From assembly GCF_002335805.1 (NCBI RefSeq), contig NZ_NISU01000001.1:186001-250000 (forward strand): a DNA stretch of 64,000 nucleotides, written 5' to 3'. The stretch is from Bacillus sp. FJAT-45350 (GTDB lineage: Bacteria > Bacillota > Bacilli > Bacillales > NISU01). The position numbers were made by a program, and so were the translations under genes. Shown in pieces: positions 1-64,000 of this stretch; position 1 is the first letter of the stretch; each line of letters starts with the position of its first letter. The notes below the pieces were generated by a model. The model did no database searches, was not told where the DNA came from, and worked only from the letters and a program-made list of their open reading frames with translations.

Positions 1-617
1 TTTATAAATTACAGGGAGAAGGCAAGACCGTCATAATTGTTGGAACAGACAGGAAACTCTTAGGAGTATTAGCTATTCGAGATGAGATTCGTCCGGAAAG
101 TCAACAAGTAATAAAAGGTCTTAACGATTTAGGTATTAAAAGTACCGTTATGTTAACAGGAGATAATACCTTAACAGCCAATGCAATAGGAAAAGAGCTC
201 GGCATAAGCGAAGTGAAGGCTGAATTGCTACCAAAAGACAAACTAGAAGCAATTAAAGGGTTAAAGAAAGATGGTAAGGTAGCAATGATTGGTGATGGTG
301 TGAACGATGCACCAGCATTAGCAGCATCAACTGTCGGGGTTGCTATGGGTGGAGCAGGTACAGATACTGCATTGGAAACAGCTGATATTGCTTTAATGGC
401 AGATGACATTAGTAAACTACCATTTACGATTAGACTTAGTAGAAAAGCATTAGAAGTTATTAGACAAAATATTGCCTTCTCACTGGCGATAAAACTAATA
501 GCTCTAGGCTTTATTATTTTAGGATGGTTACCATTATGGCTCGCGATTATAGCTGATGTTGGAGCGACATTGTTAGTAACATTAAATGCAATGAGACTTA
601 CAAAGGTAAAACAATAA
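1..617 (+). CDS. cadA: Zn/Cd/Pb-translocating P-type ATPase, C-terminal part
   Basis: The gene is cut by the left window edge; the reading frame is open from base 3, leaving 204 residues. It exports divalent soft metals across the membrane using ATP. Visible are the hinge motif MLTGDN, then [11 protein letters not shown] of the phosphorylation domain, then two membrane helices ending in a [11 protein letters not shown] segment. The acidic residue in that last helix is typical of the P1B-2 (CadA/ZntA) class, whereas copper pumps carry other residues there. The N-terminal metal-binding part cannot be seen, so the exact metal is inferred. A long perfect inverted repeat follows the stop. Confidence 0.9.
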
Positions 618-641
618 TAATATGATAAGTAAAGAATGATA

Positions 642-681
642 GGGATGTCGTCAAAGGTAGATATACCTTTGACGACATCCC
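642..681. terminator. perfect 18-bp inverted repeat, terminator-like
   Basis: Arms 642-659 and 664-681 are perfectly complementary around a 4-base loop. It lies 25 bases after the P-type ATPase stop. There is no U-run on either side, so termination is likely but not of the classic form. Confidence 0.55.
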
Positions 682-751
682 TTAGTTTCTATATTTTAGT
701 ACAGCCTATCGTTTAAGTACAATCCATATTTTTATTTGAAGGAGATAACTG

Positions 752-1291
752 ATGTTTACATATGATATAGATGAGGTATTGAAATTAAAGTTACTAGAAA
801 TAAATGATAAGGAACCTTTATTTAATTTAATTATGAATTCCAAACTTCATTTGAAAGAATGGTTACCTTGGGTTGAACATACGAAACGTATTGAAGATAC
901 TGAGGCATTTATCAAATTAACAATGAAGCAATTTGCTGAGAATAACGGCTTTCAAGCTGGTATTTGGTATGAAGGGGAGATTGCTGGTGTAATTGGTTTT
1001 CATCGGATTGATTGGAGCAATAAATCAACAAGTATCGGTTATTGGTTAGGTAAGGATTATGAAGGGTTAGGTATTATGACGAAATCGTGTAAAGCACTAG
1101 TTAATCATGCATTAGTTGAGTGGAAGTTAAATCGTGTGGAAATACGCGCAGCCGAGCAAAATATAAAAAGTATAGCGATACCAGAAAGACTTGGTTTTAT
1201 AAAAGAGGGTGTCATTCGACAGTCAGAATGGTTAGATGGCAAGTTCGTTGATCATATTGTTTATGGGGTGTTGGCAGAAGATTGGAGATAA
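752..1291 (+). CDS. GNAT N-acetyltransferase, RimJ/RimL type
   Basis: A 179-residue protein with the layout of RimJ/RimL-family acetyltransferases (Acetyltransf_3), which move an acetyl group from acetyl-CoA to an amine, often a protein N-terminus. The central part (GIWYEGEIAGVIGFHRID, then SIGYWLGKDYEGLGIMTKSC) matches the beta4 strand and acetyl-CoA loop region, followed by NRVEIRAAEQN and ERLGFIKEG near the end. Start is supported by GAAGGAGATAACT just upstream. It resembles B. subtilis YdaF. It stands alone between the ATPase and the patatin gene. The substrate cannot be told from sequence. Confidence 0.85.
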   Translation: MFTYDIDEVLKLKLLEINDKEPLFNLIMNSKLHLKEWLPWVEHTKRIEDTEAFIKLTMKQFAENNGFQAGIWYEGEIAGVIGFHRIDWSNKSTSIGYWLGKDYEGLGIMTKSCKALVNHALVEWKLNRVEIRAAEQNIKSIAIPERLGFIKEGVIRQSEWLDGKFVDHIVYGVLAEDWR

Positions 1292-1382
1292 AGGTATTTA
1301 TTTAGATTCAAAATAAAGTTAATTGTAATCATAAGTTCCCTTTAGGTATTCATTCTGTAATCAGTTGTCAATACTGTTATAA

Positions 1383-2345
1383 ATGGTAGATGAGATTTTA
1401 AAAAGACCATATAAAAAAGATGCGGTGAAAATGATGAAGATGTTGTGTATTGATGGTGGTGGAATTCGTGGTGTATTCGCACTTGCTATATTAGAAGCGT
1501 TAGAGGAAGAATTTCAATGTCCTATAGGTGAATTATTTGATGTCGTGGCAGGTACAAGCACAGGCTCAGTCATTGCTGCTTCCATTTGTCTGAATAGAAA
1601 AATGAGTGATGTCCATGAAAGTTATACTACATATGGTAAAAAAATCTTTGTTCGTCAAACCAAAATAGGGCTATTTAAAAGTGTTTATAGTGATCAATAC
1701 TTAAGACGTTTCCTTCAAAAAGCATTTGGTGAAAAAACAATGGCTGATATAAAAAAGCCCTTACTCATTCCAGCAGTAGATGTAACACATGGGAAACCTT
1801 ATGTTCATCGTTCGAACTATGGGCATGAAGAAAGTGGAGATTTATCATTAAAGGTGTGGGATGCGGTATTGTCTTCCTGTTCAGCACCTGTTTACTTTCC
1901 ACCAAATAATATAAATAATAAATATTTATCAATTGATGGGGGTCTTTGGGCTAATAATCCGTCACTAGTTTGTATGACAGAAGGATTACATCACTTTAAG
2001 AAAAATATGAATGAAATTAAAATTATGTCGATCGGTACAGGACAACAAAATATCGACTTTACAATCGATGATAACTTGAATTGGGGTGTAAACCACTGGT
2101 TACCATTTCACCTCCCGACTATGAAGGTCACTCCCAAATTACTTGATTTAGCCTTGCATTTGTCATCAGAATCAGTGACATATCACTGTCATCTCCTACT
2201 TGGGAAGCAGTATCTTCGTATTAATACTGATTTAGGAAAAGAAATACCATTTGATGAGGTAAAGTATATGAATGAGCTTAGTGAATTAGGGATGAAGGTG
2301 TTTAATGAAAAGGTGGAAGAGGTTAAGGCGTTTATTACGAGTTGA
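1383..2345 (+). CDS. patatin-like phospholipase (lone)
   Basis: A predicted lipid acyl hydrolase of the patatin family. It carries the oxyanion-hole motif DGGGIRG (24-30), the nucleophile elbow GTSTG with Ser59, and the second catalytic residue Asp185 in IDGG. No signal peptide or membrane helix is visible, so it probably acts in the cytosol on membrane lipids. The start is uncertain: 1383 has no clear ribosome site, while the ATG ATG at 1431 follows GGTGAAA and would start just before the conserved domain. The single-domain form resembles CapV-type effectors, but no CD-NTase or other defence gene is adjacent. Confidence 0.85.
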   Translation: MVDEILKRPYKKDAVKMMKMLCIDGGGIRGVFALAILEALEEEFQCPIGELFDVVAGTSTGSVIAASICLNRKMSDVHESYTTYGKKIFVRQTKIGLFKSVYSDQYLRRFLQKAFGEKTMADIKKPLLIPAVDVTHGKPYVHRSNYGHEESGDLSLKVWDAVLSSCSAPVYFPPNNINNKYLSIDGGLWANNPSLVCMTEGLHHFKKNMNEIKIMSIGTGQQNIDFTIDDNLNWGVNHWLPFHLPTMKVTPKLLDLALHLSSESVTYHCHLLLGKQYLRINTDLGKEIPFDEVKYMNELSELGMKVFNEKVEEVKAFITS

Positions 2346-2360
2346 ATTGAATGAAATCTA

Positions 2361-2574
2361 GAATTGCAAATGGCGAATTGCGAATTAAAAGATTTTTCTG
2401 TTCTAGCTTTGCTAGAAACAGCTTTTGCTAATTGCCGCGGCTGATTTATCAGCCGCGCAATTAGCAATTAGCAATTAGCAATTAGCAATTAGCAATTAGC
2501 AATTAGCAATTAGCAATTAGCAATTAGCAATTAGCAATTAGCAATTAGCAATTAGCAATTAGCAATTAGCAATT
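2361..2574. repeat. dispersed element with AATTAGC heptamer array, copy 1
   Basis: The left part (from 2361) has a GAATTGCAAATGGCGAATT block, an imperfect hairpin around TTCTAGC-TTT-GCTAGAA, and a hairpin of CGCGGCTGAT and its complement with a TT loop. A period-7 array of AATTAGC follows from 2457 to 2574, about 17 units. It fills the gap between the stops of the patatin gene and the convergent chemotaxis gene. A second copy lies at 20147-20326. Confidence 0.9.
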
Positions 2575-2576
2575 TA

Positions 2577-3428
2577 CTAAAGTTCCGCCGCATACTTATT
2601 AAGTTCTTTACTCATTTTTTCAATTTCATCGATAAAGGTTGAGATTTCTTCTGTAGATAAAGCTTGCTCACGTCCAACTGTTACAACCTTTTCGATTGCA
2701 GTAGTGATTCCGTTTATTGACTCCTGCATATTTGTTAATGTATTACTAATCTTCTCTGTAGATGAAACGGTTTCATTTGATAGTTTCCTAATTTCTTTGG
2801 CTACTACATCAAAGCCACGTCCTCTGTCACCAGCTCGTGCTGCCTCTATTGAAGCATTTAGTCCAAGAAGGTTCGTTTGGTCAGCAATTTTTTTTATAAA
2901 CTTGATAACTTCATCTGTGTTTTCCATTTGTTCTGCTGCGCGGTTAGATTGCTCAAGAAGTGAATTACTTATCACGGAGAGACCTTCTGCGTTTTTTGAA
3001 ACATTTGCAATTCTATCGTTCGCTTGTGTAATGGATATTACAATTTGATCAGCTATTTTACGTAATTCTTTTTCATTTTGTTCCTGAATTTGAATAGCAA
3101 GCGCGCCAATAACCTCTCTACCTTCAACTATAGGTGCGGCTAGACCTTTGAAAGGGAAGCCAAAGAATTCAGAAGGTACTTCTTCTTCAATAACTTTATT
3201 TTTTGAGATACATTCTGCAAGTGGTTCTTTTGGATTAATTTTTAATCCTGGCTTTGCACCAATATTAATTTTACTGCCAGGGTAATAGGCGAGCCACTCT
3301 TTTGTATTTGCTATACCAATGCCGACATCTGGTAGCATGGCATGAATTACTGGTATAACCTCAAGAAAAGCTTCTAATTTCTTATGGTGTAGTTCGGTTG
3401 AAAGAGAGCCTGAAGCTAAGTTAGACAT
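2577..3428 (-). CDS. soluble methyl-accepting chemotaxis-type signal transducer
   Basis: A 283-residue cytosolic chemoreceptor-like protein without membrane helices. The first 130 residues form a possible GAF/PAS-like sensor (IGIANTKEWLAYYPG, APIVEGREVIGALAIQIQ). The rest is the coiled-coil signalling domain with the hairpin tip IADQTNLLGLNASIEAARAG, which contacts CheA and CheW. Architecture and size resemble B. subtilis YfmS. The start at 3428 is chosen because AGGTGAT lies just upstream; a start at 3473 would add 15 residues without a ribosome site. The ligand is unknown. The stop abuts the heptamer array. Confidence 0.85.
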   Translation of the reverse strand: MSNLASGSLSTELHHKKLEAFLEVIPVIHAMLPDVGIGIANTKEWLAYYPGSKINIGAKPGLKINPKEPLAECISKNKVIEEEVPSEFFGFPFKGLAAPIVEGREVIGALAIQIQEQNEKELRKIADQIVISITQANDRIANVSKNAEGLSVISNSLLEQSNRAAEQMENTDEVIKFIKKIADQTNLLGLNASIEAARAGDRGRGFDVVAKEIRKLSNETVSSTEKISNTLTNMQESINGITTAIEKVVTVGREQALSTEEISTFIDEIEKMSKELNKYAAEL

Positions 3429-3587
3429 ACTATCACCTTTTCCTTCCTTGTCAGTGTATATATATATTAACACTATTCAGATTAGGTTAACTACGAAAAA
3501 GCTTTATTTTTGAGAAAAAAATAGGAAGGAAGTAGTAGGTAAATGTATAAATCAATTATGTAAATAAGCGTTATACGAATAAAAAAT

Positions 3588-3616
3588 GAACGCGGCTGAA
3601 TGAAACAGCCACGTTC
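3588..3616 (-). terminator. intrinsic terminator of the SleB-like gene
   Basis: Stem GAACGTGGCTG/CAGCCGCGTTC with one internal mismatch and a 7-base loop, followed on the minus strand by ATTTTTT. It lies 18 bases beyond the stop of the hydrolase gene. Confidence 0.75.
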
Positions 3617-3633
3617 GTTTATAAAGCTTATTA

Positions 3634-4221
3634 TTATCTAGCAAACACGTGGTTACCAATCGTTACTGTTACAGGACGAGTTCTGATCCATTGATTAGAT
3701 GTTTTTGCTGGATTATAGAAGTATAGTGAGCCAGAACCTTGTCCTCTAAAAGCAAGTGCTTCTTCAACTGCTCGTCTTGAGTCTGCATCAGATGCTCGGT
3801 TGATTCGACCATTTTGAACAGGTGAGAATGCATAATATCCGCCAGAAACCTCGTTAATAACGCCCCATAATGAGTTTGGGAACAATGAACTATCTACACG
3901 ATTTAATACGACTGTAGCTACTGCAACCTTACCAGCATAAGGTTCTCCTTCAGCTTCTGCTCGCACTAACCTTGCTAATAAATCCTTTTCATTTGATGTT
4001 AATGAAGATGGGATTTGAAGACGTTCCCCAACAAGTAATAGATTAGTAGATTTATTATTAGTTGATTTGATTGAATTGACTGGTACTCCATATTGTACTC
4101 CAAGCTTCCAAAGTGTATCTCCAGATTTTACTGTATGAGTTGTGTTTGCATTTACCTCGTCAGTTGAACCTAAGAATGATAGTGATAAAAATAATGTTGT
4201 GGCAAGTAAAAGTTTTTTCAT
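3634..4221 (-). CDS. LysM and SleB/CwlJ-type cell wall hydrolase
   Basis: A 195-residue secreted protein: N-terminal signal peptide (KKLLLATTLFLSLSFLG), one LysM peptidoglycan-binding repeat at about 29-72 (HTVKSGDTLWKLGVQYGVP), then a Hydrolase_2 domain (about 80-195) whose RAEAEGEPYAGKVAVA stretch carries the glutamate expected to be catalytic. Family members are lytic enzymes that open cortex or vegetative peptidoglycan; B. subtilis SleB and YkvT have the same domain, YkvT in the same domain order. The start is supported by CAGGAGGTCAACAAC. A spore-cortex role is plausible but not shown by the sequence. Confidence 0.88.
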   Translation of the reverse strand: MKKLLLATTLFLSLSFLGSTDEVNANTTHTVKSGDTLWKLGVQYGVPVNSIKSTNNKSTNLLLVGERLQIPSSLTSNEKDLLARLVRAEAEGEPYAGKVAVATVVLNRVDSSLFPNSLWGVINEVSGGYYAFSPVQNGRINRASDADSRRAVEEALAFRGQGSGSLYFYNPAKTSNQWIRTRPVTVTIGNHVFAR

Positions 4222-4578
4222 GTTGTTGACCTCCTGTTGTTTTCTTTGCTGTAACTAGATTAACAAGGAGGTTAAGAGAAATCGTTAGGGAGCTATTACC
4301 AATCGAGCTACTATTAACACTTGAAACTATGGTATTACTAGCCTCATTACCGTTTATTACAGTTTTGTAACGAGTCCTATATATGGAATTATAGGTAATA
4401 AATAGTGAATTTAATAGCTGTGGGTTTCAACTATGCTAATTCTAGTTGATTTGTCGTATGAATATAGTTATCTCAAACCATAACATTCTTTGTTTGCATT
4501 TTTTGTTCTCCATTTGTAGCTAATATGGTAGCCTTATAATAATCAATCTACCATTACCGAATGGAAAGGGTTTAATAT
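4222..4578. other. divergent intergenic region before topB
   Basis: 357 bases without a gene between the divergent hydrolase and topB genes. The only plausible signal seen is a weak sigma-A-like pair on the plus strand, TTTGTA (4513-4518) and TATAAT (4535-4540), spacer 16, about 40 bases before topB. No riboswitch or repeat was recognised. Confidence 0.4.
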
Positions 4579-6774
4579 ATGAAAGTAATTATTGCAGAAA
4601 AACCAGATCAAGGTGCGAAACTAGCAGCACCGTATCCTCATAAAAAAAGACAAGGGTTCATCGAGATTGGGAAATGTACGACTTTCCCTGATGGTGCCTA
4701 CCTTTCATGGGCAGTAGGACATTTATGTGAGCTAAAGCAACCTGATTCATATAATCCTCAATGGAAGAAGTGGTCTTTGAATCTCCTCCCCCTTTTACCA
4801 GACCGTTTTGAACACCAGGTAATGAAATCAAAATATAAGCAGTTTCAAATAATAAAGAGTCTTCTAAAAAAAGGTAATATAAATGAAGTCATTATCGCTT
4901 CTGATGCTGGTAGGGAAGGTGAGCTGATAGTAAGGGTTATTCTGTCGCTTTGCCAAGTGAAACAACCAATCAAAAGGCTTTGGCTTTCTTCGTTAACATC
5001 TAAAGCAGTTCAAGAAGGGTTTTCACGACTTTTAGATGAATCAAAAACGAGAAGCCTCTATTATGAAGCGTTAAGTCGGTCGTGTGCAGATTGGTTGGTA
5101 GGGATGAATGCATCAAGAGCATATACTCTTCTTTTACAGTCAAAAGGGGTAGAAGCTCTTTTTTCAACAGGTCGTGTTCAAACTCCTACTCTTGCATTAA
5201 TTGTGAAACGAGAAAATGAAATAGAACAGTTTAAATCAGAGCCCTTTTGGGAAGTATTAGCAAGCTTTGAAATGAACGGTAAGAAATACGATGGTAAGTG
5301 GCATAAAGAAGGTGAAACAAGGCTAAAAGAGGAGAAACAAGCAACAGCAATTGCTCAATTCTGTCATGGTAAAGACGCTGAAATTCAAGACGTTGAGAAG
5401 GAAAGGAAAGAATATCAGCCACCGATGCTTTTTAACCTTTCAGCCTTACAAGCAACAGCCAATAAACGTTTTAAATATTCACCAAAGAAAACATTAGATA
5501 TTGCGCAGCAATTATATGTAAAAGGGATATTGTCTTATCCACGTACTGATTCAAACTATGTAACGAAGGAGGAGGCACTTACTTTTCCTGATATTTTAAA
5601 TAAAATTGAACAAATGCCTCAGTATAAAGAGTTTTTTCCTCTACCAAAATCAACAGTGCTCCAAAATAAGCGCTATGTAAATGAGAAAAAAGTGACGGAC
5701 CACTACGCAATTATCCCGACCGAACAAGTAACAAAGTTAGAAGCGCTATCAGGAGATGAACGAAATATTTATGATTTAGTTATCCGTCGCTTACTAGCGG
5801 CACATTATGAAGCAGCTGTTGTAGATTATACAACAATTCATACTGTTGTATCAGAGCGAGCGACCTTTATAACTAAAGGTAAAGCAGAAGTACAGAGTGG
5901 ATGGAGAAAGGTTATTTTTTCGGGTAAAGAATTAGCTAGTGGAGATGAAGGTGAAACGAATCTTCCTATAGTTGATAAAGGTGAGCAAGGGAATGTTTTA
6001 GATGCAACAGTGAAAGAAAGTAAGACTCAACCACCTAAGCGTTATACGGAAGGTCAATTAATAACGTTAATGAAAACGGCTGGAAAGCATATTGAAGATG
6101 AGACATTGGAAAAAGTCCTTATGAAAACAGAAGGCTTAGGAACAGAAGCAACAAGAGCAGGTATTATTACGATTCTTAAAGATAGAGGCTATATAAGTGT
6201 GACAAAAAACCAAGTCTTTGCTACTGAGAAAGGGAAGGTGCTTATTCATGCAGTTGGAAAAAGTATTCTTGCTTCTCCTGAAATGACGGCAAAGTGGGAG
6301 CAAAGACTAAGTGAAATTGGTTCTGGGTCTGCTTCACCAAAGGTATTTATGGAGCAAGCTAAACGATTAGCAACAAAATTAGTGGAAGAAGCTAAAGAGG
6401 ATGCAACCAACTGGAGCTTTTCTAGCTATGATTTATCTAAAGTCTCAAGTGAAAAAGGAAGCAAACCTTTTAAGAAGAAAGTAGCTACTGTTGTTGGACA
6501 ATGCAAAAAGTGTAATGGAAAAATTATTGATAGAGGAACATTCTATGGCTGTTCTAATTACACGAAAACAAAATGTGACTTTACGATTTCAAAAAAAATA
6601 CTAGGAAAAACCATATCTCAAGCAAATGCAAAACTACTATTAAAAGAGGGGGCAACGAACACTATAAAGGGCTTGAAAAAAGGTGAGAAAGTCTTTGACG
6701 CTAAATTAGTTTGGAATGCAGATCTTAAAAAAGTTGAATTTTCTTTTACAGATAGTCAGCAATCTACTAAATGA
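4579..6774 (+). CDS. topB: DNA topoisomerase III
   Basis: A type IA topoisomerase (731 residues, usual length) that passes DNA strands through a transient single-strand break and resolves linked replication intermediates. The Toprim domain starts at residue 1 (MKVIIAEKPDQGAKLAAP) and has ASDAGREGELI, with its Mg-binding acidic residues, near 110-120. The active-site tyrosine is Tyr320 in SYPRTDSNY. The C-terminus holds a zinc-finger-like block with four cysteines (CKKC, then GC and KC) and a short repeat domain typical of Firmicutes TopB. It is followed by a strong terminator and forms a single-gene unit. Confidence 0.96.
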   Translation: MKVIIAEKPDQGAKLAAPYPHKKRQGFIEIGKCTTFPDGAYLSWAVGHLCELKQPDSYNPQWKKWSLNLLPLLPDRFEHQVMKSKYKQFQIIKSLLKKGNINEVIIASDAGREGELIVRVILSLCQVKQPIKRLWLSSLTSKAVQEGFSRLLDESKTRSLYYEALSRSCADWLVGMNASRAYTLLLQSKGVEALFSTGRVQTPTLALIVKRENEIEQFKSEPFWEVLASFEMNGKKYDGKWHKEGETRLKEEKQATAIAQFCHGKDAEIQDVEKERKEYQPPMLFNLSALQATANKRFKYSPKKTLDIAQQLYVKGILSYPRTDSNYVTKEEALTFPDILNKIEQMPQYKEFFPLPKSTVLQNKRYVNEKKVTDHYAIIPTEQVTKLEALSGDERNIYDLVIRRLLAAHYEAAVVDYTTIHTVVSERATFITKGKAEVQSGWRKVIFSGKELASGDEGETNLPIVDKGEQGNVLDATVKESKTQPPKRYTEGQLITLMKTAGKHIEDETLEKVLMKTEGLGTEATRAGIITILKDRGYISVTKNQVFATEKGKVLIHAVGKSILASPEMTAKWEQRLSEIGSGSASPKVFMEQAKRLATKLVEEAKEDATNWSFSSYDLSKVSSEKGSKPFKKKVATVVGQCKKCNGKIIDRGTFYGCSNYTKTKCDFTISKKILGKTISQANAKLLLKEGATNTIKGLKKGEKVFDAKLVWNADLKKVEFSFTDSQQSTK

Positions 6775-6792
6775 GTAAATGAATAATAAGTA

Positions 6793-6825
6793 AACGACCA
6801 AAAAATAATCATGGTCGTTTTTTTA
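6793..6825 (+). terminator. intrinsic terminator of topB
   Basis: Stem AACGACCA/TGGTCGTT with an 11-12 base loop and a run of T directly after, 19 bases past the topB stop. Confidence 0.85.
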
Positions 6826-6900
6826 TTGGGGCAAGCTAAAGATATGTTGTGTCTTAGTAAATCATGTATCAATGATTCTCAGCGAAAGGGGGATTTCTAA

Positions 6901-7857
6901 ATGATGGATGTAGTAACTCTTGGAGAAACGATGGCCTTGTTTACACCTGATTCAACAGGGCTAATGAGGTATGCTCATACGTATTCAAGAAAATATGGTG
7001 GAGCAGAGTCTAACTTTGCTATTGGTTTGGCACGATTAGGACACGAGACAGGGTGGATAAGTAAAGTAGGCGATGATGAGTTAGGGAAAGGTCTTCTTTC
7101 CTTTGTAAGAGGAGAAGGGGTTGATGTAAGTCAAGTAACGATAGATGAATCTGCGCCTACTGGCTTATATTTTAAGGAAATTAGAAATTCATCGGATATA
7201 CGTGTTCAGTATTATCGCAAAGGCTCCGCTGCTAGTAGAATGTCTCCTAGTGACTTAAATGAAGAGTATCTTTCAAAAGCCAAATATCTTCATCTCACTG
7301 GAATTACACCTGCTTTAAGTGACAGTTGTTATGAACTGATGTTAGAGGCGATACGAATTGCAAAAAAACATTCAATTAAAGTTATCTTTGATCCTAACAT
7401 TAGAAAGAGTCTATGGTCTGAGGAAAAAGCTCGTGACGTATTACTTGAGCTAGCAAGTCAATCAGATATTATTTTGCCTGGTGAAGCTGAAGGAGAGTTT
7501 TTATTTGGTAAGACAAATCCAGAAGAGTTAGGAAAGAAATTTATAGAACTAGGGGGAGCCTCTCTCGTAGTTTTAAAAGTGGGAGCAAAAGGAGCTTATT
7601 TTTTTACTAACAATGAGGCTAAACTAGTTCCTGGATTTACTGTCGAACAAGTCATTGATCCAGTAGGGGCAGGGGATGGATTTGCTGCTGGTTTCGTATC
7701 AGGCTTGTTAGATAATCTTTCAATTGAAGAGTCTGTCTTGAGAGGGAATGCGGTAGGAGCAATCGTTACAATGGTTAATGGAGATGTAGAAGGGCTTCCT
7801 GATAAAAAAGAAGTTCAAAGATATATCAACCAAACGGGTGAGGATGTATCTCGATAA
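6901..7857 (+). CDS. kdgK: 2-keto-3-deoxygluconate kinase (PfkB family)
   Basis: A 318-residue ribokinase-family sugar kinase expected to make 2-keto-3-deoxy-6-phosphogluconate from KDG and ATP. The N-terminus VTLGETMALFTP and the GGAESNFAIGLARLG block fit KdgK; the PfkB signature DPVGAGDGFAAGF (253-265) carries the catalytic base Asp259. The start is supported by GAAAGGGGG upstream. kdgA begins 25 bases after the stop, so the pair forms an operon performing the last two steps of hexuronate or gluconate breakdown to pyruvate and glyceraldehyde-3-phosphate. Other PfkB substrates cannot be excluded, but the kdgA neighbour makes this assignment strong. Confidence 0.92.
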   Translation: MMDVVTLGETMALFTPDSTGLMRYAHTYSRKYGGAESNFAIGLARLGHETGWISKVGDDELGKGLLSFVRGEGVDVSQVTIDESAPTGLYFKEIRNSSDIRVQYYRKGSAASRMSPSDLNEEYLSKAKYLHLTGITPALSDSCYELMLEAIRIAKKHSIKVIFDPNIRKSLWSEEKARDVLLELASQSDIILPGEAEGEFLFGKTNPEELGKKFIELGGASLVVLKVGAKGAYFFTNNEAKLVPGFTVEQVIDPVGAGDGFAAGFVSGLLDNLSIEESVLRGNAVGAIVTMVNGDVEGLPDKKEVQRYINQTGEDVSR

Positions 7858-7882
7858 CCAACTAATAAATGGAGGAATTACA

Positions 7883-8521
7883 ATGGATAAACTACAACAG
7901 ATTAAGGATAATGGTGTTGTTGCTATTATCCGTGGAGCTAATCCTAAAAGTATCCTTTCAATAGCAGGAGCTTTAAAGGATGGTGGAGTAAAAACACTAG
8001 AAATAACAGTTGAGACACCAAGAGTATTACCTCTTATTGAAGAAGTAGCTTCTAAATTTGGTGATGAATTAATTGTTGGTGCAGGAACCGTGTTAGACCC
8101 TGAAACTGCTAGAGCAGCTATAATGGCAGGTGCGCAATTTATTTTTTCTCCAACTGTAAATGTGGAAACAATTCGAACGACGAAACGTTACGGTGTTATT
8201 AGTATTCCGGGTGCATTAACACCAACTGAAATTTTGACTGCATATGAAAATGGCGCTGACGTGATTAAAGTGTTCCCAGCTAACATCTTTGGACCTAACT
8301 ACCTTAAAGATATTCATGGTCCATTACCACAAGTTCCTTTAATGCCGACAGGTGGAATTGATTTACATAATCTTACTGATTATATTAAGGCGGGAGCTGT
8401 TGCTGTTGGGTTAGGTGGCTCATTAGTGAAGAAGCAAGACGTAACCGAACAATCGCTAGAAGAGTTGCGACAGAAAGCATCTCAGTTTGTAGAGGCAGTT
8501 AAGCAAGCAAGGAACGGCTAA
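7883..8521 (+). CDS. kdgA: KDPG/KHG aldolase
   Basis: A 212-residue class I aldolase cleaving 2-keto-3-deoxy-6-phosphogluconate to pyruvate and glyceraldehyde-3-phosphate. Seen are GVVAIIRG at the N-terminus, the LEITVETP glutamate region, GAGTVLDPE, the Schiff-base lysine in DVIKVFPAN, and MPTGGI near the C-terminus. The start at 7883 follows GGAGGAATTACA; an upstream in-frame ATG at 7838 inside kdgK has no ribosome site. Second gene of the kdgK-kdgA operon. The gene is followed by a dispersed palindromic repeat that probably also ends transcription. Confidence 0.94.
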   Translation: MDKLQQIKDNGVVAIIRGANPKSILSIAGALKDGGVKTLEITVETPRVLPLIEEVASKFGDELIVGAGTVLDPETARAAIMAGAQFIFSPTVNVETIRTTKRYGVISIPGALTPTEILTAYENGADVIKVFPANIFGPNYLKDIHGPLPQVPLMPTGGIDLHNLTDYIKAGAVAVGLGGSLVKKQDVTEQSLEELRQKASQFVEAVKQARNG

Positions 8522-8530
8522 AGTTAAGTA

Positions 8531-8690
8531 AGGGTTGGGACACAAATCATCTATAGAGGGGGCAATGGCTCTGTTCGCTACGCGTCTTGAAAGGAGAAAA
8601 CCACTCCTTTCAAGCCTTTTAAAAAATGTAGCGACTCCGCTCATTGCTTCAAGGCTGGGACAAGCGATCAAACTTTTGTCCCAGCCATGT
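8531..8690. repeat. nested palindromic repeat, copy A (full)
   Basis: Outer part: GGTTGGGACACAAA on the left and a hairpin of GGCTGGGACAA/TTGTCCCAGCC at 8653-8686 on the right. Inner module 8562-8647: starts GCAATGGCT, ends CATTGC, with an inner stem CTTGAAAGGAG (8586-8596) / CTCCTTTCAAG (8604-8614) and loop AAAACCA. The module thus sits between two arms of a terminator-like sequence. Related copies lie at 34997-35156, 46371-46480, 42821-42865 and 59709-59762. Confidence 0.85.
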
Positions 8691-8706
8691 TTCATGTTGT
8701 TAGAGT

Positions 8707-9843
8707 TTATTTAGACCATCTATCGATTAGAACATTAATTGCTCCATCGCCAGTAACATTTGTTGCTGTACCAAAGCTATCTTGTGCCATATAAAGAGCA
8801 ATCATTAATCCAATAGCTACTTCGTTAAAACCAAGCATCGACGTAAGGATACCTAATGCAGCCATGATGGCACCACCAGGCACACCAGGTGCAGCAACCA
8901 TGATTAAACCAAGCATTAAAATGACAGGGATCATCTGAGGTAAAGATGGCTGTATTAACTCAGGAGAAAGTGTCATTACTGCAACTGCACAGATTACGAT
9001 TGTAATGATGCTCCCAGATAAATGGGTAGTTGCACATAATGGGACACCAAAGTTTGCGATATCTTCTTTTACTTTATTATTTTTTACTGATTTTAATGTT
9101 ACGGGTATTGTAGCAGCACTGCTCATCGTTCCTAATGCTGTAAAATACGCTGGTAACATATTTTTTAGTAGCATAAATGGATTTTTCTTTGCTATAAGTC
9201 CAGCTACCATATATTGAATTAGTAACCATGCCCAATGAGTGATAATCGCAAGTACAAGAACGACCCCAAATACTTTAAGTGTATCGAATACAGTTCCTTC
9301 AGAAGCTAATTCAGCAAAGATTCCTGCAATATAAAATGGTAGGAAAGGAATAATTATTCTTGTAATAACAAGTTCAATTATTGATTTACCTTCATCAAAT
9401 ATTTTCTTTAGGTTCTCAGAACTTGTTTTAGCAACTCCAATTCCAAATACAAATGCAGTAACTAGCGCCGTTACAACTCCCATCATTGGTGCAATCTCTA
9501 GAGTTAGGAAGGGTTCTAATGCTGAACTATCCGTCACATTTCCACTCTCGGTTGTTAAGAATGGTATAATAATAATAGCTACAATAAATGCTAGAAGCCC
9601 TGCAAGGAATGTAGAGACATAGGCTGTACCTACAGTCATACCGACTAATCGTCCCGAATTTTTTCCTAAATTAGCGACACCACTAGCAATAAAGAATAGA
9701 ATGATAAATGGAATAATAAAGCCAATAAAACTTCCAAAAAGAACTTTAAGAGTAATAAGACTTCTTACGATAAATTCTGGTCCAATTAATCCGATAAATA
9801 ATCCTAAGATAATACCAATGATTAATTTGAATATTAATTTCAT
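8707..9843 (-). CDS. dicarboxylate/amino acid:cation symporter (DAACS family)
   Basis: A 378-residue polytopic membrane protein of the sodium:dicarboxylate symporter family (GltP/SstT relatives). Family landmarks are the serine-rich SSAATIPVTLKSVKN region, the GVPGGAIMAALG re-entrant segment and the last helix AQDSFGTATNVTGDGAIN, where NVTGDG replaces the usual NMDGT-type motif. The start at 9843 follows AGAAGGAG; an upstream start at 9900 has no such site. It lies between kdgKA and gntK but is transcribed separately. The substrate (C4-dicarboxylate, glutamate or Ser/Thr) is not determinable; the divergent substrate motif argues against a plain aspartate/glutamate carrier. Confidence 0.85.
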   Translation of the reverse strand: MKLIFKLIIGIILGLFIGLIGPEFIVRSLITLKVLFGSFIGFIIPFIILFFIASGVANLGKNSGRLVGMTVGTAYVSTFLAGLLAFIVAIIIIPFLTTESGNVTDSSALEPFLTLEIAPMMGVVTALVTAFVFGIGVAKTSSENLKKIFDEGKSIIELVITRIIIPFLPFYIAGIFAELASEGTVFDTLKVFGVVLVLAIITHWAWLLIQYMVAGLIAKKNPFMLLKNMLPAYFTALGTMSSAATIPVTLKSVKNNKVKEDIANFGVPLCATTHLSGSIITIVICAVAVMTLSPELIQPSLPQMIPVILMLGLIMVAAPGVPGGAIMAALGILTSMLGFNEVAIGLMIALYMAQDSFGTATNVTGDGAINVLIDRWSK

Positions 9844-10000
9844 AATGATTGACTCCTTCTTATAATAATGTCCACGCAGGAAAAACAAATGTATATTCAT
9901 ATTTTACATATTTTTTGTCAAAAAACAACGAATTTTCATTTATTCAGAATAATTAATTTATTATTTTAGGAAAGTAAGAGATAGTATTAGAATAAGAAAA

Positions 10001-10025
10001 GGATGCCGGAAAAACTCCAGCACCC
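10001..10025 (-). terminator. imperfect hairpin after the 72-residue gene
   Basis: Minus-strand stem GGTGCTGG/CCGGCATCC (one bulge, G-U pair) with T-rich sequence after it, 27 bases past the small gene. Confidence 0.5.
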
Positions 10026-10051
10026 TAATAGCAAATTGTTATTAAAATCAC

Positions 10052-10270
10052 TTAGTCCGAATGTCCAATAACTTCAATAATTGGTTTACCATTAATATCC
10101 TCAATATCACCAATTTCTTCATCATGTCTTTCAAGCGTATTTCGCAAATTTAGTATTGTATCGGATACATTCTCTTTTAGTTCAATATCAACCCAATCTG
10201 TTATAGTCTTCTCTTTTGAATCATACACAGCGTATTGGTTATCCTCAGAAACTAGCCAGAATCTTTTCAT
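10052..10270 (-). CDS. small conserved-looking acidic protein, unknown
   Basis: A 72-residue soluble, acidic protein beginning MKRFWLVSEDNQYAVYDSKE, with a mixed beta-strand/helix pattern and an ending KPIIEVIGHSD. It has a good ribosome site (GAAAGGAAGGTG) and an intrinsic-type hairpin after it, so it is probably a real single-gene unit. I do not recognise a family. Nothing in its position between the symporter and gluconokinase genes indicates a function. Confidence 0.6.
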   Translation of the reverse strand: MKRFWLVSEDNQYAVYDSKEKTITDWVDIELKENVSDTILNLRNTLERHDEEIGDIEDINGKPIIEVIGHSD

Positions 10271-10351
10271 TATACACCTTCCTTTCAGCCCAGTAATATT
10301 AGTATGCCTAACTTAATTGAACTAAAAAATAAAAATGTCACAAACGATAAG

Positions 10352-11884
10352 TTATTGAGTACGCTGATAATTAGCTAATGTTTGAAAATGTGGCTTTAAT
10401 GAATTATATAACCCTTTATAGATTTCATAAAGCTCTAAATAAGTATTATGGTTATAGGAATTAGGAATTAATGATTTCTTCATTGGTATGTGGTCTTTTA
10501 TTGCTTCAAGAGATTCAACTTCTCCGATAGCATATAAACTAAACCAAGCTGCCCCCCAAGCAGAACTTTGGTGACTTTCAGGTATTTGTATTTCATGACC
10601 AAACATATCTGATAAAATTTGTAGCCATAATTCAGAACGCGCAAAGCCTCCGCTAGCTAAAATATTATTTGGTTTACCCGCAAGCCGTTCAAGAGCTTCC
10701 CCAACGTTATAAAGGCTGAAAATAACTCCTTCCAATCCTGCGCGAATCATATGATCCTTATTATGGGCTAAAGTTAATCCAATAAAGCTGCCGCGAGCAT
10801 TTGCATCCCAATGAGGGGCACGTTCTCCATTTAAATAGGGAAGGAATATTAATCCATCAGACCCAGCTTTAATCTTACTTGCTCTCTTCGTTAGAAGATC
10901 ATATATATGTACTCCTTGTTTAGGTGCAATTATTTCATCATACTCCCCTAATAAATCTTTTAACCATTGTAAAACAATTCCTCCGTTATTCGTAGGACCT
11001 CCAGTAATCCACAAATCTTGTGTTAAGCCATAACAGAAGATTTCTTGTAAGGTATCTGTAGTAGGTGCATTTGTCATTTGTCTGATGGCTCCACTTGTCC
11101 CTACAGTAATCGCCACATCACCAGGTGAAATAGCCCCAATCCCTAAATTAGCAAGGGGGCCATCACTTGCACCAATCGCAAAAGGAATGTCTCCATGTAT
11201 GCCTATTTTATTTGCAACATTTGGGTCTAGCCCCTGACATATATAAGTTGGTGGGACAGGCTTAGAAAGTTGTTCTTCGGTAATACCTACTAAGCATAGA
11301 GCATCTTCTTCCCAAGTAAATGTACGAATGTTAAATAATCCACTTGCAGAAGCAACAGAATAGTCAACGACATACTCTCCAAACCATTTTTGCATAATAA
11401 ATTCTTTAATAGAGATAAATTTTCTTGCTCTTTTGTATGGTTCGTAATCGTTTTCCTTCATCCAAAGTAGTTTGATTAATGGAGACATAGGGTGAATTGG
11501 AGTACCAGTTTTAAGGTAGATGTCAGTACCACCGTTTGCTTTTAGAGCTTGTCCTTGTGCCACACTCCGACCATCTGCCCAAGTAATAGATGGAGATAGA
11601 GGTTGGTGATTTTCATCAACGCATATAATTGAATGCATTGCTGATGATATTCCAATCGAAATAATTTGCTCTGCTTCAATATTACTTGAGGCAATAGCGT
11701 CATGTAATGCATGAATTGCTGCTAACTCTATCTGTAAAGGGTCTTGTTCAACCCATGATGGACAAGGATGAAATACTGAGTATGAGCTTTCACTTTCGGC
11801 GATTACGATTCCATTTTTATTAAAAATGACGGCTTTTGTACTTGTTGTTCCTATATCTAAGCCAATAACATAATGTTTTTTCAT
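10352..11884 (-). CDS. gntK: gluconokinase (FGGY family)
   Basis: A 510-residue FGGY carbohydrate kinase whose sequence closely follows Bacillus GntK, which phosphorylates D-gluconate to 6-phosphogluconate. Seen are the phosphate loop GLDIGTTSTK (8-17), PSITWADGR, the GASDGPLANLG substrate region, the ATP-site VGTSGA, and the C-terminal ASGGFARSELWLQI signature. The start at 11884 follows GGGAGAAAATCG; an upstream in-frame ATG at 11902 is less likely. It lies downstream of the RpiR-type regulator on the same strand and divergent from the TRAP operon, which suggests that the TRAP system imports gluconate or a related sugar acid (inference). Confidence 0.9.
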   Translation of the reverse strand: MKKHYVIGLDIGTTSTKAVIFNKNGIVIAESESSYSVFHPCPSWVEQDPLQIELAAIHALHDAIASSNIEAEQIISIGISSAMHSIICVDENHQPLSPSITWADGRSVAQGQALKANGGTDIYLKTGTPIHPMSPLIKLLWMKENDYEPYKRARKFISIKEFIMQKWFGEYVVDYSVASASGLFNIRTFTWEEDALCLVGITEEQLSKPVPPTYICQGLDPNVANKIGIHGDIPFAIGASDGPLANLGIGAISPGDVAITVGTSGAIRQMTNAPTTDTLQEIFCYGLTQDLWITGGPTNNGGIVLQWLKDLLGEYDEIIAPKQGVHIYDLLTKRASKIKAGSDGLIFLPYLNGERAPHWDANARGSFIGLTLAHNKDHMIRAGLEGVIFSLYNVGEALERLAGKPNNILASGGFARSELWLQILSDMFGHEIQIPESHQSSAWGAAWFSLYAIGEVESLEAIKDHIPMKKSLIPNSYNHNTYLELYEIYKGLYNSLKPHFQTLANYQRTQ

Positions 11885-11945
11885 CGATTTTCTCCCTTTC
11901 ATTGTTTGACTCTAGCGAAGAGTATTAGTTTTTATATGAAAGAAG

Positions 11946-12794
11946 TTAGATTCTTTTCAATGAAATGGCTTCCCTTAATTTTTGTAAAGAAGGCTTCATT
12001 AAATCTTTCCTCCCAATACTAATATTTACGTATAAAGCATCAATGATACTTAATTGAGCAAGTCGAGATGCTAGAGCTTCAGAGCGAAACTCAGTTTCTT
12101 GAGATACGGTATAAAGTGAAATATCCGCTCCTTGACTTAGCGGTGATTTTGCTAAAGTTGTAATCGCAATTGTCATGATTCCATATTCCTTAGCTAATTC
12201 TAATGCCAGTAAAATATCACGGCTTGTACCTGAATGAGAAATTAGAACGACTACATCATCTGTTGTTAGCTGTGATAGAGACATTAATTGTAGGTGAGAG
12301 TCAGTATAGGCTGCAGTTTGAATTCCTGTTCTCATAAATTTATGGTTAGCATCTAATGCGATAATACCGGAACCACCACTACCGTAAAATTCTACCCGAT
12401 TTGCTTTTAACATCGCCTGTACTGCTTTTGAAAAGCTTTTTTGTTCAAACACTTGTAGTGTTTCTTCTAGTGTTCGAATATTTGATTTAAATACTTTTTC
12501 TGCAACCGTTTTTTCGTCGTCGTTTTCCTCGATAGTTTCATGTATATCTTGAATAGGTGTTACTAATTCAGATGCAAGTGCTATCTTCATCGCTTGATAT
12601 CCTTTGAATCCAATTCGTTTACAGAATCGAAATACAGTTGCTTCTGCTATCTCTAAATTCTCTGCTATTTGGTTGATTGTGGAATGAATGATCTTGTTTG
12701 GGTTGTCGATAATATAGTCTGCTACCATTTTTTCCTTGTCGCTAAATAGTGGGTAGGATGCACGAATTCTAGCTATACAATGCTTATTTTCCAT
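11946..12794 (-). CDS. MurR/RpiR family transcriptional regulator
   Basis: A 282-residue regulator with an N-terminal RpiR-type helix-turn-helix (about 5-80, INQIAENLEIAEATVFRFCKRIGFKGYQAMK) and a C-terminal SIS sugar-phosphate-binding domain (about 125-260, FYGSGGSGIIALD and ISHSGTSRDILLAL). Such proteins respond to phosphorylated sugars. The start at 12794 is preceded by GAGGG; an upstream start at 12836 lacks a site. It lies upstream of gntK in the same orientation and faces the TRAP operon, so it probably controls both, with 6-phosphogluconate or KDPG as a likely effector (inference). Confidence 0.9.
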   Translation of the reverse strand: MENKHCIARIRASYPLFSDKEKMVADYIIDNPNKIIHSTINQIAENLEIAEATVFRFCKRIGFKGYQAMKIALASELVTPIQDIHETIEENDDEKTVAEKVFKSNIRTLEETLQVFEQKSFSKAVQAMLKANRVEFYGSGGSGIIALDANHKFMRTGIQTAAYTDSHLQLMSLSQLTTDDVVVLISHSGTSRDILLALELAKEYGIMTIAITTLAKSPLSQGADISLYTVSQETEFRSEALASRLAQLSIIDALYVNISIGRKDLMKPSLQKLREAISLKRI

Positions 12795-12872
12795 TATTAT
12801 TCCCTCTTTTCTTATACTAAGTATATTGTATCTCATTTTAATTATTTGAAAAATATTATTTCTTTAAAAGTA

Positions 12873-12900
12873 TTGAAAAAGAAATTTTTTATCATATAAT
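12873..12900 (+). promoter_or_regulatory. sigma-A-like promoter of the TRAP operon
   Basis: TTGAAA (12873-12878) and TATAAT (12895-12900) with a 16-base spacer. It would give a leader of about 300 bases before the binding-protein gene. It lies in the 412-base divergent region between the regulator and the TRAP genes. Confidence 0.6.
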
Positions 12901-12907
12901 GATTTTA

Positions 12908-12920
12908 GAAATAAAATTTC
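12908..12920. promoter_or_regulatory. GAAAT-AAA-ATTTC palindrome, candidate RpiR operator
   Basis: A perfect 5+3+5 inverted repeat placed at the expected transcription start of the TRAP promoter. GAAA/TTTC half-sites are common for RpiR-family regulators. A looser GAAA-N7-TTTC repeat lies at 12848-12862. Assignment to the neighbouring regulator is inference. Confidence 0.45.
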
Positions 12921-13023
12921 ATGTTACTGAAAAGTAACAAAGGAGTTGATATGAAGAATTTCGGATGATTGCCTTTGTAAAAGTCATTCATTTATCGTAA
13001 GTAACATTTACTAACATTTCAAT

Positions 13024-13037
13024 TGAAAACGTTTACT
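13024..13037. promoter_or_regulatory. cre-like site 1 (CcpA)
   Basis: TGAAAACGTTTACT fits the Bacillus catabolite-responsive element, TGNAANCGNNNNCN. It lies about 117 bases downstream of the likely transcription start, a roadblock position. Confidence 0.6.
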
Positions 13038-13080
13038 TATTTAGTTTAATTTACGAATACGATATTTCTTTAGGAAAGGA

Positions 13081-13094
13081 TGTAAGCGATTACA
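13081..13094. promoter_or_regulatory. cre-like site 2 (CcpA)
   Basis: TGTAAGCGATTACA is a near-perfect palindromic cre box. Two such sites 57 bases apart suggest carbon catabolite repression of the TRAP operon. Confidence 0.7.
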
Positions 13095-13206
13095 CTTTGT
13101 GAATTTTCTAATAATTAGTAATTCGATTTATTTAAAGGATAATAAGTAAATTTTATTATTTAAGCCCATACTAACAAAAGTAAAGACTATCTAGGAGGAT
13201 TTAATC

Positions 13207-14262
13207 ATGAAAAAGTTATTATCAACATTTTTACTCGGTTCAATGGCAATGGTAATGGCAGCCTGTGGAGGGGCTGGAGATGACACCGGTGGAGCTACTG
13301 ATCCAGTAGTAGATGAAGGAGCACCTGCTGCTACAACTCATACAATTCGTGCTGGAATTGGTTTGAATAATGAGCATCCACAGTACAAAGGTTTACTTAA
13401 ATTTAAGGAAATCGTTGAAGAACGTACAAATGGTGAAATTGTTGTTGAAACATATCATAGTAGTCAATTAGGTGATGACCGTTCAATGATGGAAGCATTA
13501 CAGTTAGGAACACAAGAAGTAACTGTACCATCAACGGCACCAATCGCAAACTTTGTACCAGAGTTTACTGTATTTGATTTTCCATTCCTATTCCCTAGCT
13601 CAGAAGTTGCTGATGAAGTATTAGATGGGGAAGTAGGTCAGAAGTTATTAGACATGCTAGATGCTCAAAACTTAGTAGGGTTAGCATACTGGGAAAATGG
13701 CTTCCGTAATGTGACAAATAGCCGTCGTGCAATTGAGACATTAGAGGATTTCAAAGGATTATCACTTCGTACAATGGAAAACGAGTTACACTTAGATGCA
13801 TTCCGTGCTTTAGGTGCAAATCCAACTCCAATGGCATTTGGTGAGTTATTTACTGCATTACAACAAGGTACAGTTGATGGACAAGAAAACCCATATGCAA
13901 CAATCTATTTAGAAGGTTTATATGAAGTTCAAGACCATGTATCAAACACAAACCATATTTACAGCCCGTTCGTATTTTTAATGAGTAAATCTTTCTTTGA
14001 TGGATTATCTGAAGAGCTTCAAGCTATCGTTCAAGATGCAGCTTTAGAAGCTGGTCAATACCAACGTGAATTAAACCGTGTAGCTAACGCAGAATACTTA
14101 GAAAGCTTACAAGAAGTTGGAATGACTTACACTGAGATTTCTGAAGAAGAACGTACTAAAATCGTTGAAACGGTTCAACCAGTTCTACAAAAATATGTTG
14201 ACCGTGTTGGTGAAGAAATCGTAAATGAAGTATATGATGCAATTGAAGCTGCTCAGCAATAA
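13207..14262 (+). CDS. TRAP transporter substrate-binding lipoprotein (DctP family)
   Basis: A 351-residue extracytoplasmic solute receptor for a tripartite ATP-independent periplasmic transporter. The first 20 residues are a lipoprotein signal (MAMVMAACG; Cys20 lipidated), followed by a Gly/Asp/Ala-rich linker. The mature part has the DctP fold: IRAGIGLNNEHPQYKGL, the ALQLGTQEVTVPS strand, the NSRRAIETLEDFKGLSLRTMEN block with an arginine that normally binds the substrate carboxylate, and GTVDGQENPYATI. The carboxylate-binding arginine supports a sugar acid or dicarboxylate ligand. RBS CTAGGAGG. First gene of the operon, separated from the permeases by a hairpin. Confidence 0.92.
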   Translation: MKKLLSTFLLGSMAMVMAACGGAGDDTGGATDPVVDEGAPAATTHTIRAGIGLNNEHPQYKGLLKFKEIVEERTNGEIVVETYHSSQLGDDRSMMEALQLGTQEVTVPSTAPIANFVPEFTVFDFPFLFPSSEVADEVLDGEVGQKLLDMLDAQNLVGLAYWENGFRNVTNSRRAIETLEDFKGLSLRTMENELHLDAFRALGANPTPMAFGELFTALQQGTVDGQENPYATIYLEGLYEVQDHVSNTNHIYSPFVFLMSKSFFDGLSEELQAIVQDAALEAGQYQRELNRVANAEYLESLQEVGMTYTEISEEERTKIVETVQPVLQKYVDRVGEEIVNEVYDAIEAAQQ

Positions 14263-14270
14263 TTGATGTA

Positions 14271-14306
14271 AGGGGCTTGAAAGCCAAGTCTTTCAAGCCC
14301 CTATTT
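14271..14306 (+). terminator. intercistronic hairpin after the binding-protein gene
   Basis: Perfect 13-base arms (14271-14283 and 14290-14302) followed by ATTTTATT. It probably attenuates transcription into the permease genes, giving excess binding protein over permease. Confidence 0.75.
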
Positions 14307-14411
14307 TATTAAGACGTAAAGAAAAAGAAAGGTGGTAATCTGTCTGAAAGATTGTCAGCTTTGTTTTCCTTTTCATTAAAATCAAAGCATCTATAGAAAG
14401 AGGGGAAAAAA

Positions 14412-14984
14412 ATGAAGGTCGTTAAGTGGCTAGATGAACATTTTGAAGAAGTATTTTTAGTTATCTTTTCAGCCATTATGGTTGTTGTTATTGCTGCACA
14501 AGTATTCATGAGGTATGTAATGGAATCGTCCCTTGCTTGGTCTGAAGAATTAGCAAGATATTGTTTTATTTGGCTCGTATACTTAGGTATTAGTTATGGT
14601 GTTAAGAAACAAAGACATATTAAAGTTGATGTAGTTTTAATGTTATTAAAAGATAGAGGGAAAATCTTATTAAGTATATTTGCTAATCTTATCTTCCTAG
14701 GTTTTGCTATTTTTGTTGTTATTTATGGCTATGGAATCGCAAGTCAGATCCTAAATTTAGGTCAAAAATCTCCAGCTCTTCAAATTCCAATGGGATATGT
14801 CTATATGGCAACGCCTATTGGTATGGGTCTAACAGCTATTCGAATCGTTCAACAAATTGTGAAGCAAGTACAAGCTTTACGTGGAAAAGATGAATTTGAT
14901 GTTAGGACAGAACAAGAACGACTCTTAGAATCAGAGCAAGAAGCAATTGAAGAAGGACAGCACAAGCTGTTAGAGAAGAAATAG
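14412..14984 (+). CDS. TRAP transporter small permease (DctQ family)
   Basis: A 190-residue protein with four predicted membrane helices (about 15-37, 50-66, 85-110, 130-150), the layout of the DctQ subunit that pairs with the large permease in sodium-driven uptake. Characteristic is SSLAWSEELARYCFIWLVYLGISYGVK. The last 35 residues are a charged cytosolic tail rich in Glu and Lys. The start is preceded by AGAGGGG. The large-permease gene begins 15 bases after the stop. Confidence 0.9.
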   Translation: MKVVKWLDEHFEEVFLVIFSAIMVVVIAAQVFMRYVMESSLAWSEELARYCFIWLVYLGISYGVKKQRHIKVDVVLMLLKDRGKILLSIFANLIFLGFAIFVVIYGYGIASQILNLGQKSPALQIPMGYVYMATPIGMGLTAIRIVQQIVKQVQALRGKDEFDVRTEQERLLESEQEAIEEGQHKLLEKK

Positions 14985-14999
14985 GGAGGGAATGACATC

Positions 15000-16277
15000 A
15001 TGACAGCTTTAGTTTTATTTGGTAGCTTCGCAGTATTTCTTCTGTTAAGTGTACCAATTGGGATATCATTAGGTCTAGCGACTTTAGTATCACTTATTTA
15101 TTCAGGCTCTCTACCTTTGCAGTTTTTAGCGCAAGGTTTAGTAACATCTGTCGATTCATTTCCCCTTATGGCAGTACCTTTCTTCATTTTGGCTGGTGAA
15201 ATCATGGGGAAAGGTGGAGTCTCTGACAGGCTGTTCCGAGTAGCCAATACGGTAGTAGGAAATAAAACTGGTGGTTTTGCAATTGCGACAATTATTACTT
15301 GCATGTTCTTTGCAGCTATTTCAGGTTCTGGTCCTGCAACTGTTGCAGCAATCGGGGGAATTATGATCCCTGCGATGGTACGACAAGGGTATGATAAAAA
15401 ATTTGCGACAGCTGTAGTTGCTGCAGCAGGGTCACTTGGGGTAATTATTCCACCAAGTATACCTATGGTTATTTATGGGGTAGTTGGTTCAACTTCAATT
15501 GGAAGCCTATTTATTGCAGGGATTATTCCAGGTCTATTAGTTGGATTAGGGCTAGTGTTGTGGACATATATCTATTCAAGGAAAAAGGGTTACCATGGGA
15601 CAGATGAGAAATTCTCATTTAAAAAGTTTCTTGAAGCATCATGGGAAGCTAAATGGGCATTGCTTGTTCCAATTATCATTTTAGGTGGTATTTATGGTGG
15701 TATATTCACACCTACGGAAGCTGCAGTAATTGCAGTAGTTTACGGATTATTAGCAGGAATGGTCCTTTATAGGGAATTAAAAATTAAAGAGTTACCAAAA
15801 GTATTTGCTGATGCGGCGTTAACGACAGCTACGATCCTTATCATAGTAGGTACAGCAACTGCCTTTGGACGCTTATTAACAGTAGAACAAATTCCAAACC
15901 AGGTTGCTGAAGCGATGCTATCTGTTTCTCAAAACCCAATTGTAATCATTTTATTAATAACAGTTCTACTATTAATTGTAGGTTGCTTCATGGATACATT
16001 AGCAGCAATTATTATCCTAACCCCTATTTTATTACCTATAGCAATAAGCATAGGCTACGATCCGATTCACTTCGGTATTATTATGATTGTTAACTTAGCT
16101 ATTGGCTTTATCACACCACCATTAGGTGTAAATTTATTTGTAGGCTCTGGTATATCGGGTCTTTCAATCGAAGCTATATCAAAGGCTATTATTCCATTCT
16201 TTATTGCCATGGTTATTACTTTGTTAATTATAATATTCATTCCACAATTATCTCTTTATTTATTGCAATTTAGATAG
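15000..16277 (+). CDS. TRAP transporter large permease (DctM family)
   Basis: A 425-residue polytopic protein of the DctM family, the transport subunit of TRAP systems. The PLMAVPFFILAGEIMGKGGV, SGSGPATVAAIGGIMIPAM and GVIIPPSIPMVIYG stretches are family landmarks, and the second half repeats the pattern (TPTEAAVIAVVYG, AIGFITPPLGVNLFVGSG). GGAGGG precedes the start. It is the third gene of the operon; an HPr-like gene follows 40 bases later. Substrate is inferred only from neighbours (gluconate or hexuronate-type acid). Confidence 0.93.
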   Translation: MTALVLFGSFAVFLLLSVPIGISLGLATLVSLIYSGSLPLQFLAQGLVTSVDSFPLMAVPFFILAGEIMGKGGVSDRLFRVANTVVGNKTGGFAIATIITCMFFAAISGSGPATVAAIGGIMIPAMVRQGYDKKFATAVVAAAGSLGVIIPPSIPMVIYGVVGSTSIGSLFIAGIIPGLLVGLGLVLWTYIYSRKKGYHGTDEKFSFKKFLEASWEAKWALLVPIIILGGIYGGIFTPTEAAVIAVVYGLLAGMVLYRELKIKELPKVFADAALTTATILIIVGTATAFGRLLTVEQIPNQVAEAMLSVSQNPIVIILLITVLLLIVGCFMDTLAAIIILTPILLPIAISIGYDPIHFGIIMIVNLAIGFITPPLGVNLFVGSGISGLSIEAISKAIIPFFIAMVITLLIIIFIPQLSLYLLQFR

Positions 16278-16317
16278 GATAAATTGGGACAATCTTGATA
16301 CCTATTGAAAGGGTGAT

Positions 16318-16578
16318 ATGATGACTACGAGTCAAAAGGAAATTACCGTTAACATTAGTGAGGAACAGACGATTGTTGAATTAAGTAAAAAAATACAATC
16401 CTATAAATCAGAAATTTTTCTTTCAAAAGTATTAAGAGGTACTCCGATGGAAGTGAATCTAAAGAGTTTTTTAGGGTTAATTACACTTCATCTAGAGAAC
16501 CATGATAAAATCTTAGTACGGGCAGTTGGTGAAGATAGTACCGAGGCACTTGAGGAAGTTGTATCGTATTTGACGTAA
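16318..16578 (+). CDS. HPr/Crh-like protein without the active-site histidine region
   Basis: An 86-residue protein that aligns with HPr and Crh over its second half: EVNLKSFLGLITL corresponds to the VNLKSIMGVMSL segment holding regulatory Ser46, here Ser50, followed by ILVRAVGEDSTEALEEV. The GIHARPA segment with phosphorylatable His15 is replaced by EEQTIVEL, so it cannot carry PTS phosphate at that position. Crh, a CcpA cofactor, also lacks this histidine. It is last in the TRAP operon, 40 bases after the permease and before a strong terminator. A role in catabolite control or transporter regulation is inference. The start may be 16318 or 16321. Confidence 0.75.
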   Translation: MMTTSQKEITVNISEEQTIVELSKKIQSYKSEIFLSKVLRGTPMEVNLKSFLGLITLHLENHDKILVRAVGEDSTEALEEVVSYLT

Positions 16579-16593
16579 AAGAAGATTAGTACA

Positions 16594-16640
16594 AAAGCTG
16601 CGAATTGATTGTTAGACTAACAATCGATTCGCAGCTTTTT
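16594..16640. terminator. bidirectional terminator after the TRAP operon
   Basis: Arms 16594-16615 and 16617-16638 form a long stem with one mismatch and T-runs on both strands. It separates the TRAP operon from the convergent carbonic-anhydrase-like gene. Confidence 0.88.
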
Positions 16641-16668
16641 ACAAATCTATAAAATAATTAGTTCGAAG

Positions 16669-17145
16669 TTATGTTGATATTCTTTCTACTTTAAAATCTT
16701 CATGATCATTTGAGAATAACAACCCATGAAATGTAAGCTTATGTGGTAAGAGTGGGTGCTTGTTTAACATCTCTAAGTTTGTTTGAATTTCTACTTTAGG
16801 ATTTCTAGCTGAAAGCCATTTTTCTAAATAATGTTTAGAAGGGTGGTCAAGGTAATGTAATAGCTCAAATGTTTCATCCTTAACCCCTTCCTGTTGAAGC
16901 CAAGCGCGTATATCAGAATAGGAAGTATGCTCATTTTTATCCACTATATAATCTACAAAGTAGAAATCAGAAATTTGTTCCTTATATGCAGCTAATAGTA
17001 TAGAACGAACTGTGTTTCCAAAAGGGTGAAGCACGCCATGATGATACGATTGCAATATGACTACATCTTTCTTATCTAGCTGTAAATGATGTAATGTATA
17101 ATCAATTATTTCAATATGAGATGTTAAAATCATGCTTTTTTTCAT
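16669..17145 (-). CDS. cysteine-free beta-carbonic-anhydrase-like protein
   Basis: A 158-residue soluble protein. HPFGNTVRSILLAAYKEQIS (40-59) resembles the RNAGN...RSLLIA stretch of beta-carbonic anhydrases, and LTFHGLLFSNDHEDFKVE near the C-terminus resembles their final VHGWLYD segment. Both zinc motifs are lost: CxDxR aligns with SHIEI near residue 9 and HxxC aligns with DYIVDK; the protein has no cysteine at all. It therefore cannot be a normal zinc enzyme. It follows sbtA by 27 bases in the same operon, suggesting a regulatory or scaffold role in bicarbonate uptake (inference). The start is preceded by GGGGAGGT. Confidence 0.6.
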   Translation of the reverse strand: MKKSMILTSHIEIIDYTLHHLQLDKKDVVILQSYHHGVLHPFGNTVRSILLAAYKEQISDFYFVDYIVDKNEHTSYSDIRAWLQQEGVKDETFELLHYLDHPSKHYLEKWLSARNPKVEIQTNLEMLNKHPLLPHKLTFHGLLFSNDHEDFKVERIST

Positions 17146-17172
17146 GAGATACCTCCCCTATATAGAGTTAGA

Positions 17173-18189
17173 TTAATACAAGAAATTAGCTAGTGAATAG
17201 AATAAAGGAATACCGATAACTAAGTTGAAAGGGAATGTAATCCCAAGAGCAAGACCAAGGTAGATGGACGGGTCAGCTTCAGGTACAGAAGAACGTAAAG
17301 CCGCTGGCGCTGCGATATAGGATGCACTAGCTGCAAGTACGCCCATTAACGTTGCTCCTCCAAGAGAGAGTCCTGCCACATAACCAGTTAAGATTCCTAA
17401 TACCCCGTACATCAATGGCATAACCGTAGCGAAGGCTAATAACTTCACTCCATGACGTCTAACAACAGCTAAACGTTGTCCTGCGATTAGTCCCATGTTT
17501 AATAAAAATAGTATTAAAATACTTTGGTAGAGGTCTAGGAAGAGTGGTTTAATAACGGGAATACCATTTTCACCAACAGCAAGACCAATAAGAAGACTTC
17601 CAACAAGTAGTAGTACACTTTTTCCAAAAAAGCTTTCTTTCAAAACATCTTTGCTAATAAAAGATAAAGGATTTTGAGCAATAATTCCTACCTTCTTATC
17701 TGGTAGGACAGTTTCTTTGTCTTTTGATTTCTCTAAAATACCTAATAATAATAGAGCTACTAAAATAGCTGGTACTTCCATAAGAACAACCATTGCATTC
17801 ATAAAGCTTTCATAGCTCGTATTTGAGTTTTCTAAAAAAGTAATTGCTGCACCGTACGTAACAATACTTACTGAACCATAAGTTGCAGCTAGACCAATTG
17901 CATTTTTTAAATCCATTTTCATCAGTTTTCTAAGTACAAATAGGGTCACTATTGGAATGACAGTACCTAAAAATAATGCAGCGACAATTGGTTTAGATAC
18001 GGTCGCCAATGAATAGTTTGACAGTTCAATACCACCTTTTAACCCGATGGCGATTAATAAATAAATACTTAACGCTTCCCCAAGCCCTTGTGGGAACTTT
18101 AGGTCAGACTTCACCATTGCGGCAATAATGCCTAGCAAGAAAAATAATACTGCTGGAGATAATAAATTTTGCACGACCATATCTAACAT
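17173..18189 (-). CDS. sbtA: sodium-dependent bicarbonate transporter, SbtA family
   Basis: A 338-residue membrane protein of the SbtA/DUF897 family, in cyanobacteria a Na+-driven bicarbonate importer. About ten helices occur in two halves. Family-like segments are LKFPQGLGEALSIYLLIAIGLKGGIEL, GLAATYGSVSIVTYGAA and, in the second half, GGATLMGVLAASASYIAAPAALR. The start at 18189 follows GGAGGGTTCAGT; an upstream start at 18237 is inside the preceding hairpin and unlikely. It sits between DUF2294 and the carbonic-anhydrase-like gene. Function in Bacillaceae is by family homology only. Confidence 0.85.
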   Translation of the reverse strand: MLDMVVQNLLSPAVLFFLLGIIAAMVKSDLKFPQGLGEALSIYLLIAIGLKGGIELSNYSLATVSKPIVAALFLGTVIPIVTLFVLRKLMKMDLKNAIGLAATYGSVSIVTYGAAITFLENSNTSYESFMNAMVVLMEVPAILVALLLLGILEKSKDKETVLPDKKVGIIAQNPLSFISKDVLKESFFGKSVLLLVGSLLIGLAVGENGIPVIKPLFLDLYQSILILFLLNMGLIAGQRLAVVRRHGVKLLAFATVMPLMYGVLGILTGYVAGLSLGGATLMGVLAASASYIAAPAALRSSVPEADPSIYLGLALGITFPFNLVIGIPLFYSLANFLY

Positions 18190-18224
18190 ACTGAACCCTC
18201 CAATTCTTATTGTGGCTATGGGAA

Positions 18225-18265
18225 CAAAAAAGACCAACGAAGATGATATTCATCAACGTTGGTCT
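18225..18265 (-). terminator. hairpin with T-run between DUF2294 gene and sbtA
   Basis: Minus-strand stem AGACCAACG/CGTTGGTCT (18257-18265 and 18231-18239) with an inner TTGATGA/TCATCTT stem, then TTTTTTG. It ends only 36 bases before the sbtA start, so it either terminates most DUF2294 transcripts or acts as an attenuator for sbtA. Confidence 0.75.
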
Positions 18266-18310
18266 ACCTTGCACTCACCTTAGTAGGCGTTTGCTTGATC
18301 TCCCAAATCA

Positions 18311-18691
18311 TTATTCAGCTAATTTCTTTTCTAAATTGTCCTGTAGAATAAAGACAATAATACGTTCTCCGTTACGGGTACTAATATCGGTGTGAAAGCT
18401 TTCGACTTGCTCATTTGTTAATGAGTAGATAAGATCTTTTAATTGTTTGTTTCCTGTTTCAATTAAATCAGACCGGATTTTCTTTATTGAGAGCAATCCA
18501 GTTTCGCTTTTAGTCAGCTCTTTTTCAGCTGGCGTTAATATCCCCTGAAGCTGTACGATAATCATATTACGTAAAATATCTGATTTAACTTGAACAGAAC
18601 CTCTTCCGAAATATTCCTTTTCCCATTGAGTGAGGGCTTTACTAATTTCAGCCTCTAGCAGACCTTTTTTACGTTTCTCCGTTGTTTCCAT
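18311..18691 (-). CDS. DUF2294 family protein
   Basis: A 126-residue soluble protein that matches the DUF2294 pattern: LEAEISKALTQWEKEYFGRGSVQVKSDI, then MIIVQLQGILTPAEKELTKSETG, and a C-terminal VESFHTDISTRNGERIIVFIL. Its biochemical role is not established. The start at 18691 follows AGGGGGTTACCT; an upstream ATG at 18709 is weaker. It is the first gene after the structured leader and precedes sbtA, so a role linked to bicarbonate or sodium is suggested by context only. Confidence 0.75.
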   Translation of the reverse strand: METTEKRKKGLLEAEISKALTQWEKEYFGRGSVQVKSDILRNMIIVQLQGILTPAEKELTKSETGLLSIKKIRSDLIETGNKQLKDLIYSLTNEQVESFHTDISTRNGERIIVFILQDNLEKKLAE

Positions 18692-18783
18692 AGGTAACCC
18701 CCTAATCAATGCTTATATAAACAGAATATTACAATTAAATTGCTTAAGAACTCAGACAACGTCTATGTTCTTAGATAAAAAAA

Positions 18784-18968
18784 CGGTATATTCCACTGTT
18801 TAATTACTTTCAAAACAGCAAAATATACCGATTATCTTTAATCTCGACTATGATGGATGAATAGTTGGTTTTCATCTTATCCCTATCAGGTTATGATATT
18901 GACATAATGCTAACCTATATCCCCATATAGCATCTATTAGTAACATCTCGGTAAAAATTATAGTGTTA
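18784..18968 (-). ncRNA. candidate structured leader or small RNA upstream of DUF2294-sbtA
   Basis: A transcript of about 185 nt is predicted from a perfect promoter at 18975-19003 to an intrinsic terminator whose stem pairs CGGTATATT (18822-18830) with AATATACCG (18784-18792), strengthened by CTGTTT/AAACAG, followed on the minus strand by seven T. Inner hairpins are visible: CTATAT-GGGG-ATATAG, TTATG-N7-CATAA, and GATGAA-N9-TTCATC. A UACCGA near the 5' end can pair with UCGGUA in the terminator 5' arm, a possible antiterminator. No coding frame is evident. I do not match it to a known riboswitch. It could be an attenuating leader or an independent sRNA. Confidence 0.5.
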
Positions 18969-18974
18969 ATAATC

Positions 18975-19003
18975 ATTATAATTTCTCACCATTACAGTGT
19001 CAA
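18975..19003 (-). promoter_or_regulatory. consensus sigma-A promoter
   Basis: TTGACA (18998-19003) and TATAAT (18975-18980) on the minus strand with an exact 17-base spacer: both hexamers are perfect. Transcription would start near 18968, about 277 bases before the DUF2294 gene. Confidence 0.8.
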
Positions 19004-19237
19004 TAAAAAATCTCTAATTTGTATAGGTTTGGTACTTTCGCTTCATCTTTCCTTTTGAATATAATGGTATTCTAATTCTTGTATGCTTTAGAATAATATA
19101 TTGGAATTAACTATCTTTTACTATAATATTTACTATGTCTATTTTCTTGATTTTATTCTAATTAATTAGCTGTATAACCGGATTGGTTTAGGCAACAATG
19201 AATGCTAGCGAAGTTTATACTAGGAGTGTGAATCCTA

Positions 19238-20122
19238 ATGTATGTATTTATAGTCAACCCTATTTCAGGGAATGGTAGGACAATAACTATTTGGAAAAAT
19301 ATAGAACGTTTATTGGTTGATAAAGGTATTACGTATGACGTGAAATATACTAACGGCCAGGGACATGCAACAGAAATAGTGCGAGAGCTTGATTCAAGTA
19401 ATGTTACTGCAGTTATAGCTGTTGGTGGTGATGGTACGGTCCACGATGTGGTAAATGGTCTAAAGGTAGTTAAAGTTCCTCTAGGTATTATTCCGGCAGG
19501 CTCTGGTAATGATTATGCTCGCTCTATGAATATACCGAAAGATTTTAAATTAGCTTTAGAAAGAATTTTAACGGGTAAGAAAAAGAAAATAGATATTTTA
19601 CATGTTGGAGAAAGATGTTGTATGACGGTTATCGGGATTGGCTTCGATGGAAGAGTGGCTGAACTAGCAAACAGTTCGAAATATAAGAAGATATTAAATG
19701 GGTTGAATCTTGGGAAATTTACCTATTTGGCAATTGTATTAAAAGTTCTCTTTCAATATAAACCAACAAAAGTAACAATTACATTAGATGATGAAGATAT
19801 TACCTTTGATGATGTATGGTTGGTTGCCGTAGCTAATCTACCGTATTATGGTGGTGGAATGAATATTTGTCCTGATGCGGAGAGTGATGATGGAATATTA
19901 GATGTTTGCATCGTCCATTCCATTACTAAGTTAAATCTCCTTAAAGTATTTCCAAAAGTGTTTAAAGGAAAGCATGTATCACACCAATCTATTACAATAC
20001 TAAGAGGAAAAAAAATCAAGGTCATCTCAGATACACCTGTTGTTATTCATGGAGATGGAGAAATCATAGGTCAAACTCCTATTGAAGTAATTATTGTAAA
20101 AGATGTACTAGATATTGTTTAG
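19238..20122 (+). CDS. diacylglycerol/lipid kinase (DagK, YegS/BmrU type)
   Basis: A 294-residue soluble lipid kinase of the DAGKc family. VFIVNPISGNG at the N-terminus and AVGGDGTVHDVVNGL (about 67-81) form the nucleotide site, and IPAGSGNDYARSM follows. The C-terminal beta-sandwich contains GGGMNICPDAESDDGILDVCIV. It would phosphorylate diacylglycerol or another lipid at the membrane; B. subtilis DgkB recycles diacylglycerol from lipoteichoic acid synthesis. DgkB or a YtlR/BmrU-type paralogue cannot be told apart here. Start supported by TAGGAGTG. Single-gene unit ending at the heptamer repeat element. Confidence 0.88.
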   Translation: MYVFIVNPISGNGRTITIWKNIERLLVDKGITYDVKYTNGQGHATEIVRELDSSNVTAVIAVGGDGTVHDVVNGLKVVKVPLGIIPAGSGNDYARSMNIPKDFKLALERILTGKKKKIDILHVGERCCMTVIGIGFDGRVAELANSSKYKKILNGLNLGKFTYLAIVLKVLFQYKPTKVTITLDDEDITFDDVWLVAVANLPYYGGGMNICPDAESDDGILDVCIVHSITKLNLLKVFPKVFKGKHVSHQSITILRGKKIKVISDTPVVIHGDGEIIGQTPIEVIIVKDVLDIV

Positions 20123-20146
20123 GTGAAATTTAAATTTAGAATTTAG

Positions 20147-20326
20147 AATTGCAAATGGCGAATTAAGAGCTTTTAATGTTCTAGCAAAGCTAGAACGAGT
20201 CTCTGCTAATTGCGCGGCTGATTTATCAGCCGCGCAATTAGCAATTAGCAATTAGCAATTAGCAATTAGCAATTAGCAATTAGCAATTAGCAATTAGCAA
20301 TTAGCAATTAGCAATTAGCAATTAGC
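20147..20326. repeat. dispersed element with AATTAGC heptamer array, copy 2
   Basis: Same build as 2361-2574: a GAATTGCAAATGGCGAATT block, a perfect hairpin GTTCTAGC-AAA-GCTAGAAC, the CGCGGCTGAT hairpin with TT loop, then the heptamer array 20234-20326 (about 13 units). The last unit supplies the TAA stop (20322-20324) of the convergent minus-strand gene. It again fills a convergent junction. Confidence 0.9.
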
Positions 20327-20603
20327 TCTTTCCTCTAATTTCCATAATAAATTTATGGAAATGTCCTACTGCCACTGTAAGAATCGCCTCATTTGTGTTT
20401 CTCTCTTCTGGCATTTCTACATCATGAAAGTACTCTCTTATTTCTTCTAATTGCTCATTTTGTTCTTTGAAAAGACGAGTGTTTGTGAATTTTGTTTCCA
20501 TACCGAGGTGAGAACCTTCTTCATTTAGCTCTTGAATAAGTCGATCTAGCTGTTGAACTTTTTTGTAATACTCTTCAATTTGCTTCTCCCTATGAGTTTT
20601 CAT
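20322..20603 (-). CDS. small coiled-coil protein, unknown
   Basis: A 93-residue soluble, charged protein that is nearly all helix: HREKQIEEYYKKVQQLDRLIQELNEEG predicts a coiled coil, and the end is HFHKFIMEIRGKS. The start at 20603 follows GGAGGGACTGGA; an upstream ATG at 20624 lacks a site. Its stop codon lies within the last heptamer of the repeat array, so the repeat may have altered its C-terminus. No family recognised. Confidence 0.65.
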   Translation of the reverse strand: MKTHREKQIEEYYKKVQQLDRLIQELNEEGSHLGMETKFTNTRLFKEQNEQLEEIREYFHDVEMPEERNTNEAILTVAVGHFHKFIMEIRGKS

Positions 20604-20789
20604 TCCAGTCCCTCCTAATTTCATCTCTTATTACTGTTGTAGCACAAGTTGCAAATGGGATAAAGTGCAAAGCTTTTGCATCTAGGCATTGAATTTTCAC
20701 GTCAAACTTTAGAAATTCCTATTCCCATGCATAGCACCTATTACATACATTATTGATAAGAAGTTTGATGTATGAGAGGAGGGACTTGT

Positions 20790-21620
20790 TTGGGTACAGT
20801 AGCAACAAACCGGTGGCTCGTTCAGTATATAGAGAAATATAGTGATACATTGTCCCAGCAAGAAAAGTTACAACTTCAATTAGATACAATGATAGCGCCT
20901 CTTACTCGTGTATTTAAAAGTAGAGATATGGTTGGCTTACACCGTTATTTATTGGAAAGTGGATTATTTTATCCAGATAAAAATATTACAGAAGAGTTAG
21001 AAATAATGAAGTCTAGCCAGCTTTGGAGAACAGTTCAAAATGAATATCTTACCTTAAAAAAAGCATGGTGTGGACCAAAAGCGAAAATATTCCTTTACCC
21101 GTTAGAGGAGAGAAACGAATTGATAATGAAAGAACTTGGTGGAAAAATGGGTTTAGGATTTCCTGATAAAATTTTCTTATTTGTTACAGGACGATTAGAG
21201 GAGAGTGAGCTCAAAGCGTTAGTAACTCATGAATATCATCATGTTTGTCGCTTACAATCACTTGATATGCCTCATGATAAAGTAACGTTACTCGATTCAC
21301 TTATTATTGAAGGGTTAGCAGAGGTAGCTGTTCAAGAAAGAATGGGCTATCGATGTGTTGCAAATTGGGCTAAGCGGTATTCAGAAGAAGAGGCGAAGCA
21401 AATTTGGTACAGGTTTTTCATAAATAATAAGGAAATTAAAGGGAAGGAACAACACCTACCATTTTTATATGGTACAGATATTATTCCGCCATGGGGTGGT
21501 TATAGTGTGGGCTTTCATATCGTAAATACTGCAATTAAAAATGACAAAGAACTTGTAACTAATGAGCTATTACAACTGTCAGCGAAAGAAATTCTATCTA
21601 TTTCTTCCTTTTCATCATAA
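20790..21620 (+). CDS. yjaZ: DUF2268 putative zinc-dependent protease, YjaZ-like
   Basis: A 276-residue protein with the DUF2268 zinc-protease pattern: HEYHH in VTHEYHHVCRLQ (HExxH), followed by SLIIEGLAEVAVQE, where the glutamate is the likely third ligand, and a GYSVGFHIV segment. Synteny with B. subtilis yjaZ-yjbA-trpS supports the assignment. A TTG at 20790 is taken as the start because AGGAGGG lies eight bases before it; an in-frame ATG at 20772 would put this ribosome site inside the gene. No signal peptide is visible. Target proteins are unknown. Confidence 0.82.
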   Translation: MGTVATNRWLVQYIEKYSDTLSQQEKLQLQLDTMIAPLTRVFKSRDMVGLHRYLLESGLFYPDKNITEELEIMKSSQLWRTVQNEYLTLKKAWCGPKAKIFLYPLEERNELIMKELGGKMGLGFPDKIFLFVTGRLEESELKALVTHEYHHVCRLQSLDMPHDKVTLLDSLIIEGLAEVAVQERMGYRCVANWAKRYSEEEAKQIWYRFFINNKEIKGKEQHLPFLYGTDIIPPWGGYSVGFHIVNTAIKNDKELVTNELLQLSAKEILSISSFSS

Positions 21621-21755
21621 TTCGGCAAATAAAGCTAAAAGAGGTAAAAGGGATTTACTAGTAAAGAGAGAAACCTTATTTTACGAATAAAAATAAGGTG
21701 TGAGGGTGATGAAGAAAAAATGTGATAGGTCAATGAGGATAGGAAGGGTATGATA

Positions 21756-21962
21756 ATGCGCTTCTTTATACTCCTCATTGGCTTTGGTTTAGCAGTCGCT
21801 GGTGGTGTTAGCATATTAGCCTATTTAAATTTACTAGCAGCAGGTTATGATTTTAAAACATATTTCAAGTTTATAATTTATAGAGTTGAATTATATTTAT
21901 TTATTATTGGAGCTCTTCTAATAACAGCAAGTATATACTTACCTAATAATCGAAAAAAGTAA
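21756..21962 (+). CDS. small two-helix membrane protein
   Basis: A 68-residue protein with two hydrophobic helices (about 3-25 and 38-58) joined by AGYDFKTYFKF and ending in a basic NNRKK tail. The start at 21756 suits the AGGAAGGG ribosome site; the ATG at 21750 is too close. It lies between yjaZ and yjbA in the same orientation. No family recognised. Confidence 0.6.
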   Translation: MRFFILLIGFGLAVAGGVSILAYLNLLAAGYDFKTYFKFIIYRVELYLFIIGALLITASIYLPNNRKK

Positions 21963-22063
21963 CATAAAATATTTATAGTTGAATATAGTAGTTGTGGAAT
22001 AAATTGGCTCAGCCCTGACTATACTGTTGATACAAATAATTCTACAGTAAAGGGGGCGAAGAG

Positions 22064-22810
22064 ATGGTCCATGTTCGAGATGTATGGATTAATTGGTTTG
22101 AAGGTGAAGAGAATGGTTACAATGTGTGTGAATTTCATGAGTGGAGAAGTGACGATCGTATAGAGGTGCTTGACCAAGCTATTGTTGTGAGGGTGAGCAA
22201 TGAACTGTATAACTACATAGAAAACAATATAGGTGAGCTACCTGATCAGTTACTTAATTATGTCTATCAAAAAAGCTATTTACGAAAGAATATGTCCCGA
22301 ATTCAATTAGATTATTGTTTTATTGCTACAGATGGACAAGGGGTCATCGCGGTAGATACCGTTGGATATCGAACACCGATTAGAAAGAGTAGGTTAACCC
22401 CAAGGCAAGAGCAAATAGTATTTGACCTTTTAGAGAATGAACAATTTACTGTATATGAGCTTGATTATGAAGTAGATAGCAAAGAATATCATATTCTTTC
22501 TCCGAGCCCTAATGATATGAAAGGGTTGACTAGAAAAGAAAGACAGCTTAAGCAACTTCTCTATATGGCGTTGGATCAGCTATATACATCAGGTAATGTT
22601 GCAGAGGTAAGATATTGGTTTACTGAATGGGACCCGAGTATGTATATTGACATTCAGGGAATGAACTTAGATGAAGCGTGGAACTCCTTATATGCTGAGG
22701 TTAAAGAAGGATGGTCAGAAGCTCATTATAAATTCTGTGAAGCTTTAGTGAAAGGACAACCCTTCTTTGAGAAACTGTGGGAACTAGAGCACGGACAAAG
22801 TGTGAAATAA
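22064..22810 (+). CDS. yjbA: YjbA-like protein (UPF0736/DUF3603)
   Basis: A 248-residue soluble protein matching the YjbA family: [23 protein letters not shown] at the N-terminus and a conserved [19 protein letters not shown] helix, with [11 protein letters not shown] near the C-terminus. The family is conserved in Bacilli but has no established activity. Length matches the family (about 250). RBS AAAGGGGGCGAAG. In B. subtilis the gene precedes trpS; here five features separate them. Confidence 0.85.
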
Positions 22811-22934
22811 GGCTAATAGAATTGTGATTATCTTTAGAACGTTTTTTATCTGTTATTTACAGTCCTCTGAAACTTTCTTATAATAGGAAAGAAGAATAAT
22901 AAAAGTTGTACAATTTGAAGAGGAGGGCGTACTT

Positions 22935-23054
22935 ATGAATGGAGATTCTTTAGCACATTTAATTATGCAGATCTTAACAGTTGTTATCTTCGCAGGTACA
23001 ATTGGTGTTTCACTATTAGTAGGCGCGATCTGGAGAAAAGATAGAGGCTATTAA
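22935..23054 (+). CDS. 39-residue single-span membrane microprotein
   Basis: A short frame with a very strong ribosome site (AGAGGAGGGCGTACTT) encoding MNGDSLAHLIMQ followed by one hydrophobic helix (about 12-32) and a WRKDRGY tail. A hairpin with T-run begins 24 bases after the stop, so it looks like a complete transcription unit. I do not recognise the family; a role as a membrane regulator is only a guess. Confidence 0.6.
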   Translation: MNGDSLAHLIMQILTVVIFAGTIGVSLLVGAIWRKDRGY

Positions 23055-23077
23055 GAGCTCATCCTAATATCTATTGA

Positions 23078-23125
23078 AGAGGATGTCTTTATCGTTGTTA
23101 TTCAACGTATGGATATCCTCTTTTT
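23078..23125 (+). terminator. terminator after the 39-residue gene
   Basis: AGAGGAT (23078-23084) pairs with ATCCTCT (23115-23121), with further inner pairing and a TTTTT tail. Confidence 0.6.
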
Positions 23126-23128
23126 CGT

Positions 23129-23371
23129 GTGGGAGAAGAGATTGAATCTCTATGTGCAACCACAGAAGAGTTATCTGCTAGCGCTGAAGAAGTAAATGCC
23201 TCTGTTCATGAAATGGAAGATAAATCAAGAGAAGCGACTGAAAAGTTAGAAGTTGTAGCAATGGAAACAAATAACCAGTTAAAGTCAATGGAAGAAGTAC
23301 AAGGTACATCAAAGCAAATGCTTCAGCTTGCAACTCAACTTGAAGAAATGATAAAAAAATTTAAGGTATAA
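23129..23371 (+). pseudogene. C-terminal remnant of a methyl-accepting chemotaxis protein
   Basis: The frame (80 residues) encodes only the last coiled-coil helix of a chemoreceptor: ATTEELSASAEEVNASVHEM, then NNQLKSMEEVQGTSKQMLQLA and the typical end LEEMIKKFKV. Sensor, membrane helices, HAMP domain and the signalling tip are all missing. There is no ribosome site and the frame begins just behind a terminator, so it is probably not expressed. It is best read as the scar of a deleted receptor gene. Confidence 0.8.
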
Positions 23372-23458
23372 TAGATTTCACCATTAGCTATATTTTTCGC
23401 TGATGGTGATTATTTATGTCAAAGTAAAATAATAATGGATAAGGGGTGAGTAAAACAT

Positions 23459-25072
23459 ATGAATGATCAAGAAAGGATTCATGCTCTTGAAAAGAGGGTT
23501 GAAAAACTTGAAGAAGAGTTAGCATCTATTAAGAGTAGTCAATCCAGTAACGTTCCTACAATAAACAAAAAACGACCTATAACAGTACAAAAGAATATAA
23601 ATAAAAAAGTAATAACAAAGAAAAATGAAAAAGATTGGGAAAAAGAATTCGGTCAAGTATGGTTACCAAGAATTTTTATCTTTGTCCTACTTATTGGTGT
23701 GATATGGGCTTTTAAGGCTGGTACAGAGCTTGGGCTAATAAACGAATATGTCAGAGTTGTTGCAGGATTTCTAGCCGGAGGTGCAATGCTTCTAGTTGGC
23801 CATATCCAATCAAAGAAGCAACATTATGTTCTTTCACAGGTTCTTCTTGGAGGAGGAGTGGCATTATTTTTTGTTACTACGTTTTCGGCACATGTTTTAT
23901 ATGGATTTCTAACATTGCTACTGGCATTTAGTATACATGTAGCAGTAGTTGCATTGGGACTATATTTAACGATTCGTTATCAGTCACAAAGTATCGGTAT
24001 TGTCAGTAGTATTGGAGGTTTTCTAGTTCCATTTATATTAAACTCTTCTAGTGGCAATGTCATATTCTTTGTATCGTATGAGCTACTAATCTTTGTAGCA
24101 TTTATGTATATAGCTACACGTCGTCAGTTAAATCGTTTATATTCAGTCATTATTTATGGATTGCATTTTGCTTTTCTCGCTTTTTCAGTATTTGAACCGA
24201 TGTCTAACATTATTACATTCGGGGCCATTATTCAGCATGTTATGTTGTTGCTATATTTCCTATTTGGTTACGATTTGAAAAAGGAAAACAGTTTTGCAGT
24301 GTTGTCTACTTCAGTCTTCGTGGCGCTATGGGCAATAACTTCATTTAATGAGTTTGGTTATACGTTTATTTTACTAAGTATGTCTATTATTTATGTTGTA
24401 TTAGCATTAGTGATAAAAAGAGGAAATGAAGTGAAAGCAGTCCTTCTTTCTAGTGTAGCTTTGATACTACTAATTTTCTTCATGAAGCAATATGAGGCTT
24501 CCCTTGGACTTCTTTTACTTGTACAGGGTGCAATCGTCACGTATCTTGGCTATCGTTTATTTTCTAAAATTCAAAAGTTTATTGGTCTAGTCATTTATGG
24601 AATTGGATTACTGTTTACACTAATGAACCCAATAGGAGCATTTATTTCAATTGAATTTGTATCTTGGTCAGTTTTAATGATTACGTTAGCTGGTCTCTAT
24701 GTTTTAATAAAATCAGCGCTACCGAAGAAAAATGATGTGATTATCCCAGTGAAGGTCGCTATTACTATTATTGGTTTACTTTATATTTCACAGTTAGCTC
24801 AACTACTTACAGTGAATGTAGGAACAACTTTAGAACCGATGGTCTTATCAATAAGTTGGCTGCTGTATGCAGCACTATTAATTGTGTATGGATTTTATAG
24901 AGAGGATAAAGTAATACGAGTAGTTGGTATCGCTTTGATTTTGTTTACTCTACTTAAAGTCATTCTCATAGATTTACCAACTGTTTCAATTGTTGTTCGT
25001 GCTCTTCTTTTCCTTGTATTAGGTACAATAGGGGTGGCAGTATCCAGATTATTTTATAGAAAAAAGTCATGA
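23459..25072 (+). CDS. DUF2339 polytopic membrane protein
   Basis: A 537-residue protein with a short N-terminal coiled coil (ERIHALEKRVEKLEEELASI), a basic linker to about residue 60, and then a long array of hydrophobic helices to the C-terminus. This is the layout of DUF2339 proteins (WEKEFGQVWLPRIFIFVLLIG, and VGIALILFTLLKVILIDLP near the end). Function is unknown. RBS AAGGGGTGAG. It stands after the chemoreceptor remnant; nothing nearby explains it. Confidence 0.8.
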   Translation: MNDQERIHALEKRVEKLEEELASIKSSQSSNVPTINKKRPITVQKNINKKVITKKNEKDWEKEFGQVWLPRIFIFVLLIGVIWAFKAGTELGLINEYVRVVAGFLAGGAMLLVGHIQSKKQHYVLSQVLLGGGVALFFVTTFSAHVLYGFLTLLLAFSIHVAVVALGLYLTIRYQSQSIGIVSSIGGFLVPFILNSSSGNVIFFVSYELLIFVAFMYIATRRQLNRLYSVIIYGLHFAFLAFSVFEPMSNIITFGAIIQHVMLLLYFLFGYDLKKENSFAVLSTSVFVALWAITSFNEFGYTFILLSMSIIYVVLALVIKRGNEVKAVLLSSVALILLIFFMKQYEASLGLLLLVQGAIVTYLGYRLFSKIQKFIGLVIYGIGLLFTLMNPIGAFISIEFVSWSVLMITLAGLYVLIKSALPKKNDVIIPVKVAITIIGLLYISQLAQLLTVNVGTTLEPMVLSISWLLYAALLIVYGFYREDKVIRVVGIALILFTLLKVILIDLPTVSIVVRALLFLVLGTIGVAVSRLFYRKKS

Positions 25073-25155
25073 CTCGATGTACGGTAAAGGGATTGTAAGA
25101 GTTTGTGTAGAATTAGATTATTATAATAACGTACTCAATAAAGGGAGAGACATAT

Positions 25156-25683
25156 ATGGGCAAGATACTCGTATTAGTTGGACCATCTGCAAGTGGAAAA
25201 ACAACTATTCAAAATGAACTAGGGTTTCCTAAAATTGTGACAACAACAACAAGACCAAAGCGAGAAGGGGAACGCAGTGGGATCGATTATCATTTTATGA
25301 CAACTGAAAACTTTAAAAAGGCTGTCGAGAATGATGAGTTTGTAGAGTATATCGTATACGCAGGTAATTCCTACGGCAGTCATAAACAAACAATCGAAGG
25401 AGCGCTTAGTTCAGAAGGGTATCACACGATTGTACTTGATATTCAAGGCGCACTGAAGCTAAAAGGATTGTATCCTAATGATGTTACGATTATGGTAATT
25501 TCTATTGATTTTAATGTGATAAAGCAACGATTAATAGAAAGAGAAAGTACAGAGGAAGAAATAGAAAGAAGATTGCAGCGAGCAAGGGAAGACAGAAAAC
25601 TATATTATTTAGCAGATCATATTTTTACGAATGATAAGGCGTTAGAGGAAACAATTAAACAAGTGAAAAAAGTGATTGAGTAG
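25156..25683 (+). CDS. guanylate kinase-like P-loop protein
   Basis: A 175-residue member of the guanylate kinase family: P-loop GPSASGKTT (9-17), GMP-binding TTTTRPKREGERSGIDYHF, YGSHKQTIE, and a lid-like ERRLQRAREDR segment. It is shorter than the usual housekeeping Gmk (about 200) and the P-loop differs, so it may be a paralogue with an altered nucleotide substrate (inference). RBS AAAGGGAGAG. The acetyltransferase gene follows after 9 bases, suggesting co-transcription. Confidence 0.82.
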   Translation: MGKILVLVGPSASGKTTIQNELGFPKIVTTTTRPKREGERSGIDYHFMTTENFKKAVENDEFVEYIVYAGNSYGSHKQTIEGALSSEGYHTIVLDIQGALKLKGLYPNDVTIMVISIDFNVIKQRLIERESTEEEIERRLQRAREDRKLYYLADHIFTNDKALEETIKQVKKVIE

Positions 25684-25692
25684 GGGTGTTTC

Positions 25693-26121
25693 ATGGATAT
25701 AATAAAACTTTTACAATCAGAGGTTGAGCTCTTAGAAGCGTATCCAGTAATGAACCAGTTAAGAACACACTTAGATGAGACCACTTACCTTTCGTTAGTT
25801 ACTGAAGCAAAAGAGAAGGAAGGGTATAAAATGGTTGCTTTATTTGCTAATGAAGAAATAGTTGCCGTTATCGGTTTTCAGCCAATGATTACGTTATACT
25901 ATGGTAAGTTCATTTGGATTTGTGATTTAGTAACTGACGCTACTAAGCGTTCAAATGGATACGGTAAAAAGCTACTGTCTTATGTTCATAAGTGGGCAAA
26001 GGATAATGACTATGAAAGTGTTGCCCTTTCTTCTGGACTCCAACGTACAGATGCTCACCGCTTCTACGAAAAAAAAATGAACTACGATAAAGCCGGCTAC
26101 GTCTTCAAAAAGAATCTATAA
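25693..26121 (+). CDS. GNAT family N-acetyltransferase
   Basis: A 142-residue acetyltransferase of the Acetyltransf_1 type. WICDLVTDATKRSNGYGKKLLSY contains the acetyl-CoA pyrophosphate loop (R-S-N-G-Y-G-K), and the ending ALSSGLQRTDAHRFYEKKMNYDKAGYVFKK is the common GNAT C-terminus. It is probably co-transcribed with the guanylate-kinase-like gene, ending at a bidirectional terminator shared with trpS. Acceptor substrate unknown. Confidence 0.85.
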   Translation: MDIIKLLQSEVELLEAYPVMNQLRTHLDETTYLSLVTEAKEKEGYKMVALFANEEIVAVIGFQPMITLYYGKFIWICDLVTDATKRSNGYGKKLLSYVHKWAKDNDYESVALSSGLQRTDAHRFYEKKMNYDKAGYVFKKNL

Positions 26122-26125
26122 ATTA

Positions 26126-26160
26126 ACAAAAACACGAGGACCTAACCCTCGTGTTTTTGT
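26126..26160. terminator. bidirectional terminator between GNAT gene and trpS
   Basis: Perfect 14-base arms (26126-26139 and 26147-26160) with A-run before and T-run after, so it works for both convergent genes. Confidence 0.88.
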
Positions 26161-26178
26161 TATTAATCATTAACTCGA

Positions 26179-27198
<1,020 letters not shown>

Positions 27199-27389
27199 TC
27201 AATGGGTTTACTATTATCGCTCATTTAATTGACAAATTCCTTTATTACATCATCTTAACGAAATCTTTAGTCAGAGTAAACTAAATTCACTAATTTCCGT
27301 ACCGATGCATGTTTTTCATTATAGATTCGAAAACTATTGGTAACTATCTTGAGTTCTTATTACAGGAGATGGAAAGTGAGGAATTTTAC

Positions 27390-28511
27390 ATGCAAAGACC
27401 TTTGATCTTTTCCGCTTCCATTGGACATGGACATCAAAGAGCAGCAGAAGCACTCAAAGTAGAATTAGAAAACAAAGGCTATCAGCCTGAAGTGATCGAT
27501 ACGTTTTATTCATTAAGCCCTATGTTACACAAGATTATGTTGAATAGTTACCTTCGTTTGTTAAAGGTGACACCTAAATTGTGGAGAAGTATTTATTATC
27601 GAGCAGAAGACGTCCCAATGTATTTATGGCTAGACCGATTTGGATCGCTTTTCGTAGAGAGACTATATAAGCTAGTCAATCATTTTTCTGTGCCTTTCAT
27701 CATCTCTACTCATCCCTTTGTCACTGCTTTTTTAACTAGTTTAAAGCGTAAAAAGGAGATGGATATACCGCTTTATACAGTGATTACTGATTTTGTACTA
27801 CACCCCGCATATGTGAGGGATGAAATCGATGGCTATTTTACAGCAGATCCTAATGTTAAAAAATTTACGAGTAAGTATAATTATCAATCAAACTTATTTT
27901 TCTCAACTGGGATTCCGGTTCCTGATTGTTCGGTTGCTGAGCAATCTAAATGGAAGGTTCGATATAATCTTCAGCTGTCTCACGAGAAAAAAATTGTTCT
28001 AATTGCTGGCGGTGGGATTGGATTAACTAATTACGTAGAAGTGATTCGTTCAATGGATAAATTAAAAAAGCAAGTCTTGCTATTATGTATGACTGGTCAT
28101 AATGATCGAGCGAAAGAAAAAATTGAAACGATGTCAAGTAAGCATGAAGTTGTAACCATTCCTTTTACAGATAAATTCCTTGATTATTTACGTGCAAGTG
28201 ATGTCGTTGTGTCTAAATCAGGTGGGTTAACGATGGCGGAAGCATTATTATGTGAAACACCTATTTTAGTTTATCAGCCAGTGCCTGGGCATGAAGAACA
28301 TAATGCGGATTTTTTAGAACAATATGGAGCTGCCTTAAAAGCAGAGGAAAGTGAACAAATTCCATTATTAATAAAAAAGATGCTTTATTCTAAGCGCATT
28401 AATGAGGCATTAAAAAGCTCTGCAAAGAGATTAAAGAAGCCATATGCAGCAACAAAGATTGTAAATGAAATAATGGACCAAATGGATAAAACTCATCAGG
28501 CAATAAGATAG
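27390..28511 (+). CDS. UgtP/MGDG-synthase-like glycosyltransferase
   Basis: A 373-residue GT28-type glycosyltransferase. The N-terminal domain (PLIFSASIGHGHQRAAEALK; ISTHPFVTAFL; YTVITDFVLHPAYV) is that of monogalactosyl/glucosyl diacylglycerol synthases, and the C-terminal MurG-like domain holds VIVSKSGGLTMAEALLCETPI-type nucleotide-sugar binding residues. It probably transfers a sugar to diacylglycerol or a related lipid at the membrane. The start at 27390 is chosen since the conserved domain begins there and GTGAGG lies upstream; in-frame starts at 27309 and 27369 are alternatives. A hairpin follows. Confidence 0.85.
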   Translation: MQRPLIFSASIGHGHQRAAEALKVELENKGYQPEVIDTFYSLSPMLHKIMLNSYLRLLKVTPKLWRSIYYRAEDVPMYLWLDRFGSLFVERLYKLVNHFSVPFIISTHPFVTAFLTSLKRKKEMDIPLYTVITDFVLHPAYVRDEIDGYFTADPNVKKFTSKYNYQSNLFFSTGIPVPDCSVAEQSKWKVRYNLQLSHEKKIVLIAGGGIGLTNYVEVIRSMDKLKKQVLLLCMTGHNDRAKEKIETMSSKHEVVTIPFTDKFLDYLRASDVVVSKSGGLTMAEALLCETPILVYQPVPGHEEHNADFLEQYGAALKAEESEQIPLLIKKMLYSKRINEALKSSAKRLKKPYAATKIVNEIMDQMDKTHQAIR

Positions 28512-28540
28512 AAGGAGAAGAGGGTACCTCCTAATTACTC

Positions 28541-28572
28541 GCTTGCTATGAGCATTTCATAGCAAGCTTTAT
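28541..28572 (+). terminator. terminator after the glycosyltransferase gene
   Basis: Perfect 11-base arms GCTTGCTATGA/TCATAGCAAGC with a short loop, then TTTATT. Confidence 0.75.
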
Positions 28573-28584
28573 TAAGAGAAGGTT

Positions 28585-28767
28585 TTACTTTTCTTTTTCC
28601 TTTTCACTCTTCTTTCTTGAATAGACATAGTAAAGTAACAAAGCGGTGTTTATAAAGAATAAAATTGCTAGTATAACATTGTTTTCATAAGAATACTGAT
28701 GAGAAATGATGATATAGAGTGAAAAGACGATAGCTGAAATTAATAAGTAAATTTGTGGTTTAGACAT
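28585..28767 (-). CDS. small two-helix membrane protein
   Basis: A 60-residue protein with two hydrophobic helices (about 5-22 and 29-49) and a strongly basic/acidic tail SRKKSEKEKEK facing the cytosol. RBS AAGGAGC. It converges with the glycosyltransferase gene. No family recognised. Confidence 0.6.
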   Translation of the reverse strand: MSKPQIYLLISAIVFSLYIIISHQYSYENNVILAILFFINTALLLYYVYSRKKSEKEKEK

Positions 28768-28879
28768 AAAAAGCTCCTTACATGATTATGGTCTTGTCTA
28801 CATAAGTATTAAGTGTGGCCAATAGATTCAGCTTAGATTTCTATACTTTAACATAAACAATAAAGAGGTGAAACTATAA

Positions 28880-29440
28880 GTGAAGCAAACGAGAAAAGCA
28901 TTTTATTTTAGCGTACTGTTTTTTATATTATTTGCACTTGGAAGCTTTTATCAACAATCAAATACAGTATTTAATCAGGTAGATGAGGCTGTGGCTGCGG
29001 CGGCTATTAGTAAGGTAGGACCTTACGAGGGTAATCAAGCGGTTTCTTTTTCATTACCAGACGAGAACAATCAAATCGTTACTCTTGAAGATTATAAAGG
29101 AAAGACTGTTATTTTAAACTTCTTTGCTTCATGGTGTCCTCCTTGTCAAGAGGAAATGCCGGTAGTTGTAGATTTTTCAAAGAAAATTAATCAAAAAGAG
29201 GATGCAGTTTTTCTAGGAATTAATATGACCCATCAAGAGAAAAGCAAAGAAAATGTCACTAAGTTTTTAGAACACTTTCATGCGGACTTTAAAGTGTTAT
29301 ATGACGAAGATGGTAAAACGATGAAAGATTATCAAATTATAGGCATCCCAACAACCGTTGTAATAGGTAAGGATGGTAAGGTAGTTAGAAGAATAAACGG
29401 AATGGTTACACCAGAACTGGTGGAAGAGTTGTCAAAATAA
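28880..29440 (+). CDS. ResA/TlpA-like membrane-anchored thiol-disulfide oxidoreductase
   Basis: A 186-residue protein with an N-terminal membrane anchor (about 6-24) and an extracellular thioredoxin fold. The redox motif is WCPPC in NFFASWCPPCQEEMPVV; IPTTVVIGKDGKVV carries the conserved cis-proline. ResA reduces apocytochrome c, whereas related proteins serve spore cortex synthesis (StoA) or general redox; the sequence alone does not decide. The start is GTG at 28880, preceded by AGAGGTG. A strong terminator follows. Confidence 0.88.
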   Translation: MKQTRKAFYFSVLFFILFALGSFYQQSNTVFNQVDEAVAAAAISKVGPYEGNQAVSFSLPDENNQIVTLEDYKGKTVILNFFASWCPPCQEEMPVVVDFSKKINQKEDAVFLGINMTHQEKSKENVTKFLEHFHADFKVLYDEDGKTMKDYQIIGIPTTVVIGKDGKVVRRINGMVTPELVEELSK

Positions 29441-29495
29441 AAAGAGGCAGTATCGAGTGGTTAAAACTCCTTCGATACCGCCTCTTTGTTTTTTT
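29441..29495 (+). terminator. terminator after the ResA-like gene
   Basis: AAAGAGGC-GTATCGA pairs with TCGATAC-GCCTCTTT around a loop, followed by seven T. Confidence 0.88.
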
Positions 29496-29553
29496 AGACT
29501 AACTATAAAATACATTTATGCGGATAAACAAATAACGCTTTTTTGGGGATTGC

Positions 29554-30024
29554 TTACTTACGACGAAATCCCTCTTCGTCTAAATATTGTATCGCTTCAT
29601 TGTATGAAGGAAATGTTCCATCTAAATTATCTCCACCATATACATTCCACATCTCGTATTCTTCTGTTAACCTAAGTGTTTGTTTTTCGTTATTAATCCA
29701 GTATTCATCTTCATGTACGGGTTTCTCATCAATTTCAACTTCTTCATCAGAAGTTAATGACACAATTGCTTTTGAAATTAATGAACGCAGCTCTTCCTCA
29801 GAGTACTCACGAATATTCACCATACCCTTACTATCTGTACGTTGTCCTTTGATATGTTTAGCAAAGATAAAGCCGTTTCCATTGGGGTGTAAATGGTATA
29901 CAACATTCTTCTTTTCAGTTGAGCTTTCATCAAAGTGAAAGTTCACTCTCCCTAATGATACGTCTTTTCGTTCTAGTTCAGGGAATGATTCAATAATAGA
30001 TAATTTTTCTTCAAATGTTAGCAT
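29554..30024 (-). CDS. hypothetical acidic protein
   Basis: A 156-residue soluble acidic protein starting MLTFEEKLSIIESFPELERK, with VVYHLHPNGNGFIFAKHI in the first half and an ending SYNEAIQYLDEEGFRRK that may form a helix hairpin. It has an excellent ribosome site (AGGAGGCCTTC). It lies 31 bases downstream of the Ca/Na exchanger on the same strand and may share its riboswitch-controlled transcript. No family is recognised and no catalytic motif is evident. Confidence 0.65.
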   Translation of the reverse strand: MLTFEEKLSIIESFPELERKDVSLGRVNFHFDESSTEKKNVVYHLHPNGNGFIFAKHIKGQRTDSKGMVNIREYSEEELRSLISKAIVSLTSDEEVEIDEKPVHEDEYWINNEKQTLRLTEEYEMWNVYGGDNLDGTFPSYNEAIQYLDEEGFRRK

Positions 30025-30055
30025 GAAGGCCTCCTGTGTTGGTTAGTTCTAGTTT

Positions 30056-31036
30056 TTAATGGACAAAAATTAAATAAGATGAAATAAAATATACAATGAC
30101 GAGCAAAACGGACGGTATTGCATATCCGACAGATGAACGAAATGACTTTCTTGTTAAAGAATATAAGATAATGACTGATAAAATCGTCACAGCCCCAGCT
30201 GTAATTTGGTTTACGTTTGAAACGAACGTAAGAATTGCACCATCTTGGAAGATAATATCAGATCCAGTAAGAATTAAAATATTAAATAAGTTACTTCCTA
30301 GGATAGAGCCGATCGCAAGGTTATAATTGCGTAATTGTACAGCGATTAAGACTGCAACCGCTTCTGGTAGAGACGTCGTTGCGGCTATTAAAAAGCTACC
30401 GACAAAGCTAGAGCCTAAACCTGTAATGACCGCAATTCTATCCCCTGAAATCGTTAGTAACGAACCAGCAGCTAGAATTAAAATGGCTGCAATTATAAAG
30501 CCATATACTGCTCTTTTTAAAGAAATTGCTGACGTATTAAGGTCTGTTTCCTCTGGTTCAACAAGCTCGTTATTATTAGACATTCGTGATAATACGTACA
30601 TTCCTATTCCGTAAATGGTTAAAAGGAGAAGTGAATCAATCCCTATTCCAAATAATGTAATATTTAACCTGAATGTTAACGATAGTAAAGCAACTACGGC
30701 TAAGAATAGTCCAATAATGGCTGTATAGAGATGTTCTTTGGCAGCATTTTTTAAGATTTGCTTTCTTCTATAGAACAAATCAAAGCTTGCAAGTATAAAA
30801 AGGTTGAACAAATTACTTCCTAATACATTACCTACTGCAATATCTGGATTATTTAACATGATTGCAGATACACTTGTTGTTACTTCCGGCAAAGAGGTTG
30901 CTCCCGCAAGAAATATTGTTCCAATCAATAACCCCCCTAAAGAAGTCTTTTCACTTAATGCGTCAGCATAAGTCGATAGTTTTATCGCTGCTAAGACAGT
31001 AATTATAGCAGCTACTATAAACAATACAAAAACCAC
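30056..31036 (-). CDS. Ca2+/cation antiporter (CaCA family, YrbG-like)
   Basis: A 326-residue antiporter with the two alpha-repeats of the CaCA family: GTIFLAGATSLPEVTTSVSAIMLN with GNVLGSNLFNLFIL in the first half, and SSFVGSFLIAATTSLPEAVAVL with IGSILGSNLFNILIL in the second. About ten membrane helices. It exchanges a divalent cation for sodium or protons. The start is GTG at 31036 after AAGGAGGATTAAAT; the overlapping ATG is out of frame. A yybP-ykoY manganese riboswitch with terminator lies directly upstream, so Mn2+ export is an attractive alternative to Ca2+ (inference). Confidence 0.9.
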   Translation of the reverse strand: MVFVLFIVAAIITVLAAIKLSTYADALSEKTSLGGLLIGTIFLAGATSLPEVTTSVSAIMLNNPDIAVGNVLGSNLFNLFILASFDLFYRRKQILKNAAKEHLYTAIIGLFLAVVALLSLTFRLNITLFGIGIDSLLLLTIYGIGMYVLSRMSNNNELVEPEETDLNTSAISLKRAVYGFIIAAILILAAGSLLTISGDRIAVITGLGSSFVGSFLIAATTSLPEAVAVLIAVQLRNYNLAIGSILGSNLFNILILTGSDIIFQDGAILTFVSNVNQITAGAVTILSVIILYSLTRKSFRSSVGYAIPSVLLVIVYFISSYLIFVH

Positions 31037-31054
31037 ATTTAATCCTCCTTTTGA

Positions 31055-31115
31055 AAACGAAAAAGACCCTTTTATGAAAGTTTACCCTAAATGTAAACTC
31101 TCATAAAAAGGTCTT
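31055..31115 (-). terminator. riboswitch expression-platform terminator
   Basis: Long minus-strand hairpin from AAGACC (31110-31115) to GGGTCTT (31063 onward) with an inner GTTTAC/GTAAAC stem, then TTTCGTTTT. Its 5' arm overlaps the 3' strand of the aptamer P1 helix (GCAAGACCTTT), so the two are mutually exclusive. Confidence 0.85.
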
Positions 31116-31217
31116 GCGTACTTTGTCAATTTTCTTAAACAAAGCTCAATGAACCGAGTGAGAAACTCACCGTCATGACGACTCATTAACCTTGCGGTCG
31201 CTACTCCCCTTTTTGGG
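31105..31217 (-). promoter_or_regulatory. yybP-ykoY (manganese) riboswitch aptamer
   Basis: On the minus strand, AAAGGGGAGTAGCG (L1 side), GTCGTCATGACGGTGAG, CTCACTCGG and the closing GCAAGACCTTT appear in order, matching the yybP-ykoY class, whose two loops form the Mn2+ site. P1 pairs AAAAAGGGG with CCTTTTT. Metal binding should hold P1 and block the following terminator, switching the exchanger gene on. Family identity is from recognised motifs, not a covariance-model search. Confidence 0.85.
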
Positions 31218-31282
31218 CTTATTCGCTTTTTTTTCAGAGTATCACGATACAATTCATGCGTCAACCTAAATTTAAGCAATAT

Positions 31283-31317
31283 AAAAGGAAGAGTTCAAAA
31301 CTGTACTCTTCCTTTTT
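31283..31317 (-). terminator. terminator of the HD-domain gene
   Basis: AAAAGGAAGAGT/ACTCTTCCTTTT with a 10-base loop; overlaps the stop of the HD gene and precedes the riboswitch. Confidence 0.8.
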
Positions 31318-31852
31318 AAACGCTCTTTTTTAAATTCGGATTTTTTAATGCTTCTGATACAAGTGCGTCTAGTCGTTTAATACTTTTATAAGCCTGCTCA
31401 TCAGTTATTGTTTTGTAGTGGTGATCACCATTTGGCTCTTCATCTGCTTCATCAGCTAAGGCAACAACCTTTTGAAGAGGATCTAAGGAAAGCTCACCGC
31501 TAGGTAAATAAGAATCAGTGTGAAGCAATATAGCTAAGCAGATTTGTTTAGCTTTCCTAGGGTCTTCTCCTAGTCTAATTAATAATTTATGAGCTCTTTC
31601 TGCTCCTTTAATTGCATGAATATCATTTTCTTTATATAAATTAAAGTCCCATTTTCCGTTTTGGTACCATGTATAGTGCCCGATATCATGGAGGAATGCT
31701 GCTTTCGTAGCAAGATCAGGGTTTACGTTGTACTGGGATGATAATTTAAAAGCATGATAGCTAGCCGCAATTGCATGAGCAAGCCCAGAGCGCTTTACAT
31801 ATTTCTGTGTTATCGGGTGTTTAAAAAGTTCAGTTAACGTCACGTTTCTCAT
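31316..31852 (-). CDS. HD-domain metal-dependent phosphohydrolase
   Basis: A 178-residue HD-superfamily protein. Metal-binding residues are seen in order: H in LAHAIAASYHAFKLS, the HD pair in AAFLHDIGHYTWY, a further H in DIHAIKGAERAH, and a D in ADEADEE. Such proteins hydrolyse phosphate esters, often nucleotides. RBS AAGGAGGGAATA. It is transcribed alone, ending before the riboswitch. Substrate unknown. Confidence 0.85.
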   Translation of the reverse strand: MRNVTLTELFKHPITQKYVKRSGLAHAIAASYHAFKLSSQYNVNPDLATKAAFLHDIGHYTWYQNGKWDFNLYKENDIHAIKGAERAHKLLIRLGEDPRKAKQICLAILLHTDSYLPSGELSLDPLQKVVALADEADEEPNGDHHYKTITDEQAYKSIKRLDALVSEALKNPNLKKSV

Positions 31853-32088
31853 CTATATTCCCTCCTTGGTAGTGTGTAAGTTTTTATAGTGATTTTTAGT
31901 GTATTATTTCTATTATATAGATTTAGGTTCGTTAGTGCAATGTTTTTCTTTGTTTTATTAGTATATTTTAATCAAGTAAAAATATGTTAGGTTTATTGAT
32001 GGCATTGGGAGGATATTGTCCTAAAATTTGATAAAATCATGACAATTCATGTCGATTAACGTTATAATTTTGTTAGGGAGGGGTATTG

Positions 32089-32319
32089 ATGTATATCACA
32101 GTTCAAGAGTTAGCTGAGTATTTAGGAGTAACACCAGACTATATTTTAGAACAAGTAAACCTTGGTAATATCAAAGCAGTTTATGACGGTGAGAAGTATC
32201 TATTTAATAAAGAACAGTTTAGCTGGCATAAAGAAGAAATCGAGAAAAAGCTCATTCAGCTTAGAAAAGAAGAGGAAGAGCCACTTCCAGAAGATATTGA
32301 TGTTAAAGATGAAGATTAG
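32089..32319 (+). CDS. excisionase-like helix-turn-helix small protein
   Basis: A 76-residue protein with a MerR/excisionase-type winged helix: TVQELAEYLGVTPDYILEQVNLGNIKAVYDGEKYLFNKEQF. The C-terminus is acidic (EEEEPLPEDIDVKDED). The start is ATG 32089 with GGGAGGGG upstream. No integrase or phage gene is nearby, so it is more likely a small chromosomal DNA-binding protein than a true excisionase. The GH-like gene starts 51 bases later on the same strand. Confidence 0.75.
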   Translation: MYITVQELAEYLGVTPDYILEQVNLGNIKAVYDGEKYLFNKEQFSWHKEEIEKKLIQLRKEEEEPLPEDIDVKDED

Positions 32320-32369
32320 TACATACAATTAATAATGACAAACTATATGACAGCAAAGGCAGTGAGTAT

Positions 32370-33596
32370 ATGGGGAAAACATTCTTTCGTACCATTATTG
32401 CAGTAGTTTGTATGGTTGCAGTTTTTGGATTGCTTTATATGTATCCGAATGTAACATTGGCGGAGGAACAAGGTGTAGTTTATGAGCATAGTAAAAAGAT
32501 GAGTTATGAAAAGCAATTGGAGATACCAGTAAGAATGGCAAGGTTCGTATATGATTCCGGTTACACTTTCAACTACCCTGATGCTGTGAGAGGTATTTAT
32601 GTAACAGGGAACTCAGCAGGAGGACAGCGGTTTAGCTCATTACTTGAACTTCTTGATACGACTGAACTAAATTCAATGGTGATCGATATTAAAGAGGATA
32701 ATGGGTATTTAACATACAAACCAGATGAGGACTCACCGTTTCTCGATATTTCAAAGAATTTTATTAAAGACCCAGTAGGTATGATGCAGGTACTCGAAGA
32801 AGAGGAGATTTATCCGATTGCACGTATTGTTGTTTTTAAAGACTCTGTATTAGCGGAAAAGAGACCGGAGTTATCATTTTTAAATTCAGACGGTACAGTG
32901 TGGAAAAATCGTCGTGGTGAAGCATTTGTTAATCCTTTTTTAAAAGAAGTTTGGGACTACAATATTGCAATTGCAGAAAAAGCAGCTAAATTAGGATTTC
33001 AAGAAATCCAATTTGATTATGTGCGTTTTCCAGAAGGTTTTGAGCGTAGAGATGATGAGTTACAATACAATGTTGGAGAATATGAAGGTGGAGATGGGGA
33101 TAATGTACAGAAACGTGTTAGTGCAGTAACGGACTTTGTCGCGTACGCAAGAGAGCAATTGTCTCCATATGATGTAGATGTCTCAGTTGATATATTTGGG
33201 TATGCAGCAACAATTAAAGAAGCACCTGGTATCGGACAGAATTTCTCAAAAATCTCAGAAAATGTAGATGTCATCTCGTCAATGATTTATCCAAGCCACT
33301 GGACATCATATTTCGGTATTTCTAAGCCTGATTTGCATCCTTATGAATTAGTTAAGGAATATGCAAAAGTAGAAAATCAAGTTCTTGATGCTCTTGATAA
33401 TCGTCCAGTTTCAAGACCTTGGATTCAAGACTTTACTGCAAGTTGGTTAGGGTCCGGAAATTATAAACGTTACGGAAAAGCAGAAGTTGAAGCTCAAATT
33501 CGTGCATTGAATGAAGAAGGTATAGATGAATTTTTACTTTGGAATGCAGGAAATCGATATACAGAAAATGTGAATTACACACCGTTGGACAACTGA
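32370..33596 (+). CDS. putative glycoside hydrolase, DUF4015 family
   Basis: A 408-residue secreted or anchored protein: N-terminal hydrophobic signal (about 5-28), then a TIM-barrel-like DUF4015 domain. Family-like stretches are RGIYVTGNSAGGQRF, NSMVIDIKEDNGYLTY, FQEIQFDYVRFPEG (with a likely acidic active-site residue), VDVSVDIFGYAA, and the C-terminal RPWIQDFTASW and DEFLLWNAGNRYT. The substrate is thought to be a polysaccharide but is not established. Ribosome site is weak (GGCAGTGAG). Terminator follows. Confidence 0.82.
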   Translation: MGKTFFRTIIAVVCMVAVFGLLYMYPNVTLAEEQGVVYEHSKKMSYEKQLEIPVRMARFVYDSGYTFNYPDAVRGIYVTGNSAGGQRFSSLLELLDTTELNSMVIDIKEDNGYLTYKPDEDSPFLDISKNFIKDPVGMMQVLEEEEIYPIARIVVFKDSVLAEKRPELSFLNSDGTVWKNRRGEAFVNPFLKEVWDYNIAIAEKAAKLGFQEIQFDYVRFPEGFERRDDELQYNVGEYEGGDGDNVQKRVSAVTDFVAYAREQLSPYDVDVSVDIFGYAATIKEAPGIGQNFSKISENVDVISSMIYPSHWTSYFGISKPDLHPYELVKEYAKVENQVLDALDNRPVSRPWIQDFTASWLGSGNYKRYGKAEVEAQIRALNEEGIDEFLLWNAGNRYTENVNYTPLDN

Positions 33597-33605
33597 CGCA
33601 ATAAT

Positions 33606-33645
33606 AAAGGGCTGAACCAAATGTATTTGGATCAGCCCTTTCGTT
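33606..33645 (+). terminator. terminator after the DUF4015 gene
   Basis: AAAGGGCTGA/TCAGCCCTTT with an inner CCAAAT/ATTTGG stem and a short T tail. Confidence 0.8.
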
Positions 33646-33659
33646 ATGTAGAATGACGA

Positions 33660-33845
33660 TTACTTGCCGTTCCCGCCTACTCTTCTCCAGTTCATTTGGG
33701 TTGCTGCGGACTTATCCACAAAACGATTTGCTTGACCACGTCCTAACACCTTTGTACCAAATGACATAGAAACTACGCCCATTAAAGCAGTAATTACGAT
33801 AATTAACAGGGCTAAGATGCCCAAGTCTGTAAGAAGCTCAATCAT
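33660..33845 (-). CDS. small single-span membrane protein
   Basis: A 61-residue protein with one hydrophobic helix (about 7-28, LGILALLIIVITALMGVVSM) and a basic, Asn/Gly-rich C-terminal half (NRFVDKSAATQMNWRRVGGNGK). RBS AAGGAGGCAATAAC is strong. It converges with the DUF4015 gene. Family not recognised. Confidence 0.6.
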   Translation of the reverse strand: MIELLTDLGILALLIIVITALMGVVSMSFGTKVLGRGQANRFVDKSAATQMNWRRVGGNGK

Positions 33846-34158
33846 GTTATTGCCTCCTTAATGAAATTTATATCATTGTCTTATATTTTAAATGAGTTTG
33901 TAAAAAAATGAAAGGGATTTCCTGTGAATAGCGTTGTCTTTGAAAAGTGTTTAAATAAAATTGGAAGGAATTTGGTCTTTTTCTTAGAAACAACGACGAT
34001 TCAGGAGTATTTGAATAAGATAGTACCTAATCGATATGTAATATCCTGCTATTCTTATTGAAGGTAAATACAGTTGATATATTCCAAAGAGAGGAAGTTT
34101 ATCAAAGTCTAAAATAAGCATATAATAAATATAAGAAGAGAGATGGAGGTAATATAAA
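33846..34158. other. intergenic region without recognised gene
   Basis: 313 AT-rich bases between divergent genes. A TATAAT at 34121-34126 with a poor -35 (TTTATC) may drive the acetyltransferase gene. Nothing else was recognised. Confidence 0.4.
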
Positions 34159-34734
34159 TTGAATTGGTATGAAAAATTAAATCAATATTTTCCGATAGAA
34201 GAGATGAAATCTAAAGAGCATATAGAATTATTATTGGCAGAAAAATCCGATATATATTTTAAAGATGAAGGTCCAAACCATGTTATGATGTATATAGAAA
34301 TGAATGACTTTGTTTTTATTGATTATTTATTTGTTTCCTCTGCTGCAAGAGGGCAAGGGTTAGGTAAGAAGTTAATCGATCAATTAAAACAAAAAGGAAA
34401 ACCAATTATTTTGGAGGTTGAGCCTGTCGACTATGAAGATACAGATACAGAAAAGCGTCAAAAGTTTTATAGTAGAGAAGGCTTTAAGCATGCAGAGTCT
34501 ATAGGTTATCGACGTCGTTCATTAGCTACAAACGAAATAAATGAATTAGAAATTTTGTATTGGTCACCAACTGATGAGTCGGAAGAAAGCATCTTTGAAA
34601 AGATGAAGCACACGTATGAAACAATTCACACGTATAAGGACAAAGAGCTATATGGACAATCGTATAGTGATGTAGATGAAGTCTTAACGTTTGACGAAGA
34701 TAATAAACCGAATGAACCAGAGCAAAGAATCTAA
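34159..34734 (+). CDS. GNAT family N-acetyltransferase
   Basis: A 191-residue protein with an Acetyltransf_1 domain in its first 120 residues: FIDYLFVSSAARGQGLGKKLIDQLK contains the acetyl-CoA loop (R-G-Q-G-L-G-K) and FYSREGFKHAESIGYRRRS is the typical last strand region. About 65 residues follow, acidic and probably disordered. TTG start at 34159 is supported by GGAGGTAATATAAA. A tiny basic-protein gene follows 28 bases after the stop. Acceptor unknown. Confidence 0.83.
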   Translation: MNWYEKLNQYFPIEEMKSKEHIELLLAEKSDIYFKDEGPNHVMMYIEMNDFVFIDYLFVSSAARGQGLGKKLIDQLKQKGKPIILEVEPVDYEDTDTEKRQKFYSREGFKHAESIGYRRRSLATNEINELEILYWSPTDESEESIFEKMKHTYETIHTYKDKELYGQSYSDVDEVLTFDEDNKPNEPEQRI

Positions 34735-34762
34735 TACTATCTAGAAAAGGGGGTAAGTGGAA

Positions 34763-34891
34763 ATGAAACAATCTGAGAAAAAGAAGAAAAATCGTAGAGA
34801 GCTTTTAAAGGAGCTACTAAAGAAAAACCTCAAGAATTGGAACCCTTCCCCAAAACGTCAACCAACAGCAAGTCGTAGAACAACAGCATAA
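34763..34891 (+). CDS. 42-residue highly basic small protein
   Basis: A short frame with ribosome site AAAAGGGGG and a terminator just after the stop. The product starts MKQSEKKKKNRRELLKELLKKN and ends TASRRTTA; about 40 percent of residues are Lys or Arg. It could bind nucleic acid, but no family was recognised. Probably in one operon with the acetyltransferase. Confidence 0.6.
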   Translation: MKQSEKKKKNRRELLKELLKKNLKNWNPSPKRQPTASRRTTA

Positions 34892-34901
34892 TTTTGTATA
34901 G

Positions 34902-34941
34902 AAGACAATCAAGTGCATTAAATTTGGTTGTCTTTTTTTTT
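34902..34941 (+). terminator. terminator after the basic small protein gene
   Basis: AAGACAA/TTGTCTT stem with a long loop and a T9 run. Confidence 0.75.
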
Positions 34942-34996
34942 GAGTTTTAGTGCTATTCAAATCGTCTATTTTAGACTTTTTCAGGCAACCTCTAAA

Positions 34997-35156
34997 AGAG
35001 GTTGTTCAAAAAGTAGCTGCAATGGCTTCGCACGCTGTGCGCCTTGCTAGGAGAAAACCACTCCTAGCAAGGCTTTTAAAAGAATACAGCGACTACGCTC
35101 AATTACTTAGAGGTTATTCAAAAAGGTAAAAAACGACCTTTTTGAATAACCTCTAA
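34997..35156. repeat. nested palindromic repeat, copy B (full)
   Basis: Outer left arm AGAGGTTGTTCAAAAAG (34997-35013); inner module 35019-35106 starting GCAATGGCTTCG with inner stem CTTGCTAGGAG / CTCCTAGCAAG (35043-35053 and 35061-35071) and loop AAAACCA; then a terminator-like hairpin AGAGGTTATTCAAAAAGGT with its complement up to 35156. The module is the same as at 8562-8647, but the flanking hairpin is a different sequence. Confidence 0.85.
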
Positions 35157-35290
35157 AAGAAAAATTGGATTTAGGAGGACAAATGGGTTTGAGTGTTGAA
35201 GAAATTAATGTACATGTTAGGTTAATTACTCCTAATATAGTAAGAATATTTACTTAATTTTCTAAATTATGATAGGTTAGGAGAAATTAG

Positions 35291-36559
35291 ATGAAAAAAG
35301 TACATAAAGGTTGGATTATTCTTTTTTTATTATTCTGTACGATGCTTGGTAGCCTAGGATTTGGACGTTTTTCATTAGGCGCGATTCTTCCGTTTATGAG
35401 AGAAGGGTTAGCTCTTGATTATCGGCAAATTGGTTTAATTGCATCATCAGCATTTATTGGTTATTTATTAAGTGTCTCGATAGTAGGATATTTCGTAATT
35501 CGTTTTGGTGCAAAAAAAATAATAAACTACTCATTGTTTATTATTATTGTTGGTATGGTCCTCAATGCAAATGCGATGTCTTTCTGGCTAGCTTATTTTG
35601 GTTGCTTACTATTAGGAATTGGTGCAGGAGGTTCTTCTATACCGACAATGGGTCTTGCAGGAAGATGGTTTTCAAACAAGAAGAAGGGTATGGCCATTGG
35701 GATTGTATCTGGTGGTTTAGGTGTAGGAATAGTTATCAGTGGACTATTTGTTCCGACTATCGTAAATATTACCGCTGAAGGTTGGCGGATTAGTTGGTAT
35801 ATCCTTGCTATTATTACTTTTCTTTTTATCATAGTAAACTGGATTTTTCTAAAAAATTCTCCGGAAGAGTTAGGCTTAAAGCCGGTTGGTGATGAAGAGT
35901 CGGTATCTAAGCTATCTAAGAAAGTAGAAACGCCGGAACAAAGTGGTAAATGGAGTGTTTATAAAAATAAGCAAGTTTGGATTATTGGTTTCATTTATTT
36001 ATCTTGGGGGTTTAGTTATTTAATCTTTTCAACTTTTCTAGTTGATTATTTAATGGTGGAATTACACTTTTCTAAAGAGTTGGCTGGTCTTATCTTTTCG
36101 ATAGCTGGTTTTGTGAGTATTATAAGTGGATTTATTTGGGGCGGATTCTCTGATAAATATGGAAGGATGTACGCTTTGTCCCTTGTATTGGCGATTCAAT
36201 TCTCCATGCTAATTGCACTAACTATGTCAACTTCAACATTTTTTATTGTTCTAGAATCGATCATTTATGGACTGACATTATGGGCTGTACCGACGATTAT
36301 GAATGCAAGTGTGGCAGAGTATGTAAAAATTTCTTATGTTCCTGTAGCGATGGGCTTTGTTACCGTATTTTTTAGTATCGGACAAATTGTATCACCGATT
36401 ATAACAGGATTTATTATTGACTCAACAAATAGCTACTATTTAGCATTTTTGCTTTCCGCTTTAATTTGTTTATGTGGTGCAATTGGTTGTATGAGACTTC
36501 ATTTTATGAAGCGTTCAAAACAAAAAGTAGTGGTAACTAACTCGAATTTGAATATCTAA
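35291..36559 (+). CDS. MFS transporter
   Basis: A 422-residue major facilitator with twelve predicted helices. MFS landmarks include LGIGAGGSSIPTMGLAGRWF in the fourth and fifth helices and the loop motif GGFSDKYGRMYALS (D-K-Y-G-R) between helices 8 and 9. Seems closest to the YbfB/oxalate-formate-like branch, substrate unknown. RBS GTTAGGAG. The nitronate monooxygenase-like gene follows 64 bases later and may be co-transcribed. Confidence 0.85.
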   Translation: MKKVHKGWIILFLLFCTMLGSLGFGRFSLGAILPFMREGLALDYRQIGLIASSAFIGYLLSVSIVGYFVIRFGAKKIINYSLFIIIVGMVLNANAMSFWLAYFGCLLLGIGAGGSSIPTMGLAGRWFSNKKKGMAIGIVSGGLGVGIVISGLFVPTIVNITAEGWRISWYILAIITFLFIIVNWIFLKNSPEELGLKPVGDEESVSKLSKKVETPEQSGKWSVYKNKQVWIIGFIYLSWGFSYLIFSTFLVDYLMVELHFSKELAGLIFSIAGFVSIISGFIWGGFSDKYGRMYALSLVLAIQFSMLIALTMSTSTFFIVLESIIYGLTLWAVPTIMNASVAEYVKISYVPVAMGFVTVFFSIGQIVSPIITGFIIDSTNSYYLAFLLSALICLCGAIGCMRLHFMKRSKQKVVVTNSNLNI

Positions 36560-36623
36560 TATTTTTGAATCATTTAAAATCAGTTATCAAAATAAAATAA
36601 TAATATGTTAAGGGGGATAAAAA

Positions 36624-37580
36624 ATGAGTAAAAATCGTGTTTGTGAACTTTTAGGAATAGAATATCCAGTTATTCAAGGTGGATTGGCCTATGTAGGGAA
36701 TGGTGCTTTAGCAGCTGCTGTTTCAAATGGTGGAGGTTTTGGGCAAATTGGAACAGGTGGTCGTTCATTAGACGATTTCCGAGAACAGATTCGAATTGCA
36801 TCAGAACTAACTGATAAACCTTTTGGAGTTAATTTACCAATTAGCGAGCATTCAGATAATACGCCTTTTGTAGAAGCAATCATAGAAAATGCAGATAAAA
36901 TAAAGGCTGTAAGTGTGGCAGCAGGGAATCCGAAGCCTTTTGTCCCTCTTTTTAAAGAAGCAGGATTAAAAGTTATGGTCGTAACAGCTGCTGTTAAACA
37001 TGCGTTAAAGGCTCAAGAAATAGGTGCTGACCTAATCATATCAGAAGGATTTGAAGCAGGTGGTCATGACAGTCCGTTGGAATTAACTTTGTTCACACTT
37101 ATACCACAAGTGTCTAAAGCAGTTGATATTCCAGTAGTTGCAGCAGGAGGAATTATGAATGGTCAAGGGATGGCAGCAGCAATGGCACTAGGTGCAGAAG
37201 GAGTTCAGCTTGGTACTCGTTTTGTTGCAACAAAGGAATGTGAAGCCCATGATAATTATAAAAATTTATTAACAGAGGCAAATGAAGATTCAACAGTCGT
37301 TATTGAACGGAGCATTGGAAGAAGACTACGAGTATTAAAATCACCATTTGTTGATAAGATCCTTGAAGTGGAAGATACTCAACCTACAATCGAAGAGCTA
37401 CTACCATTTATAAGAGGGAAGAACAACAAAATAGCTGCAATTGAAGGGGAAGTAGAGAAAGGCTGGATGAACTGTGGGCAAGCAGTTGGTCTAATAGATT
37501 CTATTCCAAGTGCAACAGAAGTAGTAGAAACAATTATGCGAGAAGCAAGGGATGTAGCATCTAACTTAACAATAGATTAA
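36624..37580 (+). CDS. nitronate monooxygenase / FabK-like FMN enzyme
   Basis: A 318-residue FMN TIM-barrel protein of the NMO/2-nitropropane dioxygenase family: EYPVIQGGLAYVGNGALAAAVSNGGGFGQIG at the N-terminus, SEGFEAGGHDS with the conserved histidine of the NMO family, and PVVAAGGIMNGQGMAAAMALGAEGVQLGTRF for phosphate binding of FMN. It may detoxify nitronates; the same fold includes the enoyl-ACP reductase FabK. A FabI gene is present at 62534, so FabK is not required. RBS AAGGGGGA. Confidence 0.85.
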   Translation: MSKNRVCELLGIEYPVIQGGLAYVGNGALAAAVSNGGGFGQIGTGGRSLDDFREQIRIASELTDKPFGVNLPISEHSDNTPFVEAIIENADKIKAVSVAAGNPKPFVPLFKEAGLKVMVVTAAVKHALKAQEIGADLIISEGFEAGGHDSPLELTLFTLIPQVSKAVDIPVVAAGGIMNGQGMAAAMALGAEGVQLGTRFVATKECEAHDNYKNLLTEANEDSTVVIERSIGRRLRVLKSPFVDKILEVEDTQPTIEELLPFIRGKNNKIAAIEGEVEKGWMNCGQAVGLIDSIPSATEVVETIMREARDVASNLTID

Positions 37581-37637
37581 GAAGGGAGTAGATGATTGTT
37601 CGACTGTGAAGGTTAATATGTAGGAAAATAGGAAAAG

Positions 37638-37674
37638 AGGCACAACAAGGTTGAATACTTGTTGTGCCTTTTTA
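37638..37674. terminator. bidirectional terminator between NMO and RND genes
   Basis: AGGCACAACAAG/CTTGTTGTGCCT with an 8-base loop, A-run before and T5 after. Confidence 0.85.
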
Positions 37675-37694
37675 GTTGCTTAGGAAATTTTAAT

Positions 37695-40600
37695 TTATCT
37701 ATCTTCCAACTCTAGTTTCTTTTCTAATCTTTTTTCTTTACGCATGTCTAAAACGTAATAAATAACTGGAATTAATACTAGTGTGATGAATGTTGCGAAG
37801 GTAAGTCCGAATACAATGACAATAGCCATTGGTTGCTGTACTTCTGTTCCTTCACCAAAGCCAAGTGTTAATGGAATTAAACCTAGAATTGTTGTCATTG
37901 CCGTCATTAAGATTGGACGGAGACGGGTTGGGCCTGCTTCTACAATGGCGTCATAACTCGTACGCCCTTTTTTCTTTAGTGTATTAATATAGTCAATTAA
38001 TACAATCGCATTATTTACAACTATCCCTGTTAAAATTAAGATCCCAACTAAGGAACCAACCCCGAGAGGTTGCATCGTTACAAGTAAACCGATAATTACT
38101 CCTATTGCTGTAATAGGAACAGAAAACATAATAATGAATGGATAGAAGAATGATTCGAAGCGTCCGGCCATGACCATATAGACAAGTACTACAGCTAAAG
38201 CAATAGCAAGTGATAATTTAGTAAAGGCATCAATCATTTGCTCGTTTTGCCCACCAAATGAAATTCGATAGCCAGTTGGTAAAACAGGAGCGAGCTCTGC
38301 TCGGAGTACATCTTCTATATCTGATACGACACTGCCTAAATCTCTATCTAATATGGATGCTCGAATCGTCACTTCTCTTAGCCGGTCAGTTCGGCGAATT
38401 TGACTCGGTCCTTCTCCACGTTGAATCGTTGCTACTGCGTGAAGAGGAATTCTGTCTCCAAACGGAGTGTCAATAAGTAACTCTGACAAGGCATCAATTG
38501 ATGTTGTATAGCGATTGTCTACAAGTAGACGTACATCCAATTCCTCACCAGTTCGAGCGAGTCGTGTAGCAAGCAAACCTCGTGTAGCATCATTAATCGT
38601 TGATGCTATTTGGCCACTGCCAATACCGTAACTTGAGGCTTGGTCTCGGTTAATTGAAACAGTTATTTCAGGATTTCCAGCTGTGAAATTAGAATTAGGT
38701 TCTCTCACACCTTCTACTTCTGAAATTAGTCGAATTACTTCCTCTGATAATTGTTGAAGTGTTTCTAGCTCTCTGCCTTTAATTGTGATTGAAACAGGAT
38801 CATCTGTAAAACCACTATCACTAGCTGCTACTCCAATATCTGCAGGAATATCCTTTACACGCTCTCTTATCTCTTCGGCAATTTCTTGGTCATTGCGGCT
38901 TCTTTCATTAACTTCGGTTAATAAAATACTATAGCTCGCTCTATTTGTCTGTGTCCCAGCAGCCAAGGCAAAGTTATCGGTGCCTCCAACAGTAACATAA
39001 GCTAAATCTATTTCAGGTATACCTTCTAATGAGTTGTCTATTTCCTCAGTAATTTCATATGTTGCTTCAAGAGAGCTTCCAGCAGGAAGTCTTACATCCA
39101 TACTTAAAAAGCTTTGGTCTTGTGCTGGTAAAAATTCAGTACCGATAAATGGTATTCCGCCTAACGATAAGAGTAATAGAAGTAATGTACCGCCTATAAT
39201 TGTTTTAGGACGGCGTAAGGCTTTTTCAAGTGATATCTTATACCATGAGGACAACCGTTCGAATCCTCTTTGAAAGGCAGAAGTATCGTCATTTACTTTC
39301 ATAAAGGTAGATGAAAATAACGGTACGATAATTAAAGCTGTAAAAAGGGACGCAAACAACGAGAAAGCAATGGTTATTGCTAATGGCTTGAATAATTGTG
39401 CAGCAAGTCCTTCTACAAATACAATAGGTAAGAAAACGACTATTGTAGTTAATGTTGAGGCAATAATTGCTCCGCCTATTTCACTTGTTCCTTCAATTGC
39501 AGCTTCTTTAATTGAATATCCTTTTTGTCTAAGTCGATAAATGTTTTCAAGTATAACAATTGCATTATCAACCATCATCCCAACACCTAGAGCAAGTCCA
39601 CCTAGGGTAAGGATGTTTAATGTTTCACCATAAAAATACATAAATAAGAAGGTTGTCATGATTGAAATCGGTATAGACATACCAATAATAAAGGTACTTC
39701 GTAGATTACGTAAAAATAAATAAAGAACGAGCGCAGCGAGAAAACTTCCTAAAAGAATATTCCATGCAACAGCTCTTAGAGATTGCTCAATAAATCGACT
39801 CTGATCAAAAATAGAACGTATTTCAACACCCTCTGGTAAAAGCTCTTTAACGGCTTCAATTTCACTATTTATTGAACGAGCGACAGTCACCGTATTCGTT
39901 CCAGATGCCTTAAGAATAGACATACCAACACTAGGTTCACCGTTTAAATAACTTACTTGATTTGTTGGTTTTGTCGTTTCTCGGACATCAACAAGTGTTT
40001 CAAGTGGAATTACACCAATATTAGTAGGAATAGGTAGTGCTTTTATATCGTAAATGGATGTAAATTGTCCTGTCACCCGAATGGGGAGGTTTTGATTCAT
40101 ATCTTGAAGCTGCCCTGCTGGTATATTTAAATTTTCACTTGCTATAATTTGTTGTAGTGTTGATAGTGTAACGTCATATGTCGATAGTTTTGATGGATCA
40201 ACAGTTAGCTGAATCTCTTGTTCTGCTCCACCTTCTACTTGTACAGCAGCCACTCCATCGACAGAATCTAGAAGTGGTTTTATATCATTTTCAACTATTT
40301 TTTTTGCAGTAGCAAGATCACCGGATGGTTCTGTTACTGCTAACTGAACGATAGGAAGGAGGCTAGGGTCAAACTTTAACACTTGTGGCATCGGCACTTC
40401 TCTCGGAAGTCCTTCCCTAACCAAGTCTAATCGTTCTCTCATATTGAGAGTGGCAAAGTCCATGTCCGTACCCCAATTAAATGAAACGAGAATTAATGCC
40501 CCACCAGTTCTTGAGGTTGATGAAACAGATTCAACATTTGGAATACTAGACATTATTTCTTCTATAGGACCTGTAACTAATTGCTCAATCTCCTCAGGAC

Positions 40601-40763
40601 CTGCACCTTCATATGTAACAGTAACGGCTGCGACAGGAAAAGTGAGTTCAGGAAAAAGATCTAAAGATAAATTGCGCAAGGAAACAATCCCTAGTATTAA
40701 GATAAGGCCAACGACCATTGCCATCGCAACTGGTCTCAGTACAGATAGTTTCGCAATCTTCAT
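37695..40763 (-). CDS. RND multidrug efflux pump (SwrC/AcrB-like)
   Basis: A 1022-residue RND transporter of the HAE1 family. Helix 1 is followed by a large extracellular loop, then the block LNILTLGGLALGVGMMVDNAIVILENIYR with the conserved aspartate of proton relay helix 4; the internal duplication repeats it near SLVGILILTGIVVNNAIVLIDYI. B. subtilis SwrC (YerP) is the closest known type, giving resistance to surfactin and other amphiphiles. The gene is 7 bases behind the adaptor gene, implying translational coupling. It ends at a bidirectional terminator. Confidence 0.92.
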   Translation of the reverse strand: MKIAKLSVLRPVAMAMVVGLILILGIVSLRNLSLDLFPELTFPVAAVTVTYEGAGPEEIEQLVTGPIEEIMSSIPNVESVSSTSRTGGALILVSFNWGTDMDFATLNMRERLDLVREGLPREVPMPQVLKFDPSLLPIVQLAVTEPSGDLATAKKIVENDIKPLLDSVDGVAAVQVEGGAEQEIQLTVDPSKLSTYDVTLSTLQQIIASENLNIPAGQLQDMNQNLPIRVTGQFTSIYDIKALPIPTNIGVIPLETLVDVRETTKPTNQVSYLNGEPSVGMSILKASGTNTVTVARSINSEIEAVKELLPEGVEIRSIFDQSRFIEQSLRAVAWNILLGSFLAALVLYLFLRNLRSTFIIGMSIPISIMTTFLFMYFYGETLNILTLGGLALGVGMMVDNAIVILENIYRLRQKGYSIKEAAIEGTSEIGGAIIASTLTTIVVFLPIVFVEGLAAQLFKPLAITIAFSLFASLFTALIIVPLFSSTFMKVNDDTSAFQRGFERLSSWYKISLEKALRRPKTIIGGTLLLLLLSLGGIPFIGTEFLPAQDQSFLSMDVRLPAGSSLEATYEITEEIDNSLEGIPEIDLAYVTVGGTDNFALAAGTQTNRASYSILLTEVNERSRNDQEIAEEIRERVKDIPADIGVAASDSGFTDDPVSITIKGRELETLQQLSEEVIRLISEVEGVREPNSNFTAGNPEITVSINRDQASSYGIGSGQIASTINDATRGLLATRLARTGEELDVRLLVDNRYTTSIDALSELLIDTPFGDRIPLHAVATIQRGEGPSQIRRTDRLREVTIRASILDRDLGSVVSDIEDVLRAELAPVLPTGYRISFGGQNEQMIDAFTKLSLAIALAVVLVYMVMAGRFESFFYPFIIMFSVPITAIGVIIGLLVTMQPLGVGSLVGILILTGIVVNNAIVLIDYINTLKKKGRTSYDAIVEAGPTRLRPILMTAMTTILGLIPLTLGFGEGTEVQQPMAIVIVFGLTFATFITLVLIPVIYYVLDMRKEKRLEKKLELEDR

Positions 40764-40770
40764 TGTATCT

Positions 40771-41979
40771 TCACTCGCTTCGTATTGTAATTTCTACTCC
40801 CTCGGTTAAGCGCTCTTTTCCCGTTGTTACGATTATGTCTTCTGCGGAAAGTCCATCAACAACTTCGATCATATCTTCATTTCTCATACCAATGATAATA
40901 TTCGTGCGAGTGACCGTCCCTTCATTAACGACATAAACATACGGTTGCAAATCATCATAGAGAATAGCAGTTAACGGTACCATCAAGGCTTCTTCTATCG
41001 TACCTAACTTAATATGTGCAGTTGCTTTCATTCCTCCTTTAATTTTCAGTTCCGTATTATCAACTGGGATTTCAACAGTGAAACTATTCGTTTGTGGATT
41101 AATAACTGGAGAGACTACTGAAATTGTCCCTTGTAATTGCTCTTCAATTCCATTAATCGTTAATAGGGCATCCATGCCTCTTGTTAGTTGTGCCACTTGA
41201 AAACTATTTGCTGTAAAAGTTGCTACAACAGGATCGAGTTCAACGACCATAACTAAAGGTGAGTTAGGAATGGCAGTTTGTCCTTCTGTCACATCTAATA
41301 GGGCAATGACACCATTTATGGGTGAGCGTAGTTTTGTCATTTCAAGTGCAAGTTCTGCCTGACGTACATTTTCTCTTGCACTAGTAAGCTGAGTTTCTAG
41401 CTCAAGGGTATTAATTGATGGTATTTGCTGCATGCTCCCTGCAGATTGTTGGAGTTCAGCTTGTTTTAATGAAAGCTCTAGAGAACTTCTAACGAATTCT
41501 ACTAAAGATACATCAGCATCTTCATCCCCAAGTTCAGATAGGAGTTTTTGTGTTTGTTTGAGTGATTGTTCAAGTTCATTTTGTTGTTGTTGAAGTTTTG
41601 TTATATTTTGCTCAGTATTTTTTCTTAATTGGTTTGCTTGAGAGAGAGCTTTTTCTAATTCAGTGACGACATTTCTAGCTAGATTCAATTGCCTTTTTGC
41701 GCCTTGATCGTCTAATGAAATAATTAAGTCATCTTTACTAACTTCATCCCCGACCGTTTTGTGGACTTGTTCAACAGTGAGAGGAGTAGGTGTAAATAAA
41801 GGTAGTTGATTTGCTGGCAATGCTTGTCCATTCAGTTCTAACGTCTTTTCAATCGTTTCTTTTGAAACAGTCGCTGTCTCCACTAAAATTGACTGTCTCT
41901 CAACTTCATCATTGGTAATATCATTTGTTTGACAAGCAGTAAGGAATATAATAAATAAAATAAATAATACCTTTTTCAA
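40771..41979 (-). CDS. RND efflux adaptor lipoprotein (HlyD/MFP family)
   Basis: A 402-residue membrane fusion protein. The signal KVLFILFIIFLTACQ carries a lipobox with Cys16 lipidated, then come a biotinyl-lipoyl half-motif (VEQVHKTVGDEVSKDDLII), a long coiled-coil hairpin (about 95-200), the second lipoyl half (LRSPINGVIALLDVTEGQ) and beta-barrel domains (FTVEIPVDNTELKIKGGMKATAHI). Start is TTG at 41979 with GAGGAGAT upstream. In a Gram-positive cell it likely links the pump to the wall side. First gene of the efflux operon, divergent from spx. Confidence 0.88.
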   Translation of the reverse strand: MKKVLFILFIIFLTACQTNDITNDEVERQSILVETATVSKETIEKTLELNGQALPANQLPLFTPTPLTVEQVHKTVGDEVSKDDLIISLDDQGAKRQLNLARNVVTELEKALSQANQLRKNTEQNITKLQQQQNELEQSLKQTQKLLSELGDEDADVSLVEFVRSSLELSLKQAELQQSAGSMQQIPSINTLELETQLTSARENVRQAELALEMTKLRSPINGVIALLDVTEGQTAIPNSPLVMVVELDPVVATFTANSFQVAQLTRGMDALLTINGIEEQLQGTISVVSPVINPQTNSFTVEIPVDNTELKIKGGMKATAHIKLGTIEEALMVPLTAILYDDLQPYVYVVNEGTVTRTNIIIGMRNEDMIEVVDGLSAEDIIVTTGKERLTEGVEITIRSE

Positions 41980-42325
41980 AATGTGTCATCTCCTCTTAAT
42001 AAATACAAAAACAATGGTACTATAAATAAAGATTATAACTAAAAGATATGTACCATTATCTTGTGACTAAAGTGTGAAATATATGAACTTGTAGTGAATT
42101 TTGGTGAGATTTCAATTAATATGATGTTTAATTAAATACTGATTGTGGTAATCAGCAAAGTAAGGTATACAAACCTGTTATCTAACATGTACATGTTGTA
42201 TAGATATTGTACATTTTTTTTATAAAAGAGTCTATTCAAATTAGAATCATTATTGTATAATGTATGTAGTAAGAAAAAATTCAATTTTATTTTTATGTGA
42301 TACATTTGAAGGGAGATGTCCATAA
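41980..42325. other. divergent region between RND operon and spx
   Basis: 346 bases. It contains a perfect 14-base palindrome AACATGTACATGTT at 42184-42197 and, on the plus strand, TATAAT at 42256-42261 with weak -35 candidates (TATTCA 42233-42238, spacer 17). B. subtilis spx is driven by several promoters; only this -10 element is clear here. Confidence 0.5.
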
Positions 42326-42721
<396 letters not shown>

Positions 42722-42745
42722 TTAAAAGGGACAGACCCTTTAAAA

Positions 42746-42777
42746 AGAGCCGTAACCACATGTAGTGGTACGGCTCT
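42746..42777 (+). terminator. terminator after spx
   Basis: AGAGCCGTA-CCAC/GTGG-TACGGCTCT stem with a short loop; T-poor tail ATTGCTTTTT. Confidence 0.75.
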
Positions 42778-42820
42778 ATTGCTTTTTGGGGATTGAACCT
42801 TTCCTATACAATGAGTAGTA

Positions 42821-42865
42821 GAGGCTGGGGCAAAAGGTACGTTTTTGACCTTGTGTCCCAGCCTC
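42821..42865 (-). terminator. GAGGCTGGG-type hairpin after yjbE (repeat copy D, outer part only)
   Basis: GAGGCTGGG-CAAAAGGT pairs with ACCTTGTG-CCCAGCCTC. It shares the GGCTGGGACAAAAGGT sequence of the repeat outer hairpins at 8653 and 46441 but has no inner module. Confidence 0.7.
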
Positions 42866-42889
42866 ATAACACATGCAGTTACTCCATTC

Positions 42890-43567
42890 TCAACCTCTAA
42901 AGTTGTTTGATAATGCTAACTTGCGAGAGAATACTCCAGCTACTAATACACCAACTACTATAATGATTTGGAAAAAGGCTGTCATATAAGGGTGTGAACT
43001 AAATAGTGGTGAGAACATTTCTTCATGAGAGATCATTCTACCAGCTGTGAATGCTAAGATTCCTGCACCAATATAGATAATAAAAGGGAATCTGTCGAAT
43101 GCCATTAAAATTAACTTACTACCCCAGATGATAATAGGGACGGAAAAGATTAAGCCAATCATCACCAGTAGCATATTTCCATGTGCTGCACCTGCTACAG
43201 CAATGATATTGTCAAACCCCATAATAAAGTCTGCAATAACAATTGCTTTAATTGCACTAAAGAGACTCGTACCACCATTAACATCTCTGTTATCGTCATG
43301 GTCAGTCAATAAACTATAAGCGATGTAAATTAGTAGGGCACCACCAATGGCTAATAGATAAGGGATTTCTAGTAGTTGAACGGCTACTAGTGTTAGTCCC
43401 ATTCGAATGACTAGAGCAAGAGTGATTCCTAATATAATTGCTTTGTTTCTTTGATGTGCTGGTAAGTTTCTACAAGCTAAGGCTACTACAATTGCATTAT
43501 CACCGCCGAGGATAAGGTCGATACCAATAATCGTTAGAAGAGCAATTAGAAAATCTAAATCCATCAT
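42890..43567 (-). CDS. yjbE: TerC family membrane protein, YjbE-like
   Basis: A 225-residue TerC-family protein with about seven helices. IDLILGGDNAIVVALACRNLP contains the conserved acidic GGDNA motif and IVIADFIMGFDNIIAVAGAAHGN its duplicate, both thought to bind metal. Relatives export manganese. Unlike some YkoY-type genes it has no yybP-ykoY riboswitch upstream. Position between spx and mecA matches B. subtilis yjbE, although here it is transcribed opposite to spx. Start 43567 or 43564. Confidence 0.88.
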   Translation of the reverse strand: MMDLDFLIALLTIIGIDLILGGDNAIVVALACRNLPAHQRNKAIILGITLALVIRMGLTLVAVQLLEIPYLLAIGGALLIYIAYSLLTDHDDNRDVNGGTSLFSAIKAIVIADFIMGFDNIIAVAGAAHGNMLLVMIGLIFSVPIIIWGSKLILMAFDRFPFIIYIGAGILAFTAGRMISHEEMFSPLFSSHPYMTAFFQIIIVVGVLVAGVFSRKLALSNNFRG

Positions 43568-44027
43568 CGTATTTTCATCCTTAATCTTTTGGTTTTTGAC
43601 TGGCTATCAAAGTATCAAATAGTTGACAAAACAAGTTGATATCATTGATAATTGGTACTTAATATAGAACAATAGGTTGTCTATACTATGTGTATACGAA
43701 AAGAGAAGGAAAAGAACGAAAATATGATATATATTCAAGGGAAGTTTGGGTAAACGTTGACTTTTGAAAAAAAGTTTAAATTGTCAGCAAATTAATTTCC
43801 ATTCTGAGTGTATTTATCATAAAATAGAAATATAGATATAAAAACTCAACAATGTAACTTGCCTCTACAATTAGGAAAGTAAAAAGTGGAGAATTTCCTT
43901 ACGAATTACGTCATTTTGACTAAAAGTATTATAGGATGTGCAAATTGGGTATAGGTGACCTAAGACATTTTTGGGGAAGAGGAAGTCCTTCCGCCATGAT
44001 GAATATCGCAAGGAGGGAGAAATTCAG
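43568..44027. other. divergent intergenic region between yjbE and mecA
   Basis: 460 AT-rich bases without a gene. I see no riboswitch motif, repeat or confident promoter; an AAGGAGGGAG ribosome site for mecA lies at the right end. Confidence 0.4.
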
Positions 44028-44696
44028 ATGGAGATCGAAAGAGTGAACGAAACAACGATTAAATTCTATATTTCATATAAAGATATAGAGGACCGCGGCT
44101 TTGACCGTGATGAGATATGGTATAACCGTGAAAGAGGAGAAGAACTCTTTTTTGAAATGATGAATGAAGCAAATGACAATGGTGAATTTGAGCTTGAGGG
44201 CCCATTATGGATTCAAGTACAGGCACTTGAGAAGGGATTAGAGATTGTTGTTACGAGAGGCAAAGTCTCTGATGGCAATGTGAAGTTAGAAATCCCAGTA
44301 TCCTCAAATGATAAGCATGCGGATTCACCAGTTGACAATGATATCGTTGATATGCTCGACGCTCAATTTGGAGACTCGACTAAAATAATTGAAGTAGAAG
44401 AAGATTTTCTTGAACTTGTAATTGGTTTTGCAGATTTAGAGGATCTAATTTCATTAAGTCATAGCTTCCAAGAAGATATAGAAAATTCTCTTTATCATTT
44501 TGAAGGTAAATATTACTTGTATATTGTTTTTCAAGATGACCAATATACTGAAGATGAGCAAGATGATATGTTAAGTCGAATCCTAGAGTATGGTTATGAG
44601 ACAGAATTTACAGTTCACCGTATGCATGAGTATGGTAAACAAATTATTGATGGTAATGCAATAAATACGATTCGTGAGAATTTTCCTAAACGTTAA
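44028..44696 (+). CDS. mecA: adaptor protein MecA
   Basis: A 222-residue ClpC adaptor that targets ComK for degradation by ClpCP and blocks competence until ComS appears. The N-terminal substrate domain starts MEIERVNETTIKFYISYKDIEDRGFDRDEIW; a disordered acidic linker (about 85-115) leads to the C-terminal ClpC-binding domain (LVIGFADLEDLISLSHSF, FHRMHEYG-like end). Length matches B. subtilis (218). ATG 44028 follows AAGGAGGGAG; the longer frame from 43971 has no ribosome site. Confidence 0.95.
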   Translation: MEIERVNETTIKFYISYKDIEDRGFDRDEIWYNRERGEELFFEMMNEANDNGEFELEGPLWIQVQALEKGLEIVVTRGKVSDGNVKLEIPVSSNDKHADSPVDNDIVDMLDAQFGDSTKIIEVEEDFLELVIGFADLEDLISLSHSFQEDIENSLYHFEGKYYLYIVFQDDQYTEDEQDDMLSRILEYGYETEFTVHRMHEYGKQIIDGNAINTIRENFPKR

Positions 44697-44701
44697 TTTT
44701 G

Positions 44702-44727
44702 AGCCGATTTCATCTATGAAATCGGCT
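44702..44727 (+). terminator. terminator after mecA
   Basis: AGCCGATTTCAT/ATGAAATCGGCT with a two-base loop, then TCTATTTTG; it begins 5 bases past the stop. Confidence 0.8.
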
Positions 44728-44853
44728 TCTATTTTGAATAGGGAGTATTCACTAAGTCGATACTTGCTATGTCTCATTTAATTAAATGAAGGATGTATCA
44801 AATTTGTGTCTGTCTACATCAGAAAAACTACTGATGTTAGTAAGGAGAACGAT

Positions 44854-46365
44854 ATGTATAATCGATTAAACGTAATAGCTTTTTTGGCTATCTTATCTGG
44901 TCTCTTATATATCACAAGAGATTACTGGGAAGGATGGCTTGTAGGTACCTTTAGCTTAATTTTTTCACTTTCAGTATTATTTATTGCTGTAGTGATATTC
45001 TTAGAAAACCGTCATCCAACTAAAACACTCACATGGCTAATTGTTTTAGCAGTATTTCCTGTCGTAGGCTTTTTCTTTTATTTAATGTTTGGTCAAAATC
45101 AACGAAAAGAGAAAAAGTTTACGGAAAAAGCGATAATGGATGAACAGGCTTTTGAGAAAATAGAAGGGAATCGACAGATAGATGAGTATCAATTACAAAA
45201 AATGGGTGGTCATCAACAGTTGCTTTTCCGTCTCGCTCATCGTTTAGGAAATAATCCTGTTTCTTTCTCAACTGAAACAAAAGTCTTAACAGATGGTAAA
45301 GAAACATTTGCTCATATAATTCAAGCGTTGAAGATGGCAAAGCATCATATTCATCTTGAGTATTACATCGTCCGTGATGATGAACTAGGTCATGAAATTA
45401 AAGATATTCTTATTGATAAAGCACAAGATGGGATTCCAGTTCGGTTTATGTATGATGCAGTTGGAAGTTGGAAGCTATCTAAGAGATATATTAATGAGTT
45501 AAAAAAAGCTGGGGTAGAAATTGTTCCCTTTTCACCTGTAAAGCTACCGTTTTTTACTCATAAAATAAATTACCGGAATCATCGTAAAATCATCATTATT
45601 GATGGGCATGTTGCGTTTGTTGGTGGACTCAATATAGGTGACGAATATCTAGGAAGACACCATTATTTTGGTTATTGGCGTGATACTCATCTATATGTAA
45701 GAGGTGAGGCAGTACGAACACTTCAGCTGATCTTTTTAAGGGATTGGTATTATATTACTGGAGAGACGCTACTAAAGCCTAGTTATCTTTCTCCTGTACT
45801 TGTAGAGGAGCCGTTGGATGGCGGTGTTCAAATGATTGCCAGTGGTCCTGATACACGATGGGAGATTAATAAGAAGTTGTTCTTTTCAATGATTACAACT
45901 GCTAAGCACTCCATTTGGATTGCGTCACCTTACTTTATACCTGATGATGATATTTTGAGCGCTCTGAAAATAGCAGCATTAAGTGGAATAGATGTTAGAT
46001 TACTTGTACCTAGCCGTCCAGATAAAAAAATTGTCTTTCATGCATCCCGATCCTACTTTCCTGAACTTTTAGAAGCAGGAGTAAAAGTATACGAATACCA
46101 CCGAGGCTTCATGCACAGTAAACTTATTATAGTTGATAATGAAATTGCTTCGATTGGAACATCAAATATGGATATGAGAAGCTTCCATTTAAATTTTGAA
46201 GTAAATGCCTATCTTTATCGTACAAAGAGTGTCACGACATTAGTAAGTGATTATATATTTGATTTAGAGCATTCAAATCGAATTAGTTTAGAAGTATTCC
46301 AAAAGCGTTCGATTTTCTATCGAGTAATTGAGTCGACATCAAGGCTTTTAAGTCCGTTGCTATAG
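44854..46365 (+). CDS. cls: cardiolipin synthase
   Basis: A 503-residue phospholipase D-superfamily enzyme that joins two phosphatidylglycerols into cardiolipin at the membrane. Two N-terminal helices (about 5-25, 35-55) are followed by two HKD motifs: HRKIIIIDGHVAFVGGLN and HSKLIIVDNEIASIGTSN. Start ATG 44854 follows AAGGAGAACGAT; the longer GTG frame from 44806 has no site. It lies between mecA and coiA, where B. subtilis has no cls, so it marks a local rearrangement. A dispersed palindromic repeat follows directly. Confidence 0.93.
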   Translation: MYNRLNVIAFLAILSGLLYITRDYWEGWLVGTFSLIFSLSVLFIAVVIFLENRHPTKTLTWLIVLAVFPVVGFFFYLMFGQNQRKEKKFTEKAIMDEQAFEKIEGNRQIDEYQLQKMGGHQQLLFRLAHRLGNNPVSFSTETKVLTDGKETFAHIIQALKMAKHHIHLEYYIVRDDELGHEIKDILIDKAQDGIPVRFMYDAVGSWKLSKRYINELKKAGVEIVPFSPVKLPFFTHKINYRNHRKIIIIDGHVAFVGGLNIGDEYLGRHHYFGYWRDTHLYVRGEAVRTLQLIFLRDWYYITGETLLKPSYLSPVLVEEPLDGGVQMIASGPDTRWEINKKLFFSMITTAKHSIWIASPYFIPDDDILSALKIAALSGIDVRLLVPSRPDKKIVFHASRSYFPELLEAGVKVYEYHRGFMHSKLIIVDNEIASIGTSNMDMRSFHLNFEVNAYLYRTKSVTTLVSDYIFDLEHSNRISLEVFQKRSIFYRVIESTSRLLSPLL

Positions 46366-46370
46366 AGGTT

Positions 46371-46480
46371 GCAATGGCTCCGTTCGCTAAGCTCCTTGAA
46401 AGAGCTTTTAAAAGATGTAGCGCCTCAGCTCGTTGCTTTAGGCTGGGACAAAAGGTCAAACGACCTTTTGTCCCAGCTTT
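46371..46480. repeat. nested palindromic repeat, copy C (inner stem shortened)
   Basis: Inner module 46371-46436 starts GCAATGGCTCCGTTCGCTA as in copy A and ends CGTTGC, but its inner hairpin is reduced to AAGCTC-N7-GAGCTT. The outer hairpin GGCTGGGACAAAAGGTC and its complement (46441-46477) with T8 forms a terminator for cls. Confidence 0.8.
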
Positions 46481-46553
46481 TTTTCAATTTATAAAGGATA
46501 TTTCCAAGTGACGGTGAATTAGTTTATATCGTTTAGTTAAGAAAGGAGAGTTT

Positions 46554-47750
46554 ATGTTAACTGCTAAATTAAACTATAATGAAGAAATCTCTTTAGTGCA
46601 GCCCTATACGCGGGAATCACTGGAGAAACTTCGGTCAGAGGGGAAGTTTTATTGTCCTGTATGTAAGGCTTCGTTAATACTTAAACTAGGGAAGCTACGT
46701 CATTGGCATTTCGCTCATGAACGAGATAACACCTGTTATATTGAGACAGAACCAGAGACAAAGTATCATTTAGAAGGTAAGCTACAACTCTACCACTGGC
46801 TACAAGCGCAAGGACTGGATGTTTGGTTGGAACCCTATTTAAAAGAAATTAAGCAAAGACCCGACTTACTTGTAAGACGAGGGAAACACAGATATGCGAT
46901 AGAATTTCAATGTTCTAACATTTCGATAGATCTCTTAACAAAACGAACAAACTCATTTATAAACCATGGAATTACTCCAATCTGGGTACTTGGAGCGAAC
47001 CGCCTCGTACGGAAATCAGATTCTACAGTCGCCTTACGAACATTAGAGTGGCTAACCACTCGAACTCTTACTAAAACTTATGAAACCCCAAGCATTCTTC
47101 TTTATTGCTCCGAGCAAAAATCCTTTATTTTTCTCACCGATTTCTTTTCAACTTCTTCGATGAAAGCAAGTGCAACATTTACCGTTTTTCCACAACATCA
47201 AATTTCCTTCGACAACCTTCTGAATGACAGCTTAATTTCAAAGAAATGCCTTTCCAAAGAAAAAATCCTAACTGTAAAACGACATTGGCGTTATTCATGT
47301 CCTCCATTTCCTTCTAAAACTGAAAAGCATATGAGCCAATTATATTTTCAGGAACAACATTACCCAACTCTATTTCCTTGTGAGGCTGGTTGGCCAACCC
47401 CATATCATTACTATCTTCAAACATCACCACATCTATGGCAAAGCTGGATACTACTTAAGTTTTTGCATAAACGCCCCATCTCCCAGCCTTTTTCTTATCA
47501 ACTATTAGAACATGCTTTTTTGCCTATGCTTGAATATGGTCTTTTTAAAGAACGAACGTTTTTACAGCTAAAAGGAAACGTGTCATTTGCATTAAAAGGA
47601 TATCTTTCCTTTCTTCAAAAAATAGATATCATTCAAATTGAATCAAAATCCCACATTATTAAAAAGAGAGAAGTAGAGCTACCACAGCATATTGAAGACG
47701 CAATTAGAGGAGATCAACGAGTGTATGAGAAGTACTGGGGGAAGAGATAA
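46554..47750 (+). CDS. coiA: competence protein CoiA
   Basis: A 398-residue CoiA-family protein required for full transformation efficiency. The N-terminal zinc-ribbon-like part is FYCPVCKASLILKLGKLRHWHFAHE; then comes a PD-(D/E)xK-type nuclease core, KQRPDLLVRRGKHRYAIEFQCSNIS (catalytic Asp, Glu, Gln). The C-terminal half is rich in aromatic residues and poorly conserved. RBS AAAGGAGAG. Between mecA and pepF as in B. subtilis (after the inserted cls). Confidence 0.9.
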   Translation: MLTAKLNYNEEISLVQPYTRESLEKLRSEGKFYCPVCKASLILKLGKLRHWHFAHERDNTCYIETEPETKYHLEGKLQLYHWLQAQGLDVWLEPYLKEIKQRPDLLVRRGKHRYAIEFQCSNISIDLLTKRTNSFINHGITPIWVLGANRLVRKSDSTVALRTLEWLTTRTLTKTYETPSILLYCSEQKSFIFLTDFFSTSSMKASATFTVFPQHQISFDNLLNDSLISKKCLSKEKILTVKRHWRYSCPPFPSKTEKHMSQLYFQEQHYPTLFPCEAGWPTPYHYYLQTSPHLWQSWILLKFLHKRPISQPFSYQLLEHAFLPMLEYGLFKERTFLQLKGNVSFALKGYLSFLQKIDIIQIESKSHIIKKREVELPQHIEDAIRGDQRVYEKYWGKR

Positions 47751-47959
47751 AGTATGAATTAATAAATTATAAAATATGAATGAAAGTACAATAGTTAAGG
47801 AATTGTAAATCCAATTAACCGTGGACGAACCTCAGATACATTCATAACTCATAACTCATAATTATTAATTATCTTTGTCGGATGGTTTTCGAAAAAATAG
47901 GTAAAATAGAGGAATGATTGGTTCGATAACGAACGTATATTATGTAGGAGGTGGTTTTG

Positions 47960-49771
47960 ATGGCTGATACGAAGTCATTACCGAAGAGAGAGGATATTCC
48001 CGTAGAAGATACGTGGAATTTGGAAGCGATTTATGAGAGTGATAGTGAGTGGGAAAAGGAGTTTGCTGAGATAAAAGAGTTACTACCAAAGCTATCTGAA
48101 TTTCAAGGTTCGTTAGCTACAGCAGCTAGTAATTTATATGAAGTGCTCAATTATCAGGATGAAATTAGTAAAAAGCTAGGGAAGTTGTATACATACGCAC
48201 ACATGAGATATGACCAAGATACAACAAATTCCTTTTATCAAGGTTTAAATGATAGAGCAGCTAGCCTAGCTTCACAAGTAGGTCAAAGTGCATCATTTAT
48301 TGTTCCTGAAATATTATCAATTTCAGATGAAACAATTAAAGGGTTTTTAGCTGAAAATGTAGATTTACAGTTATATACTCATTTCTTAGATGAATTAAGT
48401 CGTCAGCGTCCACATGTTCTAACTGAAGCAGAGGAATCAATTTTAGCACAGGTAAGTGAGGTAACAAGCACACCAAGTAATACCTTTGGGATGCTGAATA
48501 ATGCTGATATGAAATTCCCTACTGTAAAGGATGAAAACGGTGATGAAGAAGAGATTACACATGGTCGCTTTATACGTTTTCTAGAAAGCGGTGACCGTCG
48601 TGTTCGTTCGGATGCATTTAAGGCAGTTTATGCAACTTATGATAAATATAAAAATACGTTTGCAAGCACATTAAGTGGTCAGGTTAAACGAGATTTATTT
48701 TATGCCAATGTACGTAAATATGATTCAGCAAGACATGCAGCGTTAAGTAGCAATAACATTCCTGAAGTAGTATACGACCAGTTAGTAGAAACGATAAACG
48801 ATAACTTACATTTACTTCATCGCTATATTTCTCTTCGAAAGAAAGTGCTTGGGGTAGATGAACTTCACATGTATGATTTATATACTCCATTAGTGAAAGA
48901 TGTAAAAATGGAAATAAGCTATGAAGAAGCGAAAGACCTTGTTATTAAGGGTGTAGAACCATTAGGAAAGGAATATGTAAATGTATTAAGGGATGGGTTT
49001 GAAAAACGTTGGGTCGATGTGCAAGAGAATGTAGGTAAGAGAAGTGGGGCCTATTCATCAGGGGCTTACGGCACAATGCCATATATTTTAATGAACTGGC
49101 AAAATAACGTAAACAACCTATTTACCCTAGCACATGAATTTGGACATTCAATGCATAGCTATTATACGCGAGAAACACAATCTTATCCTTATGCTGACTA
49201 TACAATCTTCGTAGCGGAAGTAGCTTCTACTTTAAACGAAGCGTTATTAAATGACCATTTACTAAAAGAAACCAAGGATAAAAGGGAAAAACTTTATTTA
49301 TTAAATCATTTTCTAGAAGGTTTTAGAGGTACAGTATTCCGTCAGACGATGTTTGCTGAATTTGAACAGCTAATTCATGAGAAGGCAGCTTCAGGGGAAT
49401 CTCTAACACCTGACCTACTTACGAAAACTTATTATGATTTAAATGTGAAGTACTTCGGAGACGATATTGTAATTGATGAAGAGATTGGCTTAGAGTGGGC
49501 AAGAATTCCACATTTCTACTATAATTTTTACGTATATCAATATGCGACAGGTTATAGCGCAGCTACTGCATTATCGAAGCAAATTCTTGAAGAAGGAGAA
49601 CCTGCAGTGGAACGGTATCTAGAGTTTTTAAAGGCGGGAAGCTCTGATTATCCAATTGAAGTACTTAAGCATGCTGGAGTAGATATGACAAGCGCAAATC
49701 CAATCAAAGAAGCTTGTGCTGTATTTGAAAAGACTTTAGATGAAATGGAAAAATTACTGAACGAAGAATAA
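47960..49771 (+). CDS. pepF: oligoendopeptidase F
   Basis: A 603-residue M3-family zinc metallopeptidase that cleaves short peptides in the cytosol. The zinc motif HEFGH is at 392-396 within TLAHEFGHSMHSYY, and the third ligand glutamate lies in FVAEVASTLNEALL. Length is as in the family (about 600). ATG 47960 is preceded by TAGGAGGTGG; a GTG at 47951 lies within that ribosome site. Terminator follows the stop. In B. subtilis it likewise lies beside coiA and near spxH. Confidence 0.95.
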   Translation: MADTKSLPKREDIPVEDTWNLEAIYESDSEWEKEFAEIKELLPKLSEFQGSLATAASNLYEVLNYQDEISKKLGKLYTYAHMRYDQDTTNSFYQGLNDRAASLASQVGQSASFIVPEILSISDETIKGFLAENVDLQLYTHFLDELSRQRPHVLTEAEESILAQVSEVTSTPSNTFGMLNNADMKFPTVKDENGDEEEITHGRFIRFLESGDRRVRSDAFKAVYATYDKYKNTFASTLSGQVKRDLFYANVRKYDSARHAALSSNNIPEVVYDQLVETINDNLHLLHRYISLRKKVLGVDELHMYDLYTPLVKDVKMEISYEEAKDLVIKGVEPLGKEYVNVLRDGFEKRWVDVQENVGKRSGAYSSGAYGTMPYILMNWQNNVNNLFTLAHEFGHSMHSYYTRETQSYPYADYTIFVAEVASTLNEALLNDHLLKETKDKREKLYLLNHFLEGFRGTVFRQTMFAEFEQLIHEKAASGESLTPDLLTKTYYDLNVKYFGDDIVIDEEIGLEWARIPHFYYNFYVYQYATGYSAATALSKQILEEGEPAVERYLEFLKAGSSDYPIEVLKHAGVDMTSANPIKEACAVFEKTLDEMEKLLNEE

Positions 49772-49796
49772 CTTTTTTTGATACTCTTATATATGT

Positions 49797-49841
49797 AAAA
49801 GGCTGTCAGTTAGGTGAATGCTTAACTATAGACAGCCTTTT
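49797..49841 (+). terminator. terminator after pepF
   Basis: AAAAGGCTGTC/GACAGCCTTTT with inner AGTTAG/CTTAACT pairing, then TATACTTTT. Confidence 0.8.
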
Positions 49842-49867
49842 ATACTTTTATATTTAGTTGCCTCGCA

Positions 49868-50041
49868 TTAACCAAACCCTTTAAACCGTTTTCTGTTGTT
49901 AAAGGTATTTAGTGTAATCATGATTGATATAAACATAAGAGGGGCGGATATATAAAATGGAAACAGATGCATTAAACTAAGTATTAAAAAGTAGAAGCTA
50001 ATAATAATAAAAGTAACGCCAATTAGTAACATCCAACGCAC
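49868..50041 (-). CDS. 57-residue membrane protein
   Basis: A short frame with GTG start and a full AGGAGG ribosome site (TAGGAGGTATATGT). Two hydrophobic helices (about 3-23 and 26-44: MLLIGVTFIIISFYFLILSL and FYISAPLMFISIMITL) end in a basic tail NNRKRFKGFG. It lies between pepF and spxH, convergent to pepF. No family recognised; too short for standard gene lists. Confidence 0.6.
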   Translation of the reverse strand: MRWMLLIGVTFIIISFYFLILSLMHLFPFYISAPLMFISIMITLNTFNNRKRFKGFG

Positions 50042-50256
50042 ACATATACCTCCTAAAGAATGAAATGACTTTGTATATATGTATGCATGTCTTTAAAAAA
50101 ATAACCATAAGTTGTGATACTTTATAATCGCTCGTCAGCTCACCTTATAAGTTGTGAATAATTATTGAACATTGATAGGAATATATTGTTTTCCTAGTTT
50201 TGTATTGGTATATTAGTGTTGTGAAAATAATCACATTCTCCCCCCAATAATATATA

Positions 50257-50299
50257 AAAACAGTCATGATAGAGTGTTAAGCTCCGTCATGACTGTTTT
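50257..50299 (-). terminator. terminator after spxH
   Basis: AAAACAGTCATGA/TCATGACTGTTTT with a 17-base loop; T-rich on both sides. Confidence 0.8.
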
Positions 50300-50303
50300 G
50301 TTT

Positions 50304-51221
50304 TTAAGATAGATGGCGCCAAAAAGTTCCGTATTTAACAGGTACTCTTTCAACTTTTTGTTGAAGCATTAGTCTCTTTAATCGATTCTCTGCTTCTGTT
50401 ACTGAAATATTAAACACAACTGCTACTTCTTTGGTTGCAACAAAATTATATTGAGATAGAAATTGCTCAAGTGTATTTGGTGGTGCAGGATCAGGCTTGT
50501 ATCCTAGTAAGGTTTGAATAATTTGAACATACACTTCATATTGATAAATACCAGCAACTTTTATTCCTTCATCTTCAATCCGTTCATTAAAGAAGACAAA
50601 CGTTGGAACGTGGTCGACATTCATTTCCTTTGTTGTTTTTACGTCACACTGAAGTGCTTTTTTTGAGCCGTTAGAATGTAGGTCGTTCTTAAATTCTTCA
50701 ACGTCAAGCCCAGCTTCTGCAGCACATTCTAGTAAAACTTCTTCCTTCGAGACGTTTTGTTTATTTAAGAAGAGACGTTCTCTAAGCTTTCTTAAAAACC
50801 TACCACCTGCTTGACGTCCTTGCATCTCAGCAGCTTTAATCGCAACATAGGATGTGTAAGGGGACGATATAGGGTCCTCAAACCAAAGATCGCCATCACA
50901 GGACATACCAGTTCTACTTGCTGTCTTCTCCCAAACCTTCGCAATGTTTTGTAAAGAAGAAGGGTCTTTATATTTAGGGTTACAAAGATCCCACGCATTT
51001 AATTTTCCTGCAATTACATACCGAATCCTAAAATATTCTCCATATTCTACTTGTAATTTTCGTAGAGTAGGTTCAAAAGCCCAGCATTCAGGGCATATAG
51101 GATCAATAAATGTATAGATTTCGAGTAATGGTTTTTCCATATTTTCTTTTTGTATATCAGGTTTTGGGCCACAATAACCTAATTCGTCATTGCAACCAAA
51201 CTGAGTTTCTTTAGAAGACAA
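50304..51221 (-). CDS. spxH: ClpXP adaptor protein SpxH (YjbH)
   Basis: A 305-residue DsbA-like protein that presents Spx to ClpXP for degradation. The thioredoxin-fold motif CPEC is at 43-46 in FIDPICPECWAFEP; an N-terminal extension carries two further cysteines (10, 17). The C-terminal 60 residues form a helical domain (LEQFLSQYNFVATKEVAVVFNISVTEAENRLKRL). The start is TTG at 51221, eight bases after AAAGGAG. It follows yjbI by 15 bases as in the B. subtilis yjbIH operon. Together with spx and mecA this places the Clp-control set in one region. Confidence 0.93.
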   Translation of the reverse strand: MSSKETQFGCNDELGYCGPKPDIQKENMEKPLLEIYTFIDPICPECWAFEPTLRKLQVEYGEYFRIRYVIAGKLNAWDLCNPKYKDPSSLQNIAKVWEKTASRTGMSCDGDLWFEDPISSPYTSYVAIKAAEMQGRQAGGRFLRKLRERLFLNKQNVSKEEVLLECAAEAGLDVEEFKNDLHSNGSKKALQCDVKTTKEMNVDHVPTFVFFNERIEDEGIKVAGIYQYEVYVQIIQTLLGYKPDPAPPNTLEQFLSQYNFVATKEVAVVFNISVTEAENRLKRLMLQQKVERVPVKYGTFWRHLS

Positions 51222-51236
51222 TGGTCATACTCCTTT

Positions 51237-51626
51237 CTACTCTGCATCGTCAGGATGATTTACCATATGGTGTGCTGTGAAAGTAAGTCGGTTATAAATA
51301 TATTCTCGAAGTGGTCCTTCTAAACCAACCTCATCCATTGCTTCCTTCATACAAGAAAGCCAAGCTGATGCACGTTTCGTTGTAATTTTGAAAGGCATAT
51401 GTCTTGCTCTTAGCATAGGGTGACCATGCTCATCGGAATATAACTGTGGTCCACCTAGGAATTGTGTAAGAAATTGTTTCTGTTTACGGGCTGTTTCAGT
51501 CAAGTCGTCTGGAAAAATTGGTGCTAGGTCCGGATGCTTACTCACAAGTGAGTAAAATTCATCAACAAGTTCTCCAAGCTTTTTCTCCCCTAGTGCCTGA
51601 TACGGTGTTTCTTCATTATGGCTCAT
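51237..51626 (-). CDS. yjbI: truncated hemoglobin (YjbI-like)
   Basis: A 129-residue group II truncated globin (2-on-2 fold) that binds heme and oxygen or NO. QALGEKKLGELVDEFYSLVSKHPDLAPIFPDDL is the N-terminal helix set, LGGPQLYSDEHGHPMLRARHMPFKIT holds the distal and proximal histidine regions (proximal His in RARHMPF), and AWLSCMKEAM the conserved tryptophan. First gene of the yjbI-spxH operon; RBS AAAAGGAGAAAC. Confidence 0.93.
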   Translation of the reverse strand: MSHNEETPYQALGEKKLGELVDEFYSLVSKHPDLAPIFPDDLTETARKQKQFLTQFLGGPQLYSDEHGHPMLRARHMPFKITTKRASAWLSCMKEAMDEVGLEGPLREYIYNRLTFTAHHMVNHPDDAE

Positions 51627-51740
51627 ACTTGTTTCTCCTTTTGATATGTTACGTTCATTTTAGCAATCGAAAGTAGTAACATCAAATAATCCGTTCTTGG
51701 ATAAAAATGGAAAAGGTTTTAATACGTAATTATTAATGAT

Positions 51741-51848
51741 TAATGGACAATGAAAAACAAAAAAAGACAAAGGAGTTAGTCTATACACTTACACCTTTGT
51801 CCGGTATTAATTTTAAGGTCTTGAACTTTAATTAATCATTGTCCATTA
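51741..51848. repeat. nested inverted repeat between yjbI and cwlQ
   Basis: Outer arms TAATGGACAATG (51741-51752) and CATTGTCCATTA (51837-51848) are perfect; an inner hairpin GACAAAGG (51766-51773) / CCTTTGTC (51794-51801) acts as the likely terminator of cwlQ. Confidence 0.7.
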
Positions 51849-51852
51849 ACAA

Positions 51853-52518
51853 TTACGCATTAAGAAAAGTGTTCATTACTTTAGGTACGTAGTTTTGTGT
51901 TTCACGGAACGGAGGTATTCCTCCATGCTTGTCCACATTTCCAGGACCGGCATTATAAGCAGCTAATGCTAGTTTCACATCTCCATCATAACGGTCTAAC
52001 ATCTGGCGAAGGTATTTTGCACCTCCGTTAATGTTTTGCTCAGGATCATAGACATTTTGAACGTTTAAGAATTTAGCAGTACCAGGCATTAGTTGCATAA
52101 GTCCTGCTGCACCTGCATGGCTCTTTGCGGTAGGGTTAAAGTTAGATTCATGTTTGATTACTGAATAGATAAGCTTAGGGTCTAAATTAAACTTTTTAGC
52201 TGCGGCGTTAATAAGTGGGCTAAATTGTTCAGCCTTTGTATCAATCTTCCCTTGTAGTGTAGAAGAAAATACACCCTGTATTGCTGAACTTCCTCCAGTG
52301 TTTGAGCTCTGCATCTGTAATTGCATAGATGGGTGAAGAAACAAATCCATTTTACGATTTGTTGTTTTATTTAAATTGCCTAGGCTATTACTCATTTCTT
52401 GTGTAATAAAATCGGAAAACATAGACTGGAACGGCGACGTTGTAGTATCTGCTTTTGGATTTCGTAACGAGCGTATCGCATTCATCTCAGAAAGCTGTTG
52501 TAACAAAGATATATTCAT
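51853..52518 (-). CDS. cwlQ: lytic transglycosylase (SLT), CwlQ/YjbJ-like
   Basis: A 221-residue peptidoglycan lytic enzyme. The C-terminal SLT domain (about 105-221) shows HESNFNPTAKSHAGAAGLMQLMPGTAKFL with the catalytic glutamate in HESNF, the GLMQLMP motif and LALAAYNAGPGNV. The first 100 residues are Ser/Thr/Gln rich and have no clear signal peptide, as in B. subtilis YjbJ (CwlQ), a combined muramidase/transglycosylase. RBS TGAGGTGAGACG. Its place between yjbI and yjbK matches B. subtilis. Confidence 0.92.
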   Translation of the reverse strand: MNISLLQQLSEMNAIRSLRNPKADTTTSPFQSMFSDFITQEMSNSLGNLNKTTNRKMDLFLHPSMQLQMQSSNTGGSSAIQGVFSSTLQGKIDTKAEQFSPLINAAAKKFNLDPKLIYSVIKHESNFNPTAKSHAGAAGLMQLMPGTAKFLNVQNVYDPEQNINGGAKYLRQMLDRYDGDVKLALAAYNAGPGNVDKHGGIPPFRETQNYVPKVMNTFLNA

Positions 52519-52595
52519 TTACGTCTCACCTCAAGAATAATATAGTTCAACTATATCAGAGCTTCAAAAAGTTGACAATTAGATATTTATGACAA

Positions 52596-52639
52596 AGGGT
52601 TGTTCCAATAGGTCAAGTTGACATTATTGAAACAACCCT
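52596..52639 (-). terminator. terminator after yjbK
   Basis: AGGGTTGTT-CAATA/TATTG-AACAACCCT stem around a loop, 6 bases past the yjbK stop. Confidence 0.7.
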
Positions 52640-52644
52640 CGATT

Positions 52645-53235
52645 TTAATTGTTTTGTTCTAATGATTTTTTATATGTAAAGAAACGGGCAATTTTATTAT
52701 CTGTTTTCTTTATTGGTATTTGATATTGTTGCAGTAACGTTTTAAAATTTTCCTCTACTACTTCTTTACTCTGACCTTCGTATTCAATTTCAAAATCAGT
52801 TACACCTAAGTAATGACTAATATCAAAAACGAGAAGACCATTTCTATACTCAATCTCTGCTCTAGATGTAGAAAGTGTACCCAATAATTGAAGGTGAGTA
52901 TATTCAACTTCTAAGTTCTCTAATTGATTGATAACTTCTCCTTCTGGTAAAACTCCAGTATCAAGGGCATTTTGTCTCTCATCTTTTGATAGTGTTTGAT
53001 GCGTTTCTAACAGTCCATCTTTGTGAGGTTGTTTTAATGTAAGTGTAGATGAATCGTTCTTATCACGTATTCGCAATGCAGCACCTTTTCCTTTCATGGA
53101 AAAATCAATTGTATCGAAATAATGATTATCCTGATTAGTAAAGTCAGTTTCACTTACGTTAAAGGCAGTGGTTAATTTACGAAAGTCTTCTTCAGTGACA
53201 AGGTTCTTTGCTTCTATTTCAATTTCTTGTGACAT
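52645..53235 (-). CDS. yjbK: CYTH domain protein, YjbK-like
   Basis: A 196-residue triphosphate-tunnel protein of the CYTH superfamily. It starts with the ExExK motif (EIEIEAKNLV, residues 4-8) and has GKGAALRIRDKNDSSTLTLKQP, RAEIEYRNGLLVFDISHYLGVTDFEIEYE and a final K-x-K region, giving the acidic and basic rows of the tunnel. It would hydrolyse inorganic triphosphate or a nucleotide triphosphate; exact substrate unknown. RBS GGGGAGGAAATT. Divergent from yjbL. Confidence 0.9.
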   Translation of the reverse strand: MSQEIEIEAKNLVTEEDFRKLTTAFNVSETDFTNQDNHYFDTIDFSMKGKGAALRIRDKNDSSTLTLKQPHKDGLLETHQTLSKDERQNALDTGVLPEGEVINQLENLEVEYTHLQLLGTLSTSRAEIEYRNGLLVFDISHYLGVTDFEIEYEGQSKEVVEENFKTLLQQYQIPIKKTDNKIARFFTYKKSLEQNN

Positions 53236-53383
53236 AATTTCCTCCCCTAAAATGATGTTTTATTTTATTATACTACTTACACCATTAATGGAACGACTGA
53301 ATCCTTCCACTATTTTGTGTGCTTATGGTAAAATGGTAATAAAGAGAAAAAACAATATCAAGTGAGAGATGTTGGAGGTTTTT

Positions 53384-53773
53384 ATGAAAAAGCTTGAAGT
53401 TACAAAAGGAATAGAGAAAAATGACCAAGTACTGCTCCTAGTTCAAGAAGGGGTTGTAAACGAGGAAGCAAATCAGTATACGGCTGGGGGAAGAATGCTA
53501 GTCGACTCAGATAATTTGGCGTTTATTTATATACTAGAGAAAAGTGATGAATATGTTTATCTACATATTAGTGAGTCAATTTGGCCTACGATACAAAGCG
53601 CTTATACAAGTAGAACTCCCATTTATGTATCATTAATAGAAGAAGCCCAAATTGAATTAGTTCAATTTCATGAAGAGATGGACTACCTTCTTGATAGCAT
53701 TGATGATAATTGTAATTATGGCCAAGACATGGTCGATGCTGTAAATAAGGTATTTGGGAAAGTATCTCCATAA
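53384..53773 (+). CDS. yjbL: YjbL-like protein (UPF0738)
   Basis: A 129-residue acidic soluble protein matching the YjbL/UPF0738 family by sequence pattern (FIYILEKSDEYVYLHISESIWP, ELVQFHEEMDYLLDSIDDNCNYG) and by position between yjbK and relQ. Function unknown. The start at 53384 follows TTGGAGGTTTTT; the frame from 53369 adds five residues without a site. Confidence 0.83.
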   Translation: MKKLEVTKGIEKNDQVLLLVQEGVVNEEANQYTAGGRMLVDSDNLAFIYILEKSDEYVYLHISESIWPTIQSAYTSRTPIYVSLIEEAQIELVQFHEEMDYLLDSIDDNCNYGQDMVDAVNKVFGKVSP

Positions 53774-53812
53774 TAGTATTGAAGAGGAATACATATTTTT
53801 GGTGGTGGAAGT

Positions 53813-54439
53813 ATGAGTAATTGGGAGGCCTTTTTATCTCCGTATAAACTAGCCGTAGAAGAACTGAAAATTAAGTTAAAAGGAATACGAGAGCAATATC
53901 AAATGTCTTCTAAACATACGCCAATAGAGTTTGTAACAGGTCGAGTAAAGCCAGTTTCAAGTATTTTGGACAAAGCTAAGAGAAAGAACATACCACTTAG
54001 TAACTTAGAAGAAGAGCTACAAGATTTAGCTGGTGTTCGGATTGTTTGTCAATTTGTAGAAGACATCTATACAGTTGTTGATTTACTTCGTTCAAGAAAT
54101 GACTTTGAAATAATTGAAGAGCGTGATTATATTCACCAAAAGAAAGAAAGTGGTTATCGTTCTTACCATTTAGTTTTGAAGTATCCAGTTCAAACAATAG
54201 CAGGAGAAAAGATGCTTCTTGTAGAATTGCAAGTACGTACATTATCAATGAATTTTTGGGCAACAATTGAACATTCGCTAAATTACAAATATAGTGGCGA
54301 AATCCCAAATGATATTAATTTACGTTTACAACGTGCCGCAGAAGCTGCTTTTCGTCTAGACGAAGAAATGTCAATTATTCGTGATGAAGTTCGAGATGCA
54401 CTCGAAGCATTTTCTAAGAAAAGGGATATAGAAGATTAG
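53813..54439 (+). CDS. relQ: small alarmone synthetase RelQ (SasB/YjbM)
   Basis: A 208-residue single-domain (p)ppGpp synthetase, making pppGpp/ppGpp from GTP or GDP and ATP. RelA/SpoT synthetase landmarks: TGRVKPVSSILDKAKRK, LQDLAGVRIVCQFVEDIYTVVDLLR and KESGYRSYHLVLKYP, then VELQVRTLSMNFWATIEHSLNYKY. No hydrolase or regulatory domain, and length is near B. subtilis YjbM (211). RBS GGTGGTGGAAGT. nadK follows 87 bases later, as in B. subtilis. Confidence 0.95.
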   Translation: MSNWEAFLSPYKLAVEELKIKLKGIREQYQMSSKHTPIEFVTGRVKPVSSILDKAKRKNIPLSNLEEELQDLAGVRIVCQFVEDIYTVVDLLRSRNDFEIIEERDYIHQKKESGYRSYHLVLKYPVQTIAGEKMLLVELQVRTLSMNFWATIEHSLNYKYSGEIPNDINLRLQRAAEAAFRLDEEMSIIRDEVRDALEAFSKKRDIED

Positions 54440-54526
54440 TGTATATTTTTTGTGAGCTAAGGTTATTTTGGAACAGTGAGAAATTGAGTGTAACAATAGA
54501 AAGCTATAGATGGGATGCTGATAAAT

Positions 54527-55324
54527 ATGAATTTTGTCGTAACCTCCAGAGGAGATAATACATCTAATGCCATTAAACAAAAGGTGAAAAACTATTTAAC
54601 TGAGCTTGGCTTAACTTATCATAAAACAGAGCCAGAGATTTGTATTACTGTCGGTGGTGATGGGACTTTACTACAAGCCTTTCATGATTATAAGGATAGA
54701 TTAAGTGAAACAGCCTTTGTAGGGATTCATACAGGTCATCTTGGCTTTTATGCAGACTGGAAGCCTGAAGAGGTGGAAAAGCTAGTCATTCATGTTGCCA
54801 AAACACCTTTTCAAATTGTCGAGTATCCATTATTAGAAGTGGTCATTCGTCATTATGGTCAAAGTCGCTCTGAACGACTTCTGGCATTAAATGAGTGTAC
54901 TGTGAAAAGTGTTGTTGGTTCATTAGTTTCAACTGTTGAAATTAAAGGAGACTTATTTGAAACCTTTAGAGGAGATGGTTTGTGTATATCAACGCCATCA
55001 GGAAGTACAGCTTATAATAAAGCCCTTGGTGGAGCAATTCTTCATCCCTCATTAGCATCTATACAAATATCTGAAATGGCTTCAATCAATAACCGAGTTT
55101 ATCGTACAGTTGGATCACCCCTTGTGTTGCCACAGCATCATACTTGCTTATTGAAGCCATTAGAAGAAGATCAGGATTTAAAAGTAACCATTGACCATTT
55201 CACATGGGATTATAAAAACGTAAAGTCAATTCAATGTCGTGTGGCAGAAGAAAAAATTCGATTTGCTAGATTTCGCCCATTCCCGTTTTGGAAGCGAGTA
55301 AAGGAATCATTTGTAGGAGATTAA
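54527..55324 (+). CDS. nadK: NAD kinase
   Basis: A 265-residue NAD+ kinase making NADP+. The catalytic GGDGT motif is in [15 protein letters not shown] in ALNECTVKS, and [17 protein letters not shown] binds the substrate. The sequence follows B. subtilis NadF (PpnKA) along its full length, including the ending [21 protein letters not shown] 54527 is preferred by homology (MNFVVTSRG); 54515 would add four residues. The pseudouridine synthase gene starts 5 bases after the stop. Confidence 0.96.
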
Positions 55325-55329
55325 TATTT

Positions 55330-56220
55330 ATGAACTCATTATCAATTGAATGGAAAGTGAATTCTGAAGATGATGGTAAGCTACTTCGACAGTTTCTTAG
55401 AGAAGATAAGCTAATATCAAAGCGTGCCCTTGCTGATGTAAAATTTTCAGGAGGGGCTATCTTTGTTAATGGGGAGGAGTCTACCGTTCGTCGAACATTA
55501 GTGGCTGGGGATGTTGTTTTAATTACTTTTCCGGATGAAGTGAGAAGTACAGCGATTCGACCTGAGGAAATCCCACTAGAGATTATCTATGAGGATGATC
55601 ATTTTCTTATCGTTAACAAGCCTGCAGGAATGGCAACGATTCCTTCTAGAGAGCATCCAAGTGGGACGTTAGCAAATGCAGTACTTGCTTATTATGATGT
55701 AATTGAAAGCAGGTCTACTTTTCATGCGGTTAACCGCTTAGATAGGGATACATCTGGGATTGTAGTCATTGCCAAACATCGTTATGCTCACGATTTATTG
55801 TCTCGGCAGCAGAAGGATGGTCGGCTAAAGCGCCAATACTTAATTATAGCAGAAGGACAGCTACCAGAAGAATGTGGAACGATAAGGGCTCCAATTGGAA
55901 GAAAAGACGGTAGTATCATTGAACGTGAAGTACGAGAAGATGGTCAACATGCTATCACTCATTACAAGGTTGTAAGGAGAACGAGAGCATGGACAGTTGC
56001 CTCAGTAAAACTAGAGACAGGAAGAACACATCAAATTCGCGTTCATTTCTCGTCTATCGGTCATCCATTAGCTGGTGATGATTTGTATGGTGGAAGGAAG
56101 AACTTTATCGAAAGACAAGCATTGCATAGTATAGAAACTTCCTTTTACCATCCATTTAAAGAAAAAACAATAACACTCAAAGCCCCTATTCCAATAGATT
56201 TAGAACAATTTATGGGATGA
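55330..56220 (+). CDS. yjbO: RluD-like pseudouridine synthase, YjbO-like
   Basis: A 296-residue RluA/RluD family enzyme that isomerises uridine in rRNA or tRNA. An N-terminal S4-like RNA-binding part (about 12-75) precedes the catalytic domain; the active-site aspartate lies in HAVNRLDRDTSGIVV. GRTHQIRVHFSSIGHPLAGDDLYGG is the second family motif. Start 55330 follows TAGGAGATT. Downstream of nadK as in B. subtilis (yjbN-yjbO). Target nucleotide unknown. Confidence 0.92.
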   Translation: MNSLSIEWKVNSEDDGKLLRQFLREDKLISKRALADVKFSGGAIFVNGEESTVRRTLVAGDVVLITFPDEVRSTAIRPEEIPLEIIYEDDHFLIVNKPAGMATIPSREHPSGTLANAVLAYYDVIESRSTFHAVNRLDRDTSGIVVIAKHRYAHDLLSRQQKDGRLKRQYLIIAEGQLPEECGTIRAPIGRKDGSIIEREVREDGQHAITHYKVVRRTRAWTVASVKLETGRTHQIRVHFSSIGHPLAGDDLYGGRKNFIERQALHSIETSFYHPFKEKTITLKAPIPIDLEQFMG

Positions 56221-56247
56221 TGGAATTGGAAAAAGAATTTAGAATAA

Positions 56248-56286
56248 GGCCGCTGAAAAAGTGAAAATCACACTTTTTCAGCGGCC
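56248..56286. terminator. bidirectional hairpin after yjbO
   Basis: Perfect 16-base arms, GGCCGCTGAAAAAGTG and its complement, 7-base loop, between convergent genes. Confidence 0.8.
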
Positions 56287-56365
56287 TCGGTTTCAACGAC
56301 CTTGTGTTTTTCTGCTCATTGGTACTTGAACTTTTAATTACTAATTCATAATTTGCAACTCGAAA

Positions 56366-56809
56366 TTAGTTCTCCCTCTCCACGTTCTCAATCACAAATC
56401 TCTCCATATCCTCACCATCATCATTAAAGACCACAACTTCAACTACATTTTCAAGTTCTACTAGAGGAATATCACCTGTATAGTCGAATGTTTCACCGAC
56501 AAAGTAACCACTGTTTGGTTTAACAGTGAAGCTAGTAGGTATTTGCTCTTCATTAGCAAATACAACAGTATCTTGTCCAAACTGTTCAATCAAAGTCGGG
56601 TGATGCAATTCAAATTTTAAGTATAAATTATCAGTAGGGAGTTTACTCGTGTTTTCAATTCGGGCATAAAACGTTAAAAAGTCTCTTTCTTCATCAACAA
56701 TTAGCTTACTTTCTGAACGGTCTCCTTCAATTGTTACTTGTGGACCACAGGCTGAAAGTGTAACGAGAGCAATAATAAGCAACATCCAACTGAGAATTTG
56801 TTTTTTCAT
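56366..56809 (-). CDS. small lipoprotein, unknown
   Basis: A 147-residue exported lipoprotein: signal QILSWMLLIIALVTLSACG with the lipidated cysteine at about residue 22. The mature part is a beta-rich, acidic domain (LTFYARIENTSKLPTDNLYLKFELHHP, GYFVGETFDYTGDIPL) of the immunoglobulin-like kind. Start 56809 follows AGGTGATTTT. It follows prpE on the same strand but at a distance. Not part of the B. subtilis order; function unknown. Confidence 0.7.
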   Translation of the reverse strand: MKKQILSWMLLIIALVTLSACGPQVTIEGDRSESKLIVDEERDFLTFYARIENTSKLPTDNLYLKFELHHPTLIEQFGQDTVVFANEEQIPTSFTVKPNSGYFVGETFDYTGDIPLVELENVVEVVVFNDDGEDMERFVIENVEREN

Positions 56810-56883
56810 AAAATCACCTATAACCTTATAGTTTTCAATCATCTGGATAATTATCGTATAAATGTACTAGTATTTCAACTGAT

Positions 56884-57627
56884 TCAGTCTTCGAAAGATC
56901 TGAACTTTTCTGTAACAAATGGTAGAGTTGATGGGACAGAAATTGTGTCTAGCTCAGGGTATCTTAATGCCGTAAGTTTTCCTCCGAACACACAACCTGT
57001 GTCGATGTTGATTGTATGATTCACTTTACGAGGTTCTTTTACAGGTGTATGTCCATATACGATAAAGGCGTCTCCATCATACTTCTTTGCCCAATCTCGT
57101 CGAACAGGAGAGCCATCTGGATGTTTTTCTCCTGTAATATCACCATATAAAACAAATGTCTTTACTCGCTTGTCTTGACGTCCTATGTAGTCTTTCCTAA
57201 TCCCTGCATGGGCAATAACAAGCCTTCCTTCATCAAGTTCTGAGTATAAAGGGGCACTTTCAACTAACTGCCTAAAATCATGACTAACCTGTTGAAATTC
57301 TTTCTTATCTAAAGCTTTCAGCTCTGCAACAGTTGTTTCGAGTCCGTGCGTTTCTTGAACTTTTCTTCCAAGAAAATAACGATACAATTTATCACAATGA
57401 TTTCCAGGTACGTAATGAGCGTGTTCTTTTTTTACTAATTCACAGACAACCTTCATAACCTTTATTGAATCAGGACCTCTATCTGTTAAGTCACCAACAA
57501 ATGCTAAATTTCTTTTTTCTGGATGAATAGGGATTCCTGAAGACCAATCGTAGCCCAGTTCATTGGTTAATACTTCAAATTCCTCGTAACAACCGTGTAT
57601 ATCACCTATAATATCGTATTTTGTCAT
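56884..57627 (-). CDS. prpE: bis(5'-nucleosyl)-tetraphosphatase PrpE
   Basis: A 247-residue calcineurin-like metallophosphatase of the PPP type. The three metal motifs are GDIHGCYEE (9-17), [10 protein letters not shown] and GNHCDK, followed by HAGI and YGHTPV. B. subtilis PrpE (244 residues) cleaves Ap4A asymmetrically and affects spore germination. Start 57627 follows GGAGGTTCTTATT. It lies between yjbO and yjbQ as in B. subtilis, but on the opposite strand to both. Confidence 0.92.
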
Positions 57628-57779
57628 AATAAGAACCTCCAAGTTATATAGATAGACAAGAAACATTGACATTAGAAATGTATGTATACATAGAGTAACA
57701 TAAGGAGTTTTTCCTTGAAAAATACTGTGATTGCTTTTATTATTGCACTTTCACTATTTTGTTATAGAGGGGGAAAAGA

Positions 57780-59630
57780 ATGGAAGAACATGCTTCAGTA
57801 ACCTCACTTGTTATTGTCGTCGTTATTGCTTTTTTAATCCCTGTAATTCTACATAAACTGAAATTAAGAGTGATTCCAGTTGTTGTAGCCGAAATTATTG
57901 CAGGGATTATTATAGGTAGAAGTGGCTTTAATCTTGTAACATATGATATTTGGTTAGAGACGCTATCATTATTAGGATTTATTTTTCTGATGTTTTTAAG
58001 TGGACTTGAAATAGACTTTTCAGCCTTTGCAAAGAAATCCAGGAAAAAAACATTGCCAAACGGTAAATTAGAACCGAATGCATTTACAACAGCGTTTACA
58101 ATTTTTGTCTTTATATTTGCTATATCCTTTGCGCTATCACTCTTGTTTGTTTGGACTGGATTTATTGAAAATGCATTTCTAATGACGCTTATAATTTCTA
58201 CAATATCTTTAGGTGTCGTCGTTCCTACGTTAAAAGAAGAGAATTTAATGAAAACAGCAATTGGGCAAATAATTTTACTTGTTGCTGTTATTGCAGACTT
58301 AGTCACGATGGTATTGTTAGCGGTATTTGTCTCGATCTATGCAGATAATGCTGGTAACATGTGGTTGTTATTGCTTCTTTTTGCAGCGGGAATTTTGTTA
58401 TATTTCATTGGGAAAAAGTTCAGGCATCAGTCGTATATCGAGACAATGTCAAAGGGTACAATTCAAATTGATACAAGGGCGATATTTACATTAATTATTC
58501 TGCTCGTAGCTTTATCAGAATCTGTTGGGGCAGAAAATATTTTAGGAGCCTTTTTAGCTGGGGTACTTGTTAGTTTACTGTCACCAAATCCGGAAATGGT
58601 TCGGAAGCTTGATTCTTTTGGGTATGGTTTTTTAATTCCTATATTCTTTGTAATGGTTGGAGTGGAACTTGATTTATGGTCATTGTTTGGTGACAAAAAA
58701 GTATTAATACTTATTCCGTTATTATTTTTAGGGTTATTGATTTCTAAGGTTGTACCATCCCTTCTACTCTTACGGTGGTATGATAAAGGTACTGCTTTAG
58801 GAGCGGGCTTTCTTCTTACATCAACATTATCGCTAGTTATAGCAGCTGCAGCGATTGGGGAGAGAATTGGAGTAATTGATTCTCAGTTATCATCAGCACT
58901 TATTCTTGTAGCTGTCATTTCATGTATTGTGACACCGATAGTCTTTAAGAAAATCTTCCCTAGGGAAAGAGAAAAGACAGTGAAAGAAAAAGTAACAATG
59001 GTAGGAGCGAACCAGTTTACTTTACCATTATCGTTAACTCTAGACGGAGATAGGTTTGAAACGAGAATGTTTCATACAAAGCAGCAAAAAGTTGGTGAGA
59101 AAGAAGCGAAATCTTTGTTCTCTATTGAAGAATTAGAAGACTTTAAGGTTGAAGAACTCCAAATGAAGAATGTTTTTAATACAGATATAGCGATCATAGC
59201 TACTGGTGAAGAGACTAGAAATCATGATATTGCAAAGTTTGCTAAGGAAACAGAAGGAGTGAACAGAGTGATTGCTAGGGTGGAATCGCCTAGTTTGGAG
59301 AAGTCTCTAAAAGAGAGTGGAATCGATGTGTTTTCTGTATTTTTTTCTAATCAAGCAGTTCTTCGCGCGATGGTCGAATCTCCTAGTGTAATTGATCTAA
59401 TCTCGACAGTAGACAACGGGCTATATGAAGTTGATATGAATAATTCTAAATATGATGGTGTCGTCATACGAAAGTTTCCTTACTTAGGAGATACAGTTTT
59501 TGTACGCATTTTCCGTGGTAATGAGTCTATTATTCCACATGGTGATACCGAATTAAATTTAGGAGACCGTATTGTTGTTTCTGGGAGTGCTGAACATATT
59601 AAGGAATTACGAAAGTGGTTTTTAAGCTAA
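57780..59630 (+). CDS. yjbQ: CPA2 cation/proton antiporter with RCK domains, YjbQ-like
   Basis: A 616-residue antiporter: about twelve helices (5-390) with the Kef-type segments PVVVAEIIAGIIIGRSGFN, LLGFIFLMFLSGLEIDF and AENILGAFLAGVLVS, then a TrkA-N-like (RCK) domain (FNTDIAIIATGEETRNHDIAKFA, about 455-540) and a TrkA-C domain to the end. It exchanges K+ or Na+ for protons under cytosolic control. RBS AGAGGGGGAAAAGA. A second antiporter of different build follows at 59903. Confidence 0.92.
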   Translation: MEEHASVTSLVIVVVIAFLIPVILHKLKLRVIPVVVAEIIAGIIIGRSGFNLVTYDIWLETLSLLGFIFLMFLSGLEIDFSAFAKKSRKKTLPNGKLEPNAFTTAFTIFVFIFAISFALSLLFVWTGFIENAFLMTLIISTISLGVVVPTLKEENLMKTAIGQIILLVAVIADLVTMVLLAVFVSIYADNAGNMWLLLLLFAAGILLYFIGKKFRHQSYIETMSKGTIQIDTRAIFTLIILLVALSESVGAENILGAFLAGVLVSLLSPNPEMVRKLDSFGYGFLIPIFFVMVGVELDLWSLFGDKKVLILIPLLFLGLLISKVVPSLLLLRWYDKGTALGAGFLLTSTLSLVIAAAAIGERIGVIDSQLSSALILVAVISCIVTPIVFKKIFPREREKTVKEKVTMVGANQFTLPLSLTLDGDRFETRMFHTKQQKVGEKEAKSLFSIEELEDFKVEELQMKNVFNTDIAIIATGEETRNHDIAKFAKETEGVNRVIARVESPSLEKSLKESGIDVFSVFFSNQAVLRAMVESPSVIDLISTVDNGLYEVDMNNSKYDGVVIRKFPYLGDTVFVRIFRGNESIIPHGDTELNLGDRIVVSGSAEHIKELRKWFLS

Positions 59631-59640
59631 AATTATGAAA

Positions 59641-59688
59641 GGTTGTGCCAACAGGTAATAATCGACCTGTTAGCACAATCTTTTTTCT
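59641..59688 (+). terminator. terminator after yjbQ
   Basis: GGTTGTGC-AACAGGT pairs with ACCTGTT-GCACAATC, one bulge, then T6. Confidence 0.82.
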
Positions 59689-59708
59689 TGTAATATATTT
59701 AAGTTAAA

Positions 59709-59762
59709 GAGGTTGTTCAAAAGTCGGGTATTACCTTTTTAAACAACCTCGAAGCCATTGCC
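59709..59762 (-). repeat. nested palindromic repeat, copy E (remnant)
   Basis: GAGGTTGTTCAAAA... pairs with ...AAACAACCTC (59709-59750), as in the outer hairpin of copy B; it is followed by GAAGCCATTGCC, the reverse complement of the inner core GGCAATGGCTTC. Confidence 0.7.
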
Positions 59763-59902
59763 ACTACTTTTTTAACACTCTCTTAAAAATATTATATTTC
59801 CACTTTCTTCGCCAAATAGTACTAAATGTATTATAGTAGTTGTAGCTTCTTCAACCTCTTAGTTATGAAGCTGTTATTGAAAAGGTTAGGGGGAAAGAAG
59901 TT

Positions 59903-61969
59903 TTGATTTCAGAGCCAATATCTAATCCAGTCTTAATATTTGGACTGGCTATGCTTATTTTTCTTTTAGCTCCAATGATTATGAGAAGGTTAAAGATTCC
60001 TGGGATAATTGGCCTCATATTTGCTGGGGTTATTGTAGGTCCCAATGGAGTTGGACTATTAGACAGGGACCCTACGATTGTTCTATTAGGTACAGTTGGG
60101 CTTCTATATATTATTTTTATAGCTGGACTTGAAATTGATTTAGATGGATTTAAGAAATACAAGCAGAGAAGTATTGTTTTCGGGTCTATTTCATTTACAA
60201 TTCCCTTTTTATTAGGGACTCTAATGGCTTTTGCTTTAGGCTATTCGTTAGCAGCTTCTCTGTTACTTGGTTCTTTATTAGGTTCACATACATTACTTGC
60301 TTACCCGATCGCAAGTCGTTTTGGGATCGCGAAAAATAAAGCAGTAACGACAACTGTTGGTGGAACAATTATGACAGATACTCTTGCTCTTTTGATATTA
60401 GCTATTATTGCTTCTTCAACGACAGGAGAGTTAGATTCTACCTTTTGGTTCACGATGTTTGTTTCTTTAGGAATTTACGTTGCTGGTGTTCTAATTATTA
60501 TTCCTATGTTAGCAAAGATATTTTTCCGCACGATGAGTAGTATAGAAGGCTCAATCGAGTTTATCTTCGTTATGAGTATTCTTTTTGTGACTGCTTACCT
60601 TGCAAGTGTTGCTGGGCTAGAGCCAATTATTGGTGCCTTTTTGGCTGGTCTAGCGTTAAACCGATTTATTTTGGAGCATAGTCCCTTAATGAATCGAATT
60701 AAATTTGTCGGTAACGCCTTGTTTATCCCATTCTTTTTACTTTCTGTAGGAATGTTAATGGATATTCAAGTATTACTAAGTGACCCGTCTGCTTGGTTAC
60801 TTTCTGCGCTAATTATCCTCATCATTAATGGTGGAAAATTTTTAGCAGCTTGGATTTCAGGGAAAATTTATTCCTATTCTAAAGAGGAAGTAAAACTAAT
60901 GTATGGTCTATCGATTCCGCAGGCTGCAGCAACATTAGCGGCTACATTAGTTGGGTATGAAATTGGGTTGTTTAATCAAGCTACTGTAAACAGTGTAATT
61001 GTTATGATTTTAATCACGTGTATGGTTGGACCATATTTAGTTGAGAAATATAGTAGAAAAATAGCGCTACACGAAGAACAGAAGCCATATGAACCGTCTG
61101 ATGCTCCGCAAAGAATTTTAATTCCGTTAGCAAACCCAAAAACAATGGAGTCACTATTAGACCTTGCTTTTATTTTACGTGGAACTAAACAGGAACCACT
61201 TTATCCTTTATCAGTTGTTCAAGAGAAAAGTGGACAATCAGCATCTAAAATTGCTGAGGCGGAAAAAATGTTAGAGCATACGAAAAACTATGCATCTGGT
61301 GCAGGAGTCCCGATTCATTTACTTACTCGAGTTGACCAAAATGTCACTTCAGGTATTATTCGCGCTATTGAAGAGAGACGAATCAAAAAAGTTGTCATTG
61401 GTTGGAATGGAAAGTTATCAACTCCACAGCTAATTTTCGGAGGGATTCTTGACCAATTATTAGAGCGAACAAATGAAATGATTTACGTTGCAAGGCTTGG
61501 ACATCCCCTTAATACAACAAAGAGAATTGTATTAATTTTGCCTTCGGGGGTTGACCATAAGTCTGGTTTCTATGAGTCAGTTAGTTCGATTAAAGAGTTA
61601 GCCAATCAACTAGGTGCATCCTTACTTGCAATAGTTGTAAAAGATGATGCTACTACTTACGAGGAAACATTTAAAAACATGAAACCTGATGTTTCCCAGA
61701 AGTTTGTAGGTATTGAGGCTTGGAATGAAATTCATAACCAATATTTAAACGTTTTACGAAAAGATGATCTTGTTGTTGTTTTAAGTGCTAGAAGAGGAAC
61801 GATTGCCTGGCATCCTCAACTAGAACGTCTTCCAAGAGTTCTAGCTGAAGCGATTCCTGAGAGCTTTATTATGATTTACCCACCAGAATTAGATGTTGTA
61901 GATTCACGTGGTTCAAGAGGAACTGAAGTACCACGTACACTACTGCGATCGAGAGAATACGATGAATAG
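59903..61969 (+). CDS. CPA2-type cation/proton antiporter with UspA-like C-terminal part
   Basis: A 688-residue antiporter: about twelve helices (8-385) with PGIIGLIFAGVIVGPNGVG, LLYIIFIAGLEIDLDGF and EPIIGAFLAGLALNRF. The C-terminal 280 residues lack RCK motifs and instead show two alpha/beta segments (RILIPLANPKTMESLLDLAF; RIVLILPSGVDHKSGFYESV) like universal stress protein domains. Start is TTG at 59903, preceded by AGGGGGAAAG. It differs from the preceding YjbQ in regulation domain, so the two probably respond to different signals (inference). Confidence 0.85.
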   Translation: MISEPISNPVLIFGLAMLIFLLAPMIMRRLKIPGIIGLIFAGVIVGPNGVGLLDRDPTIVLLGTVGLLYIIFIAGLEIDLDGFKKYKQRSIVFGSISFTIPFLLGTLMAFALGYSLAASLLLGSLLGSHTLLAYPIASRFGIAKNKAVTTTVGGTIMTDTLALLILAIIASSTTGELDSTFWFTMFVSLGIYVAGVLIIIPMLAKIFFRTMSSIEGSIEFIFVMSILFVTAYLASVAGLEPIIGAFLAGLALNRFILEHSPLMNRIKFVGNALFIPFFLLSVGMLMDIQVLLSDPSAWLLSALIILIINGGKFLAAWISGKIYSYSKEEVKLMYGLSIPQAAATLAATLVGYEIGLFNQATVNSVIVMILITCMVGPYLVEKYSRKIALHEEQKPYEPSDAPQRILIPLANPKTMESLLDLAFILRGTKQEPLYPLSVVQEKSGQSASKIAEAEKMLEHTKNYASGAGVPIHLLTRVDQNVTSGIIRAIEERRIKKVVIGWNGKLSTPQLIFGGILDQLLERTNEMIYVARLGHPLNTTKRIVLILPSGVDHKSGFYESVSSIKELANQLGASLLAIVVKDDATTYEETFKNMKPDVSQKFVGIEAWNEIHNQYLNVLRKDDLVVVLSARRGTIAWHPQLERLPRVLAEAIPESFIMIYPPELDVVDSRGSRGTEVPRTLLRSREYDE

Positions 61970-62110
61970 GATTGAAGATTCAGCATTTCTGTCTTGTACA
62001 CATGGTAATATGTATAACGGACAGAGATGGCCTTATTTTAGCTAAAATTAGTAGTTCCATCATGTAACGGAATAGAGGTCCTATAAGTTTACCTTCGTTC
62101 CATATTTTTG

Positions 62111-62144
62111 AAGACTACAAATCATCGTTGTTTTGTAGTCTTTA
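62111..62144 (+). terminator. terminator after the second antiporter
   Basis: AAGACTACAAA/TTTTGTAGTCTT with a short loop, then TATAATAG; about 140 bases after the stop. Confidence 0.65.
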
Positions 62145-62215
62145 TAATAGATACCTGTTTTGTTAATAGGTCTGCAAAGTATGTAGATACTAACAGGGGA
62201 AGGGGTGATTTTACT

Positions 62216-62359
62216 ATGGAGCCAATCGTAATATGTCCACAATGTCGAGAACAAAAACCAATTAATCGCCTATTAACGGCTCAATCAAATCAAAATGTCA
62301 TTTTTGAATGTGGCGAATGTCATTATGTAAAGAGAAATATTGAAACAAAAAAAGGGTAA
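62216..62359 (+). CDS. 47-residue zinc-ribbon-like protein
   Basis: A tiny protein with two CxxC pairs, CPQCREQK and CGECHYVKR, spaced as in a zinc ribbon. RBS AAGGGGTGATTTTACT. A longer frame upstream from 62108 lacks a site. The function is unknown; zinc ribbons of this size often bind nucleic acid. Confidence 0.65.
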   Translation: MEPIVICPQCREQKPINRLLTAQSNQNVIFECGECHYVKRNIETKKG

Positions 62360-62444
62360 TATTTGTTTATTGGCGAATACATCTTAAGAGGTGCTCAAGT
62401 GCAACCATTTTGAGTACCCTCTACCATGATTGCTATAGTCATGA

Positions 62445-62450
62445 TATAAT
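62445..62450 (+). promoter_or_regulatory. extended -10 element of the fabI promoter
   Basis: TGATATAAT (62442-62450) is a TGn extended -10 box; the -35 (TACCAT at 62422-62427, spacer 17) is weak. The FapR-like site begins 3 bases later. Confidence 0.6.
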
Positions 62451-62452
62451 AA

Positions 62453-62469
62453 TTAGGACCTAGTACTAA
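62453..62469. promoter_or_regulatory. FapR-like operator before fabI
   Basis: TTAGGACCTAGTACTAA resembles the 17-base FapR box TTAGTACCTRRTACTAA with one changed base. FapR represses fatty acid synthesis genes and is released by malonyl-CoA. fabI belongs to this regulon in B. subtilis. Confidence 0.78.
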
Positions 62470-62533
62470 TAGGTTGTATTAAAGTTGTGCTTTTACAACA
62501 CTTTATTAGGCCCAATTTGAGGAGGATTTTTTG

Positions 62534-63310
62534 ATGAATTTATTACAAGACCGTACATATGTTGTTATGGGTGTAGCCAATAAACGTAGTATTGCATGGG
62601 GGATAGCTCAATCATTATCAAATGCAGGAGCAAGATTAATTTTTACATATGCTGGTGAGCGATTAGAAAAAAATGTTCGAGACCTAGCGGGCACATTAGA
62701 CAGAGATGATTCATTAGTTATTCCTTGTGATGTTACAAGTGATGAAGACATTGAGAAGGCGTTTGCTTCAATTAAAGAAGAAGTAGGAGTAATTCATGGA
62801 CTAGCTCATTGTATTGCGTTTGCAAACAAAGAGGAGCTTGAAGGTGAATACTTAAATACTACTCGTGAAGGCTTTATGCTTGCTCATAACATTAGCGCTT
62901 ATTCACTAACAGCTGTAGCCAAAGCAGCTCGTCCAATCATGACTGAAGGTGGAAGCATCGTTACTCTTACATATCTTGGTGGAGAAAGAGTAGTGAAGAA
63001 TTACAACGTTATGGGAGTAGCGAAGGCTTCACTAGATGCAAGTGTGAAATACTTAGCGAACGATCTTGGAAAAGACGGTATTCGCGTTAATGCAATTTCT
63101 GCTGGTCCTATTCGTACACTAGCAGCAAAAGGAATTTCAGGTTTCAATGATGTATTAAAAGAAATCGAAGAAAGAGCACCTCTTCGTCGTTCAACTACTC
63201 AAGAAGAAGTAGGGGATACAGCGATGTTCTTAATGAGTAATTTATCTCGCGGTATAACTGGTGAAATGATTCATGTAGATTCAGGGTATAATATTTTATC
63301 ATTATCGTAA
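62534..63310 (+). CDS. fabI: enoyl-[acyl-carrier-protein] reductase (NADH)
   Basis: A 258-residue short-chain dehydrogenase-type enoyl-ACP reductase, the last step of each fatty acid elongation cycle and target of triclosan. GVANKRSIAWGIAQSL is the cofactor loop, and the Y-x6-K catalytic pair is in NYNVMGVAKASLD. DIEKAF and RTLAAKGISGF (substrate loop) fit FabI. ATG 62534 follows GAGGAGG; the TTG ATG alternative adds one residue. A FapR-like box lies in the promoter. Weak hairpin AAGGCGT/ACGCCTT follows the stop. Confidence 0.97.
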   Translation: MNLLQDRTYVVMGVANKRSIAWGIAQSLSNAGARLIFTYAGERLEKNVRDLAGTLDRDDSLVIPCDVTSDEDIEKAFASIKEEVGVIHGLAHCIAFANKEELEGEYLNTTREGFMLAHNISAYSLTAVAKAARPIMTEGGSIVTLTYLGGERVVKNYNVMGVAKASLDASVKYLANDLGKDGIRVNAISAGPIRTLAAKGISGFNDVLKEIEERAPLRRSTTQEEVGDTAMFLMSNLSRGITGEMIHVDSGYNILSLS

Positions 63311-63397
63311 ATAGAAATAAGGCGTATCAATGGGTTTATTTACAATAGAGAACGCCTTTCGTTTAGCATTACAATATAGTAAATATTACTAACAAAA

Positions 63398-63435
63398 AGG
63401 GCATGGAAAAGTGAAATACACTTTTCCATGCCCTT
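63398..63435. terminator. bidirectional terminator between fabI and coat-type gene
   Basis: AAGGGCATGGAAAAGTG and its complement with a 5-base loop between convergent genes. Confidence 0.82.
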
Positions 63436-63448
63436 GATTAGCTTTCTT

Positions 63449-63955
63449 TTATCGTTGCTGACTACCGAATCCAGTTCCTAATTGGTGCCATAACCATGGC
63501 CAAAGGCCTCCACCGTGATGACCATGACCCGGCTGTCCTGGATACCCCGGCTGCCCCGGATACCCCGGCTGCCCCGGATACCCCGGCTGCCCTGGATACC
63601 CTGGATATCCTCCATCATGTCCTGGGTACCATGGTTGATGATGGTGATGTGGTGGACGAGGACGCGGTGGGCGTGGTGGTGTTGGACCGAAGTACGGACT
63701 TACCCCTACTAAATCACTATTATGAACTTGAATATATTGCTGTTGGTATGATGGTGCAGGGTAGATAAGTAGTGACACCATTCCCGTACGTCTGTTAAAA
63801 TCCGCTACATATGCCACAACCTGGCCATAGCCTGGAATTGTTGTTGTAATCCATTGATTTAAATACTGTTCTACGACAACAGGAGGTAGATACTGAACTG
63901 ACGGTTGCTGTCTTAATGATTGCTGCTCCATGTGCGGTTGCTGATAATTATGCAT
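63449..63955 (-). CDS. collagen-like, His/Pro-rich spore-coat-type protein
   Basis: A 168-residue protein. The first 95 residues start MHNYQQPHMEQQSLRQQPS and hold a domain with GYGQVVAYVADFNRRTGMVSLLIYP; then come a PRPPRPRPPHHHH stretch and five collagen-like GYPGQP or GYPGYP units, ending in WPWLWHQLGTGFG. There is no signal peptide. Position beside fabI matches the B. subtilis fabI-cotO-cotZYX area, suggesting a spore outer-layer or coat protein (inference). RBS GGGGAGATTTTGT. The DNA shows an 18-base tandem repeat at 63534-63604. Confidence 0.7.
   Translation of the reverse strand: MHNYQQPHMEQQSLRQQPSVQYLPPVVVEQYLNQWITTTIPGYGQVVAYVADFNRRTGMVSLLIYPAPSYQQQYIQVHNSDLVGVSPYFGPTPPRPPRPRPPHHHHQPWYPGHDGGYPGYPGQPGYPGQPGYPGQPGYPGQPGHGHHGGGLWPWLWHQLGTGFGSQQR
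63534..63604 (-). repeat. 18-bp tandem repeat encoding GYPGQP
   Basis: About four near-perfect 18-base units inside the coat-type gene, far more GC-rich than the surroundings. Copy number is likely to vary between strains. Confidence 0.85.
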
Positions 63956-64000
63956 ACAAAATCTCCCCTTTCTCTACTAAGCTATGGTGGAAGCCTAGTT

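Follow-up and report, generated by a model that had tools for sequence, protein, structure and literature searches.

Judged by comparison with related genomes, the minus-strand leader ahead of the mpsC-sbtA operon is a 5' attenuator and a member of a conserved RNA family, here called M1, that is absent from Rfam 15. The window (the whole stretch of 64,000 nucleotides that was analysed) also carries M2 with its terminator T2 (18304–18226, minus strand), a second and related attenuator that the original prediction had missed. As M2 was found in the window, the operon has one attenuator before mpsC and another before sbtA. From their sequence context, M1 and M2 appear in Bacillus-type bacteria almost exclusively before genes for bicarbonate or CO2 import, and we give conditional attenuation of inorganic-carbon genes by these two elements a probability of about 0.8. 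The features are listed in Table 1.

Table 1. Features of the mpsC-sbtA operon and its two attenuators in the window.
Feature	Position	Strand	Basis
Sigma-A-type promoter TTGACA-17-TATAAT	18975–19003	−	12/12 match; recurs ahead of homologous leaders
M1 conserved leader hairpin (P0, purine loop, P1, P2, AG/AA loop, P3)	18825–18958	−	R1 match, covariation
P0 5' strand UACCGA (antiterminator strand)	18948–18953	−	Conserved pairing; predicted probability near 1 before terminator 3' arm
M1 core hairpin GGUU-AG-CAU.../...AUG-AA-AACC (P2, AG/AA loop, P3)	18867–18915	−	Invariant bases; in minimum-energy fold
P0 3' strand UCGGUA, base of terminator 5' arm	18826–18831	−	Conserved pairing, folding
Terminator T1, hairpin and seven T	18777–18831	−	Sequence, fold; terminator likewise placed in homologous leaders
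mpsC (DUF2294, Pfam PF10057 MpsC), first operon gene	18311–18691	−	Pfam E = 4e-37
M2 second attenuator hairpin GGGAG...AGACC	18261–18304	−	R2 match 18304–18228; folds as consensus
Terminator T2, GACCAACG...CGUUGGUC and T run; ACC common to M2 outer stem	18226–18263	−	
sbtA, Na+-dependent bicarbonate transporter	17173–18189	−	Pfam PF05982, E = 6e-114; start ATG 18189 judged from relatives
158-aa carbonic-anhydrase-like gene	16669–17145	−	Weak match to carbonic anhydrase 6y04, E = 3e-4

The flawless promoter that had been predicted from the sequence was confirmed. Its −35 box TTGACA (19003–18998) and −10 box TATAAT (18980–18975) are separated by a 17-nt spacer, and it was the sole 12/12 match among the 21 promoter-like sites between 16 and 22 kb. 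Promoter-like sites as such were not above chance in this region (21 against 26.5 expected). In the homologous leaders, TTGACA and a −10 box at equal distance recur. The leader RNA extends from about 18968 to 18777 on the minus strand and, as had been stated, lacks a coding frame; no minus-strand ORF of at least 60 aa was found in it. The fold of the whole leader had an energy of −50.4 kcal/mol (z = −4.5), and none of 200 shuffles was equally stable. For the leader without the terminator, z was −2.1 and 6 of 200 shuffles were as stable. The intrinsic terminator with seven T was also borne out, as an 18-bp hairpin from 18831 to about 18784 followed by the T run at 18783–18777. T1 was absent from the terminator scan because its 11-nt loop exceeds the limit of 8 in the scan tool.

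Leader DNA similarity gave no plasmid match, and the matches within the order, beyond the leader's own site, were only at chance level. Homologous leaders were reached via the SbtA protein, then through the upstream regions, and then with covariance models. The protein search led to relatives in Anaerobacillus, Salipaludibacillus, Ammoniphilus, and Bacillus taeanensis, and the SbtA protein was present in 80 of the 397 genomes of the order. In nearly all fetched relatives mpsC was directly upstream of sbtA. Their leaders had in common the promoter, a CCGAGAGAU box, a core UUUAGCAU...AUGAAAAAG hairpin, a GAUAAAUCGGUAU box, and a terminator. The covariance model R1 was built from a 31-sequence alignment with the window left out, and it matched the window leader with 37 bits (E = 2.5e-4). 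R1 gave no match ahead of the other sbtA copy in the window's genome (L091). A weak partial R1 match at 60658–60718 of the window (minus strand, 17.3 bits, E about 1) covered the P0 arms only and is probably an ordinary terminator.

In the alignment of 53 M1 members, which was fitted to the model and is hence biased towards it, 87.4% of the cells pair and 24 of 30 pairs change on both sides. None of 500 shuffles reached any of the covariation measures, and slid controls paired below 50%. The variable stem P1 provided an independent check: in 30 of 34 cases its two arms paired better with each other than with arms taken from other sequences.

The body of the leader had been described as three small hairpins, and comparison with the relatives corrected this to a single long, interrupted hairpin that contains two conserved internal purine loops. 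M1 comprises the base stem P0 (consensus ACCGA:UCGGU), a purine loop with (G/A/C)AG opposite AAA that is flanked by AU:AU, the sequence-variable P1, P2 (CUUU:AAAG), a loop with AG opposite AA that adjoins an invariant C-G pair, and then P3. At the AG/AA loop, A-G-C, G-A, and the C-G pair were invariant in 53/53 aligned members. The inner loop of the window is a variant form that is found in Anaerobacillus too. The six-base complementarity of UACCGA and UCGGUA, which the original prediction had picked out, is real and is conserved across relatives as P0.

P0 uses the same bases as the 5' arm of the terminator, so P0 and the full terminator are mutually exclusive. Folding of the growing window transcript, predicted at equilibrium and not kinetically, gave P0 a probability near 1 until about 18790 and near 0 once the 3' arm of the terminator was made. 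Forcing P0 in the full window leader cost 4.5 kcal/mol. The same equilibrium predictions put P0 at about 0.99 until the 3' arm of the terminator is made and at about 0 afterwards, both in the window and in 30 of 32 relatives; the median energy gap was 6.5 kcal/mol. Conservation, covariation, and folding together support the earlier reading of an attenuation leader with an antiterminator pairing.

M2 is a hairpin different from M1, and in the relatives it occurs between mpsC and sbtA and also directly ahead of dabBA and other genes. The model R2, built without the window, matched the window with 40.7 bits (E = 1.1e-8). The layout of M2 is GG(G/U)AG, an 8-bp stem, AA opposite (A/C)G, a small hairpin, and AAACC; in the consensus, the CC of AAACC belongs to the terminator ACCGACAA...UUGUCGGUUUUUU. 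The (G/U)AG/AAA loop of M2 is identical to the one that M1 has above P0. M2 sequences were gathered by a pattern fixing GG(G/U)AG and AA(A/G)CCG(A/G)C, so the invariance of these letters is partly by construction and the inner covariation is unaffected. Across 39 sequences, changes on both sides were seen in 12 of 14 pairs, a value that no shuffle reached. The pairing of the M2 terminator, which cannot form together with the GG:CC stem, was conserved as well. In predicted folding, the probability of the outer GG:CC pair was above 0.5 in 47/51 cases before the terminator and in 0/51 after it.

R1 detected M1 in 84 of the 397 genomes of the order (48 of 135 genera), and R2 detected M2 in 119 of the 397 (63 genera). 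A few of the weakest matches of both models are false, and through their prefilter the whole-genome searches missed known sites, including those in the window's own genome, so these genome counts are lower bounds. The R1 search gave 51 extra M1 sites, 49 of which precede carbon-associated genes and two of which have no recognised gene behind them. dabB-dabA, with or without mpsC first, follows 33 of these sites; five precede mpsC, with or without sbtA or a carbonic-anhydrase-like gene; icd follows four, DUF6671-icd three, and DUF6671-ilvD two; and a distant sbtA follows the other two (one then with sbtB, one behind an insertion). Behind the strong new M2 sites lies the same gene set, and both M1 and these M2 sites stand before inorganic-carbon genes, sbtA2-sbtB among them, in many genomes. 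Many dabBA leaders have lost P0 and its terminator and kept the M1 core, with M2 as the terminator-overlapping part. M2-M2 tandems were observed ahead of dabBA or icd (L183, L184, L185, L189, L196) and are reminiscent of tandem riboswitches or tandem protein sites.

Outside the order M2 is all but absent, with R2 matches in 11 of 368 genomes at low scores. Two of these loci, from other families (L203 and L207), hold a genuine M2 adjoining mpsC, and the match in L204 appears to be an ordinary terminator. Within the order, the R2 sites with low scores (L197–L202) were rejected as plain terminators. L203 (1125–3092) comes from a distant family of the phylum, and behind mpsC and M2 it has a major-facilitator transporter in place of sbtA. 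The icd gene was seen behind M1, M2, or both, either by itself or together with DUF6671 or mpsC (L142, L154, L163, L164, L137, L147, L148, L189, L195), and in L138 and L145 DUF6671 and then ilvD stand behind M1 and M2. DUF6671, which has a zinc-ribbon-like C-terminus, is found repeatedly behind the elements in the company of sbtA, sbtB, icd, and ilvD (first ORF of L138, L187, L188, L195, and L016 4547–5422) and is a candidate inorganic-carbon protein.

The genes downstream of the leader had been named as DUF2294, SbtA, and a carbonic-anhydrase-like gene, and the protein searches agreed with this, the similarity of the last to carbonic anhydrase being weak. No Pfam family was found for this 158-aa protein at 1e-3. 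In relatives, too, a similar protein is encoded behind mpsC or sbtA. MpsC was encoded in all 33 tested genomes with a genuine element, where its gene adjoins the element or ends the same gene cluster. The one genome without MpsC (G160) had only a weak R1 match (34 bits) and no carbon genes. MpsC relatives occur without the element too, and the co-occurrence may only reflect membership in the same pathway. The predicted structure of MpsC had a pLDDT of 87.6. Foldseek gave no match at E ≤ 0.001, the best structural Z (7.2) was in the background range, and no RNA-binding fold stood out above background. Beside the operon copy there are further versions of MpsC, namely paralogues that form a second clade and two-domain proteins of about 240 aa (G000:C1:1665505–1665831 and its counterparts elsewhere). 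S. aureus grows in air without mpsC and does not need it for transport complementation, and mpsA is 1.7–2.5-fold lower in 5% CO2 (PMC6689103).

The most likely mechanism is an antitermination switch that would be ON under CO2/bicarbonate shortage, where the ON direction is taken from the topology only. A factor would recognise the conserved purine loops ((G/U)AG opposite AAA; AG opposite AA) and stabilise P0 or the outer stem of M2, and RNA polymerase would then read through. In both M1 and M2 the stem beside the purine loop takes bases from the terminator, so a stabiliser of this stem would turn the genes ON. The gene set points to inorganic carbon as the sensed signal. As these genes import bicarbonate or CO2, the natural signal would be a shortage of inorganic carbon in the cell; otherwise, transcription would stop at the terminators. 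The presence of icd and ilvD, which are not obvious carbon-uptake genes, counts against this reading.

MpsC, the co-operonic protein, is our tentative candidate for the antitermination factor, at somewhat less than even odds. The layout and the constant presence of MpsC suggest MpsC-dependent antitermination. If MpsC is the factor, the layout would be pyr-operon-like, with the regulator gene within the operon and an attenuator for each segment, and the logic would be LicT/RAT-like. The small modular loops reused with different spacing, together with one attenuator per operon segment, favour a protein effector. That mpsC is not needed for growth or transport in S. aureus, where mpsA responds to CO2, also counts in favour of this reading. 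Against the MpsC step stand the failure to find an RNA-binding fold above background in the protein and the lack of a growth defect on deletion of mpsC in S. aureus, though no such RNA element is known there.

A possible alternative, which we regard with some doubt, is a ligand-binding riboswitch: without any protein, the purine loops of the two elements would make up a binding pocket for an ion or small molecule, or dock into one. Both elements are conserved structured leaders with a stem that excludes the terminator, as would be expected of a riboswitch. The unpaired bases AG C/G AA are invariant in 53/53 M1 members and covariation is strong, while the tandems (M2-M2, and M1 core with M2) and the modular expression platforms resemble those of some riboswitches. 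The signal could be Na+, pH, c-di-AMP, a metabolite that accumulates when carboxylations are starved, or bicarbonate itself, the last by a logic that is not yet understood. The ndhF-ybcC genes of B. subtilis are the homologue of dabBA. They rise seven-fold in the absence of c-di-AMP (PMC7857571), and a link of c-di-AMP to the elements is conceivable. However, the conserved unpaired core is small, and between M1 and M2 both its spacing and the strand that carries it differ; a local protein site would explain this better than a single pocket. A further point against direct sensing of bicarbonate is that bicarbonate would then have to switch its own uptake genes ON if binding stabilises P0. We think it unlikely that M1 and M2 are two related aptamer architectures, used alone or in tandem, of a riboswitch class that responds directly to the inorganic-carbon status (bicarbonate, CO2-linked pH, or a carboxylation metabolite) and controls bicarbonate uptake via SbtA and DabAB.

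The RAT-like position of M2 over its terminator, and the lack of a recognisable RNA-binding fold in MpsC, would also agree with antitermination by another RNA-binding protein of the host, with MpsC merely a fellow member of the regulon. We consider this improbable, as no small protein of unknown role other than MpsC accompanies the element constantly, and we know of no candidate for another such protein. Terminators alone would lower downstream expression, and T1 and T2 might merely be unregulated partial terminators that set the mpsC:sbtA ratio, with the hairpins protecting the RNA. A fixed ratio needs neither conserved unpaired loop bases nor mutually exclusive pairings across 48 and 63 genera, and this explanation is very improbable. 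The small RNA that the original prediction had offered as an alternative is hardly credible. A free RNA ending at T1 and acting in trans would suit the leader's own promoter, strong terminator, and lack of a reading frame, but across genera the elements are consistently found ahead of the same genes, the base stem shares bases with the terminator, and M2 lies inside operons with no promoter of its own noted. RNA released at T1 may arise as a by-product in any case.

How heterotrophic bacteria sense their CO2/bicarbonate supply is largely open, and the CO2 response of S. aureus mpsA proceeds by an unknown route (PMC6689103). M1 and M2 give a defined RNA handle on this sensing in Bacillus-type bacteria, where the element is probably part of the tuning of inorganic-carbon supply. 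The candidate regulon ties together SbtA, DabAB, SbtB, MpsC, the carbonic-anhydrase-like protein, DUF6671, and isocitrate dehydrogenase, and it gives MpsC, whose function is unassigned, a role that can be tested. Should the effector prove to be a small molecule, the elements would represent a new riboswitch class for inorganic carbon.

Rfam 15 gave no match at the gathering score, either for the whole window or for the 20+ loci carrying M1 or M2, and sub-threshold scans matched only at terminator hairpins. An Rfam match and absence from related genomes were the two outcomes named beforehand as refuting the attenuator reading; both were checked, and neither occurred. ykkC was considered for the CCGAGAG string and ruled out, as there was no Rfam match at all. 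In the literature covered, which included few subscription papers and no preprints, no description was found that joined DUF2294, DUF2309/DabA, SbtA, or bicarbonate with a riboswitch or RNA motif.

The pyr operon has several attenuators, 5' and intergenic, and its first gene encodes the regulator. The mpsC-sbtA operon resembles the PyrR-controlled attenuators of B. subtilis (RF00515) in having several attenuators, at the 5' end and between genes, and a first gene that is possibly a regulator. The elements are not members of RF00515, with 22.4 bits against a gathering score of 54, and MpsC showed no relation to PyrR by any test made. The direction also differs: here the recognised stem overlaps the terminator, so binding would turn the genes ON, whereas in pyr it turns them OFF. 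The RAT antiterminators of BglG/LicT/SacY (RF03530, bglG-cis-reg) share with our elements a hairpin with two internal loops and an outer GG:CC stem that overlaps the 5' arm of the terminator. However, RF03530 reached 29.8 bits against a gathering score of 80, at model positions 48–126, on only the terminator part of an M2 locus; the sequence differs, the hairpin here is larger, and the genes are not sugar-PTS genes. Terminator riboswitches such as c-di-AMP ydaO and Na+-I DUF1646 likewise have a conserved leader stem that competes with an intrinsic terminator and transporter genes behind it, but no class of them matched here in Rfam, and ligand binding by M1 or M2 is only hypothetical. The S. 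aureus mpsABC locus contains homologous transporter genes (MpsAB = DabBA) with mpsC beside them and lower mpsA in 5% CO2, whereas no RNA element is described there (PMC6689103). M1 and M2 are thus closest to the pyr operon in layout and to RAT in logic, members of neither by model match, and represent a new RNA family with a known type of mechanism, the terminator/antiterminator attenuator.
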